Of a DNA stretch of 64,000 bases, positions 1-64,000 are shown piece by piece. Every line of letters starts with the position of its first letter. Within the stretch, counting starts at the first letter, position 1. Where the stretch lies: assembly GCF_000248055.1 (NCBI RefSeq), contig NZ_BAFC01000004.1:1-64000 (forward strand), written 5' to 3'. The notes under the pieces were generated by a model. The model saw nothing but the letters and a program-made list of their open reading frames with translations, ran no database searches and had not been told where the DNA came from. The DNA comes from Gordonia sputi NBRC 100414. GTDB taxonomy: Bacteria > Actinomycetota > Actinomycetes > Mycobacteriales > Mycobacteriaceae. The translations under genes were made by a program, and so were the position numbers.

Positions 1-994
1 GCGCGATGAGCTCAGGGATGAACCGGTGCGGGTCCGCATCGCCCTCGATCACACCCGTCAGCGTGCGTCCGAGCAGCAGATGTCCTTGATCGACGGTGAT
101 CTCGTTCTCGAGCTTGTGCAGACCGAGCGTGGCACACGCGCCGGGCGACCGCAGCGATTCGAGAGCCTGGCGCACAACGACTCCCGATCCAACCGCATCG
201 ATCGTGTAGTCGAGTCCGCCCGTCAGTTGCAGGATCTCCCACACGAGATCGCTGACCGCCGTGGGGTCGAACGTATGCGTGGCCCCGAGCTTCCGTGCGA
301 CCGCCAGACGTTCGGCATTCGGGTCGACGGCGATGATCGGATCACATCCTGCAGCCTTCGCAGCCATGACCGCTGCCAACCCAACCGTCCCGATCCCCCA
401 TACGCCGATGCTCTGCCCTTCACTGGGCCGATGCACGTTGAGCACCGCGCCCGCACCGGTGAGCAAACCACACCCGAGTGGTCCAAGGATTTCGATGGGC
501 AGTCGGTCGTCGACCTTTACCGCATTCCGTGTACTTGCGACAGCGTGAGTCGCGAAAGAGGATTGTCCGAACCAACTTCCATGGACTTCCCGTTCGCCAC
601 TGTGCAGTGTCGGCGTCCCGTCGAGACGGGTACCGAAGTAGTTGAGCGCGGCAAACAGCTCGCAGTACGCCGGGTGTCCTGATCGACAACTGGCGCACTC
701 GCGGCAGTGGTCGAAGGTGAGCACCACGTGGTCGCCGACCCCCAATTCGGTCACTCCGCGTCCGACGGCCTCGACCACTCCCGCACCTTCATGTCCCACA
801 ACGAAAGGGGTTGGCAGCGGGACAGTTCCGTTGATCGCGGTGAGGTCGGTGTGGCAGATGCCAACGCCCGCAATGGAGACGAGAACCTCGTCGGATTCCA
901 GATCGGTCGGGTAGACCTCTTCGATGGACGGTTCTTCACCGACTTCCGCAAAGACTGCGGCACGCATCCGACCGGAGCTCGGTGTCGTCGACAT
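1..994 (-). CDS. Zinc-dependent alcohol dehydrogenase, aryl/benzyl-alcohol type (3' end outside window)
   Basis: Medium-chain Zn alcohol dehydrogenase expected to oxidise an alcohol to an aldehyde with NAD(P). I translated 331 codons with no stop, so the C-terminus (roughly 40 residues for this family) lies beyond the window start. Visible motifs: catalytic-zinc segments GICHTD and GHEGAG, the four structural-zinc cysteines in HCRECASCRSGHPAYC, and a Rossmann motif GIGTVG. The segment around GVWGIGTVGLAAVMAAK resembles aryl/benzyl-alcohol dehydrogenases, so the substrate class is inference. The ATG lies 1 nt after the TGA of the upstream aldehyde dehydrogenase, so the two are translationally coupled and probably catalyse consecutive steps. 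Confidence 0.85.
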   Translation of the reverse strand, partial: MSTTPSSGRMRAAVFAEVGEEPSIEEVYPTDLESDEVLVSIAGVGICHTDLTAINGTVPLPTPFVVGHEGAGVVEAVGRGVTELGVGDHVVLTFDHCRECASCRSGHPAYCELFAALNYFGTRLDGTPTLHSGEREVHGSWFGQSSFATHAVASTRNAVKVDDRLPIEILGPLGCGLLTGAGAVLNVHRPSEGQSIGVWGIGTVGLAAVMAAKAAGCDPIIAVDPNAERLAVARKLGATHTFDPTAVSDLVWEILQLTGGLDYTIDAVGSGVVVRQALESLRSPGACATLGLHKLENEITVDQGHLLLGRTLTGVIEGDADPHRFIPELIA

Positions 995-995
995 C

Positions 996-2511
996 TCAGT
1001 CCTCTCTCGGTACGACGAGGTCGTACACCTTGTTCTCGATCCGACGGGCGAGATCGACGTGAACGAACTTCTCCTCGGTGTACTCGTCGAGGGCATGTGG
1101 TCCGAGCTCGCGTCCGTTGCCGCTCTGCTTGTAGCCGCCGAACGGATACAACGCATTCACCATGTGCCAGTCGTTGATCCACACCGTGCCCGATTCGATC
1201 TGTGCCGCGACGTCGAGAGCCGCGTCGATATCCTCGCTCCAGGCCCCGGCAGACAGTCCGTACTCGCTCGCTGTCGTTGGCGATCGCGACCGCTTCGGCC
1301 ACGCTTCGATACTTGATGACGACGAGAACGGGACCGAAGATCTCCTCCTGCGCGATCGTCATCCAATTGTCGACGTCGGTGAAAATAGTTGGGCCGAACC
1401 AGTTTCCGGAATCAAACACTCCGCCGCTCAGGCGCGCGCCACCGAAAGCCAGTGTTGCGCCTTCCTTCGTACCCAATTCGACGTAGTGCTCGATGCGTTG
1501 ACGTTGTTCGGCCGAGATGATCGGTCCCATATCGGTATCGAAGTCGTCTGGATCACCTACACGAATGGCGGCCGCGCGTTCGACGAGCCGTGCGACGAAT
1601 TCGTCGTGCAACGATTCCGGCAGCAGCAGGCGTGTACCTGATTCACATGCCTGTCCCTGGTAGAGACAGAAGGCGAAGAGAGCCGCGTCAACCGCCTGCG
1701 AGAGATCGGCGTCAGGCAGGATGATGTTTGCACCCTTGCCGCCGAGTTCGAGGGTCACCTTCTTGATGTTCACGGCCGAGAGCTCGGTGATGGTGCGGCC
1801 CACCGCAGTTGAGCCTGTGAAGGCAACCTTGCGGACGTCAGGATGAGCGGCCAATCGCGCTCCGACCACCTCGCCCGGCCCGGTCACGACGTTGAAGACG
1901 CCCGCGGGGATGCCCGCGTCGTCGGCCGCGCGAGCCATCTCGAGGAGAGTCAATGGCGTCTTCTCATCCGGCTTCAGAACGATCGTGTTGCCTGCCGCCA
2001 GTGCGGGGCCGAACTTCCACACCGCCAGCAGCATCGGGAAGTTCCACGGAACGATGCCCGCGACAACCCCGAACGGCTCCCGACGAACGATCCCTGCTGC
2101 GGCGGTCGGATAGCCGAGCATCGGCCCGCTGCGGGTGAATTCGTAACTCGCCGCGAGATCGGCAAAGTACTGCAGATGCGAAATCGCGTAGCCGACATGG
2201 AATGCCATTGCCTGTCGTCGAGTCACCCCGTTCTCGGCAATATGCAGATCGACGAGATCGTCCATGCGCTCGTTGAGGATCTCGACCCACCGCGACATCA
2301 CCTTCGCACGTTCCTCCGGAGGCGTGTTCCGCCATTCGCCGTCACGGTGTGCCCGCAATGCCGAAGCAACTGCGCGGTCAGCGTCGTCGGCGTTGCCGAA
2401 TGCGACGGTCGCCACCAACTCATCCGACGCCGGGTTGATCACTTCGGTGCTGACGGCCGAGTCGACCCAGTCGCCGTCGATGTACATCTCATAGTGCAAC
2501 GATGTGGTCAC
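996..2511 (-). pseudogene. Aldehyde dehydrogenase, frameshifted by a 4-bp duplication
   Basis: NAD(P)-dependent aldehyde dehydrogenase (oxidises aldehydes to acids). It starts at a GTG preceded by GAGAGGAGC. The first ~415 residues are canonical: PWNFP, the Glu in LELGGKGA, the catalytic Cys in YQGQACESG, and EEIFGPV. After IANDSE the frame is lost; the remaining family sequence (YGLSAGAWSEDID..., WINDWH, PFGGYKQSG) continues in another frame to a TGA at 996. Deleting 4 bases at the CTCG repeat (1263-1272) restores a full-length ~500-residue protein. Both parts look otherwise intact, so this is a very recent lesion or a sequencing error. It sits between an SCP2 protein and an alcohol dehydrogenase in one operon. 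Confidence 0.85.
1263..1272. repeat. CTCG tandem repeat (2.5 units) at the aldehyde dehydrogenase frameshift
   Basis: The + strand reads CTCGCTCGCT. One 4-bp unit fewer would give an uninterrupted aldehyde dehydrogenase frame (AND-SEYG-LSAG instead of AND-SERV-RTV). Slipped-strand mispairing at this unit is the simplest cause. Confidence 0.85.
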
Positions 2512-2538
2512 GAATGCTCCTCTCTCGCGCGAGAACCG

Positions 2539-2943
2539 TCAGGCGTTCTCGGCGTCCTTGACCGACACCAGATCTCGATAGATCGGAAACACCGGCTTAG
2601 CGGCTGGGATGAGCTTGAGAATCTTCGACACCGGCCCCTTCGCCTTCACCTGCCCCTTGGCGAGTCCCACTGCGACGTTGTACTCACCGCGCCAGAACTT
2701 GTTGCCGTTGTCCGCGGACATCGACATCCGCACATCCGGGGTCAACTCGCTGTCGCCTTCAATGACCGAGATAGCCGGTTCCTTCAAGACAACGGTGATC
2801 GACGCATCGGGCGCCGAATAGTCCAGTCGGAGAACAATATTGGCCGCCCGCAGTGTTGACCCGACGCCGTCGACACCATCGGCCTGCTTGAACACGCCAC
2901 CGAGATACTCGTACACCTCGGATGCGTCAGCGAAGTAGCTCAT
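2539..2943 (-). CDS. SCP2 sterol-carrier-domain protein
   Basis: 134-residue protein made of a single SCP2-type lipid-binding domain, including the patterns LRLDYSAPDASITVVL, DVRMSMSADNGNKFWRGEYN and a C-terminal AKGPVSKILKLIPAAKP. SCP2 domains bind sterols, fatty acids or other hydrophobic ligands; in actinomycetes such small proteins often lie with dehydrogenases of lipid or xenobiotic degradation. I chose the ATG at 2943 over an in-frame start 6 codons upstream because AGAGAGGGA lies about 7 nt before it. It is the first gene of the aldehyde/alcohol dehydrogenase operon and directly follows a palindromic operator, so it is probably under TetR control. Confidence 0.8.
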   Translation of the reverse strand: MSYFADASEVYEYLGGVFKQADGVDGVGSTLRAANIVLRLDYSAPDASITVVLKEPAISVIEGDSELTPDVRMSMSADNGNKFWRGEYNVAVGLAKGQVKAKGPVSKILKLIPAAKPVFPIYRDLVSVKDAENA

Positions 2944-2998
2944 CGTAGATCCCTCTCTCACCGGCGATCGGCCGCCCGATGTGTGACGACTATCTCAC

Positions 2999-3016
2999 TG
3001 ACCGTACGTACAGTCA
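2999..3016. promoter_or_regulatory. Palindromic TetR-type operator candidate
   Basis: TGACCGTACGTACAGTCA is an 18-bp inverted repeat with one mismatched pair, flanked by an outer GTGTGAC/GTCACAC pair (2981-2987 and 3020-3026). It lies between the TetR gene and the SCP2-dehydrogenase operon, where a repressor of that operon should bind. Confidence 0.6.
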
Positions 3017-3068
3017 ATAGTCACACTACGGCTCGATCCAGCCGCTTTCCGGTATGAGAAAACCGCTC

Positions 3069-3779
3069 TCAGCTGGGCGTAGCGCCTCCGTCGAGGACCT
3101 CGTACACCGCCGCACGGACCCGGCCGGCGGGATCGATCAAGGCATCGATGCCTTCGCTGGACAGCATCAGGCCTCGAAGAATCAGCAGGACATACGTGGT
3201 GGCGACGTCGTCGTTGGACTGCGAACCGGCGGGGTTGAACCACGTCCACATCCATTGCGTACCACCAAAGATCTGCAGCGCCAGGATCGACGAGTTGCCG
3301 TCGTGGAAGACCCCCGTGCTCATCCCCTCATCGAGGATTGCCTTGACGAGATCACGGTATTCGTGGCGTAGGTCGCGGGATCGTCGCATCGACGGGGCGT
3401 CGTTGAAGCGCACGATCTCACGCTGGAACGCGACCGTTTCCGTTCGCCCGTAGGTCTGGTACATGGTGAACGCCCAGACCAGACCAGCCAGACGCTCCTC
3501 GACGGCGTCGAGGCGCCCGACAATGTCTTGCGCCTCGACGAGCCGCTTCTCCATGTAGCGCTCGTGGGCGTCGGCAAACAGCCGTTCCTTGGTGCCGAAG
3601 TGGTGGACGATGGTGCCCTTGCTGATGCCCAATTCGTCGGCGATGGATCCGAAATTGGTGCCGTCGTATCCCGACTCCGCCACGTGGCGAGTGAATGCGT
3701 CTCGAATTTCGTCGCGACTGCTCGGACGCGCATTCGCTGTCGAGCGCCGTTTACTCGTCGAAACCGATTCCGTCACCAC
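3069..3779 (-). CDS. TetR family transcriptional regulator
   Basis: 236-residue regulator with a TetR N-terminal helix-turn-helix: residues ~23-70 include DAFTRHVAESGYDGTNFGSIADELG and GISKGTIVHHFGTKERLF (the second is the recognition-helix region). The C-terminal ligand domain is not assignable to a compound. The start is a GTG pair preceded by GGGAGGG. It is followed on the same strand, after a 125-bp gap containing a palindrome, by the SCP2/aldehyde dehydrogenase/alcohol dehydrogenase operon, the likely target. Confidence 0.88.
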   Translation of the reverse strand: MVTESVSTSKRRSTANARPSSRDEIRDAFTRHVAESGYDGTNFGSIADELGISKGTIVHHFGTKERLFADAHERYMEKRLVEAQDIVGRLDAVEERLAGLVWAFTMYQTYGRTETVAFQREIVRFNDAPSMRRSRDLRHEYRDLVKAILDEGMSTGVFHDGNSSILALQIFGGTQWMWTWFNPAGSQSNDDVATTYVLLILRGLMLSSEGIDALIDPAGRVRAAVYEVLDGGATPS

Positions 3780-3831
3780 CTCAGTTTGCCCTCCCCCGCG
3801 CTCACGCGGGCAGCCGCGTCAAGGTCGCGCC

Positions 3832-3898
3832 CGCGTCAGCGTCGAATTCCGCCCGAACAATCGGGGCTCGCTGGGTCTCAGACCTGTTCACCATCCGA
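3832..3898 (+). pseudogene. Decayed 3' fragment of a paralogue of the adjacent secreted protein
   Basis: The stretch encodes RVSVEFRPNNRGS, matching RVRIEFRPTNRGA near the end of the secreted protein at 4103-4591. After a short deletion and change of frame it gives SDLFTIR, matching its C-terminal SDVFTIR. A hairpin repeat follows, as it does after the intact gene. No intact start or body is visible, so this looks like the tail of a former tandem copy. It occupies part of the 323-nt gap 3780-4102. Confidence 0.7.
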
Positions 3899-3910
3899 CG
3901 ACGCAGCCAG

Positions 3911-3972
3911 ATGTGTGTCGTATCGAAGGATGTGTGTGCTGCAGCGCCCACATCCTTACGTAAGACACACAT
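3911..3972. repeat. 62-bp hairpin repeat, copy 1
   Basis: Outer arms ATGTGTGTC and GACACACAT enclose a near-palindrome starting GGATGTG and ending CACATCC, centred on GCTGCAGC, followed by CTTACGTAAG. Copy 2 at 4612-4673 shares most bases in the same order. It follows the decayed paralogue tail; a terminator-like role is likely, although no T-run is present. Confidence 0.75.
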
Positions 3973-4102
3973 TTACCGCACTCCTCGTCTTTACCGCACC
4001 ACTCGGCACCAGACGAGCCGATGGTCGCGGCCGTCGGTAACGAAATGCCACGCATTCTGCGAACTCGGCTAACACACCCCGCCCCGATCCCGACAGATCA
4101 GT

Positions 4103-4591
4103 ATGGGACACCTCAGAAAGCTCGGCGCGGCGGCTGCGGCGACCGCGATCATCGGCTCAGGGATCACCGCGGGCACCGCCTCGGCGTCGATCTTTCACAA
4201 CGGTCCCGGCGGCGGATTCCAAACCTCCACCACCCCCTGTACGGGCATCAGTCCCAACGTGATCGACCTGCCCTACTCCGGGAGAATCTCTGTCTCCCAA
4301 TCAAATCCGCTCCGAAGCGGCTACGCCGACATCCGGATCGACGCCAACATGTCGGTCTGGGGCTATACCAACCTGATCGACGTCCGCTGGCGAAACCTCG
4401 GCACCGGCAAGACCGGGCAGTTGCGCGGCCAACTCGGTGTACGCCTCTCCGACGGTGGCACGATGAAGACCTTCGAGGGCGTGAACACCGGCCCGGGCCG
4501 CGTCCGCATCGAGTTCCGGCCGACCAACCGGGGCGCACTGCTGACCACACCGGCCACCTCGCAGTGCTCAGACGTGTTCACCATCCGATAA
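4103..4591 (+). CDS. Small secreted protein of unknown function
   Basis: 162-residue protein with a clear signal peptide: MGHLRKLGAAAAATAIIG followed by a small-residue region ending TASAS, so cleavage near residue 29-31 is expected. The mature part is about 130 residues with only two cysteines (in TTPCTG and SQCSDVF), compatible with one disulfide. It is rich in beta-prone alternating sequence and ends in SDVFTIR. I do not recognise the family. No Shine-Dalgarno is obvious, so a leaderless or weakly translated start is possible. A hairpin repeat follows the stop, and a decayed paralogue plus the same repeat lie upstream, showing a past tandem duplication. Confidence 0.7.
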   Translation: MGHLRKLGAAAAATAIIGSGITAGTASASIFHNGPGGGFQTSTTPCTGISPNVIDLPYSGRISVSQSNPLRSGYADIRIDANMSVWGYTNLIDVRWRNLGTGKTGQLRGQLGVRLSDGGTMKTFEGVNTGPGRVRIEFRPTNRGALLTTPATSQCSDVFTIR

Positions 4592-4611
4592 CTCGGCCAA
4601 CCGGCGGCTAA

Positions 4612-4673
4612 ATGTGTGTCGAATCGAAAGAGTTGGGTGCTGCAGCACCCACATCCTTACGTAAGACACAAAT
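4612..4673. repeat. 62-bp hairpin repeat, copy 2
   Basis: Arms ATGTGTGTC and GACACAAAT enclose a perfect palindrome TGGGTGCTGCAGCACCCA and then CATCCTTACGTAAG. It lies between the convergent secreted-protein gene and IclR gene and probably terminates transcription from one or both sides. Confidence 0.75.
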
Positions 4674-4686
4674 CTAGCGAGCCCCA

Positions 4687-5397
4687 TCAACCGGCAACGC
4701 CTCCATCAAGCCATTCCCGCGCCCGCCGCGCGGCCTTGTCCACGGCCCGCCCGGTGCCGGTTCGACGACCGACCACCACGACGACGCCGACCAACAGCCC
4801 GCGCTCGAACACCGGAACACCCGCGGCGCGGATCTCGGGATCGGCGAGCCCGTCGCTGATCGCATGGCCGCGACGTCGAATCCCGGCGACCTCACGACGG
4901 AAACCAACGGCGTCGGCCGGTCCGGCGTGCACCGCCAACAACCGGTCGCGCTCACCGTCGTCGGCGAAAGCCAGGAACGTACGCCCGGCCGCCGTACGAA
5001 GAAGTGGTCGCGGACGGTACTCCCCGACCACCGCTTCTGCATACTCCGACACCTCGCCGACACTCCCGAGATACACGACGTCGGAGCCGACGAGCACCGC
5101 AAGCGCTACCGGCAGACCTGTGTACTCCGCCAGCGCCGCAAGCCCATCGGAGTCGATCGGCGGCGCATCGGCATGGGCCGCGATCAGCCGCAACGTCATC
5201 AGCCGCGGACCCAGACGGTACCCGCGGTCGGATCGAACCAGGTATCCACACGACACCAGGTCATCAAGCAGATCCGACGCCGACGACACCGGTGCGTCCA
5301 CAGAGCGCGCAATCTCGCTCAGCGACAACGGTTTCGACGCGCGAGCGACCTCTTCCAGTACCCGGTCGGCTCGCACGACGGCGCGTTGTCCACCCAC
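4687..5397 (-). CDS. IclR family transcriptional regulator
   Basis: 236-residue regulator: N-terminal winged helix (VRADRVLEEVARASKPLSLS then EIARSVDAPVSSASDLLDDL, residues ~8-60), then an IclR-type effector domain with GLPVALAVLVGSDVVYLG and a C-terminal GVPVFERGLLVGVVVVVGR. It begins at a GTG and is transcribed divergently from a CoA-transferase gene, with only 64 bp between them, so that gene is the likely target. The effector is unknown; acyl-CoA-related or aromatic acids would fit the neighbour. Confidence 0.85.
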   Translation of the reverse strand: MGGQRAVVRADRVLEEVARASKPLSLSEIARSVDAPVSSASDLLDDLVSCGYLVRSDRGYRLGPRLMTLRLIAAHADAPPIDSDGLAALAEYTGLPVALAVLVGSDVVYLGSVGEVSEYAEAVVGEYRPRPLLRTAAGRTFLAFADDGERDRLLAVHAGPADAVGFRREVAGIRRRGHAISDGLADPEIRAAGVPVFERGLLVGVVVVVGRRTGTGRAVDKAARRAREWLDGGVAG

Positions 5398-5461
5398 GCC
5401 GACATCTTACGTATATTCGGAAAATCACCGGCGGTGCGAGCGCGACGCGAAGATTGGAGAC

Positions 5462-6832
5462 ATGCCAACCACCACGCCGCGCGTCTCCGACATCGTCGAC
5501 GGTCTGACCGCCCTCACCGGAACCGCCGTCGGTCCGACGCGCATCACCGGAACCGACCCGATCACGCCTTCACCCCACCGAATCGGCGACGCATCGGCAG
5601 CGGCGATCGCGGCGTTCGGCGCCCAGATCGCAGCGCTGGGTGACAGCTCGCGAGTGTCCGTGAGTGTCTCCGACGCCGTCGACCAACTGCGTGCCGCATA
5701 CCTGACGACGATCAACGGTCAATCAACCGGATCGGTCGCAGAAGACCCAACAGCACTGCGCAACAACGACTTCTATCGCACTGCCGACGGCTGGACGTTC
5801 TTGATCACCACCTTTCCGCACCAACGCGACGCCGTGTGCTCCGTCCTGAACTGCCCGCCGACAAAGGAGCGCATTGCACAGGCCGCTCTCGCATGGAAGT
5901 CCGTTGCCCTCGAAGAAGCCGTGGTTGCGGCGGGCGGCGTTGCGGCCGCAGCACGAACCGCCGAACAGTGGGCCGCGTCGCCGGTAGGCATCGACGTCGC
6001 GCGACGACCGGTCATCGACCTGGAACGCATCGACGACGCCGACTACGAATTCCTCACCGCACCAAGAGAATGGCCGCCGCTGAATGGCGTTCGAGTTGTG
6101 GACATGACTCATGTGATCGCCGGGCCGGTGAGCACCGAACTGCTGGCCGCTTTCGGAGCCGACGTCGTGCACGTCACCCGACCCGACCTCGTCGACCCGC
6201 ACCCCATGCCAGCGCTCACCGGTGGCGGAAAACGCAACGCCTACTGCGATGTTCGCGACCCAGACCAGTTGGCCGAACTCACCGATCTGATCGCCGACGG
6301 CGACGTCTTCGTGAACGCCTACCGCGGCCTACAGCGCCACGACCTCGATGCCGAGCACCTCGCACGACGGCGACCGGGCATCATCGTCGTCGAATATCAC
6401 TGCTGGGGCTCGGACGGACCGTGGGGAGATCGCGGCGGATTCGATCAACTCGCCCGCTCAGCAACCGGTTTCAGCCTGGAAGAGGGACGCGGCGGGCCGC
6501 CGACACTACCCCCGACACACCTCCTCAACGACTATCTGGCCGCTTACCTCGGCGCGACGGGAATCGTTGCCACGCTTCGTCGTCGACAATCTGAGGGCGG
6601 TTCATGGAGGGTGCGCGTGCGACTCGCGCGCGTGTGCACCTGGGTGCAATCTCTCGGTCCGTCGGGCGCCGACTCCGACATCGACTGGGGCACAAGGTCA
6701 ATCGAGCTGACTACAGTCGACGGCCCGTTCGGCCGTATCGACGAACCGGTCATCCCCATCATGTTCGACGGCAAGCCCACGCCGCGACCGCTACCCGCGC
6801 GCCCCCTCGGCACGTCGCCACTGGCGTGGTGA
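5462..6832 (+). CDS. Family III (CaiB/BaiF) CoA-transferase, permuted two-part type
   Basis: 456-residue member of the class III CoA-transferases, which move CoA between carboxylic acids. The canonical start signature (NGVRVVDMTHVIAGPVSTEL) appears only at about residue 212, and the catalytic-Asp region is GGFDQLARSATG near residue 335. The first ~200 residues (NNDFYRTADGWTFLITTFPH, RTAEQWAASPVG) instead resemble the C-terminal part of ordinary family members, so the order is permuted. This layout is known in actinobacterial and proteobacterial relatives. I chose the ATG after TTGGAGAC; the reading frame stays open far upstream but with non-protein-like sequence. Divergent from, and probably controlled by, the IclR gene. 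Confidence 0.85.
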   Translation: MPTTTPRVSDIVDGLTALTGTAVGPTRITGTDPITPSPHRIGDASAAAIAAFGAQIAALGDSSRVSVSVSDAVDQLRAAYLTTINGQSTGSVAEDPTALRNNDFYRTADGWTFLITTFPHQRDAVCSVLNCPPTKERIAQAALAWKSVALEEAVVAAGGVAAAARTAEQWAASPVGIDVARRPVIDLERIDDADYEFLTAPREWPPLNGVRVVDMTHVIAGPVSTELLAAFGADVVHVTRPDLVDPHPMPALTGGGKRNAYCDVRDPDQLAELTDLIADGDVFVNAYRGLQRHDLDAEHLARRRPGIIVVEYHCWGSDGPWGDRGGFDQLARSATGFSLEEGRGGPPTLPPTHLLNDYLAAYLGATGIVATLRRRQSEGGSWRVRVRLARVCTWVQSLGPSGADSDIDWGTRSIELTTVDGPFGRIDEPVIPIMFDGKPTPRPLPARPLGTSPLAW

Positions 6833-6842
6833 CCACACGGCA

Positions 6843-7274
6843 TTAGCCACCGAGTCGGGACAGGTACCCCAGCAGCGTCGACATCTCGGCGTCGTCCAAG
6901 GCGCCGAACACCTCACGCTGAACCGCCGCAATCACTCGTTCCAGGTCAGCCAGCGTGCGTTCGCCCAAAGCAGTCAGCGACACCAGCTTTCGTTGCCGGT
7001 GAGCTGGATCGGCCGTTCGCTCGACCATCCCCCGAGCCTCCAGGTCGCGGACCGTCACCGCTACGTCGCGACGGTCGAGTTCTGCCGCACGGCCGAGTTC
7101 CGTCTGACTCACCGGGCCGAGGTCGGCCACGACCGCCAGCACGCGAAACTCATAGCCCGTGACGCCCGCGATGCGCAGTCGCTCGTGCAGCACCTGATGC
7201 GAACGCGCAGCGGCGCGCGAGAGCTGCCACGTCGGCAAGTCGGTTAACCGATGCGGCGTCGAAGAATCACTCAC
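6843..7274 (-). CDS. MarR family transcriptional regulator
   Basis: About 143 residues from a GTG start (VSDSSTPHRL); an in-frame start 12 codons further upstream would overlap the operators and is less likely. Winged helix-turn-helix: GYEFRVLAVVADLGPVSQTE, LGRAAELDRRDVAVTVRDLE (recognition helix) and the wing RTADPAHRQRKLVSLT. It diverges from a small HTH-like gene and a DJ-1 family gene, with two TTGGT-N3-ACCAA sites in the shared promoter, so autorepression together with control of those genes is the natural model. Its 3' end converges on the CoA-transferase 10 bp away. Confidence 0.88.
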   Translation of the reverse strand: MSDSSTPHRLTDLPTWQLSRAAARSHQVLHERLRIAGVTGYEFRVLAVVADLGPVSQTELGRAAELDRRDVAVTVRDLEARGMVERTADPAHRQRKLVSLTALGERTLADLERVIAAVQREVFGALDDAEMSTLLGYLSRLGG

Positions 7275-7276
7275 TG

Positions 7277-7315
7277 TTGGTACCACCAATGGTCTGCTAC
7301 TGTTGGTCACACCAA
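7277..7315. promoter_or_regulatory. Paired MarR operators (TTGGT-N3-ACCAA, twice)
   Basis: TTGGTACCACCAA (7277-7289) and TTGGTCACACCAA (7303-7315) are two inverted repeats with identical arms, 26 bp centre to centre, filling the divergent promoter between the MarR gene and the 7337 gene. Confidence 0.8.
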
Positions 7316-7336
7316 CGGTACACGCGGGAGGTCACC

Positions 7337-7735
7337 ATGACACGCTCACTGCCCCAGATCATCGGCTCCACCGAGAGCGCGCTCGGCGCACTCCTCGATC
7401 ACGCGCTCGCGCCCTTCCCGGCCCTCGGCCGAGACGAGTGGATCTACCTGAACATGAGCCTCGCCGGTGCGCCTCTTGCTGCGATCGCGGCAACCCTGCA
7501 GCGGTCCGTCGAATCTGTCGAGCGCATACGAATCACACTCCGCGACAACGGAATCCTCGACGCCGCGGGCGTACTCACCAGCTCCGGCAATGACCAACTC
7601 ACAGCCGCACGCGAATCCGTCACCACAGCAACGGCCCAACTCACCGCCGACATCGACGCATCCGACATCGACGCCACCGCCAGGACTCTCGAGCTCATCC
7701 AACAGCGGGCCCGCGCGCAGGCCACCGCCGGTTGA
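7337..7735 (+). CDS. Small helix-turn-helix-like protein of unknown function
   Basis: 132 residues. The ATG at 7337 has a strong GGGAGGT Shine-Dalgarno; the open frame upstream runs through the operators and is not protein-like. Residues ~30-75 (EWIYLNMSLAGAPLAAIAAT, then SVESVERIRITLRDNGIL) look like a winged-helix core related to MarR-type domains, but there is no full-length match I can name. The C-terminal third is Ala/Thr/Asp-rich and helical. It sits between paired MarR operators and the DJ-1 family gene, and is probably co-transcribed with the latter. It might be a partner of the divergent MarR protein; this is inference. Confidence 0.7.
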   Translation: MTRSLPQIIGSTESALGALLDHALAPFPALGRDEWIYLNMSLAGAPLAAIAATLQRSVESVERIRITLRDNGILDAAGVLTSSGNDQLTAARESVTTATAQLTADIDASDIDATARTLELIQQRARAQATAG

Positions 7736-7795
7736 CACTGCTTACATATGCCCTTACCGTCGGACCAACACACCACCGACGGAAAGCCGCACACG

Positions 7796-8479
7796 ATGGT
7801 CACTCGCATCCTCAACGTCGTCACCAACGTGAGCCACTACGACGATCCGTCGCACGCCACCGGTCTGTGGTTGTCCGAGTTGACTCACGCGTGGGAGATC
7901 TTCGATGACGCCGGCTATGAGCAGACTCTGATCAGCCCAGCCGGTGGACACTCCCCGCTCGAACCACGGTCGCTGAAGTTTCCGAATTACGACAAGACCG
8001 CGAAGGCCTGGCGCGCCGACCCCGACCGCATGGCGCTCCTCGACACCACGGCGGCCCCCGGCGACATCGACTCCGCCGACTTCGACGCCATCTTCTTCAC
8101 CGGGGGCCACGCGGTGATGTACGACTTCCCCGACAGCGTTGGGCTGCAACGCATCACGCGCGAGATCTTCGAACGCGGCGGAGTCGTCGCATCGGTCTGC
8201 CACGGCTACTGCGGACTACTCAACACCACCCTGTCCGACGGCTCGCTACTCGTGGCCGGCCGTGACGTCACCGGATTCGCCTGGCAGGAAGAGGTTCTCG
8301 CACGAGTCAACAAGCTGGTGCCGTACAACGCCGAAGAGGAGATGCGCAGTCGCGGCGCCAACTACCACAAGGCGAAACTGCCGTTCGTCTCCTACACCGT
8401 CGTCGACGGCCGCCTGGTCACCGGTCAGAATCCCGGATCAGCGAAAGAGACTGCGCAGAAGGTGGTTTCGGTCCTCTGA
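7796..8479 (+). CDS. DJ-1/PfpI (Hsp31-like) class I glutamine-amidotransferase-fold protein
   Basis: 227 residues from the ATG at 7796 (GGAAAG upstream). It carries the nucleophile elbow ASVCHG (Cys135), the oxyanion-region motif FFTGGHA, an early Glu (SELTHAWEIF) and the late segment GQNPGSAKETA, all typical of Hsp31/YajL-like DJ-1 proteins. Family members act as glutathione-independent glyoxalases (glyoxalase III), chaperones or deglycases. The MarR/operator context suggests induction by reactive electrophiles or carbonyl stress, which is inference. Confidence 0.85.
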   Translation: MVTRILNVVTNVSHYDDPSHATGLWLSELTHAWEIFDDAGYEQTLISPAGGHSPLEPRSLKFPNYDKTAKAWRADPDRMALLDTTAAPGDIDSADFDAIFFTGGHAVMYDFPDSVGLQRITREIFERGGVVASVCHGYCGLLNTTLSDGSLLVAGRDVTGFAWQEEVLARVNKLVPYNAEEEMRSRGANYHKAKLPFVSYTVVDGRLVTGQNPGSAKETAQKVVSVL

Positions 8480-8519
8480 ACACGCCACAGCGACCGGGAG
8501 TCCTCCAGAGATAACCGCG

Positions 8520-8608
8520 CTCCCGTTTTCAGTCGATTTCAGAGCTGCCCGGCGGCAAAAGCCCAGGTCGGCTCGCCGGGACCGTTCAGAAATGACTGAA
8601 AACGGGAG
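8520..8608. terminator. Large two-tier inverted repeat between convergent genes
   Basis: Outer arms CTCCCGTTTTCAGT (8520-8533) and ACTGAAAACGGGAG (8595-8608) are perfect complements; inside, CCCGGCG (8548-8554) pairs with CGCCGGG (8574-8580). It lies in the 336-nt gap 8480-8815 between the DJ-1 gene and the convergent exporter gene, so a bidirectional terminator is likely. Its size and symmetry would also fit a small non-autonomous element. No gene is seen in the gap. Confidence 0.6.
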
Positions 8609-8638
8609 AGCCGAGACAGCCAACTGACCCCAGACAGC

Positions 8639-8673
8639 GAAACACCCCCTCATCTGCGTAGATGCGGTGTTTC
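8639..8673. terminator. Hairpin, probable terminator of the DHA2 exporter gene
   Basis: GAAACACC and GGTGTTTC form an 8-bp stem that encloses a second stem CATCT/AGATG. It lies in the same convergent gap as the larger inverted repeat. Confidence 0.55.
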
Positions 8674-8815
8674 TGGCGGCGGCGAGATGGGGTGTTGCCT
8701 ATCGTCGTCATCGCCTTGGCAATCCGGTGGCTAACCTGAGCTTCTGGATAGTCCTTCGGCTTTCAGTCGCTCGCCAACCCCTCTGACTGTTGGCGCCGGC
8801 TGGCGTCCTCGCGTC

Positions 8816-10279
8816 CTAGTGAGCTTCCTCGGCGTTGCGGGAGTTGGTCAGAGTGAGGGCTCCGATGCCCGCGATCACGCCGACGACGATCCCCAGCACG
8901 ACATACGTGATGCTCTCCCCGTGGAAGAACGTGTCGGTGAAGGCCGCGGTCCACTTCCCCTCCGGTAGGTGCGCCGCCACGAGCGTCGCGAGCATCGTGC
9001 CGACGATCGCCGTGCCGACGCTGCTGCCGACCTCCTGTGCCGTGTCGTTGAGCGCGGTGCCGATCGACGTCTGGTTCTCGGGCATCGCGTCGACGAGCGC
9101 GATCGCACAGATCGTCATGACCGTCCGCAGTCCGAAGGTCATCACGACCATGAAGATCGCGATCGCGAGGTATCCGTGCGTGACACCCCAGCCGAGACCC
9201 GCAGTGCCCACCGCGAGCGCCATCGCGCCGATGAAGCAGGTCATCCGGTGACCGAAGCGGGTGATCAGTGCCTCCGACAGCGGTGTTGCGAGGAGCATCG
9301 TCGCGATCATCGGCAGGTTGGCCAGTCCGGCCTTCATCGGGCTCCAGCCGTAGGCGTACTGGAAGTGCAGGATGAGTCCGAACATCACGCTTGCCATCGC
9401 GATTGCGCTGCCGACCTGGGCGATCGTCGCACCGCGCACCGTGCCGTTGCGGAACAGCGAGAGGTTCAACATCGGGGCGGCGCTTCGCCGTTCATGCCAG
9501 ACGAATGCCGCGCCTGCGACCACCGCGCCGATGATCGACGCCAGCGTCATCGCCGACGCCCAGCCGTGGTCGACGCCGCTCGTCAGCGACCAGCAGGCGA
9601 GACCGATCGTCGCGATACTCAGCAGCGCACCGGGGATGTCAAGCTTGTAGTCGGTGAGGTCTTCACGACGATCCGACGCGACGCCGAACCAGATGCCGAT
9701 ACCGGCGATGAGCGCGATCGGCGCATTGACGACGAGCAGCCACTCCCACCGCACATGAGCAAGCGCGGAACCGCCAAGGATCGGGCCGAGCACGAATCCG
9801 GCCATGCCGACGACGATCATCACGGTCATCGCGCGCATCCGCAGTTTCTGGTCGTCGAAGAGGCGGAAGACCAGCGAGTTGGTGATCGGGGCCATCATCG
9901 CGGCGGCGACGCCGAGAGCGGCTCGCAAGGCGATCAGTTCGGTGGTCGAGTTCACGAACACGACCAGCAGGCTGAGCAGCCCGAATGCGGCCAGCCCGAT
10001 CATCAGGACGCGTCGTCGACCGAATCTGTCCGCGATCGATCCCGCGGTGAGCAGCAGCCCACCGAAGGTGAGCGAGTAAGCACCGGTGATCCACTGCAGC
10101 GCAGTGGTGCTACTGCCGAGATCGCGACCGATGGTCGGCAGGGCAATCGAGAGCAGCGTGTTGTCGACCATCTCGACGAAGAAGGCCAGACAGAGCGCAG
10201 CGAGCGGTATAGCTGCTGCGGCGAGCGACGTATAGGTGCGCGACGAGTTCTGCGCCGCGACATCAGTGGTGGTTGCCAT
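8816..10279 (-). CDS. MFS exporter, DHA2 (EmrB/QacA) family, 14-TM
   Basis: 487 residues of mostly hydrophobic sequence consistent with 14 transmembrane helices. It shows the DHA2 hallmarks: VEMVDNTLLSIALPTIGRDL in helix 1 (motif D1), LLTAGSIADRFGRRRVLMIG (motif A) and VGMAGFVLGPILGG (motif C, antiporter signature). Expected to be a proton-coupled drug or metabolite exporter at the cytoplasmic membrane. The ATG has a strong GGAGGT 6 nt upstream. It is divergent from an ArsR-like regulator gene, which may control it. Substrate unknown. Confidence 0.92.
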   Translation of the reverse strand: MATTTDVAAQNSSRTYTSLAAAAIPLAALCLAFFVEMVDNTLLSIALPTIGRDLGSSTTALQWITGAYSLTFGGLLLTAGSIADRFGRRRVLMIGLAAFGLLSLLVVFVNSTTELIALRAALGVAAAMMAPITNSLVFRLFDDQKLRMRAMTVMIVVGMAGFVLGPILGGSALAHVRWEWLLVVNAPIALIAGIGIWFGVASDRREDLTDYKLDIPGALLSIATIGLACWSLTSGVDHGWASAMTLASIIGAVVAGAAFVWHERRSAAPMLNLSLFRNGTVRGATIAQVGSAIAMASVMFGLILHFQYAYGWSPMKAGLANLPMIATMLLATPLSEALITRFGHRMTCFIGAMALAVGTAGLGWGVTHGYLAIAIFMVVMTFGLRTVMTICAIALVDAMPENQTSIGTALNDTAQEVGSSVGTAIVGTMLATLVAAHLPEGKWTAAFTDTFFHGESITYVVLGIVVGVIAGIGALTLTNSRNAEEAH

Positions 10280-10382
10280 GACAGCACCTCCTATCAGTAG
10301 TCAGGATTTGTTGACACTGACGTTAAGGAGCCGCGCTTACACGGCCCTGCCGTCGCCTGTCGTGTGCCTGACGGCCGATCAC

Positions 10383-10784
10383 GTGGACAGCGAACAGGAC
10401 TCGGCCGCCGAGGACCGGTCAGGAATGCTCGGTTACTCGGGCAGCGTCGACTTCACCGGACCCGTCACCTGGAACATCGCCTATTCGGCCGACGCGACGC
10501 TCGATCTCGCGCCGGAGACGACTGCCAGCGTGTTCGCCGCGCTCGGCCATCCTGCGCGCGTCGAGATCGTGCGCATCCTCGCACGCGGCAATGCCTCGGT
10601 CGCACATCTGCAGGAGTCAGGCGACTTCGGAACATCGGGTCAGCTCTACAACCGTCTGAAGATCCTGACCGCGGCGTCGATCGTCACCAAAGTCGGTCGC
10701 AACGACCACGGGATCGCCCCGACGCATCTGGTCCCGGTGCTGATCTGTCTGCTCGCCGCGGGCGACATCGGAGGATTGCTCTGA
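10383..10784 (+). CDS. ArsR-like winged-helix regulator
   Basis: 133 residues from GTG 10383; a GTG at 10362 is also possible and neither has a clear ribosome site. Residues ~43-110 form an ArsR-type core: TTASVFAALGHPARVEIVRI, LARGNASVAHLQESGDFGTS and GQLYNRLKILTAASIVTKVG. The CVC metal motif of arsenic-responsive ArsR proteins is absent, so metal sensing is not indicated. The N-terminal ~40 residues (GYSGSVDFTGPVTWNIAYSA) look like a separate beta-rich extension. Divergent from the DHA2 exporter, which is the likely target. Confidence 0.72.
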   Translation: MDSEQDSAAEDRSGMLGYSGSVDFTGPVTWNIAYSADATLDLAPETTASVFAALGHPARVEIVRILARGNASVAHLQESGDFGTSGQLYNRLKILTAASIVTKVGRNDHGIAPTHLVPVLICLLAAGDIGGLL

Positions 10785-10827
10785 CCTACGCTGGATTTCG
10801 ACGACCCATGACGATCCGAGGAGCACA

Positions 10828-11838
10828 ATGACGCGCACCCTGCCCGATCAGTTCACCGTCCTGATGGCCCGCGAGTCCGACGGCGAAATCACCTTGGCGA
10901 GCGAGCAACTCGACGCCACCGCGCTTCCCGATGGCGAGGTGACGATCGCCGTCGACTACTCCGGCGTCAACTACAAGGATGCACTCGCCGTCACACCGCG
11001 CGGCGGCGTCGTGCGCGACTACCCCATCGTGCCGGGCATCGACCTCGCCGGCGAGGTGATCGCATCGTCGACACTCGACTTCGCCCCCGGCGATCGCGTT
11101 GTGGCACATGGCGGTCCGATCGGAACCGCGCAACACGGCGGTTATGCCGCCTATGCACGGGTGCCCGCCGCGCAGGTCGTACGACTCGACACACTCTCGA
11201 CGCGCGAAGCCGCCGCCATCGGCACGGCGGGCTTCACCGCGGCACTCAGTGTTGTCGCACTTCTCGACCGCGGACTGACCCCCGACGACGGCCCCGTGGT
11301 GGTCACCGGAGCCAGTGGCGGTGTCGGCTCGGTGAGTGTCGATCTACTCAGCGCACTCGGGTTCTCGGTCACCGCGTCGAGCGGAAAGTCCGACGCCGCA
11401 GCACTATTGACCGATCTTGGCGCCACATCGGTAGTCGGCCGTCTCGTCGATGACGACACCAAGATTCGTCCGCTCGGTAAATCACAGTGGGCGGGCGCAG
11501 TCGATTGTGTCGGCGGCAAGACGCTCGCCTACGTGTTGTCGACCATGAACCACAGTGGCTCGGTCGCCGCGAGCGGTCTCACCGGAGGCGCCGACCTCCC
11601 CACGACCGTCATGCCCTTCATCCTGCGCGGCGTGGCGCTCCTCGGAATCGATTCGGTGTTGATCGGACCCGAGCTTCGCCGATCGGTCTGGGCGCGCCTC
11701 GAAACCGACTTGCGCCCAGCGCATCTCGATCGACTCATCACCGAGATCGAGGTCGACGATCTCGACGGCGCGCTCGCCGAGATACGGGCGGGCCAGACAA
11801 CTGGACGAACCGTGGTGCGTATCAGCGCTCAGAGCTGA
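10828..11838 (+). CDS. YhdH/AcuI-type medium-chain reductase (quinone oxidoreductase / acryloyl-CoA reductase family)
   Basis: 336 residues, zinc-free MDR. Motifs: VDYSGVNYKDALA, PIVPGIDLAGEV and GDRVVAHG in the catalytic domain, then VVTGASGGVGSVSVDLLSAL for NADPH binding, with no zinc-binding cysteines. AcuI/YhdH enzymes reduce acryloyl-CoA to propionyl-CoA, and many relatives are annotated as quinone reductases; which applies here cannot be decided. ATG preceded by GAGGAG. It follows the ArsR-like gene by 43 bp, so co-transcription is possible. Confidence 0.85.
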   Translation: MTRTLPDQFTVLMARESDGEITLASEQLDATALPDGEVTIAVDYSGVNYKDALAVTPRGGVVRDYPIVPGIDLAGEVIASSTLDFAPGDRVVAHGGPIGTAQHGGYAAYARVPAAQVVRLDTLSTREAAAIGTAGFTAALSVVALLDRGLTPDDGPVVVTGASGGVGSVSVDLLSALGFSVTASSGKSDAAALLTDLGATSVVGRLVDDDTKIRPLGKSQWAGAVDCVGGKTLAYVLSTMNHSGSVAASGLTGGADLPTTVMPFILRGVALLGIDSVLIGPELRRSVWARLETDLRPAHLDRLITEIEVDDLDGALAEIRAGQTTGRTVVRISAQS

Positions 11839-11941
11839 GCCGCAGCGGCGCCCTGGTCTTCGTCTTCGCCGCCGCAGCACGCGAAATCTGCCATTCACCT
11901 TCCGGTGAGAGTCTCGACCATGCTCAGACCACGATCGACCC

Positions 11942-13186
11942 ATGACTGACCCGACGCTGCACCGCAGGCTCGGCATGTCCGACGCCGTGATCATCGGCCT
12001 CGGCTCGATGCTCGGCGCCGGGATCTTCGTTGCGCTGACACCCGCGGCGGCCGCAGCCGGATCGGCGCTGTTGATCGGGCTCGTCATCGCCGCTGTTGTG
12101 GCCTACTGCAACGCGACGTCGTCGGCGCGACTTGCGGCCATCTACCCGGTCTCCGGTGGGACATACGTTTACGGCCGCGAGCGGCTCGGTGACTTCTGGG
12201 GATACCTCGCGGGGTGGGCCTTCGTTGTCGGCAAGACGGCGTCGTGCGCCGCAATGGCGCTGACCGTCGGACTCTATGCCTGGCCTGCACATGCACACGT
12301 GGTGGCGGTCGCCGCTGTTGTCGCGCTCACCGCGGTGAACTACGTCGGAGTGCAGAAGTCGGCGTGGCTGACACGCGCGATCGTCGCCGTGGTGCTGATG
12401 GTGCTCACCGTGGTGGTCGTGACGACGCTCGCGTCCGACGTGGGCAGCGTCGACTCACTCGAGGTCGGCTCGGACGCACGAGTCACCGGCATACTGCAGT
12501 CCGCGGGCATCCTGTTCTTCGCCTTCGCGGGCTACGCGCGTATCGCGACCCTCGGCGAGGAGGTGCGGGAGCCTGCCCGCATCATTCCTCGCGCGATCCT
12601 CGTCGCGCTGGGGATCGCCTTGGTCGTCTACGCGACTGTCGCGGCCACCGCACTCTGGGCGCTCGGGGCATCGGGACTCGCTGCCGCGACCGCGCCGCTG
12701 GCCGCGATGACGCAGGCCGCAGGCGCTGGCTGGCTGACTCCTGTCGTTCGGGTCGGCGCCGCTGTCGCAGCGCTCGGTTCCCTGCTCGCACTGATTCTCG
12801 GCGTCTCCAGAACGACATTGGCGATGTCGCGCGACGGACATCTGCCACGGACGTTGGCGAAGGTTCACCCGCGCTTCGGCGTGCCGCATCACGCCGAACT
12901 CGCCGTCGGTGCAGTTGTCGCCATAGTTGCCGCGACCGCAGATGTCCGTGGCGCGATCGGATTCTCGTCGTTCGGAGTTCTGCTGTACTACGCGATCGCG
13001 AACGCGTCGGCCATGACGCTTTCGCGCCTCGAGCGGCGCCCACCTCTGATCGTCTGCGTCGTCGGCCTCGTCGGCTGCGTGGTACTCGCGTGCACACTTC
13101 CACGCGCCTCGGTGATCTCCGGCGTCGTGGTGATCGTCATCGGTATCGCTATCTACGCGTGTCGGATCGTTCTCGCGCGTCGGTGA
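11942..13186 (+). CDS. Amino-acid permease (APC superfamily)
   Basis: 414-residue polytopic membrane protein, about 12 helices. The first helix has the APC signature GLGSMLGAGIFVALTPAA. Further segments YPVSGGTYVYGRERLGDFWG, ILFFAFAGYARIATLGEEVR and LGVSRTTLAMSRDGHLPRTL are typical of amino acid/polyamine/organocation transporters. Expected substrate: an amino acid, taken up or exchanged across the plasma membrane. Its 3' end overlaps the convergent P450 gene by 38 bp. Confidence 0.88.
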   Translation: MTDPTLHRRLGMSDAVIIGLGSMLGAGIFVALTPAAAAAGSALLIGLVIAAVVAYCNATSSARLAAIYPVSGGTYVYGRERLGDFWGYLAGWAFVVGKTASCAAMALTVGLYAWPAHAHVVAVAAVVALTAVNYVGVQKSAWLTRAIVAVVLMVLTVVVVTTLASDVGSVDSLEVGSDARVTGILQSAGILFFAFAGYARIATLGEEVREPARIIPRAILVALGIALVVYATVAATALWALGASGLAAATAPLAAMTQAAGAGWLTPVVRVGAAVAALGSLLALILGVSRTTLAMSRDGHLPRTLAKVHPRFGVPHHAELAVGAVVAIVAATADVRGAIGFSSFGVLLYYAIANASAMTLSRLERRPPLIVCVVGLVGCVVLACTLPRASVISGVVVIVIGIAIYACRIVLARR

Positions 13187-14507
13187 CCGCCGCGCTGAAA
13201 CCCACATTCGCTGTCAGAGCGACGTCGCGACGCTCGTAGTCGTCGGAGTCGACCGTCCAGTCGAGCCGTCGGGCCATGTGGTGAATCGCAGTCGCCGCCT
13301 CCAGGTACGAGAAGTTCATGCCGATGCACTGGTGCGCACCACCACCGAAAGGTGCCCATGCCAACCGATGCCGTCGCTCCGCGTTCTCCGGCATGAATCG
13401 CTCAGGATCGAAATGGTCTGGCCGCGGCCATATTTCGGGTATCCGGTGATTGCTCGCGCTGACCGCGATGACAAATGTGCCCTTCGGGATGAAGTGGCCA
13501 CCGATCGACGTGTCCGCAATCGCCGCACGGGGGATCACCGGAACCGGTGGCCGCAGCCGCAGCGACTCCTTGAACACCGCCTGATAGACGTCGGACTGCT
13601 TCAGCGTCGCTGCTGACGGCGCTTCACCCAGACGCTGCGCCTCGTCGACGACCCGTGCACGCCACCGCGCGTCACGCCCCAACCGATAGGCCATCGACGT
13701 CATCGCAATGGTCGCGGTGTCGTGAGCAGCGAACAGCATGAATCGCATGTGGTCGACGACCTGCTGGTCGGAGAGCTGCGAGCCGTCGTCGTCGCGTGCG
13801 TGGCACAGCGCCGACATCAGGTCCGGTCCGTCCGCGCCGCGTCGCGCCGGCAGAAGGTCGCTGAAGAACTCGTCGACGACGCCGCGCGCACGATGCCCAC
13901 GCGCCCACATGGTGCCCGGGACCCGAACCCGAACCAGCGCACTGCCCGCCTCGATGAGATCGACGAACGCCGCATTCATCCGATCGGCATCGTCACGCGA
14001 AAGCCTCTCTCCGACAAACAGTTCCAACGCGACGTCGAGTGCCATCGCTTTGAGTTCGGTACGCATGTCGACGTCGGGTCCGCGTGTGAACCGCGTCGCG
14101 GCCTCGGCGGCAAGCGAATTGAGCTGCTCCTGGTAGCCGGCGAGACGGTCGGCGGTGAACGCCGCCTGCATGATTCGACGATGCTTGCGATGTTCCTCCG
14201 TATCCATCAGCAGGATTCCGCGTTCGAAGAGAGTGCCCAGCGCGAATCCGTAGACCGGCTCGTTGCGGAACGCGCGGTCGGCGTCGCGAACCAACTCGCC
14301 GAGCGCCTCGGGACCCTGCACGATGACGATGTTGCGCCCGAGCACCGTGATGAAGGCGATGTCGCCGTAGTCGGCACGCAGATTCTCAGCGAACTGCGCC
14401 GGGTCGGCTCGCAGCCGCAGTGCGGACTGCAGCGGAAGCGATCGTGGTCCACGTACCGGGAGTAGGGTCGAATTGTTACGGGGTCGGGTCAATGTGCGGT
14501 GACGCAT
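13149..14507 (-). CDS. Cytochrome P450
   Basis: 452 residues from the ATG at 14507 (AAAGGA upstream). Heme-thiolate monooxygenase with I-helix FAAHDTATIAMTSMAYRLG, K-helix FKESLRLRP (ExxR), the PERF segment FDPERFMPE and heme loop FGGGAHQCIGMNFS (Cys ligand). The wording of the I-helix and heme loop is closer to CYP51/CYP120-like families than to CYP105-type actinobacterial P450s. No ferredoxin or reductase gene lies next to it. Head-to-head with a response regulator (61 bp apart). Substrate unknown; it could serve the biosynthetic-looking operon starting at 16806, but that is speculation. Confidence 0.92.
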   Translation of the reverse strand: MRHRTLTRPRNNSTLLPVRGPRSLPLQSALRLRADPAQFAENLRADYGDIAFITVLGRNIVIVQGPEALGELVRDADRAFRNEPVYGFALGTLFERGILLMDTEEHRKHRRIMQAAFTADRLAGYQEQLNSLAAEAATRFTRGPDVDMRTELKAMALDVALELFVGERLSRDDADRMNAAFVDLIEAGSALVRVRVPGTMWARGHRARGVVDEFFSDLLPARRGADGPDLMSALCHARDDDGSQLSDQQVVDHMRFMLFAAHDTATIAMTSMAYRLGRDARWRARVVDEAQRLGEAPSAATLKQSDVYQAVFKESLRLRPPVPVIPRAAIADTSIGGHFIPKGTFVIAVSASNHRIPEIWPRPDHFDPERFMPENAERRHRLAWAPFGGGAHQCIGMNFSYLEAATAIHHMARRLDWTVDSDDYERRDVALTANVGFSAAVTDARERSDTRR

Positions 14508-14568
14508 CGGGGTCCTTTCTGATGGCGACGCCGGAAGCCGCGGTGCCTGAGCATCGTGGAGAAGGGCG

Positions 14569-15249
14569 ATGACCGACGTGCGTGTGTTGGTGGTGGACGA
14601 CGACGTGCGGGCGGCCGAGACCATTCGTCGAGTGTTGGTCAGCGATGGGTGGAACGTGGCGGTCCTGCACGACGGCGCGCAGGCGCTACAGCGTGCCGTT
14701 GACGAGGAGTTCGACGCAGTGGTGCTCGACATCATGCTCCCCGGCCTCAACGGCTATGAGGTCGTCCGAGAGTTGCGTAGACAGTCGCAGTGGGTGCCGA
14801 TCGTGATGTTGTCGGCGAAAGACGGCGAGTACGACCAGGCCGAGGCGCTCGACTTCGGAGCCGACGACTACCTCGTCAAGCCGTTCTCCGTCGTCGTACT
14901 GAAGGCCCATCTACGGGCCGTCGCCAGACGCGGTCAGCGCGAGCGACCGGCGATACTCACGGCGGGATCGCTGTGTCTCGATCCCGCCCAACATGTCGTC
15001 ACGCGCCACGGGACGCCGATTACCCTCACTCCCCGCGAGTACGCAGTGCTTGAACTGCTGTTGCGTAATCAGGGTCGGGTGATGTCGAAACAAGCCATTC
15101 TCCAATCGGTGTGGGACGAGAATTACGACGGTGACCCGAACATCGTCGAGGTCTATATCGCCTACCTACGCAAGCGCATCGACGCCCCGTTCGGGATCGC
15201 GTCCATCGAGACGATCCGCGGCGCCGGGTACCGTCTGATCGCACTCTGA
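14569..15249 (+). CDS. OmpR/PhoB-family response regulator
   Basis: 226 residues. Receiver domain (1-120) with acidic pocket VVDDD (10-12), phosphoacceptor Asp54 in VVLDIMLPG, switch Ser in MLSAKD and Lys in YLVKPFS. OmpR-type winged helix (~130-226) with LTPREYAVLELLL, MSKQAILQSVWDENYDGDPN and RGAGYRLI. Partner of the convergent sensor kinase, whose 3' end overlaps this gene by 84 bp. Targets could include the P450 or the four-gene operon beyond the kinase. Confidence 0.93.
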   Translation: MTDVRVLVVDDDVRAAETIRRVLVSDGWNVAVLHDGAQALQRAVDEEFDAVVLDIMLPGLNGYEVVRELRRQSQWVPIVMLSAKDGEYDQAEALDFGADDYLVKPFSVVVLKAHLRAVARRGQRERPAILTAGSLCLDPAQHVVTRHGTPITLTPREYAVLELLLRNQGRVMSKQAILQSVWDENYDGDPNIVEVYIAYLRKRIDAPFGIASIETIRGAGYRLIAL

Positions 15250-16698
15250 ACGGCTCCCTGCTTCTTCGGAACCATCTGACGAGTGCCCTAGTGGCAGAAC
15301 GAGTTCGACGGTGGCGCCGCCGTGTCTGCCGTCGACGGCTGAGACCGAACCACCATGGGCCCGCGCGATCTCGTACGCGATTGCCAAGCCGAGACCGGCT
15401 CCCGACGAGTCACGCTGACGGTCGACGTCGAGTCGCGAGAACCTGTCGAAGATCATCGATCGGCGGTCGACGGGGATGCCGGGCCCGTCATCGCTGACCG
15501 CGATGACCGCATTCGATTCATCGGAGTGCAGCGAAACCCACACCGCCGAATCGCTGTGCCTGGCGGCGTTGTCGACGAGGTTGCGCACGGCGCGTCGAAT
15601 CATCTCTGCGTCGCCTGAGACTCGAACGGGCACAATGCGTGCGGTCACCTTCGCCGCACCCATGGCACGCAGCCGTGCGACCTCCCCGACGACCACGTCG
15701 TCGAGGTCCACGTCGCCGGCGGTGACTGTCAGACCCCGTTCGTCAGCGCGTGCCAGAAGGAGCAGATCTTCTGCCATGGCCTGCATCCGACGCGCCTCGG
15801 GCAGGAGGATGGTGCGGACGGTTTCCACATCGATCGGCGACGACGTGTCGTCGGCAAGGTCGAGCAAACCCACCAGTGTCGTCAGTGGACTTCGCAATTC
15901 ATGCGACGCGTCGCCGATGAAACGCAGTTGCGACTCCCGCCCGCGTTGGAGTCGCCCGAGCATGCTGTTGACGGTGACCGCGAGCGTGCGGATCTCGTCG
16001 TCCGCGGTCGGCACGGGGACTCGCTGCTCGAGCTCGGTGGAGGTGATCTCGTTGGTCTGCTTGATGATACGCGAGACAGGCCGAAGCGACCGACCGACGA
16101 GCAGGTAGACCGCACCTGCTCCGAGTGCCACGATGATCGGCAGTTCGATCGCCATGAGCGTCGCGGTCGTCCACTCACTGCTCCTGATGCCGGTTGCCTT
16201 GTCGAGCGCGAGGATCGTGTACTCGCGGCCGTCGTGATAGGCAGTGCTCACCGACGCGCAGAACTCGTCGCCGTACCCGGGAACACTGACGTTGTCGGCG
16301 TAGCGTGCCGTCGATTCGTCGGGAGTGGAGTGGCTCGCCAACCGAATCGGCGAGCGAGGAGCTCCGGGCGACGCAGCCACCACCACTCCCCTGTCGTCGA
16401 CGACCTGTGTGATGTCGATACCCGCGCCGGGAGTGAGATCGTCGGGATCCACTGCCGACACGCCACCACGGTTGACCGCGGTAGCGATCTGATACGCCTG
16501 CCGACCCGTCGCGCGGTACATCTGCGCCGTGTTCTCTCGATGCAGCATCAACAACATGACTCCCCCGCTGAGAGCCAGTGCGGCGACGAGTATGACCGCT
16601 GAAACGATCGTCAGCTGCGCGCGGACACCGAAACCACTGATTCGCTTGCGAAGACGTCTGGTTACGGTCACGAACTCATCCAATGCGCGTTCGACCAC
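15166..16698 (-). CDS. Sensor histidine kinase
   Basis: 510 residues from a GTG. Layout: cytoplasmic tail, TM1 (AQLTIVSAVILVAALALSGG), an extracytoplasmic sensor of ~110 residues, TM2 (TATLMAIELPIIVALGAGAV), HAMP (RSLRPVSRIIKQTNEITSTE), HisKA with ASHELRSPL, and HATPase_c with DNAARHSD (N box), DDGPGIP (G1) and GAGLGLAIAYEIARAHGG. The sequence continues ~35 polar residues past the usual end and overlaps the response regulator tail-to-tail. Convergent pairing of kinase and regulator is less common than an operon. The stimulus is unknown. Confidence 0.9.
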   Translation of the reverse strand: MVERALDEFVTVTRRLRKRISGFGVRAQLTIVSAVILVAALALSGGVMLLMLHRENTAQMYRATGRQAYQIATAVNRGGVSAVDPDDLTPGAGIDITQVVDDRGVVVAASPGAPRSPIRLASHSTPDESTARYADNVSVPGYGDEFCASVSTAYHDGREYTILALDKATGIRSSEWTTATLMAIELPIIVALGAGAVYLLVGRSLRPVSRIIKQTNEITSTELEQRVPVPTADDEIRTLAVTVNSMLGRLQRGRESQLRFIGDASHELRSPLTTLVGLLDLADDTSSPIDVETVRTILLPEARRMQAMAEDLLLLARADERGLTVTAGDVDLDDVVVGEVARLRAMGAAKVTARIVPVRVSGDAEMIRRAVRNLVDNAARHSDSAVWVSLHSDESNAVIAVSDDGPGIPVDRRSMIFDRFSRLDVDRQRDSSGAGLGLAIAYEIARAHGGSVSAVDGRHGGATVELVLPLGHSSDGSEEAGSRSECDQTVPGAADRLDGRDPERGVDALA

Positions 16699-16805
16699 CG
16701 ATCGGGTCGCTGGTAGGTCGTGGACGTCAGTGTATTGCGTCCTCGCCAGAATCGACAGGAGCCGGTTTCAGCCAACCTTCAGGTACCCGAGGGCACGCTG
16801 GCACC

Positions 16806-18491
16806 ATGACCGGTCGTCAGAATGTCGCGGAGCACGTCCTCGTGAGTGCCCAACAGCGCGGAGTCACCCACGTTTTCGGCGTGCACGGCGCGAACATCGA
16901 GGACATGTACGACGCCGCGGCACGACTCGGCATGCCCACGGTGGTCGCCAAGCACGAGTTCGCCGCGGGAGCGATGGCAGACGGGGTGGCGCGGATGACC
17001 GACTCGCCGTCGATGGTCATCACCACCTCGGGTGGCGGTTCGATGAATGTCGTTCCGGCACTGGCCGAATCGTACGACAGCAGGGTTCCGGTGCTTGCCG
17101 TGATCGGCGTCGCACCGACAGCGCTCACCGCCCGGGGCGCGTTCCAGGACATGCTCGACGCGCCCGACACCATCGACCTGATGGGCGTGCTGCGATCGGT
17201 GACCGGCCACGCCGAACTCGTCACGCACACAACCGAGCTCGGGCCCGCGCTGAAATCAGCGTTCGACACCCTCGATCGGGGATTGCCCGCCGCCCTGGTG
17301 ATCCCCAAAGACGTGCAGTCGCAGTCGATGTGGGAGAGCACAAATCAGCCACCCCCCTCGTCGGGCACAGACAGCGGACGTATCGACAGCGGACGTATCG
17401 ACACGGACGAACTGACCATGCTCGCGCGACAACTCGCTGACGCTGTCGCAGACGGTGCACGCATCTGTCTCTGGCTGGGCGACGAGGCATCACGGGCACG
17501 CGTGGGAAACACAGTGCAACGGTTGGCTTCTCGGTTGGGTGCGACGATCGTTGCGTCGCCCGGCGGAGCGGATACCACCGACACCCGCTCGGGACACGCG
17601 GGCATCACCGGCGTCATGGGGCATCCGTCTGCGCGCGAAGCACTCACGTCGGCGTCGATCTGTGTCAGTATCGGCTGCCGCATGACAGCCACCGATCGCG
17701 GAGGTCTCGATCCGGCGCTCGATGACCTCGAGATCGTGCACATCGGGCGCCACAGCGCACGCCCGACCCGTGGCACGTCGATCGTCGGTTCGCTGCCGAA
17801 TACGCTGTCGTACCTCGACGCCGAACTGGAACGACTGGGAGTCGACGAGCAGAGTGTGCCCACTGTCGGGATCGAATACCTCGACACCCCAACGGTTCCC
17901 GAGTCTCGGCTTCCCCACCTGCGAGAGATCATGGATACGATCGCCGACGCCCTTCCCGAGAGTGCGATCCTGTTTGCCGACGCAGGCAACGTCGGCGCGG
18001 CCGCGATCCACTACCTCACGCCGGTCACCGACGGACGGTTCACAGTCGCTCTCGGTATGGGCGGTATGGGTTACGCGATCGCGGCAGGGATCGGTGCGGC
18101 GATCGGACCGGCAGCGGACGGGAGGACGGTGATCGTCGCGGGCGACGGCGCTTTCTTCATGCACGGCATGGAGTTTCACACCGCCGTCGAGTATGACGCG
18201 CCGGTCACTCTTGTCATCCTCAACAATGACGCGCACGGCATGTGCGTCACACGGGAGAGCCTGTACTTCCCCGACACTCCGAGCGTGAACCGATTCAGAC
18301 CAACCGACATCGCACGCGGCATGGCCGCCATGTTCTCCAACGTCGAGGTCCGCCATCCCGGCGACCTGCATGAACTGAGAGCCGACGCTGCCGAACTCTT
18401 CTCCGCCACAGGGCCGAACGCACTCGTCGTCGACTGCGATCCGGACGAAATACCACCGTTCCTACCGTTTCTGCAGAAAGGACTCCGATGA
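16806..18491 (+). CDS. Thiamine-diphosphate-dependent enzyme, acetolactate-synthase-like
   Basis: 561 residues. N-terminal PYR domain with the cofactor-activating Glu51 (VVAKHEFAAGAMADG), a middle domain (~200-340), and a C-terminal PP domain with GDGAFFMHGMEFHTAVEY and ILNN (Mg/ThDP motif GDG...NN). The family decarboxylates 2-oxo acids and either releases an aldehyde or joins the C2 unit to a second carbonyl. The linker after VPKDVQ-like residues carries an in-frame SGRID repeat. First gene of four coupled genes; its TGA overlaps the next ATG. A carboligase or decarboxylase supplying a hydroxyketone or aldehyde for the later enzymes is my inference; it is unlikely to be the housekeeping acetolactate synthase because of this context. 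Confidence 0.85.
   Translation: MTGRQNVAEHVLVSAQQRGVTHVFGVHGANIEDMYDAAARLGMPTVVAKHEFAAGAMADGVARMTDSPSMVITTSGGGSMNVVPALAESYDSRVPVLAVIGVAPTALTARGAFQDMLDAPDTIDLMGVLRSVTGHAELVTHTTELGPALKSAFDTLDRGLPAALVIPKDVQSQSMWESTNQPPPSSGTDSGRIDSGRIDTDELTMLARQLADAVADGARICLWLGDEASRARVGNTVQRLASRLGATIVASPGGADTTDTRSGHAGITGVMGHPSAREALTSASICVSIGCRMTATDRGGLDPALDDLEIVHIGRHSARPTRGTSIVGSLPNTLSYLDAELERLGVDEQSVPTVGIEYLDTPTVPESRLPHLREIMDTIADALPESAILFADAGNVGAAAIHYLTPVTDGRFTVALGMGGMGYAIAAGIGAAIGPAADGRTVIVAGDGAFFMHGMEFHTAVEYDAPVTLVILNNDAHGMCVTRESLYFPDTPSVNRFRPTDIARGMAAMFSNVEVRHPGDLHELRADAAELFSATGPNALVVDCDPDEIPPFLPFLQKGLR
17370..17399. repeat. 15-bp in-frame tandem duplication (two copies)
   Basis: GACAGCGGACGTATC is repeated twice back to back, encoding DSGRI-DSGRI in the interdomain linker of the ThDP enzyme. 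Confidence 0.9.
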
Positions 18492-19153
18492 CCATCGAGA
18501 CCACACCGCTGGCCGACCTCGGCCGGCAAGCCGCCGAGCTCGACGGGTTGACCCGCATCGAGACACACCCACGACAGACCGCCACACCGATCATTCTCGA
18601 CATGCTGCGATCGGTCTATCCGCACGACCAGATCTACGGCGACTTCTGTCCGGTGCAGGGATACGTCGACGCACCGCCTCGCGAACTCTACGAATGGCTC
18701 TCCGACACAAGGTCTCTCGAGGAGTGGACCTACAGTCTCCGCGGATTCACACCGACCGACGAGCCGGGGCTGTGGCTTGCGTCGGACAGACTCGGCGACG
18801 CCACCGACATCTACACGCGGACGGTCGCCAACCCCGACGCGATGACCGTCGACTATCACTGCGCGTGGGATCAGGGCAAACACCTGTGGATGATCTACCT
18901 GATGCGCGTGGTCGACGCACAGGTCGTGCTCAATAAGCCGGGGTCGGTGGTGCTGTGGACCAATTGCCGACATCCGTTCTATGAGCGAAATCCGTACCCG
19001 GAAACGGCACCGGCCGACCGGCCGGTCTGGGTCGGCGACTTCTGGGACATGTTCGCCGCAGGACACCAGCTCGAACTGAACAATCTCACCGCGATCGCCG
19101 AGTATCGGCACGCCAACAATCTGCCCCTCACCCCCGATTGGATGCGCTCATGA
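18488..19153 (+). CDS. START/SRPBCC-like protein of unknown function
   Basis: 221 residues. The segment GYVDAPPRELYEWLSDTRSL followed by EEWTYSLRGF matches the beginning of an SRPBCC (START-like) helix-grip domain, and the rest (DYHCAWDQGKHLWMIYLMRV, SVVLWTNCRHPFY) fits its beta-sheet and C-terminal helix. SRPBCC proteins bind hydrophobic ligands; some are polyketide cyclases/aromatases. The start (AAAGGACTCCG before ATG) overlaps the ThDP gene stop as ATGA, and its own stop overlaps the KAS gene as ATGA, so all products are made together. Ligand or catalytic role is unknown; a cyclase or intermediate-binding role fits the operon. Confidence 0.72.
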   Translation: MTIETTPLADLGRQAAELDGLTRIETHPRQTATPIILDMLRSVYPHDQIYGDFCPVQGYVDAPPRELYEWLSDTRSLEEWTYSLRGFTPTDEPGLWLASDRLGDATDIYTRTVANPDAMTVDYHCAWDQGKHLWMIYLMRVVDAQVVLNKPGSVVLWTNCRHPFYERNPYPETAPADRPVWVGDFWDMFAAGHQLELNNLTAIAEYRHANNLPLTPDWMRS

Positions 19154-20184
19154 ACAACCCGACTGCACCCGCCGTCGTCCTCGCCGACGTCGCGGGATAT
19201 CTCCCCGAGAATCGCGTTCCGGCATCCTATTTCAGCCAGTTCGCCGAGAACGACGACCTCGCCGACAACATCATGTTCTCGGCGCCCGCGTTCCGGCACC
19301 ACGCAGCGGAAGGCGAGACGTCGGCCGATATGATGCTCTCTGCCGCAAGAACTCTCACGGAGAGGCACGGCGACGACTACCTCGATGACGTCACGGTTGT
19401 CCTGACGCACAGCCAACTTCCCGAGGTACCGGTCCGCGGATGCGGTGGCGAACTCGCCGACCGTCTCGGTCTGCGACCCACCACGGTTCTCGACGTCCAC
19501 AACGGCGGCTGCACCGCATTCATCCACATGATCGATCTCGCTGCCGCGCTGCTCGCGGCGGCGGGCGGCGGCAAGGCGTTGCTGGGATTGGCGCAGAACA
19601 GCGCATCACAGATCTTCACGCAGGAGCAGGTTCGCGGCAAGGCACAGGCCGCGATCCCCGGTGACGGCGCGGCAGCCGCCGTGGTGAGCCTCGACGATCC
19701 GGCAGGCTCCCCCGTCCTCGGACTGGTCACCCACTCGTACGGCGAGTACTCGGCCGACATGACATCGGTCGCAGAACCCGACCGTCGATACTGGGAAGCA
19801 GGTACCGGGGAGATCCACATCGGCTTCACCGAAGCGAAGATCACCAAGGTTCTCGCGCGCGGCAATCGCATGGTCCCCGCCGCTGCCATCGAAGTGGCCG
19901 ACTCCATCGACATTCGGCCGTCCGAGCTCGATTGGTTCATCACCAACCAGCCGAACCGCATCTTTCTACGCAACTGGCGCGAGGCGCTCGAACTCCCCGC
20001 CGAGCGACACCCGGACACCTTCGACGAGTGCGGAAACCTGTTCGGCGTCGGACTCCCGATCACCCTCGACACCGCGGTGTCCGACGGGCGCATCCAGCCC
20101 GGTGACGTCGTCATGATGTCGGCGTTCGCCCACGCGGGAGATTTCGCCGGAGCGGCAGCGATTCGTTGGTCGGATCGTCACTAG
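19150..20184 (+). CDS. Beta-ketoacyl-ACP synthase III-like enzyme with altered active site
   Basis: 344 residues, thiolase fold. The nucleophile Cys121 is present in LDVHNGGCTAFIHMID and Asn296 in DECGNLFGVGLPI, but the catalytic His of the usual HQAN motif is Asn266 (DWFITNQPNRIF). That suggests it is not an ordinary decarboxylating FabH; acyltransferase or alternative condensation chemistry is more likely, as in CerJ/PqsBC-like relatives. FabH-like conserved GDGAAA is retained. Starts at ATG overlapping the upstream TGA; ends TAG overlapping the GTG of the aminotransferase. Confidence 0.82.
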   Translation: MNNPTAPAVVLADVAGYLPENRVPASYFSQFAENDDLADNIMFSAPAFRHHAAEGETSADMMLSAARTLTERHGDDYLDDVTVVLTHSQLPEVPVRGCGGELADRLGLRPTTVLDVHNGGCTAFIHMIDLAAALLAAAGGGKALLGLAQNSASQIFTQEQVRGKAQAAIPGDGAAAAVVSLDDPAGSPVLGLVTHSYGEYSADMTSVAEPDRRYWEAGTGEIHIGFTEAKITKVLARGNRMVPAAAIEVADSIDIRPSELDWFITNQPNRIFLRNWREALELPAERHPDTFDECGNLFGVGLPITLDTAVSDGRIQPGDVVMMSAFAHAGDFAGAAAIRWSDRH

Positions 20185-21191
20185 TGCTCGCCGACAACAT
20201 GATTCGACTCAATCTCAACGAATCCGCGTATCCGCCATTGCCTGCGGTCGCCGAGGTGCTCCATGAACAGGTGCTGTCGGCGCACCGCTACCCGGAGTTC
20301 ACACCGCACGGTTCCCGTCGTGTCATCGCACACCATCTGGGCGTGTCCGACGATATGGTCACCGTCGGCGCTGGAGCAACCGGAGTCATCTTCCAGGCAC
20401 TGCAGGCAGCTCTCGACCACCACGGGGGCGTCGTGCCCGAGTTGGTGACCGCGACCCCGACATTCGACGGATTCCCCATCCTCGCGCAGTTGCTGCGCAT
20501 GGACTTTCGCGGTGTGCCGCTCGATCGCTTCGGCGGCGTCGACCTCGACGCGCTGCGCACCTCCGTCACCGCGGCCACCGTCGCAGTGATCGTCTGCTCA
20601 CCACACAACCCGACGGGTACGGTCGTCGACGAACGCGAACTACATGCGTTCCTGACGTCACTGCCAGACCACGTGACGGTCATTCTCGATCAGGCCTACA
20701 TCGAGTTCAGCACTGCCGCACCAGATCTGCACCGGCTGGTCGCACTGCATCCCCGCCTGGTGGTCGTCCGAACCTTCAGCAAGGCACACGGTCTCGCGGC
20801 TCTGCGGGTTGGATATGGCGTCGGTGACGAGCGGCTCATGTCGGGCATCCGTCGCTTCGAGATTCCCTTCGCCGTGAGTGCGCCGGCCCAAGCCGCGGTG
20901 CCGGTGGCATTGGCCGCGACGACCGCGCTCGCGCACCGGGTCGAGGCGATGCGCGCCGCGCGTGATCGGCTCTCCGCGCAACTGCACGCGATAGGTGCGT
21001 CGACCATTGCGGGTGAGGGCAACTTCGTCTATCTGCCCGGCGCGGACGGAGTGGCGCTCGGCTCACTGCTCGGCACCTGCGGCGTTGCGGTCAAGACCGT
21101 TCCCGGTCACGGCGTCCGGATCACCGTCGGCGACACCTTCAGCAACGCGCGTGTACTGGCCGCATTGCGCGCGACGGCAGCAACTGCCTGA
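20184..21191 (+). CDS. HisC-like class I/II aminotransferase
   Basis: 335 residues from the GTG overlapping the upstream stop (an ATG at 20199 is the alternative). PLP fold type I: LNLNESAYPPLP near the start, CSPHNPTGT, DQAYIEF (Asp to pyridine N) and the Schiff-base Lys in VVRTFSKAHGLAALRVGYG, closest to histidinol-phosphate/aromatic aminotransferases and CobD-type decarboxylases. The genuine hisC would lie in a his operon, so this is a pathway-specific copy. It probably aminates a ketone or supplies/uses an amino acid in the operon's product pathway. The last codons form the first unit of a 16-bp tandem repeat. Confidence 0.85.
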   Translation: MLADNMIRLNLNESAYPPLPAVAEVLHEQVLSAHRYPEFTPHGSRRVIAHHLGVSDDMVTVGAGATGVIFQALQAALDHHGGVVPELVTATPTFDGFPILAQLLRMDFRGVPLDRFGGVDLDALRTSVTAATVAVIVCSPHNPTGTVVDERELHAFLTSLPDHVTVILDQAYIEFSTAAPDLHRLVALHPRLVVVRTFSKAHGLAALRVGYGVGDERLMSGIRRFEIPFAVSAPAQAAVPVALAATTALAHRVEAMRAARDRLSAQLHAIGASTIAGEGNFVYLPGADGVALGSLLGTCGVAVKTVPGHGVRITVGDTFSNARVLAALRATAATA

Positions 21192-21227
21192 GCGAGAAAC
21201 TGCCCGGGCGAGCAACTGCCTGGGCGT
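21180..21227. repeat. Three 16-bp tandem repeats over the aminotransferase stop
   Basis: Units GCAACTGCCTGAGCGA, GAAACTGCCCGGGCGA and GCAACTGCCTGGGCGT. The first contains the aminotransferase TGA; the array fills the gap to the convergent DsbA-like gene. Confidence 0.9.
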
Positions 21228-21228
21228 G

Positions 21229-21753
21229 TCAGCGTCCCGACGCGAAGATCTGCTCGAGCACGTCGGGGAGTTCGGTGAAGGGTCCGGGAAAGAACTGCTC
21301 GTTGATGAAGAAGGCGGGTGTGCCGTTGACACCGCTGCGGAGTCCGCTGTTGATCTGACCCTGGATACGATCACCGAACTGCTGCGCACTCACCGCAGCC
21401 TCCGCTGCGGCGGCGTCCAGTCCGAGACTCGACGCCAACGCGCGGTAGAAGCCGTCGCCGAGCTGATCCTGGTTCTCATACAGCGCGTCGTGCGCCTCCC
21501 AGAACTTGCCCTGGCTACCGGCGTATTCGGCGACCTCCGCGGCTGCAAGTGCCTCCGGGTGGATCTCGGGAATCGGGAAGTTGCGAAAGACGAATCGCAG
21601 CGAGTCGGGGTAGGTGCGCTGGATCTGCTTGACGATCGGATAGGCCTGCCCGCAGTAGGAACACTGATAGTCGCCGTACTCGACGAGTGTGAGAGCGGCG
21701 TCGGACGGTCCCTGAATGTAGTCGTCGGATCCCACGGGTTGGGTCAGCGGCAT
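21229..21753 (-). CDS. DsbA-family thioredoxin-fold protein
   Basis: 174 residues, thioredoxin_4/DsbA-like fold with CSYC active site (GDYQCSYCGQAYP), helical insertion and the cis-Pro loop VNGTPAFFINEQFF. No signal peptide is visible, so a cytoplasmic oxidoreductase is expected, unlike secreted DsbA. ATG with GAGGAGC upstream. It lies 10 bp downstream of a peroxiredoxin gene on the same strand, suggesting a redox pair in which this protein may act as reductant or in disulfide repair (inference). Confidence 0.85.
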   Translation of the reverse strand: MPLTQPVGSDDYIQGPSDAALTLVEYGDYQCSYCGQAYPIVKQIQRTYPDSLRFVFRNFPIPEIHPEALAAAEVAEYAGSQGKFWEAHDALYENQDQLGDGFYRALASSLGLDAAAAEAAVSAQQFGDRIQGQINSGLRSGVNGTPAFFINEQFFPGPFTELPDVLEQIFASGR

Positions 21754-21763
21754 GGTCGGCTCC

Positions 21764-22261
21764 TCACGCGTTCTTGTTCTTGAGGGCTTCGAGGGCGTCG
21801 AGAACCCCGTTCACACCCGGGTTGATGGCCATCGGCGACAGGTAGCTCCACGAGATGACACCGTCTGCGTCGACGACGAACAGCGCGCGCTTGGAGCATC
21901 CGGCCTGTTCGTCGTACGCGCCGTACTCCTTCGAGACCGCACCCTTGGGGTTGTAGTCGGCAAGCAGGTCGTAGCCGAGCTTGCGCGACTCCTTGAACGC
22001 CTGATGGCTCCACGCGCTGTCGACCGAGATGCCGAGGAGTACGGCGCGGTACTCCTGCAGCAGCGGCAGCGACTGGTTGAACACGGCGAGTTCGTCACCG
22101 CACACCTGACTCCAGTCGGCGGGATAGAAGACGAGGACAACAGGATTGCCCTTGAGTTCTGAGAGGCTCAGCGACTGATCGGGCGTCGCCTTGAGGGTGA
22201 AATCGGGCGCGGTGGTACCGGCCTCAAGGATGCTGTCGGGTGCGGTGCTTGTATCGGCCAT
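21764..22261 (-). CDS. Peroxiredoxin (AhpC/TSA, BCP-like)
   Basis: 165 residues with thioredoxin fold. The peroxidatic-site segment FYPADWSQVCGDEL places Cys54 where Prx family members have PxxxTxxC; here the Thr/Ser two-residue position is Ser51, an allowed variant. Downstream LGISVDSAWSHQAFKE and KRALFVVDADGVI are typical. A second Cys (AGCSKRA, ~residue 122) could act as resolving cysteine. Reduces H2O2 or organic hydroperoxides in the cytoplasm. Operon with the DsbA-like gene. Confidence 0.88.
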   Translation of the reverse strand: MADTSTAPDSILEAGTTAPDFTLKATPDQSLSLSELKGNPVVLVFYPADWSQVCGDELAVFNQSLPLLQEYRAVLLGISVDSAWSHQAFKESRKLGYDLLADYNPKGAVSKEYGAYDEQAGCSKRALFVVDADGVISWSYLSPMAINPGVNGVLDALEALKNKNA

Positions 22262-22402
22262 ACTCCGATCGTTGCACGCGGGAGGGGGTCACCGCACTGA
22301 AAGCCTGGCGACTTCTGCGTACCGACGTCTGCCGGTGGAGATGCGACGCAAACCGCTGTCGCACCTATACGTAACAGTGACTTTCGAGGCGTAGAGCGCC
22401 GA

Positions 22403-22428
22403 TCGGGGAGTCCTCAACGACTCCCCGA
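22403..22428. terminator. Hairpin after the amidohydrolase gene
   Basis: TCGGGGAGTC and GACTCCCCGA form a perfect 10-bp stem with a 6-nt loop, just downstream of the minus-strand amidohydrolase stop. Confidence 0.75.
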
Positions 22429-22430
22429 CC

Positions 22431-22460
22431 GCACTCAGTTCGACAGCACTCAGTTCGACC
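22431..22460. repeat. Two 15-bp tandem repeats over the amidohydrolase stop
   Basis: GCACTCAGTTCGACA then GCACTCAGTTCGACC. On the minus strand the unit contains TCG-AAC-TGA, so the duplication copied the stop codon. Confidence 0.88.
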
Positions 22461-24252
22461 GGATCAGTTCACGCTCAGCTGTCGTCGGCGGCGCGATTGT
22501 CGGCGGCGTGGTGTGCCCGGCCCGCAGGAAGCTTCCCGTGCGCGTCGTGCCCACCGACGACGCGAACTCGCCGTCGGCGAACACTGTCTGCCCACTCACC
22601 ATGACGGCTCTGATCGCGTCGTCGTTTCGATTCACCATGCGCGACATCTGGCCGAACTGTTCGATCGGCGCCTCGCCGTACGCCTCGAGCTGCTCGTCGA
22701 GGTGTACGGGATCGATCACGACGAGGTCGGCGCGGTCTCCGACACGTAGGTGTCCCGCGTCGATGTCGTAGAAGTCGGCGACCTCACCGGTCAGTCGATG
22801 GATCGCGTATTCGGTACTCATGAAAGGCTTTCCGGCCTGCTCGGCGTCGCGAACATGGCGCAGCAGTCGCAGTCCGCTGTTGTAGAAGGCCATGTTGCGC
22901 AGGTGCGCGCCCGCGTCGGAGAAGCCCATCTGGACTGTTGGCCAGGTGGCGATCTTCTTGAGCATCTCCGGACGGTGATTCGAGATGGTTGTGCGCCAAC
23001 GAATCTCACGTCCGTGCTCGACGACGAGGTCGAGGAAGGCGTCGACCGGATGGAGTCCGCCGCGATCGAGTCCGACCTGGCCGAACGACTTTCCGATCAC
23101 CGACTCGTCGGGGCACGCGACGATGTCGGCGTCGAAGAAGTCGCGGTGCCACACCCTGATGCCGAACTTCTGCTCGTAATCCTTGCGGAACCGGCGCCGG
23201 TACTCCTCATCTTGGATCAGCGCATCTCGTTCGATGTCGTCACGAAGATGCAATGCTGCTGCGCCGGAACCGAATTCCTCGAAGATCACCAGATCGATAC
23301 CGTCCGCGTAAACCTCGAACGGCACCGGCAGATGCTGCCAGCGGAAGTCGCCGCCCAGCCGGTTGATGAGCGCGGTGGGCCGGTCCATCAGGATCAGCGC
23401 CTTCTCGTTCGACTTCACGTCGGCCGCGGACAGCAGTGACGTCTTGAGCACAGGGCGCCCGAAGCCGATCGACTGCACCATCTGCGACACCAGATTGAGC
23501 GGGTTCTGAATGTCGGGTCCCGACTGCAGCACACGGCCACTGTGCCGCAGCATGCTCTTGAGTCGGCGCAGTTCTTTGGGTTTGGCGTACGTCGACGGCA
23601 GCGTTCGTGACCGACACGTCACACCGTCGAGCTTGTCGAACTTGAGCTGCTGCGACGAGAGTCCGACAAATCCCTCGACGAGTGCGTCGCCGAGCATCTC
23701 CTCCATCCGCGCCTGCTCGGCATGTGTGGGTCGTACATCCGATCGTGTCGCACGATCGAGACCCATCACCGACGTCCGCATGTCCGAATGTCCAATGAAC
23801 GCAGCCAGGTTCGCCCCGAGCGGCAGACTCTCCAATCGCTCGACGTACTCCTTCGGCGACGACCAGTCCTTGTGCTCGTCCACCGCGGCGATGACGTGGT
23901 CGCGCGGGATCGCTTCGACGCGCCCGAAGAGGTCGCCCGCCTCCTCGCCGTTGACGTAGATCGTCGACAGCGAGCACGACCCGATGAATACCGTTGTCAC
24001 TCCGTGGCGAAGCGACTCGGTCAGTTCCGGGGTGTCGAGAACCTCGACGTCGTAGTGCGTGTGGATGTCGATCAGTCCCGGCGTCACCCACGCACCCTCG
24101 GCGTCGATGACCTGCGCGCCGTCGGTGTCGAGCGGCTCGGTACTGATCGCGGCCACACGACCGTCGCGAATACCGATGTCGCGGATCGCCGAGGGCGCCC
24201 CCGTGCCGTCGAACCACCGGCCACCTCGAACGACTGTGTCAAATGTGGACAT
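22450..24252 (-). CDS. N-acyl-D-amino-acid deacylase-type amidohydrolase
   Basis: 600 residues from the ATG at 24252 (AAGGGAG upstream). Amidohydrolase superfamily/D-aminoacylase group: N-terminal strand domain with VVRGGRWFDGTGAPS, metal motif GLIDIHTHYD, an internal GFVGLSSQQL, and the late MGFSDAGAH metal-binding Asp, then GRVLQSGPDIQNP and DRADLVVIDP. Expected to hydrolyse an N-acyl amino acid or related amide in the cytoplasm. Divergent from an HSL-family esterase gene with an 80-bp shared promoter; the two may form one degradative unit. Confidence 0.85.
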   Translation of the reverse strand: MSTFDTVVRGGRWFDGTGAPSAIRDIGIRDGRVAAISTEPLDTDGAQVIDAEGAWVTPGLIDIHTHYDVEVLDTPELTESLRHGVTTVFIGSCSLSTIYVNGEEAGDLFGRVEAIPRDHVIAAVDEHKDWSSPKEYVERLESLPLGANLAAFIGHSDMRTSVMGLDRATRSDVRPTHAEQARMEEMLGDALVEGFVGLSSQQLKFDKLDGVTCRSRTLPSTYAKPKELRRLKSMLRHSGRVLQSGPDIQNPLNLVSQMVQSIGFGRPVLKTSLLSAADVKSNEKALILMDRPTALINRLGGDFRWQHLPVPFEVYADGIDLVIFEEFGSGAAALHLRDDIERDALIQDEEYRRRFRKDYEQKFGIRVWHRDFFDADIVACPDESVIGKSFGQVGLDRGGLHPVDAFLDLVVEHGREIRWRTTISNHRPEMLKKIATWPTVQMGFSDAGAHLRNMAFYNSGLRLLRHVRDAEQAGKPFMSTEYAIHRLTGEVADFYDIDAGHLRVGDRADLVVIDPVHLDEQLEAYGEAPIEQFGQMSRMVNRNDDAIRAVMVSGQTVFADGEFASSVGTTRTGSFLRAGHTTPPTIAPPTTAERELIRSN

Positions 24253-24332
24253 GACCACTCCCTTCGCCGGGCTCATCGTGGCACAGATCACAGTCGATGT
24301 AGACACTTTTCCGAAAATGTATAGTCCAGTCG

Positions 24333-25220
24333 ATGACGATCGATGACATCGCTCCCGACCTTCGACGCACCGCACGCTGGATTCCTCGCGGAATCGGATT
24401 GCGACACATGCCGCAAGCCGTCCTACGACTCGGCGGCGTGCCGCTGGCACGCCTGCGCGGCGTCCCGACGGTCAGTATCGCGCCGGGGGTATCGATTCGC
24501 CTGCACCGTCCGACCGGAGCACAGAACACCGGCACCGCAATGCTGTGGATCCACGGCGGTGGGTACGTGCTCGGTTCCGCCGGACAAGATGACATCTACT
24601 GCCGCGACCTCGCCGACGCCACCGGCATCACGGTGGCTGCCGTGAACTACAGGCTCGCACCGCAATTCCCGTATCCCACACCGCTCGAGGACTGCTATAC
24701 CGCGCTCGCCTGGCTGGCCGAGCAGCCGTGGGTCGACAGCAATCGCATCGCGATAGGGGGTGCCAGCGCGGGCGGCGGCCTCACCGCGGCGCTCGCACTA
24801 CTAGCGCGCGACCGTGGCGATATCCCGCTTGCCGCACAGGCTCTCGTGTACCCGATGCTCGACGACCGGACCGCCGCGACGCCAACGGGACGTCGATACG
24901 TGCTCTGGTCCGAGAGTGACAATAAGCGGGGGTGGGATCTGTACCTCGGCGCTGCGGACAGGCAGCGGGCCGTACCCGCACGCCGCGCTGACCTCGACGG
25001 TCTCCCGCCCACCTGGCTCGGCGTCGGAACCTGCGACCTGTTCCACGACGAGACACTCGACTACGCGCGACGACTCCGTGAGGCAGGCGTCGACTGCGAG
25101 GTTGAGGTCGCCGACGGCGCCTTCCACGCATTCGATCAGCTTGTGCCGAAAGCACCCACGACGCAACGATTCAACGAGTCACTGCGCTCGTTCCTGCGTA
25201 GGAAGCTCGCGTCCGTGTGA
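24333..25220 (+). CDS. HSL-family alpha/beta hydrolase (esterase/lipase)
   Basis: 295 residues. Hormone-sensitive-lipase family: oxyanion motif LWIHGGGYVLGSA, nucleophile elbow GGASAGGG (Ser), acidic residue in CDLFHDE and catalytic His in DGAFHAFDQL. Hydrolyses carboxylic esters; the exact substrate is unknown. Divergent from the amidohydrolase and convergent with an SDR gene 2 bp away. Confidence 0.9.
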   Translation: MTIDDIAPDLRRTARWIPRGIGLRHMPQAVLRLGGVPLARLRGVPTVSIAPGVSIRLHRPTGAQNTGTAMLWIHGGGYVLGSAGQDDIYCRDLADATGITVAAVNYRLAPQFPYPTPLEDCYTALAWLAEQPWVDSNRIAIGGASAGGGLTAALALLARDRGDIPLAAQALVYPMLDDRTAATPTGRRYVLWSESDNKRGWDLYLGAADRQRAVPARRADLDGLPPTWLGVGTCDLFHDETLDYARRLREAGVDCEVEVADGAFHAFDQLVPKAPTTQRFNESLRSFLRRKLASV

Positions 25221-25222
25221 GG

Positions 25223-25996
25223 TCAGCCGTCAACCCCCGAAGCGTCGACGACCCCGAAGTCCTTGTGCGCCAATCCCGCAACCACACCACCGTCGACGAC
25301 GAACTCCGCCCCCGTGGAGTAGCTCGACTCGTCGGAGGCAAGGTAGACAACAAGTTTCGACACCTCGGACGGTTCGGCTGCCCTGCCGAGTGCGGTCTGG
25401 AAGATGTCGTCGGGCACCCACTCCGTCATCGGCGTCTTGATCAAGCCCGGGTGCACCGAGTTGACCCGAATGCCGCTTGGCCCCAACTCCAGCGCAGCCG
25501 ACTTGGTGAGTCCACGCACACCGAACTTCGACGCCGTGTAGCCGTGAGTGGCAATCGTCCCCGCCAAACCCTCGATCGACGAGATGTTGACGATCGAACC
25601 GCGACCGGCCTCCTTCATCTGCGGCACAACAGATTTGATGCCGAGAAACACCCCCGTGAGGTTCACGTCGAGAATCGTGCGCCAGTCGTCGAGCGAATAG
25701 TCCTCGAACAGGCCGAAGTTCACGATCCCGGCGTTGTTCACCAAGACATCCAGGCGCCCGAAAGTCTCGACCGTGAGCGCGACAGCGGCGTCCCAGTCAT
25801 CGGGCTCTGTGACGTCGAGATGGACGTAGCGCACCCCGTCGCCCAGTTCATCCGCGAGTGCCTTGCCCTCGTCGTCGAGGATGTCACCGGCGACCACGCG
25901 CGCGCCCTCCGCGATCATCTCGCGCACGTGCGCGGCACCCATGCCCCGCGCGCCGCCACTCACCAATGCAACCTTGCCCGCCAGCCGCTCGCTCAT
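25223..25996 (-). CDS. Short-chain dehydrogenase, 3alpha(20beta)-hydroxysteroid dehydrogenase-like
   Basis: 257 residues from the ATG at 25996 (GGAAGGGGAG upstream). Classical SDR: SGGARGMGAAHVREMIAEGA (cofactor glycine motif), DVTEPDDWD, NNAGIVNFG, catalytic Ser in NISSIEGLAG, YTASK (Tyr-Lys) and VHPGLIKTPM. The N-terminus is strikingly like mycobacterial FabG3 (Rv2002), a 3alpha,20beta-hydroxysteroid dehydrogenase, so NADH-dependent steroid reduction is a good guess, not proven. Confidence 0.88.
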   Translation of the reverse strand: MSERLAGKVALVSGGARGMGAAHVREMIAEGARVVAGDILDDEGKALADELGDGVRYVHLDVTEPDDWDAAVALTVETFGRLDVLVNNAGIVNFGLFEDYSLDDWRTILDVNLTGVFLGIKSVVPQMKEAGRGSIVNISSIEGLAGTIATHGYTASKFGVRGLTKSAALELGPSGIRVNSVHPGLIKTPMTEWVPDDIFQTALGRAAEPSEVSKLVVYLASDESSYSTGAEFVVDGGVVAGLAHKDFGVVDASGVDG

Positions 25997-26307
25997 CGTC
26001 TCCCCTTCCAGACTCCGTCTCGGCAGACCATACGCCCGTCGCTTCGTTGTATGGCGTAGATTTCTCCGATCGCGCAGATTCGGGGCCTGCGGGGTCGAGA
26101 TGTCCGCAGAACGGCTGGCAGACCGACTCACAACGTAGGATGACACCGCGCCTTGAGTGCCACTGCTTGCGGTTTCCGCCCGTTTGTTGAGTGTGTCGTG
26201 CATACCTCATGAGACCAGTTGCGGACACGCATGCAAACGAATCGAACTCTTCGGATCAACTAGTTCCGAGGATCGTTTATGGCTGTATTCTGTTCTTTCT
26301 CTTGGTG
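25997..26307. other. 311-bp gene-free stretch, AT-richer toward its end
   Basis: It holds the promoter side of the SDR gene and the 3' side of the XRE gene. A short inverted pair TACGCC/GGCGTA lies near 26030-26056. From about 26200 on the sequence is visibly AT-richer than the rest of the window. I see no convincing gene, RNA or terminator. Confidence 0.5.
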
Positions 26308-26799
26308 TTACTGCATCTCATGTATTTCTGCGCCCTCTATCTCTTCCAGGATGTCGGCGATCTCACGGCGACTCCTCCGTGTGGCTTTTGCAAGCTCTAC
26401 GACGGTCTTCGAGTCCAAGGCTCGACGGGTCCGCGCACGCTGGTTCACCTCGATAAACGCACGAATCACCCGATCGACGGTTTCGCGCTGGCGGAGGGCG
26501 AGTATCTCGGTCCCGGCCGGCGGCGTATAGGGCCCTGGACCTTCGCGCCACTCCGACTTCGCCCACTCCGCGACTTTCGCAGGGTCCGTTCTGAGCGCCT
26601 TCGCGATCCTCCCTAGGTACTCCGGCCGGGCGCCACGCGTGTTAGTCCCGTGAATGATGCGAGAAACAGTCGACGGATGGATGTCGACCGCCAACGCCAG
26701 CTGGCGCAACGAAGGGTCGCCGTGTGGACCAGTGAATCCAGCATTGAGCAACGCTGAATACCAGGGCTCGGGGACCATAGTTCCGTTAGTCATTCGCAC
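26308..26799 (-). CDS. XRE-like helix-turn-helix protein
   Basis: 163 residues from a GTG (an ATG two codons later is equally possible; no ribosome site). Residues ~27-75 form a Cro/C1-type HTH: PSLRQLALAVDIHPSTVSRI then IHGTNTRGARPEYLGRIAKA. The C-terminal half (RQRETVDRVIRAFIEVNQRA, TRRSRREIADILEEIEGAEI) is helical and charged and may mediate oligomerisation. Base composition at its 3' end and downstream is unlike its neighbours, and such orphan XRE proteins are common in acquired DNA or phage remnants, but no phage gene is nearby. Target unknown. Confidence 0.7.
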   Translation of the reverse strand: MRMTNGTMVPEPWYSALLNAGFTGPHGDPSLRQLALAVDIHPSTVSRIIHGTNTRGARPEYLGRIAKALRTDPAKVAEWAKSEWREGPGPYTPPAGTEILALRQRETVDRVIRAFIEVNQRARTRRALDSKTVVELAKATRRSRREIADILEEIEGAEIHEMQ

Positions 26800-26887
26800 A
26801 TTATCTATGTGCCGCCCAGACCGCCGACACAGGGGATAACATGTCGGTCACAAGACGCGCAACGGCGCCCAGGAGGGTTGGCGAACC

Positions 26888-27190
26888 ATGTCTCTGAACG
26901 AACACCAGCGCCGCGTCACCAGCGCGGAGCTGCGCGCGAATCTCGACCTCGCCGACCTCGATACCGCAACGCTCGCAGCAGAACTCGGCTTGTCGACGGC
27001 TGCAGTCGAGGACGCGCTCGACATCGGACCGGCGACCGATCCAGCACTCGTGTGGCGCCTGCGCGATCACCTCGAATCCGCGGCCCGTGCGGCGGGCGCT
27101 GCGCCGCACGAGTACACCTACCTTCCCGAGCGGATGAGATCGGCCGCGCAGGTCTGGTTCGGCGTCGGAGATCACCGCTTCTCGGACTGA
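26888..27190 (+). CDS. DUF2316 family protein
   Basis: 100 residues preceded by AGGAGG. The layout MSLNEHQRRVTSAELRANL, AAELGLSTAAVEDAL and PALVWRLRDHLESAARAAG matches the DUF2316 family, whose members have an HTH-like first half and no established function. It stands alone between the divergent XRE gene and a DUF2231 membrane protein. Confidence 0.75.
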   Translation: MSLNEHQRRVTSAELRANLDLADLDTATLAAELGLSTAAVEDALDIGPATDPALVWRLRDHLESAARAAGAAPHEYTYLPERMRSAAQVWFGVGDHRFSD

Positions 27191-27261
27191 GTCGCTCCAC
27201 GCGATGGGCTTGCCGACGCATTCTCAGCGCTCCTTCAGCGACCGACGGTCACACTCGTGCG

Positions 27262-27735
27262 ATGGACACGATCGCAGGACTGCCCGCGCACCCCCTCCTT
27301 GTTCACCTTGCCGTGGTGGCGATTCCCCTGACGGCCGTTCTGGCGATCCTGGCAAGCCTCTGGCCGGCAGCGCGCCGACGGCTCGGCTGGTTCACGTCGG
27401 CGGTCGCGGTTGTCGCAATGGCCATTACTCCGCTCACCACTTCCGCGGGTGAGGCATTGGAGAAGCAGGTGCCGCGTTCAGAAACACTGCACCGACATAC
27501 CGAGCTCGGCGGCCAGATGCTCTATTGGGTCGCAGCGCTTTTCGTACTGGTCGTGCTCTCCTGGGCGATGTACGACGACACCATCGCACGACGTGTGCCC
27601 GCTGCGGCCTCGGTACGCACTCATCGTTGGCTGCGAGTCGGGCTCGCGGTGGCGACTATCGTTGTGGCGCTTGGCGCTCTGGTGATGGTCGTCCGCGTCG
27701 GCGATTCCGGGGCGCGGTCTGTGTGGCTGGGCTGA
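27262..27735 (+). CDS. DUF2231-type membrane protein
   Basis: 157 residues, four predicted helices: HPLLVHLAVVAIPLTAVLAI, LGWFTSAVAVVAMAITPLTT, LGGQMLYWVAALFVLVVLSW and VGLAVATIVVALGALVMVVR. The opening GLPAHPLLVHLAV with paired histidines is the DUF2231 signature; some relatives are annotated as heme-binding or electron-transport accessory proteins, but function is not established. No clear Shine-Dalgarno before the ATG. Confidence 0.75.
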   Translation: MDTIAGLPAHPLLVHLAVVAIPLTAVLAILASLWPAARRRLGWFTSAVAVVAMAITPLTTSAGEALEKQVPRSETLHRHTELGGQMLYWVAALFVLVVLSWAMYDDTIARRVPAAASVRTHRWLRVGLAVATIVVALGALVMVVRVGDSGARSVWLG

Positions 27736-27742
27736 CGACGGT

Positions 27743-27787
27743 CACACGGCACACAACGGCCACACGGCAGACAACGGCCACACGGCG
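27743..27787. repeat. 18-bp tandem repeat, 2.5 copies
   Basis: CACACGGCACACAACGGC, CACACGGCAGACAACGGC and a partial CACACGGCG, filling the gap between the stop of the DUF2231 gene and the convergent glutathione peroxidase gene. Confidence 0.9.
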
Positions 27788-27797
27788 ATTCCCGTTC

Positions 27798-28274
27798 TCA
27801 GATCACCTTGTCGATGTCTCCGGTCAGCTTCTCGGGCTTCACGGTCGGTGCGAAGCGGTCGACGACCTGGCCGTCGCGGTTCACGAGGAACTTGGTGAAG
27901 TTCCACTTGATGCGATTGCCGAGCACGCCCGACTTCTGCTCGCGTAGCCACGCGAAGAGCGGATGCGCGTCGGAGCCGTTGACGTCGACCTTCGCGAACA
28001 TCGGGAAGCTGACGTCGTAGGTGAGCGAGCAGAAGTTCTTGATCTCCGCCTCGTCGCCCGGCTCCTGGTGAGCGAACTGATCACAGGGGAACCCGAGTAC
28101 GACGAGTCCGCTCTCGGCGTAGGTTTTGCTGAGCTCTTCGAGTCCCTTGTACTGCGGGGTGAAACCACACTTCGACGCCGTGTTGACGATCAGCAGGGGC
28201 CGCCCCCGAAAATCGTCGAGGTCGACGGTGTTGCCGTCGATGTCCGTTGCCGTGAAATCGTAGGCACTGGTCAT
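27798..28274 (-). CDS. Glutathione peroxidase family protein (thioredoxin-dependent type likely)
   Basis: 158 residues. Peroxidatic Cys36 in VNTASKCGFTPQY, then LGFPCDQFAHQEP (variant of FPCNQF, second Cys) and IKWNFTKFLVNRDG carrying the Trp/Asn of the catalytic tetrad. Actinomycetes of this group lack glutathione, and Cys-type enzymes with the FPC cysteine generally use thioredoxin or mycothiol-linked donors. Reduces hydroperoxides in the cytoplasm. ATG preceded by GGAGGT. Confidence 0.9.
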   Translation of the reverse strand: MTSAYDFTATDIDGNTVDLDDFRGRPLLIVNTASKCGFTPQYKGLEELSKTYAESGLVVLGFPCDQFAHQEPGDEAEIKNFCSLTYDVSFPMFAKVDVNGSDAHPLFAWLREQKSGVLGNRIKWNFTKFLVNRDGQVVDRFAPTVKPEKLTGDIDKVI

Positions 28275-28342
28275 GGGCTTACCTCCGCGTCGATCCGATC
28301 AGCTTCTCCGCAGCCTATCCGACGAACGAATAGCCTCGAAGC

Positions 28343-29386
28343 GTGCGCACCTCAGATGACTTCCGCAGGGCTTGGCACACCGTCCGCACCTCGCGGTTCG
28401 CGCCCGCGCTGGTGATCGTGGTGATCCTGGGTATCGCCGCGGCGTTGTTCGTCGGCTCCTACACCTACTCGACGGCCAACCCGAAACCCGAACGCGTGCC
28501 GATCGCGGTCGTCGGCACCCTGCCGCCACCACAGTCGGCCGACGTCGAGGCACGGCTCGCACATGAACTCGGAAGCTCCGTCGACGTACGGCATCTGTCG
28601 ACTCACGCCGAGGCCATGGAACAGCTGCAGAACCAACAGGTCTTCGCGGTCGTCGACATCGACACCACGGCACGCACCATCGACGTCGACCTGTCGAGTG
28701 CATCCGGCGCGACGGTCGCCCAACTCCTCGAACAGAGCATGCCGCGTGCCGCCGCCGGGACCGGGTACCGCGTGAGCATCCGCGACGTCAACCCGCTGCA
28801 ACCGCGAGATCCGCACGGGCTCACCATCTTCTACATGATGCTCGCCGCGGTCATCATCGGATTCGTCGGCGCGATCCAGCTCGGCGTGCACGCCAACAAG
28901 TTGCGGCCTTGGGAGAGAATCGGATTCACCGCGTTGTACTCGCTACTGGGTGGCTTCACGATCTGCGCCATGATCGACTGGATCATCGGTGCGCTGACGC
29001 TGCCGGTGCTCGAGGTATGGCTCATCCTCGCCCTGACAATGTTCACCTGCGGCATGATCTTCACGATGTTCAGCGCGATGTTCGGACGCTGGGCAATTCT
29101 GCCGACGTGGGCGGTCATGGTACTGCTGGGCAATCCCTCATCGGGAGGCTCCGTCGCGTGGCCGCTGCTACCCAGGGTGATCGCGACCATCGGCGGCTGG
29201 CTGCCACCCGGCGCGTCGGTCAACGCACTGCACACCGCGGTGTATTTCCGTGGGCATCAACATGTCTGGCCGTTTCTGGTGCTCACCGTGTGGTCCGCGG
29301 TGAGTATCGCCGTCTACCTGTTCGAGCGACGCGTTCGGGGCCGCAAGACCCCGAACGCACCGGCCGCCGACATCGGCGCCGCCTGA
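28343..29386 (+). CDS. ABC-2/YhgE-Pip-like membrane protein
   Basis: 347 residues. One N-terminal helix (PALVIVVILGIAAALFVGSY), an extracytoplasmic domain of ~130 residues (NPKPERVPIAVVGTLPPP onward), then about five helices (GLTIFYMMLAAVIIGFVGAI, TLPVLEVWLILALTMFTCGM, VWPFLVLTVWSAVSIAVYLF and others). This is the half-YhgE/ABC-2 permease layout, found in export or phage-infection-like proteins. No ATPase is adjacent, so the transport partner is unknown. Its 3' end meets the emb operon across a three-copy tandem repeat. Confidence 0.75.
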   Translation: MRTSDDFRRAWHTVRTSRFAPALVIVVILGIAAALFVGSYTYSTANPKPERVPIAVVGTLPPPQSADVEARLAHELGSSVDVRHLSTHAEAMEQLQNQQVFAVVDIDTTARTIDVDLSSASGATVAQLLEQSMPRAAAGTGYRVSIRDVNPLQPRDPHGLTIFYMMLAAVIIGFVGAIQLGVHANKLRPWERIGFTALYSLLGGFTICAMIDWIIGALTLPVLEVWLILALTMFTCGMIFTMFSAMFGRWAILPTWAVMVLLGNPSSGGSVAWPLLPRVIATIGGWLPPGASVNALHTAVYFRGHQHVWPFLVLTVWSAVSIAVYLFERRVRGRKTPNAPAADIGAA

Positions 29387-29395
29387 TCTCGCGAC

Positions 29396-29446
29396 AGGCC
29401 CCAGAAACCGATGGGCCTCAGAAACCGACGGGCCTCAGAAGCCCAC
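29396..29446. repeat. Three 17-bp tandem repeats at the end of the emb operon
   Basis: AGGCCCCAGAAACCGAT, GGGCCTCAGAAACCGAC, GGGCCTCAGAAGCCCAC. The last unit encodes the C-terminus and TGA of the downstream arabinosyltransferase on the minus strand. Confidence 0.9.
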
Positions 29447-32400
29447 GGCGCGGATCTGTCCGGGCGACCACAGTCCGTTGTGGACATCGGTCGTCACCGT
29501 CAGTTCTGCTGGCTTCTGCGGCACAAGCGGAGTGAGACGCTGCAACATGCCCCAGTCCTTGGCCCAGTCGTTGCGTAGATACGACGGCAACACCGTTGGG
29601 CGCATCTCGTTTTCGACGATGCCGAGCGGACCGCCCGCGGTCCCGGCCATCCAGCGCTGCGAGTTGACCCGCTCGCCCTCGCGGTCGGGCGAGATCCGCC
29701 ACTCCGGTGTCTCCAGCACGCCGTTGTACACCTGCGCGGGACGCTGACACGGGAACGCCAGCGCGGCCTCCCAGTCGATCATCACGGGCGCCTCGCTACC
29801 CACGAGGTCGTTGAGCGTCACCATCTTCGAGACACGAGGAGGTGTGACAGCGAGCCACTGATCGGAGTTGGTTGACGTGTCCTGCGCCAGCACACGCACG
29901 ACCGTCGCGCCCTGCGGGGCGCCGTCGAGCGGGAACCGCAGGTTGCGCCACGCGGGTGCACCGCCGATGTCCATCGGGATCATGATCCCCGCGGGCGTCA
30001 CCGATCCGTCCGGACCCACGCGGCCGAATTGGAGGCGGACCTGCTGTCCCGAACGTGTCACGGCGAGGTCGTCGACGTATTCGATCTGTCCGGCAACCGA
30101 CATGGTGATGAGCGGAGCGTCGGAGCTGCGCGCGGGTAGCTGATACCAATCGGACGTCAGACTGCCTGTGCCCGACGGCGATCCGTAGGTACCGAGCACC
30201 GGCGTGCGCTGCGGCGACAGCCCGAACGGCAGCTTCACCTTCGAGCCGTTGACGCCCGTGGTCGACGTCGTGCCGCCCGCGGTGTCGCTCGACGGACTAC
30301 TGCTGTCCGTTCCGGTCTGATCGGTCGCGTCCGATTGCGTCCGGTCGACCTCGGCCGACGATGTCCCCGTTGACGAGTCCGATTCGGTGCCGTCGTCGGA
30401 GAGATCGGATCCGACGCCGTTCGGGTCGAAACCGGTCGCCTCGGCACCCGCGAGCGCCGCTCCTGGTGACGGGTTGTTCTGTCCCGCAACACGTGCAGGT
30501 GCGAGCAAGGCCGAGTTGACGTCCTTCTCGACGAGCACCGAGTCGGCGAGCGCGCACGGCTGACCGCGCACCGCCGCGACGTTCGAACTCAGCCACGACC
30601 ACGAATTCCGTTGTGTCCAATCCGCCTTCGCGAACGAGACGAGGGTGAACAGCAGCATGATCACCGATACGACGATGATCGACGGCGAACGCAGCCAGGC
30701 CGTCCACCGCTTCTTCGATACCCGCTCCTCACCGCGTCGAACGTCGTCGGAGACGTAGTCGTCGCGGAAGTGTTGCCAGAGACCGAGAATGGTCAACAAC
30801 ACCGCGACCGTGAGGATGACCGCCCAGACCGGAATCCCCTTCACGTCGGGAACGGCGTCGCGCCAAGGGATTCCGTAGCTGCCGACGTACCACCACTGGT
30901 TACGTCCGGAGAATGCCAGCGCGAGAACGTAGGCACACGCTGCGGCGAAGAGCGTGCGGTTGCGTCGACGACGCATCACGGCGCGGTCGACGCACACGGT
31001 TGCGACAGCGGCCAAAGCGCCTGCGATGCAGGCATACACACCCATCTGGTGAGTCCACTTGGTCGGCAGGAACGCCATCATCAGAGCGGTGCCCGCGACC
31101 GTGGCAACCAACCGCCAGGTGGGAGCCGACGCAATGCCCGCCAACCGTCGACGGTTGAGCAGCATGACCACCACGACGATCAGGCACACGAAGGTGATGA
31201 GCACACCGAAGCGGCGCGCGATGCCACCGTCGGCGGTGGGATTCATGAGCATGTAGTAGCGCATGCCCTCTTCCCACCACTTGTTGGTCGGACCGACAGC
31301 GGAGTTGACCCTGATCGCTTCGCGAATCGTGGCGAGCGTCTGGTCGGCGAAGATCTCGTAGAGCACCACGAGTCCCGACGCCAGAATCGGTACGAGGATG
31401 GGCCACAAGCCGTCTCGTCGACGTCTGATCATCAGACGCTTCAACAGCGGTCGGATTCCCGCGATGAGCGGGATGGCAGCGATCACGCCGGTCGGGTGGA
31501 TCGTGAGCGTGAACGCCGCGACCACGATCGCGAGCGTCAACGGGAAGAACCGTCCGGTGGCTATCGCCCGCTCCACCAGCACCCACGCAAGCAGCGTGCC
31601 GACGGCGATGATCGGTTCCACACGAAGACCGTTGTTGAACGGCATCCACACCGCGAGGAACACCAGCGCGGCAGCCCAGATCGCCGACTGCGACGTCCGA
31701 ACCGCGTAGCCCAGCCGCGGGATGGCGGCGCGGCTGATCAGCCACCAGCCGACCACCGCGTAGAGGAAGGGCAGCAAGCGCAGCCACGGAGTCGCCGTGC
31801 TCACCTCCATCCACAGCGAGAGGTACTGGTAGTGCCAGCCGAACGGGTCCTGCGGCACACCGAAGTATCGGTAGTAGTTGTCGAGGTAGCCGGCATTGCG
31901 GGCGACTCGGGCGACGGTGACCTGATAGCCGTCGTCCGCCGTGTTGCCACCGACGAACAACCAGATCAGCAGGACGAGCGTGACGAAGGCGTCGACCCAG
32001 CGCGGTCTCCACCACCCCTGCGGGAAGAGCTTGTGGACGCCGCGTCCGTCATGGGCGTCGAGCACGGCCAGCGCGAGCATCGAGGCAATCGTCATGACGA
32101 CGCCGATCACCAGCAGCCAGAACTTCAGCGTCGTCGGGGTCGACGCGAACCGGGTGTCCAGCGTGGCGCGGAACGACAAGCCTTCCGTCGGCGCATCTTG
32201 CGGCAACTGCGAATACACACCGATGATCTGCGGTCGTGCTGTCGCGTCGCGCAGGTCGAATGAGCCCAGACCGGTGTCGGTTGTCGAGAGATTCTCGAAT
32301 TTGCCTGCGGCACCGTCGGTGTCGGCGTGGAAGACGACGCGGCATCCGGGTGAATTCTCCGCCGCGCTTCGAGGGGCACTGAGCAACACGATGTTTCGCT

Positions 32401-32812
32401 GTGTCAACTGCAGTGAGTCGCGGGTGGCGCGGATGAAGAAGCCGACCTTGTTGGCGTCGGTTCCGTTCCACGGCACCGTCGAGACGATCACGCCGCCCGA
32501 CGCCGGCAGACTCTTGGCGAGTGAGCATGGGACGGACACGTCCATCGACACCGGCGAGAACGAGACGCTCGGCGCCGCCACGCTGCCGACCGAATTCTGT
32601 TGCGGCCAGGTCAGTTCCGTCTTGGTGTAGTTGACCGGCAGGAACGGGGTCAGCAACGCGATCACGATGCCGATGAGCCCCGCGACCACCGCGACGATCT
32701 TGGCGATCCTGATCCGATCGGCCGACGTCGACGACACCGATCCGCCCGTGCTCTTGGCGTCAGGCTTGTCGTCGTCTTTCCCCGCTGCGTTCACCGGCGT
32801 CTCACTCATCAT
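29435..32812 (-). CDS. Emb-family arabinosyltransferase (EmbB/EmbC-like)
   Basis: 1125 residues. GT-C glycosyltransferase that polymerises arabinofuranose from decaprenyl-phosphoryl-arabinose into arabinogalactan (EmbA/B) or lipoarabinomannan (EmbC). N-terminal helix, first extracytoplasmic domain (LTWPQQNSVGSVAAPSVSFS...), the catalytic DDxY-type loop NTADDGYQVTVARVARNAGY, about a dozen further helices, and a large C-terminal periplasmic carbohydrate-binding domain with [15 protein letters not shown] and DWEAALAFPCQRPAQVYNG. Its start overlaps the upstream emb stop by 11 bp. Sequence features are shared with EmbB and EmbC and I cannot separate them safely. Emb proteins are ethambutol targets. 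Confidence 0.92.
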   Translation of the reverse strand: MMSETPVNAAGKDDDKPDAKSTGGSVSSTSADRIRIAKIVAVVAGLIGIVIALLTPFLPVNYTKTELTWPQQNSVGSVAAPSVSFSPVSMDVSVPCSLAKSLPASGGVIVSTVPWNGTDANKVGFFIRATRDSLQLTQRNIVLLSAPRSAAENSPGCRVVFHADTDGAAGKFENLSTTDTGLGSFDLRDATARPQIIGVYSQLPQDAPTEGLSFRATLDTRFASTPTTLKFWLLVIGVVMTIASMLALAVLDAHDGRGVHKLFPQGWWRPRWVDAFVTLVLLIWLFVGGNTADDGYQVTVARVARNAGYLDNYYRYFGVPQDPFGWHYQYLSLWMEVSTATPWLRLLPFLYAVVGWWLISRAAIPRLGYAVRTSQSAIWAAALVFLAVWMPFNNGLRVEPIIAVGTLLAWVLVERAIATGRFFPLTLAIVVAAFTLTIHPTGVIAAIPLIAGIRPLLKRLMIRRRRDGLWPILVPILASGLVVLYEIFADQTLATIREAIRVNSAVGPTNKWWEEGMRYYMLMNPTADGGIARRFGVLITFVCLIVVVVMLLNRRRLAGIASAPTWRLVATVAGTALMMAFLPTKWTHQMGVYACIAGALAAVATVCVDRAVMRRRRNRTLFAAACAYVLALAFSGRNQWWYVGSYGIPWRDAVPDVKGIPVWAVILTVAVLLTILGLWQHFRDDYVSDDVRRGEERVSKKRWTAWLRSPSIIVVSVIMLLFTLVSFAKADWTQRNSWSWLSSNVAAVRGQPCALADSVLVEKDVNSALLAPARVAGQNNPSPGAALAGAEATGFDPNGVGSDLSDDGTESDSSTGTSSAEVDRTQSDATDQTGTDSSSPSSDTAGGTTSTTGVNGSKVKLPFGLSPQRTPVLGTYGSPSGTGSLTSDWYQLPARSSDAPLITMSVAGQIEYVDDLAVTRSGQQVRLQFGRVGPDGSVTPAGIMIPMDIGGAPAWRNLRFPLDGAPQGATVVRVLAQDTSTNSDQWLAVTPPRVSKMVTLNDLVGSEAPVMIDWEAALAFPCQRPAQVYNGVLETPEWRISPDREGERVNSQRWMAGTAGGPLGIVENEMRPTVLPSYLRNDWAKDWGMLQRLTPLVPQKPAELTVTTDVHNGLWSPGQIRAVGF

Positions 32813-35800
32813 CTTCTGGCACCACCTGCATTGCTCCGGGACGGCTCCAGCCCCACCTGGTCGACGTTCCGGTACTCACCGCTGCGGGCACCGCCTCTGG
32901 CACCAACGGCGACAACCGTTGCAGGCTGCCCCAATCGCGATACCAGTCGTTCTTCAGATACGTCGCCATCGTCGACGGCGTCGTCAGCGCTTCCGCCGTG
33001 GTGAGCAGTCCACCGTTGACGGTGGCCATCCACGTCTTCGACTGCGAGTTCGCCACCGCCAGCTCCGGCAGGATTCGCCACTGCGGAATCTGGTTGACGC
33101 CGTTGGACGCATCCATCGGGTGCTGGCACGGGAATGCCGCGCCAACCGCGAAGTCGACGAGCACCGGGTCCGACGACCCGACGACGTTTTGCAACGTCTT
33201 CAACTCGGGAGCGCGCGGCGGTGTCACCGCGAGCCACTGGTCGGGGTCGAGGTTGTTGTCGGTGGCGACGATCCGCATCGCGGTCGCACCAGCGGGCACC
33301 GACGACATCGGGATACGCAGGTTGCGCCACGGCCGATTCGCCTTGCGGTCGGCGTCGATCGGTTGCACGGCCGCACCGACCTGCTGGAACTTTCCGTCCT
33401 GCTCGACGCCGAACTCCACCTGCAGCGACTGCCCGTACGTCGTGACCCCGTCGGGATCGGTCGAGGCCAGCGCGCCTGCCGCCGTGATGACGATCAGCGG
33501 CGACGAGTCGCGCGCGGGCAGTCGATACCAGTCGGTCGTCAGCGATGCCTGGCCATCGGCTGCGTAACTACCCATCACCGGGGTCGTCGCGGGGTCGAGT
33601 CCGAACGGCAGTGCCGCGGTGCTGCCGTTGACCCCTTCTGGTCCGCGCCCGCCCGTCGTGCCCGGCGCACCACCGGCGACGACGAAGGTCTTCGAGAGAT
33701 CGGCCGAGGTGTTCTGGGTACCCGGCTTGATCGAATCCGCCTCCGGGGTGAGGTCGTCGGCGACCCCCTGGGGCGAGAAGCCCCGCGAGGTGCCCTCCAG
33801 TGCCTTCGACGCCGAGGCGTTGTCGACCGGAGCGAGACTGCCCTTGTTCGAATCGGGTTCGACGAGAACGTAATCGGCCATCCCGCAACCCCCGGTGACC
33901 GCGTGCACGTTGCCCTTCAACACGGAGTAGGTGTCGGCGCGAGCCGCTGCGGCCTTGGCGAACACCGCGAGTTCCGCGAGCAGGATGATCACCGCGATGA
34001 CGGCGATGGGCGACGACGCGATGCCGGTTCGCCACCGCTTGGGCGGCTTGCCCGCGTCGTGGTGCAGTCCGGTGTCGGCGACGTAGTCGAGGCGCAGGTG
34101 CTGCCATACCGCGATGACGAGTGCGATCACCGCCAGCACCAGGAACATCGACGAGACCTGCAGTCCCGCAACCACTGGTGCCTTGTCGAACCACGAGATC
34201 CCGAAGTCGTACGACCACGGCCACGCGTTGTATCCGGCCGCCGCGGCCGCGCAGGCGACGAGCAGACCTGCGATCAGGATCGACAGGTTGCGCGTATTAC
34301 GTTGCGCCACCTGGCCGATCGCAACACAGGCGACCGCAGCGAGCGCCGCGGCGAGGCCCGCGAAGATGCCGAACTGAATGGTCCACTTGGTCGGGGTGAG
34401 CGAGAGCAGCCCGATCGTGATCAGTACCGCCCCGGTGACGCGCCAGACCGGTCCGCTGTCGACTCCACGGATCTTTTTGCGCCGCAGCATGATCGCGAGA
34501 ACCACGAACAGCGAGACCAGCAGCAACAGCACCGGCACCCGGCGTACCAGCGAGCCGTCGCGCGTGTTGACCGCCAGGAAGTAGTACCGCAGGAGTTCCT
34601 GGTACCAGGCCAGCGTCGGCCCGACGGTATAGCGCACCCGGATGGCCTCGAACACCGACGCGAGTGTCTGGTCGCGGAACACGATGATCACCACGATCGC
34701 CGGAGCCGCCAACAGGGGAAGCAGAAGGGAGGCGAGGCCCGATTCGCGGCGTCGTCGAACAAGGATCTTGAGCATCGGCCGCGCACCGGTGATCAGCAGT
34801 GCGACCGCGATGACACCCGTCGGCGCGGTGGCAAGGGTCAGAGCGGCGGCGAAGGCCGCTCCCGCGGCAGGCAACATGCGCCGGGTCGCGATGGCCTGCT
34901 CGACGCCCCACCAGGTCAGCAGACTGCCGAGCACCACGACGCCCTCGCTGCGCAGACCCGAGGCCATCGGCAGCCAGAACGCGAGAAAGACCGCGGCGCC
35001 GGTCACCATCGCCCACTGCGACGTGCGGACGGCACGCCCCAGCCGCGGGAGCAGCACCCGACTGAGGATGAACCAGCTCACCAATCCGATCACCAACGAC
35101 GGGATGCGCATCCACACACCCGTCGACGACACCGACGACCAGTGCGCGAGGAAGTCGTAATACCAGTCGAACGGCGCCTCGGGGATGCCGTAGAAGCGGT
35201 AGTAGTTGGCCAGGTAACCCGCGTGCTCCGCGTTCCGACCCATGTTGAGGATGTAGCCGTCGTCGGACGAGCCTGCTCCGAGGAAGTGCCAGACAATCAG
35301 GATGGCGGTCACGGCGATGTCGGTGACGCGCGGACGCAGCAGCGCCAACCACCGCACCCCACCGACCCGTCGGTGGTAGCCGTGGATGCGATCGAGTTGT
35401 GCGAGCGCCGCGAGTGCGACGATCGCCGCAAGCACGCCGACGATCATCACGAGCCACTTGATGACCGACGGACTCGAATCGAACCGATCGTCGACGACGA
35501 TGCGCGCCGACAGGCCGGGCGTCGACGTGATCGTCGACGTCGGGATGTCGGTGAACAGGCCCGCCACCTGCGGCCGGTCGGCCTCCGGCGCCGTCTGTGC
35601 AGGTCCGAGTCCCACGAAGCGTGCGCCCGAACCCGCCGCCGACGAGAAGATGTGCAGCTGCGTGCACCGATCCGACGCGACGTCGGCGCGCGGAGCGGAC
35701 GCGACGGTGTCGCCACGCATCGTCACCGTCACCGCGTTCGCGTCTGCCGTCACGTTCAGCGCAGAGGATCGCTGGTTCTTCGCCGCGGGCGGCATCGTCG

Positions 35801-36131
35801 TGAGGATCGTCGACGACGCATCCGTCGGCGGCGACCGCAGGAGCGAACACGGAATGGTGACGTCGAGATCCTGCGCCATCTGCGCGACGAGCGGAGCCGT
35901 GATGTCGGCGTTGGTCGCACCGAGCTTCTGGCCCTGAGGCCAGGTGATGGTTGCCGTAGTCGTGGTGACCGGGAGGAAGGGCGTGAGTACTGCAGCCACA
36001 ATCGCGATCAGACCCGCTGCGACAGCAATGATCGACGTCGTCCCAGGTGAGAGGCGTCGTGCGCGACTATTCGGGTCGTCGGATCGACGGTTGGGCAGCG
36101 CAGCTGTCGTCTTCTCCGGCGATTCGGTCAC
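32802..36131 (-). CDS. embA: Arabinosyltransferase, EmbA-like
   Basis: 1109 residues from a GTG. Same GT-C architecture as its neighbour: cytoplasmic tail, TM1 ([20 protein letters not shown]), extracytoplasmic domain with [20 protein letters not shown] and [13 protein letters not shown], catalytic loop [20 protein letters not shown], multiple helices, and the C-terminal domain with [20 protein letters not shown] and [19 protein letters not shown]. The first domain ([18 protein letters not shown]) recalls mycobacterial EmbA, hence the symbol, with moderate confidence. First gene of a two-gene operon; a third emb gene, aftA or ubiA do not adjoin. Confidence 0.9.
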
Positions 36132-36308
36132 ACGCGAATGCTAGTCAGGTTGCCTGTGACAAAACCAAGTCGGCCCCATTTCAGCAGGGCGTGTCACGCG
36201 ACACAGTCGCATGCGCATCCGGCAATACGTCGGCAGGCTGGATGTGGTGAGGTGCCCGCGGCACCGGCAGATCGTCGTGGATTCCGCGGACGCCGGAGAG
36301 GGAACACA

Positions 36309-37358
36309 GTGACGACGACCGTCAATGCTTTCTGGGCAACAGCTCCCGATGCGCCACTATCGAAGACAACCATCGAGCGCAGGGACCTCGGCCCGAAGGA
36401 CGTCCTGATCGACATCGCCTTCGCCGGGATCTGCCATTCCGACATCCACACCGCCCGCAACGAGTGGGGCGGGACCACCTACCCCGTCGTGCCCGGACAC
36501 GAGATCGCCGGAACGGTCGCGGCCGTCGGCGATGAGGTGACAAGGCACAAGGTCGGCGATCGCGTCGGCGTCGGATGCTTCGTCGACTCGTGCGGTGAGT
36601 GTGCCGCGTGCAAGAACGGCGACGAGCAGTACTGCACCAAGGGCGTCGTCCAGACCTACAACTCGAAGACCTACGAGGGCGAGTTCACCCACGGTGGGTA
36701 CTCGCAACAGGTCGTGGTGACCGAGGACTTCGTGCTGAAGATCCCCGAGGGCGTCGACCTCGACGTCGCGGCACCGCTGCTGTGCGCGGGAATCACGCTG
36801 TATGCGCCGTTGAAGCACTGGGGAGCCGGCCCCGGCAAGAAGGTCGCGATCATCGGTCTCGGCGGCCTGGGACACATCGGAGTCAAGATCGCCCATGCGC
36901 TGGGCGCCGAAGTGACCGTCCTGAGTCAGACCCTGTCGAAGAAGGATGACGGCGAACGCTTTGGCGCCGATCACTACTACGCGACCAAGGATCCCGAGAC
37001 CTTCCGCACCCTGCGCGGAGAGTTCGACCTCATCATCAATACCGTGTCGGTGAATCTCGACCTCGACGATTACCTCGGGTTGCTGGCCATCGACGGCACC
37101 CTCGTCGAACTGGGGGTGCCCGAGCATCCCCTGGAGATCAAGGCATTCTCGCTGCTGGCCAACCGCCGCTCGATCGCCGGTTCGATGGTCGGGGGCATTC
37201 CTGCCACCCAGGAGATGCTCGACTTCTGCGCCGAACACGGCATCGGCGCCGAGATCGAGAAGATCAGCGCCGATGAGATCAACGCCGCCTACGACCGTGT
37301 CGTCGACAGCGATGTGCGGTACCGATTCGTGATCGACACCGCGACTCTCGCCGACTGA
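36309..37358 (+). CDS. adhC: NAD(P)-dependent Zn alcohol dehydrogenase, AdhC/cinnamyl-alcohol type
   Basis: 349 residues from GTG after GAGAGGGA. Catalytic zinc motifs [10 protein letters not shown] and GHEIAGTV, structural-zinc cysteines in [15 protein letters not shown], and Rossmann motif [20 protein letters not shown]. It closely follows the pattern of mycobacterial AdhC/YahK-like NADP-dependent enzymes that reduce a range of aldehydes. Monocistronic: a long imperfect hairpin follows. Divergent from the emb operon with 177 bp between. Confidence 0.9.
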
Positions 37359-37376
37359 CCCCAACCCTCGACGAGG

Positions 37377-37457
37377 TACGTACACAACTCGGTCGTCAGC
37401 GCGAGGCCACGACAATAATTTCGATGGCCTCGCGCTGAGGTCGCAGTTGTGTACGTA
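37377..37457. repeat. Long inverted repeat (33-nt arms, 15-nt loop)
   Basis: TACGTACACAACT plus CAGCGCGAGGCCA on the left pair perfectly with the corresponding right-arm blocks (TGGCCTCGCGCTG and AGTTGTGTACGTA), separated by a 7-nt mismatched bubble. The loop is AT-rich. It lies between the AdhC-like and FNT genes, both on the + strand; terminator, regulatory site or small element are all possible. No T-run follows. Confidence 0.75.
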
Positions 37458-37496
37458 TAACGGGCGCCCGGCCATGCGCTGTGGAACCGTTGACAC

Positions 37497-38369
37497 ATGA
37501 GCGACCCCGAGTTCGATGTGAACAAGCTCTTCCCGGGCAAGTTCTTCATCAGCACCACGCTCGACGTGCTCGAGTCCAAGAAGAAGATGACCGGCCATCT
37601 GCGACGCCGGTTCATCCAGCGCGCCGCGATGGCAGGCATCATCATCGCGATCTTCTACGTCATCAACTACACGATCGTCGCCGCATTCGACACGATGACC
37701 GATCCGCCAGGGCAACTGCACGCGGTCGGCAAGCTCATCGGTGCGCTCGCCTTCGGCTGGGCGCTGGTGTTCATCTACTACACCAAGTCCGAGCTGCTCA
37801 CCTCGAACATGATGATCGTCTCGGTCGGCGCGTACTACCGACGCGTGACACCCGTCCTGATCATGCGCATCCTGCTGTTCTGCTACCTCGGCAACATCCT
37901 CGGCGGCCTGCTGATCGCCGTGATGCTGCGTGGCACAACACTTCTCGACGGCCCGGTACTCAACGCGATGGTGCACGCGGTCGACGTCAAGACGGGCTAC
38001 CTCAGCAACGGATTCAGCGGTTGGCTCGACCTGTTCATCCGCGCAGTCCTCTGCAACTTCATGATCAACCTCGCGATGTTGCTCGTCTACAACGGCTACC
38101 TGACCGAAGACATCGCGAAATGCATGGCGATGATCACCGCCGTCTTCGTCTTCGCGTTCCTCGATTTCGAGCACTCCGTGGCCAACACCGTGTTGTTCAT
38201 GATCGTCGGATTCCAACACGACATACCGATCGGTTTGGTGTTCGGCAATCTCGGGACCGTGCTGCTGGGCAACTTCGTCGGAGGCGGAATCCTCATCGGG
38301 TTCTACTACGCGTGGGTCAACGACGAGCGCGACACCCACCTCGTGCACCTCCGACGGCACCGGCACTGA
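37497..38369 (+). CDS. Formate/nitrite-type (FNT) channel
   Basis: 290 residues with about six helices. The family pattern is visible: KSELLTSNMMIVSVGAYYRR (the FNT TS-N motif region), LDFEHSVANTVLFMIVGFQH (the L5-like segment before helix 5) and LGNFVGGGILIGFYYAWVND at helix 6. FNT channels are pentamers carrying formate, nitrite, lactate or hydrosulfide. No formate or nitrite enzyme lies next to it, so the anion is unknown. The N-terminal ~40 residues are cytoplasmic and charged. Confidence 0.82.
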   Translation: MSDPEFDVNKLFPGKFFISTTLDVLESKKKMTGHLRRRFIQRAAMAGIIIAIFYVINYTIVAAFDTMTDPPGQLHAVGKLIGALAFGWALVFIYYTKSELLTSNMMIVSVGAYYRRVTPVLIMRILLFCYLGNILGGLLIAVMLRGTTLLDGPVLNAMVHAVDVKTGYLSNGFSGWLDLFIRAVLCNFMINLAMLLVYNGYLTEDIAKCMAMITAVFVFAFLDFEHSVANTVLFMIVGFQHDIPIGLVFGNLGTVLLGNFVGGGILIGFYYAWVNDERDTHLVHLRRHRH

Positions 38370-38598
38370 ACCGTCACGCCCCCGCACGCTCCGCACCAAT
38401 CGGCGCCCACCCGAGATGGGTCATATGTCCGACATTGCGATTGGATCACGACGCGGTCGGCGATGAGCTTTGCCGCTGGTCCCCGGTCGTACGTTGACTC
38501 GGGGCCTTGCGGATGCGTCGAAGAATCGACCTTCCTTCCATGAAGCAGTCGTGGAACATCCAAAGGGGGATCAGGGCCCGCTATCGGAGGAGTTTCAC

Positions 38599-38874
38599 GT
38601 GATCGGAACAATCATCAGCGCCATCATCGTCGGCCTGATCATCGGCGCACTCGCACGGCTTTTCATGCCGGGCAAGCAGGACATCGGCATCATCATGACC
38701 ATCGTTCTCGGAATCCTGGGATCGCTCATCGGTTCCTGGCTGACCTACCAGTTCGGGTACAGCAACGCGAACGGCGGCTGGGAGGTCATCCCGTTCATCG
38801 TCGGCATCGTCGTGGCGATCGTGTTGATCGCCGCATACCTGGCGATCCGGGGACGTACCGCCGTCCGCCACTAG
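38599..38874 (+). CDS. GlsB/YeaQ/YmgE-family stress membrane protein
   Basis: 91 residues from GTG 38599 with GGAGGAG upstream; the frame is open further 5' but without protein character. Three helices with the family's glycine pattern: IISAIIVGLIIGALARLFMP, IIMTIVLGILGSLIGSWLTY and VIPFIVGIVVAIVLIAAYLA. Members are small inner-membrane proteins induced by general or acid stress; the mechanism is unknown. A strong hairpin follows 16 bp after the stop. Confidence 0.85.
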   Translation: MIGTIISAIIVGLIIGALARLFMPGKQDIGIIMTIVLGILGSLIGSWLTYQFGYSNANGGWEVIPFIVGIVVAIVLIAAYLAIRGRTAVRH

Positions 38875-38890
38875 CACTGGGGTGACGCGT

Positions 38891-38918
38891 GGCCGGGAAG
38901 CACGGGGACTTCCCGGCC
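38891..38918. terminator. Hairpin terminator after the GlsB-like gene
   Basis: GGCCGGGAAG and CTTCCCGGCC form a perfect 10-bp stem with an 8-nt loop, 16 bp after the stop. No strong T-run, as is usual in actinomycetes. Confidence 0.75.
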
Positions 38919-39038
38919 GTAGTCGTATTCACAGCATTCGAATCCACCTCTGTGGCTGATGATCACGAGTCGACTCACTTGTGATCGCCGTGGGCACAAT
39001 GATCGTCTGCGCGACGCGTACGTCACACTATGGTGTGC

Positions 39039-39863
39039 ATGGGTTTTCACGTCGCACTGCCCAACGACGGCAGCATCGAGCAACTCACCGAACTCGCGAC
39101 CGCGGCTGAGAACCTCGGCTTCGACGGGATGTGGCTGGCCGAGCACGTCCTTCCACCGATCAAGCATCCCGATTCGGCCTATGCCGCCGAGTATGACCCG
39201 CTGGTGCTGCTCGGTTTCATCGCCGCGCACACGACCACCGTGCGGGTAGGCACCTCCATACTCGTTCTCCCCCTGCGGAATCCGTTCGTCGTCGCCAAAC
39301 AGGCCGCGACTGTCGACGCGCTGAGCGACGGGCGGCTGGAACTCGGGGTCGGTGTCGGGTGGAACGCCGACGAATTCACCGCCGTGGGAGCCGAGTTCCA
39401 CGACCGCGGGCGCCGCACCGACGAAGCGATCGGCGTGCTGCGCCATCTGTGGGCAGGCAACACCGACGGCCTGCTGGGCGAGCACTACAGCTTCGGCGGC
39501 GGGTATCCCACCCCGGTACGCCCACAGGGCATTCCGATCACGATCGGCGGGCACTCCCCCGCGGCGGTGAATCGTGCTGCACGCCTTGGTGATCGTTGGC
39601 AGTCGATTTACTTCAACAACTCGGGGACCGACCCGGCGACGTTCCGCGCGATAGCAGCAGACCTCAAACGTCGTACCGAAGGTCGCGTCACGACGGCGAT
39701 CAAGCGCTTCGTCCGCACCGCCGACCAGGTCGACGCGTTGGTCGACGAACTCGACACGTGGCGTCGTGCCGGGGCCGACGACGTCGTCGTCTGGTTCGGG
39801 GAGCCATCCGTATTCGGCCCTCTCCAAGAACGTTTCGCACGCAAGGCACAGGTCAACACATGA
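39039..39863 (+). CDS. LLM-class (luciferase-like, F420-type) oxidoreductase
   Basis: 274 residues from ATG 39039 (an ATG 3 codons upstream is also possible). TIM-barrel luciferase-like fold: FHVALPNDGSIEQLTELATA, GFDGMWLAEHVLPP, TTTVRVGTSILVLPLRNPFV, KQAATVDALSDGRLELGVGV, GWNADEFTAVG and IPITIGGHSPAAV. This pattern (TIGR03619-like) is typical of F420-dependent enzymes in mycobacteria and relatives. Substrate unknown. It is followed 46 bp later by the methionine-sulfoxide reductase gene. Confidence 0.88.
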   Translation: MGFHVALPNDGSIEQLTELATAAENLGFDGMWLAEHVLPPIKHPDSAYAAEYDPLVLLGFIAAHTTTVRVGTSILVLPLRNPFVVAKQAATVDALSDGRLELGVGVGWNADEFTAVGAEFHDRGRRTDEAIGVLRHLWAGNTDGLLGEHYSFGGGYPTPVRPQGIPITIGGHSPAAVNRAARLGDRWQSIYFNNSGTDPATFRAIAADLKRRTEGRVTTAIKRFVRTADQVDALVDELDTWRRAGADDVVVWFGEPSVFGPLQERFARKAQVNT

Positions 39864-39909
39864 CGACCCGCGCTGGCGCAACAGCCACCGATGCGGGCAC
39901 AGTGGTGAG

Positions 39910-40395
39910 ATGAGCGCCGAGTACCTTCCGCCTACCGGCCACCCCGCGATCGACTACGCCGAGCTCACCGGCGCGGCACGCGCACTCATCGATGGCGAAT
40001 CCGATCGCGTCGCCAATGCTGCCAATCTGTCGGCGCTCGTCTATCAGGCTCTGCCACAGGTCAATTGGGTTGGCTTCTACTTCTTCGACGGCCACGAGCT
40101 GGTGGTCGGCCCGTTCCAGGGAAAACCTGCCTGCGTACGCATCCCGTTGGATCGCGGCGTCTGCGGGGCTGCCGCACGGACCCGCATCACGCAACGCGTC
40201 GCCGACGTGCACGCCGTCCCCGACCACATCGCCTGTGACGCCGACAGTCGGTCGGAAATCGTTGTGCCGCTGGTGCACCACGGCGAACTCATCGGGGTCT
40301 TCGACCTCGACAGTCCGGTCACCCACCGCTTCGGAGCCGACGATCAGGCGGGTCTCGAATCGATCGCCGAGACGTTCCTCGCGTCTCTCGGGTAG
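39910..40395 (+). CDS. GAF-domain free methionine-(R)-sulfoxide reductase
   Basis: 161-residue single GAF domain matching the fRMsr (YebR-like) family: WVGFYFFDGHELVVGPFQGK, the three conserved cysteines in KPACVRI, RGVCGAAA and HIACDADSRSE, and VPLVHHGELIGVFDLDSP. It reduces free L-methionine-R-sulfoxide in the cytoplasm using a disulfide relay recycled by thioredoxin. Placement next to the organosulfur genes (convergent) fits a sulfur-metabolism neighbourhood. Confidence 0.9.
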   Translation: MSAEYLPPTGHPAIDYAELTGAARALIDGESDRVANAANLSALVYQALPQVNWVGFYFFDGHELVVGPFQGKPACVRIPLDRGVCGAAARTRITQRVADVHAVPDHIACDADSRSEIVVPLVHHGELIGVFDLDSPVTHRFGADDQAGLESIAETFLASLG

Positions 40396-40399
40396 CTTC

Positions 40400-40933
40400 C
40401 TAGATGACCTGCGCCAGCTTGCCGAACCCGCTGCGATGGAAGATCAGCGGATTTCCGGTCTCCGGATGGTCGACGCCGTGCAGCTCGAGCAGCACGATGA
40501 TGTGATCGCCCGCCTCGACCTCGCGGTAGATGGTGCAATCGAAATGAGCCAGTCCCTCGTCGAGGGTGACCGCGCCCTCGTCGGATGCCTTCACCGCGAT
40601 GCCGTCGAATCGGTGCTCGACCGCTCCGGCGAGTTGCCGGCAGGCGGCACCCTGGTGGTCGGCGAGAATCGTGACGCCGAGGTGTGCTGCGCGTCGAAGA
40701 TCCGGCCACGTCTTGGACCCCGACGCCACCGAGACCGACACCAGCGGCGGGTCGAGACTGACGCTGGTGAACGAGCTTGCGGCGAGGCCGGTCAACTGGC
40801 CGTCGACCTCTGCGGCAACCGCGACGACACCGGTCGGGAAAATGCCGAATGCCTTGCGTAGACGAGCGGGATCGAGATCCTGGTTGGTATGCAGTTCATT
40901 GGTCGGGAGTTCGTTCGGACGCGGTTCGCTCAT
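40400..40933 (-). CDS. Flavin reductase domain protein (FMN reductase/HpaC-like)
   Basis: 177 residues from the ATG overlapping the upstream stop. Flavin_reduct split-barrel: RKAFGIFPTGVVAVAAEVDG, GLAASSFTSVSLDPPLVSVS and FDCTIYREVEAGDHIIVLLE. It would supply reduced FMN to flavin-dependent monooxygenases; two such monooxygenases lie just upstream. The N-terminus has a small duplicated NEL-PTNEL-HTN stretch before the domain, likely disordered. Coupled (ATGA) to the NADPH-FMN reductase gene. Confidence 0.88.
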   Translation of the reverse strand: MSEPRPNELPTNELHTNQDLDPARLRKAFGIFPTGVVAVAAEVDGQLTGLAASSFTSVSLDPPLVSVSVASGSKTWPDLRRAAHLGVTILADHQGAACRQLAGAVEHRFDGIAVKASDEGAVTLDEGLAHFDCTIYREVEAGDHIIVLLELHGVDHPETGNPLIFHRSGFGKLAQVI

Positions 40934-41427
40934 GAGCCTGCCTTCAGCAATGTGGTGACGATCGGCTTTGTCGCAGTGAGCCATTCGGCGTATGCGGCAG
41001 GGTCGTCGTATGCGGAATCGATGACGTAGAGTCCACGTCCCGGCACCGTGCCACCGATCTCGTTGAGCACGGGGCGCAACGTGAGCTCCGGCGCGAGTGA
41101 ATGTGCGGGGCTACCGCCGAGCATCAGCGGAATCGCGATGCCGGAGAGTCCTGTCCCGCCGGCGAAGCGGTCGAGGAACAGTTTCAGCAGACCGGTGTAT
41201 GCGGCTTTGTATGTGGGACTGGCGAATACGACGAGATCAGCCCGGCCGACCTGTGACACGAGATCGTTGACGTACTCGTCGCCCCAGTCGAGAATCGTCG
41301 AACCAAGTGTTGCCAGGTCGACGATCAGATCGGGTTCAGAACCCGACAGTTCCGCGGCCAGATATGTTGCGGCGCCGAGTGTTCTGCTACCTGGTTTCGG
41401 GTTGCCGACGACGACCGCAGTCGTCAC
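40930..41427 (-). CDS. NADPH-dependent FMN reductase (SsuE/MsuE-like)
   Basis: 165 residues from a GTG overlapping the monooxygenase stop as GTGA. Flavodoxin-like fold: TAVVVGNPKPGSRTLGAATY, LVVFASPTYKAAYTGLLKLF and FAGGTGLSGIAIPLMLGGSP. SsuE-type enzymes deliver FMNH2 to SsuD. Directly downstream of SsuD, so functional pairing is well supported. The presence of a second flavin reductase right after it is unusual. Confidence 0.9.
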   Translation of the reverse strand: MTTAVVVGNPKPGSRTLGAATYLAAELSGSEPDLIVDLATLGSTILDWGDEYVNDLVSQVGRADLVVFASPTYKAAYTGLLKLFLDRFAGGTGLSGIAIPLMLGGSPAHSLAPELTLRPVLNEIGGTVPGRGLYVIDSAYDDPAAYAEWLTATKPIVTTLLKAGS

Positions 41428-42590
41428 GACGCCGACACCCGCTTGAGCGGTGCGGGCGACCCGAACGGAACCGATGCGCTGACCGCGACAGGAGCGGGGT
41501 GCTCCCACAGTCCGCGACGGGTGAGCTCGGGAAGCACACCCTCCCCGAACCAATACGACTCCTCGAGATGCGGGTAGCCCGACAGCACGAATTCGTCGAT
41601 CCCCACCTCGTGATACGCCTCGATCAGGTCGGCGATCTCGGTGAAGGAGCCGACCATTGCGGTTCCCGCACCGCCGCGCACCAGGCCGACGCCCGCCCAG
41701 AGGTTCGGGTAGATCTCCAGCCCGTCCTTGGACCCCTTGTTCAGCGCGAGCATGCGCTGCTGCCCCTCCGACGCCGAGCGTTTCAGCCCCGCCTGGATGC
41801 GCGCGATGTCGTCTTCGGAGATGTTGGCCAGCAGGCGATCCGCTTCGGCCCACGCGGCTTCGGAGGTGTCCCGCGCAATGGTGTGCAACCGGATTCCGTA
41901 CTTCAGTTCGCGACCCTGCTCTTCCGCGGCGGCACGGACACGAGAAATCTTCTCTGCCACGGCCTCTGGCGGCTCGCCCCAGGTGAGGTAGACGTCGGCA
42001 TGCTTCGCCGACACCGCGATTCCTTCGGGCGACGAGCCGCCGAAGTAGATCTGCGGCAACGGATCCGGGATCTGGTGCAACACCGCGTTTTCGACGGAGA
42101 GGTACTGACCGTCGAAGTTCACCGTGTCGCCGGTCCAGAGCCGTCGCACGATCTCCAGGAACTCGTCGGCCCTGGCGTAGCGCTGCTTCTTGTCGAGGAA
42201 GTCGCCGAACATCCGCTGCTCGGCGTCCTCACCGCCGGTGACCACGTTGAGCAGGAGTCGACCACCGGAGAGATTCTGAAACGTCCCGGCCATCTGCGCG
42301 GCCAGGAACGGCGCGGTCATCCCCGGGCGGAATGCCACGAGGAACTTCAGACGCTCGGAGACGCTGCTGATCATGGCCGTGCTGACCCACGCGTCCTCAC
42401 ACCAGGCACCCGTCGGAGTGAGCGCGGCCTCGAAGCCGAGCTGCTCGGCGCTGCGCGCGATCTGTCCCAGATACTGCACCGACGCCGGTCGACCAGCGGC
42501 TTCGGCAGCGACGCCGTGACCACCTCCGACGACATTGCGGCTGTCACCACCGTTGGTGGGCAGGAACCAATGGAACTTCAGGGAGCTCAC
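41424..42590 (-). CDS. ssuD: FMNH2-dependent alkanesulfonate monooxygenase
   Basis: 388 residues from GTG 42590 (GAGAGGC upstream). SsuD features: FHWFLPTNGGDSRN, EAALTPTGAWCEDAWVSTAM (active-site Cys region), FRPGMTAPFLAAQMAGTFQN, LLLNVVTGGEDAEQRMFGDF and DEFVLSGYPHLEESYWFGEG. It cleaves C-S bonds of alkanesulfonates, releasing sulfite and an aldehyde for use as sulfur source. Heads the ssuD-FMN reductase-flavin reductase operon. A 184-bp gap with its promoter separates it from the next upstream gene. Confidence 0.92.
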   Translation of the reverse strand: MSSLKFHWFLPTNGGDSRNVVGGGHGVAAEAAGRPASVQYLGQIARSAEQLGFEAALTPTGAWCEDAWVSTAMISSVSERLKFLVAFRPGMTAPFLAAQMAGTFQNLSGGRLLLNVVTGGEDAEQRMFGDFLDKKQRYARADEFLEIVRRLWTGDTVNFDGQYLSVENAVLHQIPDPLPQIYFGGSSPEGIAVSAKHADVYLTWGEPPEAVAEKISRVRAAAEEQGRELKYGIRLHTIARDTSEAAWAEADRLLANISEDDIARIQAGLKRSASEGQQRMLALNKGSKDGLEIYPNLWAGVGLVRGGAGTAMVGSFTEIADLIEAYHEVGIDEFVLSGYPHLEESYWFGEGVLPELTRRGLWEHPAPVAVSASVPFGSPAPLKRVSAS

Positions 42591-42774
42591 GTAAAGCCTC
42601 TCTCCTCGATCGACGCATCTCGTCGCTCGACACATCCGGGCATCGAGCGCGAGCAGGTGCCGCGCCGTAGGCGCAACTACACCAGTTCAGTGCAGGTGGA
42701 GAGTTTTTCCAAGGGTTGCGTTCGCACTGATTACTAGATTTGCCACCCGCTGACTGCCGCCTGCTAGCGCTGGA

Positions 42775-43884
42775 TCACGACGCACTGACTTGGAGTTCGG
42801 CGCTCCCGATACGCTCCCTGACCCGCGGAATGACTTCGCCGGCAAAGCGCTCCATCTCCGCTTCGAACGGTTGGAACTGCAGCATGAAGGTCTCGATGCC
42901 GGCGTTGTGAAACTCGACGATCCGGTCGGCCACCTCGTCGTAGCTGCCGACGAGTCCCGCCGCGGTTCCGCCATTCGTCCCGATTGCCGGGTACTTCGCA
43001 AATGTCTGGAACATCACAGCCTTCTCGTCGGCGCCGGCGATTATCGACGCCGTGTACTCCTCGTCGAGTCGGTTGAGTTCCCAGTGGCGGTCGAGCTCGG
43101 CCTGCGCCTCGGCGGCAGTCGGCCGCGCCACGACGAACGCTGCGAGCCCGTACCGCACCGGGTCGCCGTGGCGTGGTCGTGCGGCGACTGATCCGATGAG
43201 CTCGCGCACGCTGTCGATCGGTTGCCCGTTGATGAACCACACGTCGCCCTGGTCGGCGACCAGGTCACGCGCCCGATCGCTCTCGCCACCGACGTAGATC
43301 TGCGGCCGTTCGCGGTAGAGCCCGGTCGGACTGAGTTGATAGCCGTCGATGTCGAAGAACTTTCCGTGATGTTCGACGACCTCGCCCGCCAGCAACCTGC
43401 GTACGACCAAGAGCCATTCGGCACCATAGGCGTATCGGTCGTCATGCTCGGGGAAGGCGATGCCCGCCCGCTCGATCTCGGGTTTGTACCAGGCGTTGAC
43501 CACGTTCAACGACAGCCGACCGCGAGAGATCTCTTCGATCGTCGCTGCCTGCTTAGCCAGTACGACCGGATGAAACAGCAATGGCTTGATTGCGGCGATC
43601 AACTCGATCTTCGTCGTCGACGCCGCGAGCGCCGCGACCGCTGTCCAGGTCTCCAACTGTTCCCAGTCGTGTGAGAACGGATTGATCAGGTGCTGAGCAA
43701 CCAATGTGCTTTCGTATCCGAGGTTCTCGGCCTGCTGGATCAGGTTCAGGTTGCGTCGCCACGATGCGTCGACCGGGTCATCGGGGTGGTGGGCCGACGC
43801 CCATGTGCCGTACACATTGGCCCACACACCGAACCTGGGTCCGGCCCGTCGTGCTGCATCATCGTTGGTCACGTTGTCGGTCAT
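42775..43884 (-). CDS. LLM flavin-dependent monooxygenase, organosulfur type
   Basis: 369 residues from ATG 43884. Luciferase-like TIM barrel: FGVWANVYGTWASAHHPDDP, NLGYESTLVAQHL, LIAAIKPLLFHPVVLAKQAA and RLSLNVVNAWYKPEIERAGI (SsuD/SfnG-like). It lies 19 bp after the ssuA-like gene in the same direction, so is almost surely part of the import operon. A role in oxidising an imported sulfonate or sulfone is the best guess; the exact substrate is unknown. Confidence 0.85.
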   Translation of the reverse strand: MTDNVTNDDAARRAGPRFGVWANVYGTWASAHHPDDPVDASWRRNLNLIQQAENLGYESTLVAQHLINPFSHDWEQLETWTAVAALAASTTKIELIAAIKPLLFHPVVLAKQAATIEEISRGRLSLNVVNAWYKPEIERAGIAFPEHDDRYAYGAEWLLVVRRLLAGEVVEHHGKFFDIDGYQLSPTGLYRERPQIYVGGESDRARDLVADQGDVWFINGQPIDSVRELIGSVAARPRHGDPVRYGLAAFVVARPTAAEAQAELDRHWELNRLDEEYTASIIAGADEKAVMFQTFAKYPAIGTNGGTAAGLVGSYDEVADRIVEFHNAGIETFMLQFQPFEAEMERFAGEVIPRVRERIGSAELQVSAS

Positions 43885-43903
43885 AGTATTTCGCTTCCAT
43901 TGC

Positions 43904-44947
43904 TCAGGAGTTGGATGACGCGGGTGCGCGATAGAACCAGTCGTCGAGCGAGAAGTCCTTCTTGATGCTCTTCTTCGCGACGAGGAATTCTTTTGTGCCG
44001 CGCAGCAATGTGACGCCTGCGTCGGGGAATGGCTCGGTCGAGTACCCGTCGGGGTTCGCGGCTTGACGGATCGCCTCGGCGGGCGCCTTGGAGTTCTTGA
44101 CCTCGAAGTCCACGTACTCGTTCCAGTGCGCCTTGGCATAGGTCACGGCGCTCGCGTGCAGCTGCTGCCAGGTCGCGGCGAACGTCGGATGCTTGTCGAG
44201 GAAGCCGCTCTCGGCGACAGTCGACGATGTTCCGGCGAGATGCGGGTGGTCCCGGTAAACGGAGTCGACGAGGTGGAATCCCTTGAGTTCAAACATCTGC
44301 AGCGATACCGATGGCACGACGCCCGGCAGTGCGGCACCGTCGATCTCGCCCGCTCCCAGTGGGGCCTCCTGATCCGCCGGGTACAGGTGCACTAGTTCAG
44401 CGGTGACGCCCTCCTCCTGCAGAGCACCCTGGAGGTAGCGATCGATGTATGACCCCTTGGGTACACCGATCTTCTTGCCCTGCAGATCTTTCAGGGTCTT
44501 GATCGTCGGGTCTTTCGCGACGACTCCGGCGTTGAGGTTGAACTGCTCGATGTTGATGAGTCGGGTGTCGAGGCCGCTGCCGCGCGCCACCAGCGCGGGG
44601 GTGTCGCCGTACTGTGCGACGTCGAGCCGCCCGCCGACGAGCGCCTGGTTCAGATCGGGGCCGTTGGGAAAGCTGACAACCTCGATGTTCTTCACCCCGA
44701 GAGAGGAGAGCGCAGGCAGCAGTTGGCCTCTACTGTGTGCGTACCCAGTAGGCCCGGTCAGGATGTTTGCCGAACCGATCACGCCTACGCGCAATGTGTC
44801 AATGACGTCTCGCTGCGCACCCGAGTTCTGTTGGCCGCCGCAGGCAGTGAGCGCCAGTCCTGCGAGAAGTGACGCGCTGATGAGCGCGAGAAGGCGGACC
44901 GCGACAGGGCGGATCCTCAATGGGCGGTTCATGGTGTTCCGTTTCAT
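43904..44947 (-). CDS. Sulfonate-type ABC transporter substrate-binding lipoprotein (SsuA-like)
   Basis: 347 residues. Lipoprotein signal with lipobox LTAC (Cys36), then SsuA/NMT1-type domain: GVIGSANILTGPTGYAHSRG, FPNGPDLNQALVGGRLDVAQ, YGDTPALVARGSGLDTRLIN and GKKIGVPKGSYIDRYLQGAL. Binds an aliphatic sulfonate-like compound at the outer face of the membrane. Start overlaps the ferredoxin stop as ATGA, an unusual location for a binding protein. Confidence 0.88.
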   Translation of the reverse strand: MKRNTMNRPLRIRPVAVRLLALISASLLAGLALTACGGQQNSGAQRDVIDTLRVGVIGSANILTGPTGYAHSRGQLLPALSSLGVKNIEVVSFPNGPDLNQALVGGRLDVAQYGDTPALVARGSGLDTRLINIEQFNLNAGVVAKDPTIKTLKDLQGKKIGVPKGSYIDRYLQGALQEEGVTAELVHLYPADQEAPLGAGEIDGAALPGVVPSVSLQMFELKGFHLVDSVYRDHPHLAGTSSTVAESGFLDKHPTFAATWQQLHASAVTYAKAHWNEYVDFEVKNSKAPAEAIRQAANPDGYSTEPFPDAGVTLLRGTKEFLVAKKSIKKDFSLDDWFYRAPASSNS

Positions 44948-45318
44948 GATCTCTGGTGTGATGGCGTGGTTGCGGCTACGCGTGCCGCGTTCCTCGGTGG
45001 TGGGTCGCCGTGTGGGATCTCGGGTCCTACCGCGGTTCGACTGCCGGGTTCGCGTCCCTTACCCCAGCCGATGTGCTCGCGATAGGTGCCGATGAGGTCG
45101 GTGCGCAGCAGATCCACGTCGTCGACCGGCGTCGACTCGGGGCTCACATAGAGCGCATCGGTCGGGCAGTATGCCTCGCACATGAAGCACGTCTGACAGT
45201 CCGTCTGGCGTGCGATGACGGGGATACCCGACTCTGTCGAGTCGAACACGTTTGTCGGGCAGACACTTACGCACCTATCGCATGCGATACATGCGTCGGC
45301 GAGAACCAGTTCGATCAT
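44944..45318 (-). CDS. 2[4Fe-4S] ferredoxin (AprB-like)
   Basis: 124 residues with two complete cluster motifs, CIACDRCVSVCP (Cys10,13,16,20) and CQTCFMCEAYCP (Cys41,44,47,51), then a ~70-residue tail that includes LLRTDLIGTYREHIGWGKGR. It resembles the beta subunit of adenylylsulfate reductase and other ferredoxins paired with fumarate-reductase-like flavoproteins. Overlaps both neighbours by ATGA, so it is made together with the flavoprotein and the binding protein. Expected to hand electrons to or from the flavoprotein. Confidence 0.88.
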   Translation of the reverse strand: MIELVLADACIACDRCVSVCPTNVFDSTESGIPVIARQTDCQTCFMCEAYCPTDALYVSPESTPVDDVDLLRTDLIGTYREHIGWGKGREPGSRTAVGPEIPHGDPPPRNAARVAATTPSHQRS

Positions 45319-46922
45319 GCGACTCTCACCTGATGAGGCCGCAGCGAACCCGGAAGCGCAGGCGTGCGACGGATCTCGACGTCGTCGAGTCCCTTGATGA
45401 GGACGTGACCGTGTTGCGCCGGGTCGAGAGCGGGAAAGTCGTCGCGCGTGCTCATCCCACGCGATTCCGTTCGCGCGAGGGCCGACGTGTAGATCCACCG
45501 TCCGACAGCGGTGATCGCTGCAGCCTGCCTGGTGAGGACTCGCCCACGAGCCGTCGACGCACCGAAGTCACTGTGCGACAGTGCCTCCCAAATACTGTTC
45601 AATTCACCCAGCGCGGGCGTCAACCGGATCCCGTCACGTAGATAGTTCTTCTCGAACGGCAGGAGCTGTGACTGCGCTGAGACGACGACGGCGTCGGGGT
45701 TCAGCGTCGTATCGCCGACTCCGAGTCCGACTCGTCCCGCACCCCTCAGTGACGCGACCGCTCGACGCCCGTGCGCCAACGCATCTCGCGCTGCACCCGC
45801 GCCCGCAAAGGTGCCCGACGACATCGCCCAGGCGGCGTTGTGACTGCCTCCCCCGGTGAAGCCGCCGCAAATGCGCTCACGCGTTGCGGCGTCTCCCGCG
45901 GCGTAGAGGCCTTCGACGCCTGTCCAGCAGTCGTCGTCGATCACGTTCACCCCACCAGTGCCGCGCACCGTCCCCTCCGCGAGGAGATCGACCTCGAACC
46001 GCTGGGTGAACGGGTCGATTCCGCGTCGATCGAACTGCAGGAAGAAGTTGGGTTGGCCCAGCCTCATCTGGGCGGCGGTCGTCTCGTCTGCGCGGTCGAG
46101 CTGCGCGAAGACCTTCTCCGTCAACAGGGTTCGCGCGATCACTGAGCGTCCTCTCATCGAGCCCGCGCCTTCGACGATCCTGCCGTCCTCGTGATAGAAG
46201 CTCGCGTACCCGTAGTAGGCCGTCTTGGTGATCGTCGAACCCTTCGGGACGATCCCGTACGCGTTGCCGAACTCCATCCCGGAGAACTCGGCACCGACTT
46301 CGGCCGCCATCAGCGCGCCGTCGCCGGTGTCGACGTTTGTGCCCAGCGCGCGTGAGAGGAACGCACACCCTCCGGTCGCCAGCACCACCGCACCAGCACT
46401 GATGCGGTACTCGTCGCCGGTCTGGCGCTGCACACCCGCGGCGCCCGACACTCGGCCGGCGTTGTCGAACAGCAGCTCGAGCGCCGGCGAGTGATCGAGA
46501 ATGCGAACCCCCCTGCGCTGCAGCCATGCTCGCATTCGCCTCATGTATTCGGGGCCTTGCAGACCGCTGCGGATCGGTTCGCCGGTCTTCTCATCGATCG
46601 GGTACGGGTAGCGGCCCTCGTCGCCGAGACGTCGCATGTTCGCGTACGTCTGGTCGAGTACCCGGTCCATCCAGTTGTGGTCGGCCAGGTATCCACCGAG
46701 TTGCTCCCGATCGGCCTTGGCCTTCGCCCGCCGCTCGGGATCCGGCACGACGTACCAAACTCCCGTTCCCGCAGGCGCGGTGGTTCCCGACGTACCGCAG
46801 TAGCCCTTGTCGACGAGGACCACTTCGGCACCTCGATCTCGGGCATTCAACGCAGCCCACGCCGCGGCCGGTCCACCGCCAAGAACGAGCACGTCCGTCT
46901 GCAGGGTGAGTTGCTCAGTCAT
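45315..46922 (-). CDS. FAD-dependent fumarate-reductase/AprA-like flavoprotein
   Basis: 535 residues from ATG 46922 (CGGAGAAC upstream). FAD-binding dinucleotide motif VLVLGGGPAAAWAALNARDR, a VLATGGCAFLSRALGTNVDT segment, EFSGMEFGNAYGIVPKGSTI and late YAAGDAATRERICGGFTGGG. Architecture and partner ferredoxin fit the AprA/FrdA/SdhA flavoprotein group, but canonical succinate-binding motifs are not evident. The gene overlaps the ABC ATPase by 8 bp and is embedded in a sulfonate importer operon, so it probably reduces or oxidises a sulfur compound. Function inferred only. Confidence 0.82.
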   Translation of the reverse strand: MTEQLTLQTDVLVLGGGPAAAWAALNARDRGAEVVLVDKGYCGTSGTTAPAGTGVWYVVPDPERRAKAKADREQLGGYLADHNWMDRVLDQTYANMRRLGDEGRYPYPIDEKTGEPIRSGLQGPEYMRRMRAWLQRRGVRILDHSPALELLFDNAGRVSGAAGVQRQTGDEYRISAGAVVLATGGCAFLSRALGTNVDTGDGALMAAEVGAEFSGMEFGNAYGIVPKGSTITKTAYYGYASFYHEDGRIVEGAGSMRGRSVIARTLLTEKVFAQLDRADETTAAQMRLGQPNFFLQFDRRGIDPFTQRFEVDLLAEGTVRGTGGVNVIDDDCWTGVEGLYAAGDAATRERICGGFTGGGSHNAAWAMSSGTFAGAGAARDALAHGRRAVASLRGAGRVGLGVGDTTLNPDAVVVSAQSQLLPFEKNYLRDGIRLTPALGELNSIWEALSHSDFGASTARGRVLTRQAAAITAVGRWIYTSALARTESRGMSTRDDFPALDPAQHGHVLIKGLDDVEIRRTPALPGSLRPHQVRVA

Positions 46923-47709
46923 CAGGGTTCTCCGGTTCTCGAGTGTGTGTGCCATCTGGGCCCCGTCCGACGCCGAGCGCGGACAGCAGTGTTCTGCGTA
47001 GGTCGACGAACCTCGGATCCGTGATGTCTCGCGGATGGTCGAGATCGACGGGAATGTCTTCGGCGATCCGTCCGTCGCGGAGCACAAGTGCCCGATCCGC
47101 AAGTAGCACAGCCTCTTCGACATCGTGGGTCACAAGCAGCGTGGCGGGGCGATGCCGCTGCCAGAGCTTTTCGACGAGCGATTGGGCGTTCAGTCGCGTC
47201 AGCGCATCGAGCGCACCGAACGGTTCGTCGAGGAGTAGCAGGTCGGGTTCACGTACGAGCGCCCGCGCCAACGCAACTCGTTGCGCCTCACCCCCGGAGA
47301 GCGTGGTCGGCCACGAATTCTCCTTCGATGCGAGACCGACCTCGGCCAACGCCTGCACCGATCGGTCACGGGGCCGCGCACCCCGCAGGCCGAGTGCGAC
47401 ATTCCGCCACACCGGAAGCCAGGGAACCAATCGATGTTCCTGGAAGACAATCGCTTTGGCAGTCGGGGCTTCGATAGTTCCGGTGAATCCGTCGTCGAGA
47501 CCGCCGATTCCGCGCAGCAGCGTGCTCTTGCCAGAACCGCTCGCACCCAACAGCGCGACGAACTCTCCCGCTCCGATGCGAAGGTCGACGTTGCGCAGCA
47601 CGTCGCGATCGCCGAACGTCCTGCCTGCGTTCTCGACGACAACACCGCTGCCCCTGGTCGTCTCGATGCCGGACGATGATGCGGCTTGGGCCGCTACGGT
47701 GTCGGTCAT
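46915..47709 (-). CDS. Sulfonate-type ABC transporter ATPase (SsuB-like)
   Basis: 264 residues from ATG 47709 overlapping the permease stop (ATGA). Walker A GASGSGKST, Q-loop FQEHRLVPW, signature LSGGEAQR, Walker B LLLLDEPFGALDALTR and H-loop LLVTHDVEEA. The Q-loop wording (VFQEHRLVPWLPVWRNVALG) is typical of SsuB/TauB. Energises sulfonate import with the permease and SsuA-like protein. Confidence 0.92.
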   Translation of the reverse strand: MTDTVAAQAASSSGIETTRGSGVVVENAGRTFGDRDVLRNVDLRIGAGEFVALLGASGSGKSTLLRGIGGLDDGFTGTIEAPTAKAIVFQEHRLVPWLPVWRNVALGLRGARPRDRSVQALAEVGLASKENSWPTTLSGGEAQRVALARALVREPDLLLLDEPFGALDALTRLNAQSLVEKLWQRHRPATLLVTHDVEEAVLLADRALVLRDGRIAEDIPVDLDHPRDITDPRFVDLRRTLLSALGVGRGPDGTHTREPENPDD

Positions 47710-48596
47710 CGTCCCGCAAACCCGTTGCGCCAGGACAAGAAACGCTTCTCGAGAAGTCGCACCGCGAGGTCGGTGAGCAGACCGAGGATCGCGTAGATCA
47801 CCAGCACGAGGAAGATCTGATCGGTGCGCAGGTACTCCTTGGCGTCGTTCATCAGATAGCCGAGACCCACCGGCGTCGTCTGCATCTCGGCGACGACGAG
47901 CACGAGCCACCCTATGCCCAGCGCCTGCCGTAGACCGACGAACGCCTGAGGCAGCGCGCCGGGCAGCAGGATGAAGCGCATCAGCTCGAATCGGTTCAGG
48001 TTCAACGACTCTGCTGCTTCGATCAGCTTCTGGTCGACGCTTCGGATACCTGCGAACACGTTGACGTACATCGGGAAGATCGGCGCGACAATGATAAGCG
48101 CGATCTTGAAGACGTCGTCGATGCCGAACCAGATGATGAACACCGGAACCAGCGCAACTGCTGGCATCATGCGCAAGACCTGCACCGGGGCGTTGATGAA
48201 GTCCTCGGCGACGCGAGCCAGCCCTGCAGCGACACCCAGCAGAGTTCCGATGGTGATGCCGATGGCCAGACCGATGGCGACTCGTCGCGTCGACGCTGCC
48301 AGGTGTTGCCAGATCTCACCGGTTCGCGTCAGTTCCCAACCGGCGGACAACACCTCGGTCGGCGCAGGTGTCGTGGCACCCAACCATGCGCGGGCACCGA
48401 GTTGCCACACGAAGACCACGACGATCAAACCCGACGACTGACGTAGCAGACGGATGACGCGCGCCGACGGCCGTGGAACACGGACGCCGCCACGAGACGT
48501 GGCTCCGGAACCTGCCTGCACGACAGCGGTTCTCGACGGGCTGCGCTCGTGGCGCGGCCACGCCTCACTACGCACATGCAGGGTCACGGGTGGCAT
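47706..48596 (-). CDS. Sulfonate-type ABC transporter permease (SsuC-like)
   Basis: 296 residues from ATG 48596; a TTG 4 codons upstream is also possible and ribosome-site evidence is weak. After ~50 polar residues come six helices, with the EAA-type loop IRSVDQKLIEAAESLNLNRF and FILLPGALPQAFVGLRQALG that contacts the ATPase. First gene of the seven-cistron run permease-ATPase-flavoprotein-ferredoxin-binding protein-monooxygenase. Confidence 0.9.
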   Translation of the reverse strand: MPPVTLHVRSEAWPRHERSPSRTAVVQAGSGATSRGGVRVPRPSARVIRLLRQSSGLIVVVFVWQLGARAWLGATTPAPTEVLSAGWELTRTGEIWQHLAASTRRVAIGLAIGITIGTLLGVAAGLARVAEDFINAPVQVLRMMPAVALVPVFIIWFGIDDVFKIALIIVAPIFPMYVNVFAGIRSVDQKLIEAAESLNLNRFELMRFILLPGALPQAFVGLRQALGIGWLVLVVAEMQTTPVGLGYLMNDAKEYLRTDQIFLVLVIYAILGLLTDLAVRLLEKRFLSWRNGFAGR

Positions 48597-48670
48597 CTCC
48601 GTCGTCAAAGAAGTCGGGCTGAACTTCAGTGGACGGTAGTGCCGACGCTCACTCGATCACAGAGTTGAAT

Positions 48671-49471
48671 TCACTGCGATCCTGACCGTGGTCCGCTCGA
48701 GAAGCTGCCGTGACGCCCTGCCCCGCCCGCGAAGCGCGCTGCACCGGCGACGCCCTCGCGTTCGACGATGGGTACGCCTGCCGCCCCCTCGGCGCGGAGC
48801 GCGTCGTCGAGGGGAAGGTCGAGTCCCGCGTACACCGACACGCGGTCGGCGAGCACGCATTCGAACGGGAACTGCGCGATCTGCTGCGCGAGTTCCCGCG
48901 CAGCGTCCAGCGACTTGCCATGCGGCACAATCCGATTGGCCAACCCGATCGCCAAGGCTTCCTCGGCGTCGACCGGTCTTCCGGTGAGGATGAGGTCGAG
49001 CGCCCTGCCGAGGCCGACGATGCGCGGTAGGCGGACCGTCCCGCCATCGATCAGCGGCACGCCCCACCGTCGGCAGAACACGCCGAGCGTCGCGTCCTCG
49101 TCGACCACACGGAGATCGGCGAGCAGCGCCAACTCCAATCCACCGGCCACCGCGTACCCGCTGACCGCCGCAATCACCGGCTTGGACAACGCGATTCGGG
49201 TCGGACCCATCGGACCGTCTCCCCCGCCGTCGGCGTCGAGGTCGTTGCGGCGCGACGGATCGCCGACCGACGTGAGATCGGCTCCGGCGCAGAATGTTCC
49301 GCCTGCGCCTACGAGGACCGCAACCTTGACGTCCGGATCGTCGTCGAATCGGTGGAAGGCTGCTCGCAGCGCACGCGCAGTCGGCCCGTCGACGCTGTTG
49401 CGTACTTCGGGCCGGTTGAGCGTGATGGTGACAACCGGCCCGTCGACCTCGTAGAGCACCGGCTCGGCCAT
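48671..49471 (-). CDS. Enoyl-CoA hydratase/isomerase family protein
   Basis: 266 residues. Crotonase fold with oxyanion-hole segments GAGGTFCAGADLTSVGDP and ALSKPVIAAVSGYAVAGGLE; Glu in GGLELALLADL. The second catalytic Glu position falls in VFCRRWGVPLIDGGTVRLPR. Hydrates or isomerises an acyl-CoA. A Gly/Asp-rich insertion (NDLDADGGGDGPMGPT) sits after the oxyanion motif. ATG lies 2 bp after the metallopeptidase stop, so both are co-translated though functionally unlike. Confidence 0.88.
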   Translation of the reverse strand: MAEPVLYEVDGPVVTITLNRPEVRNSVDGPTARALRAAFHRFDDDPDVKVAVLVGAGGTFCAGADLTSVGDPSRRNDLDADGGGDGPMGPTRIALSKPVIAAVSGYAVAGGLELALLADLRVVDEDATLGVFCRRWGVPLIDGGTVRLPRIVGLGRALDLILTGRPVDAEEALAIGLANRIVPHGKSLDAARELAQQIAQFPFECVLADRVSVYAGLDLPLDDALRAEGAAGVPIVEREGVAGAARFAGGAGRHGSFSSGPRSGSQ

Positions 49472-49473
49472 GA

Positions 49474-50502
49474 CTACTGCGCGACCACCGCACGGTCGTC
49501 GGAGCTGACGAGTTCGTGGATGAACTCCATCTTCTCGAGCACCTTCGGAGGCAGCACGAACGGGTAGAGGTCCTGATGCCCCATCGACCGATTGATCTGG
49601 TTGAGCGCCCAGGTCAACGGCAGCCACCAGTCGATGATCCGCTCGAACCCGACCTTGCCCGGCAGGTCTGCCTCCAATGTCGCGCCGGCGGGTGCCAGCG
49701 CGAAGGCGGCTGCGGTGTCGAGGGTGTCGCGGATGTGCAGGTAGTGGGCAAACGTCTCGGCCCAGTCCTCGAACGGATGCATCGTGGCGTACGAGGAGAC
49801 GTAGTCCTGTTCCCAGTTCTCCGGCGGTCCGTCGTTGTAGTGACGATCGATCGCGTCCTGGTAGCTCGTGTTGGGGTCACCGAACAGCTCGGTGTAGCGC
49901 TCGAGGTTGGGGCCGTCACCCACGAGAACCATCTGATAGAAATGCCCGATCTCGTGACGGAAGTGCCCGATCAACGTGCGGTACGGCTCGTCCATCGAGA
50001 CGCGTAGACGCTCGCGGTGCACGTCGTCGCCCTCGGCGAGGTCGAGGGTGATCACGCCGTCGGCGTGCCCGGTGGTGACCGGTTGATCGCGGCTCGACAG
50101 CAGGTCGAAGGCGAGTCCGGTCTCCGGGTCGGTGTCTTTGCCGAAGATCGGGAGCTTGAGCTCGTCGAGCTCGTAGATCACTCGACGCTTCGCGGCCTCG
50201 GACTCGGCGAAGGCGGCCATGGCCTGTTCGTCGGAGTCCGACGGCCTTGTGCGCGTCAACCGGCACGATTCACAGAGCGCGGGCAGATCCGGGCCCTCCT
50301 CGACCATCCAGTTGCAGGCGGCGGGCAGATTGTTGGCACAGCGGACGATCGTCGCCCCGTCGACGGTGCCCTTCTCGTCGTCGTCGAGCACCTGGATCGT
50401 GCGGCTGGGCAGGTGGAAACCCAGGTTGTGCCCGCAATTGAGACAGACAGTGTTCTCGAAGGACAGTTGCTGTCCGCAGTTGGAACAATGGAAATCGCGC
50501 AT
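49474..50502 (-). CDS. Zinc-ribbon putative zinc metallopeptidase (DUF2248-like)
   Basis: 342 residues. N-terminal zinc ribbon CSNCGQQLSFENTVCLNCGH, a second CxnC pair (VRCANNLPAACNW, PALCESC), then a peptidase-like domain with HFRHEIGHFYQMVLV, i.e. HExGH zinc-ligand motif, and an Asp/Glu-rich helix DWAETFAHYLHIRDTLDTAA supplying a further ligand. This matches the PF10005-type family of putative zinc peptidases of unknown substrate. No signal peptide, so cytoplasmic. Confidence 0.82.
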   Translation of the reverse strand: MRDFHCSNCGQQLSFENTVCLNCGHNLGFHLPSRTIQVLDDDEKGTVDGATIVRCANNLPAACNWMVEEGPDLPALCESCRLTRTRPSDSDEQAMAAFAESEAAKRRVIYELDELKLPIFGKDTDPETGLAFDLLSSRDQPVTTGHADGVITLDLAEGDDVHRERLRVSMDEPYRTLIGHFRHEIGHFYQMVLVGDGPNLERYTELFGDPNTSYQDAIDRHYNDGPPENWEQDYVSSYATMHPFEDWAETFAHYLHIRDTLDTAAAFALAPAGATLEADLPGKVGFERIIDWWLPLTWALNQINRSMGHQDLYPFVLPPKVLEKMEFIHELVSSDDRAVVAQ

Positions 50503-50688
50503 CTACTCACTCTTCTCGTTCTTCGGGCCGGACGTAACCGGTGGTGAACTCCGAGCCGCTGACGTCTCAGAGCTATGCATCGTGATGGAGGTCGGAGCCG
50601 CGCTGCCTTCTGCACGCGTTCGTGACCAGTGTCACCCTGTTCTCGCAGTACAGTCGTCGAATTCGATGGTGTTCAGGTTCCAGTTCGG

Positions 50689-51525
50689 TCATATCTCCGC
50701 TGGACGCGCAGGGTCGGCCGACCATTGCGACCACGAGCCGGGATACAGAGTCCCGGACAATCCCGCGATCTCCAGCGCGGCGATCTCGTGTGCGGCATTC
50801 ACACCCGAACCGCAGTAGGCGACGACCGCCGATCCGTCCGTGACGCCCGCCTGCGCAAACCGCTCACGCAGATCCGACGCGGCGCGGAAACGTCCGAACG
50901 CGTCGATGTTCTCGCTGGTGGGGAGGCTGATCGCACCGGGAATATGACCCGCGCGCGGGTCAATGGGTTCGACCTCACCGCGATAACGTTCGCCTGCCCG
51001 CGCGTCGACGAGGACTGTCTTCGAGTCATCGGAACCGAGCGCCGCGACGTCGTCGATCGTGGCGACCGGCAGTGATCCCGCGTGCAGCGTGACGTTTCCG
51101 GGCCGGACGGGTGTGTCGCCGCTCGACAACCGCATGCCGGAATCGCGCCATGCGGCCAGACCCCCGTCGAGAATGCGGACGTCGCGGTGGCCGCCCCACC
51201 GCAGTAGCCACCAGGCGCGAGCAGCTGCGAGGTTGCCGTTGTCGTCGTAGACCACGACGGGTGAGGTGTCGTCGATGCCCCACGACCGCGCCGCCTCGGT
51301 CAGTGCGTCGATCTCGGGTAGCGGATGCCGCCCGGCCTCGGGCGACGGCGGCGCTGCGAGTTGGGAGTCGAGGTCGACATAGACCGCTCCCGGAATGTGT
51401 CCGGTGCGGTAGCGAGCGTGACCGTCGGCGTCGCCGAGTTGCCACCGGATGTCGAGCACGACCGGCGGGGTGTCGGAGAGCATGGCGTCGGCAAGTTGCT
51501 CGACGTCGATCAGCACGGTTGACAC
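50689..51525 (-). CDS. Thiosulfate/3-mercaptopyruvate sulfurtransferase (two rhodanese domains)
   Basis: 278 residues from GTG 51525 (AGAGAGGT upstream). Inactive-type N-terminal rhodanese domain (VVLDIRWQLGDADGHARYRT, HIPGAVYVDLDSQLA), catalytic C-terminal domain with DARAGERYRGEVEPIDPRAG and active loop AYCGSGVNAAHE. CGSGV rather than CRKGVT leaves both thiosulfate and mercaptopyruvate as possible donors. Transfers sulfane sulfur in the cytoplasm. Fits the sulfur-rich neighbourhood. Confidence 0.9.
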   Translation of the reverse strand: MSTVLIDVEQLADAMLSDTPPVVLDIRWQLGDADGHARYRTGHIPGAVYVDLDSQLAAPPSPEAGRHPLPEIDALTEAARSWGIDDTSPVVVYDDNGNLAAARAWWLLRWGGHRDVRILDGGLAAWRDSGMRLSSGDTPVRPGNVTLHAGSLPVATIDDVAALGSDDSKTVLVDARAGERYRGEVEPIDPRAGHIPGAISLPTSENIDAFGRFRAASDLRERFAQAGVTDGSAVVAYCGSGVNAAHEIAALEIAGLSGTLYPGSWSQWSADPARPAEI

Positions 51526-51713
51526 ACGAGACCTCTCTGGGAACAACGACCTGGACGAAAAGCGAACACGGACCTGTCATGGCGGAGGTGGACTCATGGC
51601 GACCCGCGCATACCAATCGTGCCCTGTCGCCGCCTATACTCGCCACCACCGGCCTTCGCCCGTGTGTCGAGTCCTACCCCCGCCGGCCCGCCTGACTCCG
51701 TAGGATCGTCGCC

Positions 51714-52007
51714 ATGAGGCAGGCAGACGGCACATACTTCGTGACGGCCGAGGAACTGGCCGCGTTCTACGACTCAGGCAAGAAGTATTGGTACATGCGT
51801 GACGACGGGTCGACGGATTTGTACTCCGACGAGCTGATCATCACGCACGGCTGGCCGATCTATCTGATGGATCGCGACGAGAAGTGGTTCGCCAAGTGGA
51901 ACGGCAACTACGAGAAGGCCGTCGAGGACGAGCTCAATCCGCATCTCCTCAAGAACTTCGAAGAGCTGATCACCGAGGGCGACTGGCCCAAGGATCACAA
52001 CGAGTGA
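51714..52007 (+). CDS. Conserved-looking hypothetical protein, 97 aa
   Basis: 97 residues, no signal peptide or membrane segment, highly charged and aromatic (KKYWYMRDDGSTDLYSDEL, WFAKWNGNYEKAVEDELNPH). A TAGGATC precedes the ATG. I do not recognise the family. Codon use looks normal for the window. It stands alone between the divergent rhodanese gene and the convergent CoA-transferase gene. Confidence 0.65.
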   Translation: MRQADGTYFVTAEELAAFYDSGKKYWYMRDDGSTDLYSDELIITHGWPIYLMDRDEKWFAKWNGNYEKAVEDELNPHLLKNFEELITEGDWPKDHNE

Positions 52008-52018
52008 CCTCAACCCTC

Positions 52019-52069
52019 GTTGTCGGCGCGGTGATGTTGTCGGCGCCTAGTTGTTGTCGGCGCCTAGTT
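52019..52069. repeat. Three 17-bp tandem repeats over the CoA-transferase stop
   Basis: GTTGTCGGCGCGGTGAT followed by two identical copies of GTTGTCGGCGCCTAGTT. The CoA-transferase ends within the last copy (minus strand AAC-AAC-TAG), and the preceding copy repeats that stop. Confidence 0.92.
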
Positions 52070-53198
52070 TCGGAGGTCCGCTGCGATAGGTGACCGGCGT
52101 ACCCGACAGTCGTATCGGGTTCGCAGTCGTCACGATTGCGCTGTCCGGGGTCGAGGCGCGCACGTCGATGCCGAGTTCGTCGGCGAAGTCGAACGCCTCG
52201 GCGACCGAATTGATCGGTCCCGCAGGCACTCCCGCAGCTGTGAATTCGGCGTACCAATGATCGGCGTCCTTGGTGACAAGCACCGTGGTGATCTCGTCGA
52301 CTAATTCGTCGCGGTGGGCAACGCGCGCCGAGTTCGACGTAAAGCGTTCGTCTGCAGCCAGTTCCGGGCGGCCGAGCACCTCGACGGCCTTCTCGAACTG
52401 GCCGTTGTTGCCGACAGCCAACGCGATCGGGCGGGTGGCCGTCGAGAACACCTGGTAGGGAGTGATACTCGGATGGCGGTTGCCCATCGGCGCGGGCACC
52501 ACACCTGCGTTGAGGAACCCCGACGCCTGGTTGACCAACGACGACAACGATGCCGAGAACAGGTCGACGTCGACGCGTTGCCCCTGGCCGGTCCGGTCGC
52601 GATGGCGTAGTGCGGCAAGGATTCCCAAGCCCGCGTGCAGACCCGCGAGAACGTCGACGACTGCGACTCCAACCTTCACCGGTTCGTCGGGTCCCGAGCC
52701 GGTGACACTCATCAATCCGCCGACCGCCTGAACCAGCAGGTCGTATCCGGGCAGTGCCGCGCCCCCGTCACGACCGAATCCGGTGATCGAGCAGTACACG
52801 AGATCTGGTCTTTCCGAACGCAATTGGTCGTATCCCAGACCGAGGCGCTCCATCGTTCCGGCCCGGAAGTTCTCGATCACGACGTCGGCCTGCAGCGCGA
52901 TCGCACGAGCGCGGGCCAGATCGTCCGGATCGCGTAGGTCGAGCGTCACCGACTTCTTGTTGCGATTGACGGACGCGAAATAGGTAGCGGTGCCGTCGGC
53001 CGTAAATGGCGGCCCCCACGTCCTCGTGTCGTCCCCCGCCCCCGGACGTTCGATCTTGACGACGTCGGCGCCGAGGTCTGCGAGCATCATCGTCGCGTAC
53101 GGACCGGCAAGTACGCGGGTGAAGTCGGCGACCACGAGGCCGTCGAGAGCCCCTGGTGCCCAATCATTCTCGGACGACGAACCCTCAGTATCTGACAA
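52047..53198 (-). CDS. Family III (CaiB/BaiF) CoA-transferase
   Basis: 383 residues from a TTG after GGGAGGG. Standard order: LVVADFTRVLAGPYATMMLA, ADVVKIERPGAGDDTRTWGP, VNRNKKSVTLDL, catalytic Asp153 in LPGYDLLVQAVGGLMSVTG, then RHRDRTGQGQRVDVDLF and GPINSVAEAF. Moves CoA between acyl-CoA donors and carboxylic acids. Overlaps the upstream SDR by 14 bp; together they form a short catabolic operon next to a MarR gene. Confidence 0.9.
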   Translation of the reverse strand: MSDTEGSSSENDWAPGALDGLVVADFTRVLAGPYATMMLADLGADVVKIERPGAGDDTRTWGPPFTADGTATYFASVNRNKKSVTLDLRDPDDLARARAIALQADVVIENFRAGTMERLGLGYDQLRSERPDLVYCSITGFGRDGGAALPGYDLLVQAVGGLMSVTGSGPDEPVKVGVAVVDVLAGLHAGLGILAALRHRDRTGQGQRVDVDLFSASLSSLVNQASGFLNAGVVPAPMGNRHPSITPYQVFSTATRPIALAVGNNGQFEKAVEVLGRPELAADERFTSNSARVAHRDELVDEITTVLVTKDADHWYAEFTAAGVPAGPINSVAEAFDFADELGIDVRASTPDSAIVTTANPIRLSGTPVTYRSGPPKLGADNN

Positions 53199-54060
53199 CG
53201 CGACCCTCCCTGGGAGCTCGGTACATTCGCCACAGCGTTCGCGGCACCTCGTGCAACGGCAGCCGGACCGGCCAATCGCGCGACCGAAGATACGCCTCCG
53301 TTCCGCCGTCGACCGTGACCACTGAACCCGACATGAAGTCGGCATCCGACGACAGCATGAGCATGACCCACGCCGCGAGTTGTTCCGGCGTGCCGTACTC
53401 GCGCAACGGGACCGGGAACGACCGGACGTTCTTGCCCGACACACCGTCCAGCTGCGCCTGCAGCAGTGGGGTCATCACCGGCCCCGGCGCGATCACGTTC
53501 AACCGGATACCCGCGCCTGCCCAGTCGAGATCGGTACCGTGCACACGACACCATTGGGTCACAGCGAGTTTCGACGCCGCGTAGGCAACCGGCCCCGACA
53601 GCGGTTTACCGCGGCGTCGGATAATCGTGGCCGCCCCGGCCGCATCGCCCTTCATCAGTTTGCGCACCGCAGACTTCGGCACGAACGGTGTCGACGTCGT
53701 CGAATTGGAGCCGAAGACAACCACTTTCGCCTTGTTCGACGCTGTGAGCGCGTCGCGCAGTCCGGCGAGCAGTTCTGTGACACCGAAGGTGTTGACCTCG
53801 ACAATCGCGCGTTCTGCACCCGCCTCGGGCCCGACTCCCGCGGCTAGCACGGCGCCGTCTAGTACGCCGTCACAGAGCGTGAGAACGGCAGCGATCGCGT
53901 CGCGTCGACCATCGGGCGTCGCGAGGTCGGCGACGACGTCGGCATCTCGTTGATCGACACCGATAACGGTGTGCCCTTGTGCCCGAAGGGATTCCGCCAC
54001 TGCGCAACCCATTCCCGAGGCAGCTCCGGTGACCACGTATCGCCGCGGAGCGTCGGCCAT
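53185..54060 (-). CDS. Short-chain dehydrogenase/reductase, hydroxysteroid-dehydrogenase-like
   Basis: 291 residues. VVTGAASGMGCAVAESLRAQ (cofactor motif), GVDQRDADVVADLATPDG, VAYAASKLAVTQWCRVHG (Tyr-Lys) and VIAPGPVMTPLLQAQLDG. The short central region after VDQRDADVV and the SNSTTSTPFV segment recall 3alpha-hydroxysteroid dehydrogenases/carbonyl reductases. The ~30-residue C-terminal tail (RSRDWPVRLPLHEVPRTLWR) is longer than usual. Operon with the CoA-transferase. Confidence 0.87.
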   Translation of the reverse strand: MADAPRRYVVTGAASGMGCAVAESLRAQGHTVIGVDQRDADVVADLATPDGRRDAIAAVLTLCDGVLDGAVLAAGVGPEAGAERAIVEVNTFGVTELLAGLRDALTASNKAKVVVFGSNSTTSTPFVPKSAVRKLMKGDAAGAATIIRRRGKPLSGPVAYAASKLAVTQWCRVHGTDLDWAGAGIRLNVIAPGPVMTPLLQAQLDGVSGKNVRSFPVPLREYGTPEQLAAWVMLMLSSDADFMSGSVVTVDGGTEAYLRSRDWPVRLPLHEVPRTLWRMYRAPREGRVVRY

Positions 54061-54068
54061 CGTGCCTC

Positions 54069-54575
54069 CTATCCGTGTCGCCGCCGGTTGCGGTCGTCGT
54101 CGGCCAGCGTACGGTCATAGGCGTTGTTGAACGCGTGGAGTTGGCGAAACAATGCCTCGGGAGATCCGGGCCCCATGTCGGAGAGCACACGCTCGAGGCG
54201 TCGCGCGCGCAGCAGGCCGTCGTGCTCGAAAGCGTCGAGACCCGCTCTCGTCGGCCTGACCTGCTTGCTGATCGATCCCGCGACGTCGAAGCGCTCGAGG
54301 TAGCCGTGTTTGATCGCCGCGTTCACCTGCCTGTTGACGGTCGACTGCTCGAGTTGCATGGCGTCGGTCAGCTGTCGCAACGTGCGAGGCCTGCCGTCGG
54401 ACAGTATCCACAGCAGGCTGAAAGCGGAGACCTCGAGGATCGAGTCGGGATCGACATGCGAGCGACGTCGGGCCATGCGGAGGAATTCCTCCGCGAGATC
54501 GCGATAGAGCGGCGACGGCCAGGGTGCGTACTCATCGCTCGAGTCGTCGACGCCGCTTGCGCGTTCCCTCGTCAC
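54069..54575 (-). CDS. MarR family transcriptional regulator
   Basis: 168 residues from GTG 54575 (AAGGGA upstream) rather than the TTG 7 codons earlier. Winged helix: ILEVSAFSLLWILSDGRPRT, LRQLTDAMQLEQSTVNRQVN (recognition helix) and the wing FDVAGSISKQVRPTRAG. Divergent from a DHA2 exporter with a perfect palindrome in the shared promoter, and 8 bp upstream of the SDR/CoA-transferase pair, so it may control both directions. Confidence 0.88.
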   Translation of the reverse strand: MTRERASGVDDSSDEYAPWPSPLYRDLAEEFLRMARRRSHVDPDSILEVSAFSLLWILSDGRPRTLRQLTDAMQLEQSTVNRQVNAAIKHGYLERFDVAGSISKQVRPTRAGLDAFEHDGLLRARRLERVLSDMGPGSPEALFRQLHAFNNAYDRTLADDDRNRRRHG

Positions 54576-54634
54576 ACGAATTCCCTTCGCCCTCAACGCT
54601 GTCCACTATGTCCGAAATATCCTAAGGGATTAGG

Positions 54635-54653
54635 CATATGTAGTTTACATATG
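54635..54653. promoter_or_regulatory. Perfect palindromic MarR operator
   Basis: CATATGTAGTTTACATATG has two perfect 8-bp arms around GTT. It lies in the promoter between the MarR gene and the DHA2 exporter, just upstream of the exporter's ribosome-binding site. Confidence 0.82.
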
Positions 54654-54680
54654 TAGTGTGCATACCCCAAGGAGGTGTTC

Positions 54681-56174
54681 ATGTCCGACACTCAATCATC
54701 CCCTGCTGCAGACAATTCGCTGCCGCACGTGGAGAACAAGACCGCGACCGGCGCGGTCGCCACCGTGATCGTCCTCTGCCTCGGCGGACTCGTCGCCGCA
54801 TTGATGCAGACGCTCGTGATCCCGATTCAACCTGAACTGCCCGATCTACTCCACACGTCGCGCTCGAACGCTTCGTGGGTTATCACCGCAACGCTTCTCG
54901 CCGCAGCCGTGGCGATGCCCATCGCGGGCCGACTCGGCGACATGTTCGGCAAGCAGCGCGTCTTGGTCGGCTCGGGCGTACTGCTCGTCGTCGGCTCGGT
55001 TGTGTGCGCGCTGAGCGATTCGGTCATCCCGATGATCGTCGGTCGCGCCATCCAGGGCCTCGCGATGGGCTTCATCCCCGTCGGTATCAGCCTGATGCGT
55101 GAGGTCACCCCGCCGAAGATCACCTCGATGGCCATCGCCGCGATGAGTGCCACCCTCGGCGTCGGCGGCGCGATCGGTCTCCCGCTCTCAGCGTGGATCG
55201 CGCAGACGTGGAACTGGCACGCCCTGTTCTGGGTCGCGGCGGCGCTCGGCGCAGTCGTGCTGGCGCTGGTCATCGTCGTCGTGCCGCATGTTCCCGACGC
55301 CGCGGGCGGTCGACTCGACATCATCGGCGCCATCGGCCTGGCCATCGGCCTGTGTGCCGCATTGATCGCGGTCTCGAAAGGCAATGACTGGGGCTGGGCA
55401 TCGGGCACCACGCTCGGCCTACTCGCCGTGGGCATCGTCGTGCTGATCGCGTGGGGCTTCTACCAACTGCGCGCATCCGACCCACTCGTCGACCTGCGCA
55501 CCACTGCGCAGCCGGCGGTGCTGCTGACGAACATCGCCGCGATCGCGATCGGTTTCGGCATGATGGCTCAGTCGGTCGTCATCCCCGCTCTGCTGGAGAT
55601 GCCGAAGGAAACCGGGATCGGACTCGGCCAAACGATGCTGGCTGCCGGACTCTGGATGGCCCCCGGTGGCCTGATGATGCTGGTCTTCTCGCCGGTGTCG
55701 GGCATCTTGATCAACAAGATCGGCGCCAAATACACCCTGGCGATCGGTGCCACGGTCCTCGGCACCGGTTACCTGATCGCACTGTTCCTAATGAACTCAC
55801 CGTGGCAGCTCATGGTCGCGTCGATCATCGCTGCGTCGGGCGTCGGAATCGGCTACGCGGCCATGCCGACACTGATCATGGGTTCGGTGCCGATGACCAA
55901 AGCCGGTGCGGCGGTTGGTCTCAACGGCCTGATGCGATCGATCGGCACCACGGTGTCGTCGGCTGTCATGGCTGTGCTGCTCACCACCGCGACCGTGTCG
56001 CTCGGCGGCCACGACATGCCGTCGCACACGTCGTTCCGTCTGTGCTTCCTCGTCGGCGCGATTGCAGCGTTCGTCGGTGTCGCGATCACGCTCACCATTC
56101 CCAAGCGCGGTCCGCAGCCGGTACCGACTGCGGCGTCATCGGACGACGCTCCGGCGGTGCCCGCCGCGAACTGA
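54681..56174 (+). CDS. MFS exporter, DHA2 (EmrB/QacA) family
   Basis: 497 residues from ATG 54681 with a strong AAGGAGG. About 14 helices; MQTLVIPIQPELPDLLHTSR in helix 1, AAAVAMPIAGRLGDMFGKQR (motif A) and LGVGGAIGLPLSAWIAQ (motif C variant). Typical of drug or metabolite exporters under MarR control. The N-terminal ~25 residues are hydrophilic. Its 3' end carries a two-copy repeat and a strong bidirectional terminator facing ectD. Confidence 0.92.
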   Translation: MSDTQSSPAADNSLPHVENKTATGAVATVIVLCLGGLVAALMQTLVIPIQPELPDLLHTSRSNASWVITATLLAAAVAMPIAGRLGDMFGKQRVLVGSGVLLVVGSVVCALSDSVIPMIVGRAIQGLAMGFIPVGISLMREVTPPKITSMAIAAMSATLGVGGAIGLPLSAWIAQTWNWHALFWVAAALGAVVLALVIVVVPHVPDAAGGRLDIIGAIGLAIGLCAALIAVSKGNDWGWASGTTLGLLAVGIVVLIAWGFYQLRASDPLVDLRTTAQPAVLLTNIAAIAIGFGMMAQSVVIPALLEMPKETGIGLGQTMLAAGLWMAPGGLMMLVFSPVSGILINKIGAKYTLAIGATVLGTGYLIALFLMNSPWQLMVASIIAASGVGIGYAAMPTLIMGSVPMTKAGAAVGLNGLMRSIGTTVSSAVMAVLLTTATVSLGGHDMPSHTSFRLCFLVGAIAAFVGVAITLTIPKRGPQPVPTAASSDDAPAVPAAN

Positions 56175-56203
56175 CGGCCAACAGGCAGACGGGCCAACAG
56201 AGG
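56173..56203. repeat. Two ~15-bp tandem repeats at the exporter stop
   Basis: GACGGCCAACAGGCA and GACGGGCCAACAGAGG; the first unit begins within the exporter's TGA. Confidence 0.75.
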
Positions 56204-56225
56204 GGCGCACGAACAGCTCACCGAG

Positions 56226-56257
56226 AGTGGGGGACGAGTTCTCGTCCCCCACTTTTC
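56226..56257. terminator. Strong bidirectional intrinsic terminator
   Basis: AGTGGGGGACGAG (56226-56238) and CTCGTCCCCCACT (56241-56253) are perfect complements separated by 2 nt; TTTT follows on the + strand. It lies between the convergent exporter and ectD genes. Confidence 0.88.
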
Positions 56258-56265
56258 GCGTTCAC

Positions 56266-57156
56266 TCAGCGATGCGCCAGATAGTCCGGGCGCGGCGCGC
56301 CGGACGCGAAAGGCGCTTGCAGCGCATTCGATTTCGCATTGAACACGACGAAGAGGTTGCTGCGCGGATAGGGCGTGATGTTGCCCGACGACGCGTGCAT
56401 GCAATTCGAATCGAAATACAGCGCCGTACCCGCGGGCCCGGTGATCATGTCGATGCCGTGCTCGTCCGCCAACGTCGTCACGTCGGATTCCTCGGGCGTC
56501 CCGAACGGCGGACGGTACGACACCAGCGACTGATTGTGGTAGCCGTCGGGAGTCTGTCCGACGCACCCGACGAACTGCTCGTGGGAGCCCGGGATGATCA
56601 TCAACGCGCCGTTGGTGACAAGATTCGGAGTCAGAGCCAGCGACACGCTGAGCGCACGCGGTGTGGGCATGCCGTCCTCGGCGTGCCAGGTCTCGAAATC
56701 GGAGTGCCAGTAGAACGGGCCGCCCGCGAATCCTGGTTTGAGGTTGATACGACTCTGGTGGATGTAGACGTCGTCGCCGAGTATTTGTCTTGCGACACCG
56801 GCAATTTCGGTGCGATCACACATGTCGGCGATCGCGTCGCTGAGCTGATGGACCGCGAAAAGTGAACGCACGTCGCCACTCGACGACTCGCGCACCACGC
56901 GTTCGTCGACGCCCAGTTTGTCGGTGATGGCCGCAACCTCTGTCAGGCATGTGTCGATGTCGCTGTCGGACAACACATTTTCGGCAACGTGGTACCCGCG
57001 CTCGCGGTAGCCGTCGACCTCGGCAGCAGACAGCGGCCCTCGCGCGTCGTGCTCCCAGACAACTGGGTGTGGGCGGGGTTCTATCTCTCCGTGATCGGCA
57101 AGACGTGTTCGGTACACGTCCACCGGGCGGCTGGCCGTTCGAGTTTCTGTGATCAA
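56266..57156 (-). CDS. ectD: Ectoine 5-hydroxylase (EctD, phytanoyl-CoA dioxygenase superfamily)
   Basis: 296 residues from a TTG with GAAGGA 8 nt upstream, the usual EctD length. Fe(II)/2-oxoglutarate dioxygenase that converts ectoine to 5-hydroxyectoine. The EctD signature is present: FYWHSDFETWHAEDGMPTPR with the His-x-Asp iron ligands, plus DSNCMHASSGNITPYPRSN for the distal His and 2-oxoglutarate Arg. No ectABC synthesis genes are in the window, so this is an orphan ectD here; the cell either makes ectoine from another locus or imports it. Confidence 0.9.
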   Translation of the reverse strand: MITETRTASRPVDVYRTRLADHGEIEPRPHPVVWEHDARGPLSAAEVDGYRERGYHVAENVLSDSDIDTCLTEVAAITDKLGVDERVVRESSSGDVRSLFAVHQLSDAIADMCDRTEIAGVARQILGDDVYIHQSRINLKPGFAGGPFYWHSDFETWHAEDGMPTPRALSVSLALTPNLVTNGALMIIPGSHEQFVGCVGQTPDGYHNQSLVSYRPPFGTPEESDVTTLADEHGIDMITGPAGTALYFDSNCMHASSGNITPYPRSNLFVVFNAKSNALQAPFASGAPRPDYLAHR

Positions 57157-57378
57157 TGCTGATCCTTCCCTCAATCTGCATTTCGCCATGGTTCGAGTGC
57201 TCATGCAGCGGGGCCGCAGGGCAACTCGTACCGGCCTGCAGATGGCGGGTGGGCACGAAACCACACCGCGGCCCATGCACTCGCGGAGTCTACGTTCCCA
57301 AACCAGGTGCGTAAACCATCGATGTGGTTCACAGACCACCGAAAGGGCAGCGTCACCTGCACAGATGGTCAGAAGGAA

Positions 57379-58488
57379 TCAGTTGAGCCGCTCCCCTGTC
57401 TCGGGATGGAAGAGGTGTACCGCGCGGTCGGCCTGGCGCAGTCGGATGCCGTCTCCACGCTTGGCGGGTGCGCGATCCGCGGAGCGGATCACCACGGTCA
57501 TCGGGTCGCCGTCGAGATTCCTGATCGAATCGTCGACCAGGGACGCGTACACATACGTCTCACTGCCGAGTTCCTCGAGAAGAGCGACGTCGGCGTCGAT
57601 ACCGGCATCCCCGTCATCGGCCAGTGCAAGGTGCTCAGGGCGGATACCGACGGTCACTGATGACACCCCGGACTTACGCAGCGCCGCTTGAGATTCCGCG
57701 TCGAGATCGACACTCGCTTTGCCGATGCCCACCGCGCCGTCGGTGACCGGAGCGGTGAACAGGTTCATCGACGGCGACCCGATGAAGCCTGCCACGAATG
57801 CGTTGCGAGGTCGGTCATAGAGTTCGGTCGGAGTCGAGAACTGTTGCAGCACCCCGTTCTTCAGTACGGCGACCCGATCGCCCATCGTCATGGCCTCGAC
57901 CTGGTCGTGGGTGACATACACCGTCGTGGTGCCGAGCCGACGCTGCAGTGCGGCGATCTGAGTTCTGGTTTGCACGCGGAGCTTGGCGTCGAGGTTCGAC
58001 AACGGCTCATCCATGCAGAACACCTGCGGTTCACGCACGATCGCACGGCCCATCGCCACACGTTGCCGTTGCCCACCCGAGAGCTTCGCGGGTTTGCGAT
58101 CGAGGAAGTCGGTGAGGTCGAGCAGCTTTGCCGCCTCGGCAACCTTGGCTTTACGCTCGTCTGCGGGCACTCCCCGCATCTTGAGCGCAAATCCCATGTT
58201 CTCCCCGACCGTCTTGTTGGGGTAGAGCGCGTAGTTCTGGAACACCATCGCGATATCCCTATCCTTGGGCGCAACACCCACCATGCTGTTCCCGCCGATA
58301 TGGATTGCGCCGGAGTCGATCTCCTCGAGACCTGCGAGCATCCGAAGGGCCGTCGACTTGCCGGATCCCGACGGGCCGACCAGAACGATGAATTCGCCGT
58401 CCTCGATATCGAGGTCGAGTGAGTCGACAGCCAGTTTCTCGGCTCCGGGATAAACGCAGCAGGCCTTGTCGTAGGTGATGGAAGCCAT
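57379..58488 (-). CDS. Carbohydrate ABC transporter ATPase (MsmK/UgpC/SugC type)
   Basis: 369 residues from ATG 58488 (AGGAG upstream). Nucleotide-binding domain: Walker [11 protein letters not shown]-loop [12 protein letters not shown], signature LSGGQRQR, Walker [16 protein letters not shown]-loop [10 protein letters not shown]; then a C-terminal TOBE/MOP regulatory part ([36 protein letters not shown]). Powers import with the two permeases upstream. Last gene of the operon. Confidence 0.93.
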
Positions 58489-58529
58489 TGTGAACTCCTG
58501 TGTGTGCTGAATGTTGGATTGTCTGTTGA

Positions 58530-59408
58530 CTACTTGATGGCGCCGAAGGACAGGCCGCGGACGAGCTTGTTCTGCGCGATCCACCCGCAAACGACGACGG
58601 GAAGTGCAGTCAACACCGACGCCGCGGACAGTTGCGCCCAGTACAGTCCCTGCCCCGACATGAACCCGGTGAGGAACACCGGCATGGTCTGCGCGTTGAC
58701 CGCGGTCATGTTGACGGCGAAAAAGAACTCGTTCCACGAGAAGATGACGCATATCAGTGCAGTGGCAGCGATACCGGGTGAGATGAGCGGCAAGATCACC
58801 TCGCGCACGGCGGTCCACATACTCGCGCCGTCGATACTGGCCGCCTCCAACAGTTCTCCGGGCACTTCGAGGAAGAACGACCGCATCATCCACACGGCAA
58901 TCGGCAGGTTCATCGCCGTGTACAGAATGATCAACGTCCAGACGTTGTCGAGCATCCCCAGTTTTCCGACGATCACATACAGCGGGATGATCGCCGCGAC
59001 GATGGGCAACATCTTCGTACTGATGAAGAAGAACAGAGCGTCCTTGGTCTTGCGCACCGGGCGCAGCGACAGCGCGAAAGCTGCTGGTACACCGAGAAGC
59101 AACACCAGGATCGTCGAGACCACGGTGGCGCACAACGAATTCAGCAGCGGGGTGCCGATCCCGGCGTCGAACACATTGCGGAACTGCTGCAGGGTGGGCG
59201 TGAAGAAGAAGGTGGGCGGGTTGGTTGCCGCGTCACTCTCCTGCTTGAACGCCGTCAGTACCATCCACAACACCGGGAAGAAGAACCCTATGGCGAGTAT
59301 CCAGGTGATCGCGGTCAGCACACCGCCGCGCGGATCGCGTCGACGTCGGATGGTCGGGGTCGGCGTCGAGGGAGACGTCAACGTTGTCGGGGTGGCGGTG
59401 GCGGTCAT
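58530..59408 (-). CDS. Carbohydrate ABC transporter permease, MalG-type
   Basis: 292 residues, six helices, with the EAA loop LEAASIDGASMWTAVREVIL and PLISPGIAATALICVIFSWN that docks to the ATPase. A Pro/Thr-rich cytoplasmic N-terminus precedes helix 1. Its ATG overlaps the TGA of the MalF-type permease. Confidence 0.92.
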   Translation of the reverse strand: MTATATPTTLTSPSTPTPTIRRRRDPRGGVLTAITWILAIGFFFPVLWMVLTAFKQESDAATNPPTFFFTPTLQQFRNVFDAGIGTPLLNSLCATVVSTILVLLLGVPAAFALSLRPVRKTKDALFFFISTKMLPIVAAIIPLYVIVGKLGMLDNVWTLIILYTAMNLPIAVWMMRSFFLEVPGELLEAASIDGASMWTAVREVILPLISPGIAATALICVIFSWNEFFFAVNMTAVNAQTMPVFLTGFMSGQGLYWAQLSAASVLTALPVVVCGWIAQNKLVRGLSFGAIK

Positions 59409-60367
59409 CAGGCTGCCTCCTCGGTTCCGGTGAATGATTTGAAGATCAGTCGAAGTGCCAGCGATGCAACGACTATCGTCCCGATGACGGTGACGACACC
59501 CATCGCGGCGGCCTGGCCGATGTCGAATCCGAGGAACGCCCGCTGGTAGATGTAGAACGACAGGTTGGAACTGGCAACACCCGGCCCGCCCGCCGTCATC
59601 ATGTAGACCGCATCGAAGGTGTTCACCAGATAGATCGCACCGAGTACCGTGCCCAGTTCGATGAAGCGACGCAGGTGCGGGAGCGTCAACTCGCGGAACA
59701 GCCGGAAGCTGGTCGCACCGTCGACTCGCGCCGCCTCCTGGATGTCGCGCGGCATCGACTGCAGTCCAGCGAGAATGAGAAGCATCATGAATGGCGTCCA
59801 CTGCCAGATCAATTCGGCCATCACGCTCATGAGTGGGAACTGCGACAGCCAATCGACGTGAATTCCCAAGGGGCTCAACGCCCAGTTCACCAGACCATTG
59901 GTCGGCGAGAGAAGACTCGTCTTCCACAGAAGTGCCGCCGCAACGGGTGTCACCAGGAACGGTGTGATGAGCAGGGTGCGTACGACCCCTCGCCCCAAGA
60001 ACTTCCGGTCGAGCAGCAGTGCGAAGAGCAGACCCAATACCACCGAGATCAGCACCGTCCCCACAATCAGCACGATGGTGTTGAGCGTGACCTTCCAGAA
60101 CTGACTGTCGGAGAAGACGGCGCCGTAGTTGTCGAGTCCGACGAATCGACGCGAACCGGGGCGCACCAGGTTCCAGGACTGTGTCGAGTAGTAGAGGGTG
60201 AACACGAACGGAATCTGTGTCACCACGATCATGAAGATCAGCGCGGGTAGCAGCGGTCCCCGCCTGCGCCAACCCTCGGCGCGCGTGATCTGGTCGCGCT
60301 TGGACGTAACCGCCTTACCCGAACCGGCGTCGGGTTGCGCCGGCGGTGTCATGACTGCAGTCGCCAT
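59408..60367 (-). CDS. Carbohydrate ABC transporter permease, MalF-type
   Basis: 319 residues, about six to eight helices. EAA loop DIQEAARVDGATSFRLFREL and TLPHLRRFIELGTVLGAIYL. Typical LacF/MalF family opening LLPALIFMIVVTQIPFVFTL. ATG with GAGAGGT; 3 bp after the binding-protein stop. The ECD LLSPTNGLVNWALSPLG is characteristic of sugar/polyol permeases. Confidence 0.92.
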   Translation of the reverse strand: MATAVMTPPAQPDAGSGKAVTSKRDQITRAEGWRRRGPLLPALIFMIVVTQIPFVFTLYYSTQSWNLVRPGSRRFVGLDNYGAVFSDSQFWKVTLNTIVLIVGTVLISVVLGLLFALLLDRKFLGRGVVRTLLITPFLVTPVAAALLWKTSLLSPTNGLVNWALSPLGIHVDWLSQFPLMSVMAELIWQWTPFMMLLILAGLQSMPRDIQEAARVDGATSFRLFRELTLPHLRRFIELGTVLGAIYLVNTFDAVYMMTAGGPGVASSNLSFYIYQRAFLGFDIGQAAAMGVVTVIGTIVVASLALRLIFKSFTGTEEAA

Positions 60368-60370
60368 GGT

Positions 60371-61753
60371 CTACCTCTCCCTCTGATAGGACTTACCGAC
60401 GACCTGCGCGTACTGCTGCGCCTGCTCCAGTGCGTCATGAACACTGATCTGACCTGCGATCGCGGCCGAGATCTGTTGGCTGACACGGGTACCGAGGTCC
60501 TGGAACTCTGGGATCGCGAGGAACTGGATTCCCGTGTAGGGCACCGGCTTGAGCGTCGGCTTGAGCTGATCTGCCGCCTGCATCGCCGACAGCGTCTGCT
60601 CGGCGAACGGCTGCGAGATCTTCTGATAGGCGGGCAGCTGGTAGGTCGACATTCTGCTGCCCGGCGGCACGTGCGTCGCACCGAGTGTTGTTGCGACGTG
60701 CTGGATGTAGCTCTTGTTGGTCATCCAGTCGATGAACTTCCAGGCGTCGCCCTTGTTGTCGCTGCTCGACGGGATACCGAGTGACCAGGTGTAGAGCCAG
60801 CCGTTGTCATTCTTGGCCATGGTCGGCGCGGGTAGGTAGCCGACGTCGCCGGCGATCGTCGAGTCGTCTGGACTCTCGAGAACCGAGACCGCCGACGTGG
60901 CGTCGTACCACATCGCAACCTGCCCCTGCGACATCAGGTTTCCGCATTCTTGGAACCCGGACGACGATGCGCCGGCCTCGCCGTACCTGCGAACGGTGTC
61001 GACATACATCTGCACCGCCGCCTCGACCTCCGGGCTGGTCAGTTGAGCGTTCCAGTCCTCGTCGAACCAACGTCCGCCGTACGCGTTGATCACGGTGTTG
61101 AGCGGTGCAAGCACCTCGCCCCATCCGGGCTTGCCACGTAGGCAGATTCCCGCTGTCTTGTCGTTGGTGAGACGGCGTGCTGCGTCGGCGACCTGTGGCC
61201 ACGTCGGAGTGGCAGGTAGATTCACACCCGCCTGAGCGAAGAGCTTCTTGTTGTACATCAGAAACGACGACTCACCGTAGAAGGGCGCCGAGTACATCTG
61301 CCCGTTGTAGGAAAGCGCTGATTTGAGCGTCGGTATGAAATCGTCTGCGTCGTAAGACGAGTCGGCATTCATGTAGGGCGTCAGGTTGACCAGCCAGCCA
61401 TATTTGGCCCACATGGGTGTCTCGTAGTTGCTGATCATCACCACGTCGAATTCGCCACCGCCGGTCGAGACCGACGCGGTGATCTTCGCTCGTGCCTCGT
61501 TCTCCGACAACGTCACGAACTTGACGTGCACTCCCGGATTCTGTTGTTCGAACTGCTCGGAGAGCTTGACGGCGTCTTGCATCTGCGAGTTCGACACCAT
61601 GGCGACGGTGACCTCTCGGCTGCCTCCGCCAAGCGAACCCGCGCCCGAACACCCGGTGACGAATGCGAGTGATGCAGCGGCACACACCGCGGCCAGCATG
61701 TATGTCGTCCGTCGTCGCGCAGCGCGAAGACTTCGTTGTCTCAGTGACCTCAC
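60371..61753 (-). CDS. Sugar/polyol ABC transporter substrate-binding lipoprotein
   Basis: 460 residues from a GTG overlapping the regulator stop (GTGA; AAAGG upstream). Lipobox VTGC (Cys35). Solute-binding family 1: EVTVAMVSNSQMQDAVKLSE, FEQQNPGVHVKFVTLSENEA, PFYGESSFLMYNKKLFAQAG and MYVDTVRRYGEAGASSSGFQ. Captures the transported sugar or polyol outside the membrane. Confidence 0.9.
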   Translation of the reverse strand: MRSLRQRSLRAARRRTTYMLAAVCAAASLAFVTGCSGAGSLGGGSREVTVAMVSNSQMQDAVKLSEQFEQQNPGVHVKFVTLSENEARAKITASVSTGGGEFDVVMISNYETPMWAKYGWLVNLTPYMNADSSYDADDFIPTLKSALSYNGQMYSAPFYGESSFLMYNKKLFAQAGVNLPATPTWPQVADAARRLTNDKTAGICLRGKPGWGEVLAPLNTVINAYGGRWFDEDWNAQLTSPEVEAAVQMYVDTVRRYGEAGASSSGFQECGNLMSQGQVAMWYDATSAVSVLESPDDSTIAGDVGYLPAPTMAKNDNGWLYTWSLGIPSSSDNKGDAWKFIDWMTNKSYIQHVATTLGATHVPPGSRMSTYQLPAYQKISQPFAEQTLSAMQAADQLKPTLKPVPYTGIQFLAIPEFQDLGTRVSQQISAAIAGQISVHDALEQAQQYAQVVGKSYQRER

Positions 61754-62811
61754 TGTCGGCCTTTCTCTTGCATGACAAGCCATTCGGCGGTTTCGGTGTC
61801 GGTCACCAGAATGGTGGCGAAACCGCCGCGCAGGGCTCCGAGTATCGATTCACGGCGGTGAACTCCACCGGATACGAGAATGGATGTGGGACAGGCGCGC
61901 ACGGCATCGAGCGGCACAGACACCGTCCGTTCCACAAGGCTCGACGAAACGGGCTCGCCCGCGGCGTCGTAGAAGCGTCCGCCGATCTCTCCCACCGCGC
62001 CCAGCTCGATGAGCTCGTCGAGCACGATGGCGTCGATGTACGCACCCTCGAACAGCGTCGTCGAGGTGGACACGGAGCCCACTCCGAAGAGCATGATGTG
62101 AGCACCTCTCGCCGCGGAAAGCGATTGGGACAGAATCGAATCGCGGTTGAGGGCGGTGACGGTCTCTGCGTCGACGTAGAGCGGGGCGACCAACCGCAGT
62201 GGTTGCGCATGCAGTCGTTCGGAGAATCTCGCGAGCGCATGATCGACGCCGGTGTGGTAGTCGACGGATGTCATCGAACCATCCATCTGGACCACCCGTT
62301 GACACGACGCCGAGGCGCTCATCGCGTCGGCGACCGCGACTTGTTCAGGGCCCCAGGTGAATCCGAATGTGTCCGTGGACTGGATGCGGCGTGCAAGGAC
62401 TGAAGCCCCAGCCCGACCGAGCGCAGCGTTACCGGACGTGGTCCCGTCGGCGACCTCATCGATGACCAGCGCCTCGTCGAGTCCGAATGCCTGCTCGACG
62501 CTCCGCTCGAGATCGGTGTGAATCGACACGGAGAGGTGCGGCGGAGCCGAAACCGTCACCTGGACGAGGCCCTGCGCCCGGGCACGTGCCACGAGCCGTC
62601 CGGCGGTCGGGCGTGAGACGCCGAGACGCGCGGCGATCTCGGCTTGGGTCAGGCCCTCGAGGTGGTACATCGTTGCCGCCCGGACCAGCAACCTCAGATC
62701 CGATCCACTATCCGACGTCGCGCGGGACGTCGAACGTGAAGAGGTGCCGGCATCGGAATGCGTTGCCGTCTCGGCTCGGGTCTGTGCCGGTGTCTTGTTG
62801 CGTGTCGCCAT
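61750..62811 (-). CDS. SorC/DeoR-type transcriptional regulator
   Basis: 353 residues from ATG 62811. A low-complexity Thr/Ser N-terminus, then an HTH (RAATMYHLEGLTQAEIAARL, GVSRPTAGRLVARARAQGLV) and a SorC-type sugar-phosphate-binding domain (GNAALGRAGASVLARRIQST, QMDGSMTSVDYHTG, ARGAHIMLFGVGSVSTSTTL). Regulators of this group bind phosphorylated sugars or polyols. First gene of the ABC operon and divergent from a polyol dehydrogenase, with a palindrome in between. Confidence 0.9.
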   Translation of the reverse strand: MATRNKTPAQTRAETATHSDAGTSSRSTSRATSDSGSDLRLLVRAATMYHLEGLTQAEIAARLGVSRPTAGRLVARARAQGLVQVTVSAPPHLSVSIHTDLERSVEQAFGLDEALVIDEVADGTTSGNAALGRAGASVLARRIQSTDTFGFTWGPEQVAVADAMSASASCQRVVQMDGSMTSVDYHTGVDHALARFSERLHAQPLRLVAPLYVDAETVTALNRDSILSQSLSAARGAHIMLFGVGSVSTSTTLFEGAYIDAIVLDELIELGAVGEIGGRFYDAAGEPVSSSLVERTVSVPLDAVRACPTSILVSGGVHRRESILGALRGGFATILVTDTETAEWLVMQEKGRQ

Positions 62812-62841
62812 GAGCATCGCCTGTTCGCGTGATGTCGACTG

Positions 62842-62857
62842 GTGAGCATTTGCTCAC
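62842..62857. promoter_or_regulatory. SorC-type operator palindrome
   Basis: GTGAGCATTTGCTCAC has perfect 7-bp arms. A further TGCTCA half-site lies at about 62870. Both are in the divergent promoter between the SorC-type regulator and the polyol dehydrogenase, matching the tandem-site layout of this family. Confidence 0.8.
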
Positions 62858-62942
62858 TAGCGGTAAATCTGCTCAATACGCTAACATCCGTGATGTGAGC
62901 TATGCAACATCCTCGACGACGAGTGATCAGGGACTCCACACA

Positions 62943-63983
62943 ATGCGAGCTTCGGTTCTCTCGCCCGGCCGACAGCTGTCCGTAGAGACCAGACCCGTAC
63001 CCCGGCCCGGCCCCGGAGACGTCCTTGTGCAGGTCAGCGCGGTCGGAATATGCGGTTCGGACACGCACTACCTGCGCCACGGACGCATTGGCGAGCACGT
63101 CGTGCGCGAGCCGCTGATCCTCGGACACGAGGCCGCCGGGGTGATCGTCGACGTCGGAGCGGGCGTCCAATCCTCACGCATCGGCCAGCGCGTGTCGATC
63201 GAGCCGCAGCGACCCGACCCGACGAGCACGGAGACGATGCGTGGTGACTACCACCTGTGCCCGGCCATGCGCTTCTACGGAACGCCCCCGGTCGACGGCG
63301 CGCTGACCGAGTTCGTGACGATCGGTTCCGCATTCGCTCATGCCGTACCCGACGACGTGAGCGACGAGGCCGCCGCCCTTTTCGAACCCCTGTCGGTCGG
63401 TCTCGCGTCGATCGCGAAAGCATCGGTTCGACTTGGTGATTCACTTCTGATCAGCGGAGCGGGGCCGATCGGGCTGATGTGCGCGCAGGTAGCCCGTGCG
63501 GCCGGGCTCTCGCGAATCGTCGTGAGCGAGCCCGACGAAGAGCGTCGGTCGCAGGCACTCCGATTCGGGGCAACCGATGTCGCCGTTCCCGGCACGGCCA
63601 TCGCACCCGTGGACGCATTCGTCGACGCGAGCGGTGCGCCGGCAGCGGTCACCGCGGGCATCTCCGCTCTTCGACCCGGAGGCCGTGCTGTGCTCGTCGG
63701 CATGGGTGCTGACACCATGGAACTCCCCATATCGTTGATACAGAACCGTGAGATCGTCCTGACGGGCGTCTTCCGCTATGCAAACACCTGGCCAACGGCG
63801 ACCCGACTCACCACCACCGGCGCCGTCGACCTCGACTCCATGGTCACTGCCCGTTTCGGACTCGACGAGCTGCCCGCGGCGCTCAACGCCGATCACATCA
63901 CAGGACACATCAAAGCTGTTGTGTATCCGGCACTCTCGCGCTACACCGAACCCCGACCCGACACCCGAAAGGCGCACTCGTGA
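62943..63983 (+). CDS. Polyol (sorbitol/xylitol-type) dehydrogenase
   Basis: 346 residues from ATG 62943 (AGGGA upstream). MDR zinc dehydrogenase: catalytic-zinc motifs GICGSDTHYLRHG and GHEAAGVI, FEPLSVGLASIAKA, and Rossmann GAGPIGLMCAQVARAAGLSR. The region that carries the structural-zinc cysteines in most relatives reads EPQRPDPTSTETMRGDYHLC, so at least three of those cysteines are gone, as in mammalian sorbitol dehydrogenase. NAD-dependent oxidation of an imported polyol to a ketose is likely. Its stop overlaps the next GTG. Confidence 0.88.
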   Translation: MRASVLSPGRQLSVETRPVPRPGPGDVLVQVSAVGICGSDTHYLRHGRIGEHVVREPLILGHEAAGVIVDVGAGVQSSRIGQRVSIEPQRPDPTSTETMRGDYHLCPAMRFYGTPPVDGALTEFVTIGSAFAHAVPDDVSDEAAALFEPLSVGLASIAKASVRLGDSLLISGAGPIGLMCAQVARAAGLSRIVVSEPDEERRSQALRFGATDVAVPGTAIAPVDAFVDASGAPAAVTAGISALRPGGRAVLVGMGADTMELPISLIQNREIVLTGVFRYANTWPTATRLTTTGAVDLDSMVTARFGLDELPAALNADHITGHIKAVVYPALSRYTEPRPDTRKAHS

Positions 63984-64000
63984 GTATCCGGCTCAGCAAC
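63980..64000 (+). CDS. Start of a further gene (cut by window edge)
   Basis: A GTG overlaps the dehydrogenase stop as GTGA, giving VSIRLSN to the window end, with GAAAGGCGC upstream. The N-terminal wording is like many short-chain dehydrogenases but seven residues cannot prove it. Its position implies a further polyol-catabolism gene. Confidence 0.5.

Follow-up and report, generated by a model that had tools for sequence, protein, structure and literature searches.

What small molecule may be made by a compact operon of four enzyme genes is the question raised by a locus of Gordonia sputi NBRC 100414, situated in the first 64,000 nucleotides of contig NZ_BAFC01000004.1 (the window, i.e., the whole stretch of DNA that was analysed). 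ORF calling retrieved four overlapping genes on the forward strand (16806 - 21191), coding for a ThDP-dependent carboligase (16806 - 18491; 561 amino acids), a START/Bet v1-like protein (18488 - 19153; 221 amino acids), a KAS III-like acyl-condensing enzyme (19150 - 20184; 344 amino acids), and a HisC/Pat-like PLP aminotransferase (20184 - 21191; GTG start, 335 amino acids). The coordinates and gene junctions (ATGA, ATGA, and TAGTG) are those claimed by an earlier, sequence-only reading of this DNA, and the overlaps bear out its view of one functional and transcriptional unit. Its family assignments were right too, as the ThDP enzyme matched Pfam TPP_enzyme_N/M/C, the KAS III-like enzyme ACP_syn_III and ACP_syn_III_C, and the aminotransferase Aminotran_1_2. 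No named pathway had been recognized for this combination, but homology to CqsB2 and the presence of all four families match it to formation of the carbazole core of carquinostatin and neocarazostatin. With a probability of about 0.68, sequence comparison and analogy with characterized systems suggest that these genes form a minimal cassette directing the synthesis of 1-alkyl-2-methylcarbazole lipids, which would act as stress-induced antioxidants.

Homology of the four enzymes to those of carbazole biosynthesis

Judged by sequence and fold, the START-like protein is a carbazole-synthase homologue of the CqsB2/NzsI type. Indeed, its closest solved relative is the carbazole synthase CqsB2 (6ipv; phmmer, E 3.9e-45), with which it shares 76 identities over 169 aligned residues, and 6ipv was also the best Foldseek match of its structural model (E 4.2e-18; mean pLDDT 75). 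The Foldseek superposition on 6ipv was loose (TM 0.66, rmsd 17.6), which counts against a carbazole cassette. No Pfam family was matched by this protein, even at E 10. Four of the five proposed catalytic residues of CqsB2 (Tyr144, Tyr172, His206, and Glu209) are retained in the G. sputi cyclase, the fifth, Glu105, being replaced by Asp. Among the 128 distinct non-Cqs cyclases, Tyr144 is present in 126, Tyr172 in 127, His206 in 126, and Glu209 in 128, and position 105 is Asp without exception (128/128), versus Glu in all five Cqs-type sequences. These residue counts span all 141 loci, with the cyclase found in every one and the KAS gene in 138; the totals of 141 loci and, below, of 120 loci come from overlapping sets and include repeats, distinct counts being used where given.

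The KAS III-like enzyme, the counterpart of CqsB1/NzsJ, has a FabH-like fold. Its catalytic Cys and Asn were found in all 130 distinct KAS sequences, the Cqs-type ones included. The catalytic His of the usual HQxN motif is replaced by Asn in 125 of the 125 distinct non-Cqs sequences (TNQPN in G. sputi), versus His in 5/5 Cqs-type ones, so that the active site of the G. sputi type reads Cys-Asn-Asn rather than Cys-His-Asn. This confirms its earlier description as an altered KAS III, and a KAS III without the catalytic His would be a useful enzyme for study. The identity of this KAS to the Cqs-type KAS is only 26 - 28%, and ThDP queries of the G. sputi type are 35 - 36% identical to the ThDP genes of five Cqs-type loci; these low identities and the two residue changes count against the carbazole-cassette reading. 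The His-to-Asn change in the KAS and the Glu-to-Asp change in the cyclase could point to another substrate or product.

As is the case for CqsB3/NzsH, a member of the TPP-enzyme family adjoins the CqsB2 homologue, according to Pfam and adjacency; the best PDB match of this ThDP enzyme is BbmA. The aminotransferase, as the counterpart of CqsB7, probably makes indole-3-pyruvate. It scores below the NCBIfam HisC cut-off and its best PDB match is a putative phenylalanine aminotransferase (4r2n); its nearest relatives being phenylalanine and histidinol-phosphate enzymes rather than a proven tryptophan enzyme, this too counts against a carbazole cassette. A ThDP carboligase is also paired with an aminotransferase in PigD/PigE-type routes, which are not known to have a START cyclase partner.

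Relation to the Cqs and Nzs clusters

The Cqs and Nzs enzymes are reported to form the carbazole core of carquinostatin and neocarazostatin, with the pathway reconstituted. The same four enzyme families lie close together in Streptomyces exfoliatus (CqsB1-CqsB2-CqsB3-CqsB7) and for neocarazostatin (NzsJ/I/H), and all five Cqs-type loci fetched carry them. The gene order differs, being KAS-cyclase-ThDP...aminotransferase in Cqs/Nzs and ThDP-cyclase-KAS-aminotransferase in the G. sputi branch. In addition, the four-gene operon of G. sputi, unlike Cqs/Nzs, is devoid of a dedicated ACP, a second KAS III, a prenyltransferase, and an IPP isomerase; inside it there is no room for an ACP or second KAS III, and neither was seen among the nine neighbours scanned between 10.8 and 25.2 kb, small ORFs excepted. 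That the cassette simply belongs to the Cqs/Nzs type was rejected on the gene order and on the Glu105 and KAS His of Cqs/Nzs, which are Asp and Asn in every non-Cqs sequence counted. By sequence, the G. sputi and Cqs/Nzs cassettes are thus sister branches.

The Cqs-type cyclases formed one starred branch (100/99) in a tree of 40 rows, from which most Streptomyces-type rows are lacking; the Streptomyces label of this genus was inferred from a 98% match to the CqsB2 of S. exfoliatus, and one locus of the G. sputi type (L205) comes from it. The tree program warned that long branches come together (those of L074 and a further row, with the five Cqs-type rows) and that L074 and L076 are of uncertain position. 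Both cyclase types, Cqs and non-Cqs, are carried by one genome (G1066).

Antioxidative lipocarbazoles have been reported from Tsukamurella pseudospumae, and the single CqsB2 homologue of T. pseudospumae JCM 13375 is of the non-Cqs, G. sputi type. The producer is strain Acta 1857, so that the link holds by species only, and this difference of strain counts against the carbazole-cassette reading. Lipocarbazoles and carazostatin are described as sharing a 1-alkyl-2-methylcarbazole frame, which by analogy would fit a cassette taking a fatty acyl unit; the passages on these products report no biosynthetic genes for them.

Distribution, gene neighbourhood, and regulation

Loci were placed by tblastn, as simple gene calling overlooked the cyclase in many of the 20-kb loci. 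The cyclase was present in 102 of 301 sampled genomes of the family. The order ThDP-START-KAS-aminotransferase was retained in 71 of 80 loci (the best 80 of 523 relatives) and, among 40 short loci of the same family (L003 - L042), in 39, L033 being without the aminotransferase in the stretch covered; 40 longer loci were chosen by hand for variety. This order is widely conserved outside the strain, indicating that the grouping of the four genes is not due to chance, and the cassette is, as far as sequence searches go, widespread in mycobacteria and their relatives. In the eight Tsukamurella loci among the best 80 of 523 relatives, the aminotransferase was never found near the operon, which counts against the carbazole-cassette reading, and neither of the two kinds of regulator described below was found; a tryptophan-synthase-like gene, so labelled by sequence reading, lies about 3 - 6 kb downstream in seven of these eight and may, as a weak indication, be plain synteny. 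A carotenoid-like neighbourhood, likewise labelled by sequence reading and first noticed in one Streptomyces-type locus, was discarded, as it occurred in only two of 140 loci (L208 and L209).

In G. sputi, an OmpR-family response regulator (14569 - 15249, forward strand; Response_reg and Trans_reg_C), found at the same place in a number of Gordonia and Williamsia loci, and a sensor histidine kinase transcribed divergently from the operon (15166 - 16698, reverse strand; HAMP, HisKA, and HATPase_c) lie upstream. Among the best 80 of 523 relatives, such a kinase occurred at 10 of 13 Gordonia loci and at the one Williamsia locus. A conserved direct repeat with an 11-bp period (TTTCAGC-N5-TTCAGG; 16766 - 16783, forward strand) is a putative response-regulator box; indeed, TTCAG-N6-TTCAG precedes the operon in 14 of the 17 distinct loci of the two-component type, a list compiled by hand from locus neighbourhoods, and in 0/93 others. 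The hexamer CACGCT (16794 - 16799, forward strand), a possible -10 element (CANNNT) according to the sequence and aligned relatives, lies six bases before the ATG, which suggests a leaderless start.

A cytochrome P450 gene (13149 - 14657, reverse strand; PF00067), whose start is uncertain with its ORF opening at 14750, adjoins the operon in a subset of the two-component-type loci and codes for a possible tailoring enzyme. Downstream lie genes for a DsbA-like thioredoxin (21229 - 21753, reverse strand) and an AhpC/TSA peroxiredoxin (21764 - 22261, reverse strand), both doubtful members of the locus; over 120 loci, only G020 and G028/L111 share this arrangement with G. sputi, and this recurrence in just two other genomes counts against a stress-antioxidant carbazole. 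Since their presence beside the operon varies from locus to locus, neither the P450 nor this redox pair was accepted as a constant component. Of the two neighbours that the sequence-only reading had proposed as possible members, both present, the two-component system is likely part of the locus and the P450 is not a constant one.

In non-tuberculous mycobacteria, this operon often follows mapA-sigL-rslA, the MapA label coming from sequence reading and not from a family search, and carries TGAACC-N16-CGT, a SigL-like motif; neither TGAACC nor TGAAC was found in the literature searched for a SigL consensus. The M. triplex proteins match SigL and RslA of M. tuberculosis. Among the best 80 of 523 relatives, mapA-sigL-rslA synteny held at 42 of 51 Mycobacterium/Mycolicibacterium loci, 34 of these 42 having the motif, and SigL-RslA was not seen nearby at seven of the 51, one of them with the motif; genus labels were assigned by hand, MAGs titled Mycobacterium or Mycobacteriaceae being counted as Mycobacterium. 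The motif occurred in 45 of 104 distinct upstream regions, versus at most five for any of 179 permuted hexamers. In contrast, no SigL scored above the cut-off in 59 Gordonia genomes, the genus having the two-component system instead; one Gordonia genome, G037, encodes a protein close to SigL (176 bits against a cut-off of 202) but is without the cyclase. This protein, the Mycobacterium loci without SigL-RslA, and the Tsukamurella loci without either regulator count against the best reading.

Proposed pathway and rival explanations

Extrapolating from the characterized Cqs/Nzs enzymes, the aminotransferase would convert tryptophan into indole-3-pyruvate, which the ThDP enzyme, likened by family to CqsB3/NzsH, may join with pyruvate. 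An acyl group on Cys121 of the KAS III-like enzyme would then be condensed with the acid of the preceding step, with loss of CO2, and the START-fold enzyme would close ring A without a cofactor, yielding a 1-alkyl-2-methylcarbazole. As the tight operon has neither a dedicated ACP nor a second KAS III, primary fatty acid metabolism is the probable source of the acyl group. A lipophilic carbazole akin to the lipocarbazoles and carazostatin would result, acting as a radical quencher in the membrane, and transcription would be induced by envelope or redox stress through the two-component system in Gordonia and through SigL-RslA in many Mycobacterium. The earlier expectation of a compact route to a small molecule, possibly a heterocycle, agrees with this; its other suggestions, an aminated ketone and an N-acyl product, are made less likely by the match to a named carbazole pathway.

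Among the rival explanations, all improbable, the one retaining most weight is that a carbazole or related lipid is made for signalling, as a pigment, or for envelope structure. It would suit the two unrelated regulator types beside the operon and the reported link of M. tuberculosis SigL to cell-wall and polyketide genes, but RslA is described as redox-sensitive, sensing oxidation, and lipocarbazoles are reported to be antioxidative. Slightly less probable is that the same ortho-quinone or catechol carbazole as with CqsB1-B3 is formed from a short 3-hydroxyacyl unit, the differences being neutral drift. The identical four families and mostly identical cyclase residues agree with this, whereas the substitutions separate the branches without exception, the Cqs-type cyclases form a single branch, G1066 keeps both types, and the operon has neither ACP nor second KAS III. 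Less probable again is a start from phenylpyruvate or another keto acid, leading to a different, for example naphthalenoid, ring; the affinities of the aminotransferase and the distance of the KAS and ThDP enzymes from the Cqs type speak for it, and the strong cyclase homology to CqsB2, the G. sputi type of the sole CqsB2 homologue in the lipocarbazole species, and, weakly, the tryptophan-synthase-like gene of the Tsukamurella loci speak against it.

A gathering of duplicated housekeeping enzymes (acetolactate synthase, FabH, and HisC) without a dedicated pathway is very improbable. Its generic Pfam families would allow it, but the next best matches in the own genome of the ThDP enzyme and the aminotransferase are only 27% and 34% identical, which speaks against tight clustering with housekeeping enzymes, and no close paralogues occur (27%, 34%, and 25%). 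Moreover, scores lie under the cut-off of every NCBIfam family shown, the best 25 being listed for the ThDP enzyme and the aminotransferase, and the gene order is conserved across genera. This explanation was rejected on the distant paralogues and the sub-cut-off scores.

If the operon is indeed a carbazole cassette, a broader and more doubtful proposal is that many mycolic-acid bacteria, non-tuberculous mycobacteria included, possess a membrane-carbazole-antioxidant pathway with a Cys-Asn-Asn KAS III, which would be the neighbouring, perhaps original, target of redox-sensing SigL-RslA and would provide the genes for mono-oxygenated carbazoles such as lipocarbazoles. Carbazole lipids would then be a common trait of mycolic-acid bacteria instead of a Streptomyces speciality, and SigL-RslA would gain a concrete target in environmental mycobacteria. 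According to a 2020 review, the machinery for mono-oxygenated carbazoles was yet to be identified; the present branch supplies candidate genes, present in the lipocarbazole species. For chlocarbazomycin of Streptomyces tubbatahanensis (chlCz), a mono-hydroxyl carbazole intermediate formed via the SRPBCC protein chlCz5 was proposed in 2023. Likened here by description, and differing in its own ACP and oxidoreductases, chlCz also comprises an aminotransferase, a ThDP enzyme, a KAS III, and an SRPBCC protein.

Operon architecture and correspondence to the carbazole pathway

As the sequence-only reading had proposed, the four overlapping genes (16806-21191, + strand) form one block, with the junctions ATGA, ATGA and TAGTG. 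Its enzyme families were recovered by Pfam (TPP-enzyme, KAS III and aminotransferase), and the two-component system and the P450 described as adjoining are both present upstream of the operon. The START-like protein had zero Pfam or NCBIfam matches in profile searches. Its sole strong solved relative is CqsB2 (6ipv; E 3.9e-45), the carbazole synthase of Streptomyces exfoliatus, which was also the top Foldseek match of its predicted model (E 4.2e-18), with a loose superposition. In all, 76 of 169 aligned residues are identical between the window cyclase and CqsB2, and four residues proposed as catalytic in the latter (Tyr144, Tyr172, His206 and Glu209) are retained, Glu105 being replaced by Asp.

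The same reading had found no named pathway for this combination of genes, which does not hold, as the carquinostatin (Cqs) route involves exactly the four enzyme families of the window operon. According to the review of Kobayashi and Kuzuyama (PMC7466098), indole-3-pyruvate is made by the aminotransferase CqsB7, pyruvate is added by the ThDP enzyme CqsB3, an acyl group and the CqsB3 product are condensed by the KAS III-like CqsB1, and ring A is closed by CqsB2. Homology, gene order, residues, distribution and regulatory motifs of the window-type operons were established here; the individual reactions, the source of the acyl group, the product with its function and the way in which each regulator acts are inferred. 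Compared with its nearest relative (L053, genome G020), the window operon displays 96-98% identity for cyclase, KAS III-like enzyme and aminotransferase, but only 69% for the ThDP enzyme; because of this difference, the ThDP gene seems, from the sequences, to have been exchanged by recombination.

A sister branch of the Cqs cassette

A search with a CqsB2 segment in 392 genomes of one genus, inferred to be Streptomyces, retrieved a homologue in 36 of them, five matches being 71-98% identical and the rest 41-49%, except for one 35-residue fragment. The five Cqs-type loci, when fetched, had the order KAS-cyclase-ThDP, with the aminotransferase gene further along. Among the other 15 loci fetched from this genus, 14 had the order ThDP-cyclase-KAS, followed in eight by an aminotransferase match; the fifteenth shared this order and had an aminotransferase, its ThDP match being split in two. 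The Cqs-type proteins were 26-28% (KAS) and 35-36% (ThDP) identical to the window-type queries. Residues were counted over distinct sequences from 141 loci. The position of Glu105 was Glu in all five Cqs-type cyclases and Asp in the 128 others; similarly, the KAS catalytic His was His in all five Cqs-type enzymes and Asn in the 125 others, the triad Cys and Asn being present in all 130. The Cqs-type cyclases formed a single well supported branch (100/99) in a tree of 40 rows that carried a long-branch warning, and both cyclase types coexist in one genome (G1066). Judged from these sequences, the window operon is a sister branch of the Cqs cassette.

The cyclase was found in 34 of 59 Gordonia genomes and in 102 of 301 Mycobacteriaceae genomes (16 of 31 genera); phylum-wide, it occurred in 14 of 396 genomes, 13 of which belong to the Mycobacteriaceae. 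In a named collection, 541 stretches matched, 523 of them relatives, the best 80 of which were used. The gene order extends beyond this strain: all four genes were in order in 71 of these best 80 of 523 loci (one with an extra ThDP gene), eight lacked the aminotransferase gene and one had cyclase and KAS only. The eight represent every Tsukamurella locus among the best 80 of 523; G224 and G250, two genomes of the Tsukamurella-containing group, retained this gene. Among 40 longer, hand-picked loci, 25 had the complete order (with an additional KAS gene in one of them), eight missed the aminotransferase gene and seven differed otherwise.

Several loci deviated. In L076 and L077, the cyclase gene precedes the ThDP gene, and the KAS and aminotransferase genes lie on the opposite strand. 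The cyclase homologues of L074 and L075, with neither ThDP nor KAS nearby, carry Phe and Asp instead of the expected Tyr144 and His206, and perhaps catalyze a different reaction. Some cyclase copies in G018, G049 and G005 contain an internal stop or are broken into pieces, so that the operon seems, from these sequences, to be decaying in places. L093, on a contig titled Acidobacteriaceae (probably wrongly), carries the operon with a Gordonia-like two-component system.

Regulatory regions

In 31 of 51 named Mycobacterium and Mycolicibacterium loci, SigL-RslA genes lay no more than 2.2 kb upstream, and in 11 they lay at 2.2-8.5 kb; each of these 42 loci had in addition a gene read as mapA, in the order mapA-sigL-rslA, which is that of M. 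tuberculosis. No SigL-RslA was found nearby in seven of the 51, one of which had the SigL-like motif TGAACC-N15-17-CGT; the other two comprised a contig that was too short and a locus without ThDP gene. Thirty-four of the 42 SigL-linked loci carried this motif in front of the ThDP gene or in front of sigL. All four Nocardia loci had the motif and SigL-RslA at 2.2-8.5 kb; mapA was not found there. The motif was absent before either gene in eight Tsukamurella, 13 Gordonia and one Williamsia loci, and neither SigL-RslA nor a two-component regulator was detected at the eight Tsukamurella loci. Upstream of the ThDP gene alone, it occurred in 45 of 104 distinct regions, versus at most five for each of 179 other orderings of the six bases. 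When compared with the PDB, the M. triplex proteins matched SigL of M. tuberculosis (5.5e-96) and, in 3hug, the RslA chain (9.4e-37). Oxidation lowers the affinity of RslA for SigL, according to PMC2877774. In L112 and similar loci of some slow-growing mycobacteria, a minus-strand SigL-like motif faces the operon's own motif at about 8.2 kb, preceding in L112 a leftward pair that resembles ABC-transporter genes by eye.

No SigL exceeded the cut-off in 59 Gordonia genomes, the nearest protein, from a genome without cyclase (G037), scoring 176 (cut-off 202). A divergent kinase, together with a regulator, preceded the operon in ten of 13 named Gordonia loci, one of the other three being on a short contig. 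The repeat TTCAG-N6-TTCAG, at 16766-16783 in the window, was located immediately upstream of the ThDP gene in 14 of 17 distinct two-component-type loci and in none of 93 others; the three exceptions (L061, L063 and L078) showed, by eye, one-base variants of a repeat unit (L061 via L146). Because two unrelated stress-type switches accompany this operon, its product may be stress-protective. Three Gordonia copies without the two-component system (L058, L159 and L169) have a common palindrome, TTAGCTTA-CGC-TAAGCTAA, before the operon, perhaps representing a third control type.

Tsukamurella and the lipocarbazoles

Among the open papers retrieved on carbazoles in Gordonia, Tsukamurella, Nocardia and Mycobacterium and on carbazole synthase, no title or displayed abstract linked the cassette to mycolic-acid bacteria; the conserved-cluster examples given in the review are S. 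cattleya, Sorangium and Scytonema (PMC7466098). T. pseudospumae JCM 13375 contains a single CqsB2 homologue, of the window type; since the same query detected both types in G1066, it would probably have picked up any copy of the Cqs type as well. Antioxidative lipocarbazoles are reported from T. pseudospumae. Lipocarbazoles and carazostatin share a 1-alkyl-2-methylcarbazole frame, as stated in PMC11350554. The machinery for mono-oxygenated carbazoles is described in the review as yet to be identified (PMC7466098); according to a later proposal (PMC10100901), a mono-hydroxyl intermediate arises through the SRPBCC protein encoded in the chlocarbazomycin cluster. A flavodoxin-like gene, assigned by Pfam for T. 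pseudospumae, directly precedes the ThDP gene in six of eight named Tsukamurella loci; in seven of eight, a gene whose sequence reads as tryptophan-synthase-like lies downstream at a distance of about 3-6 kb. Elsewhere, L208 and L209 harbor genes less than 20 kb from the operon that read as carotenoid-like, CrtI- and Rieske-like in both and CrtY-like in L208.
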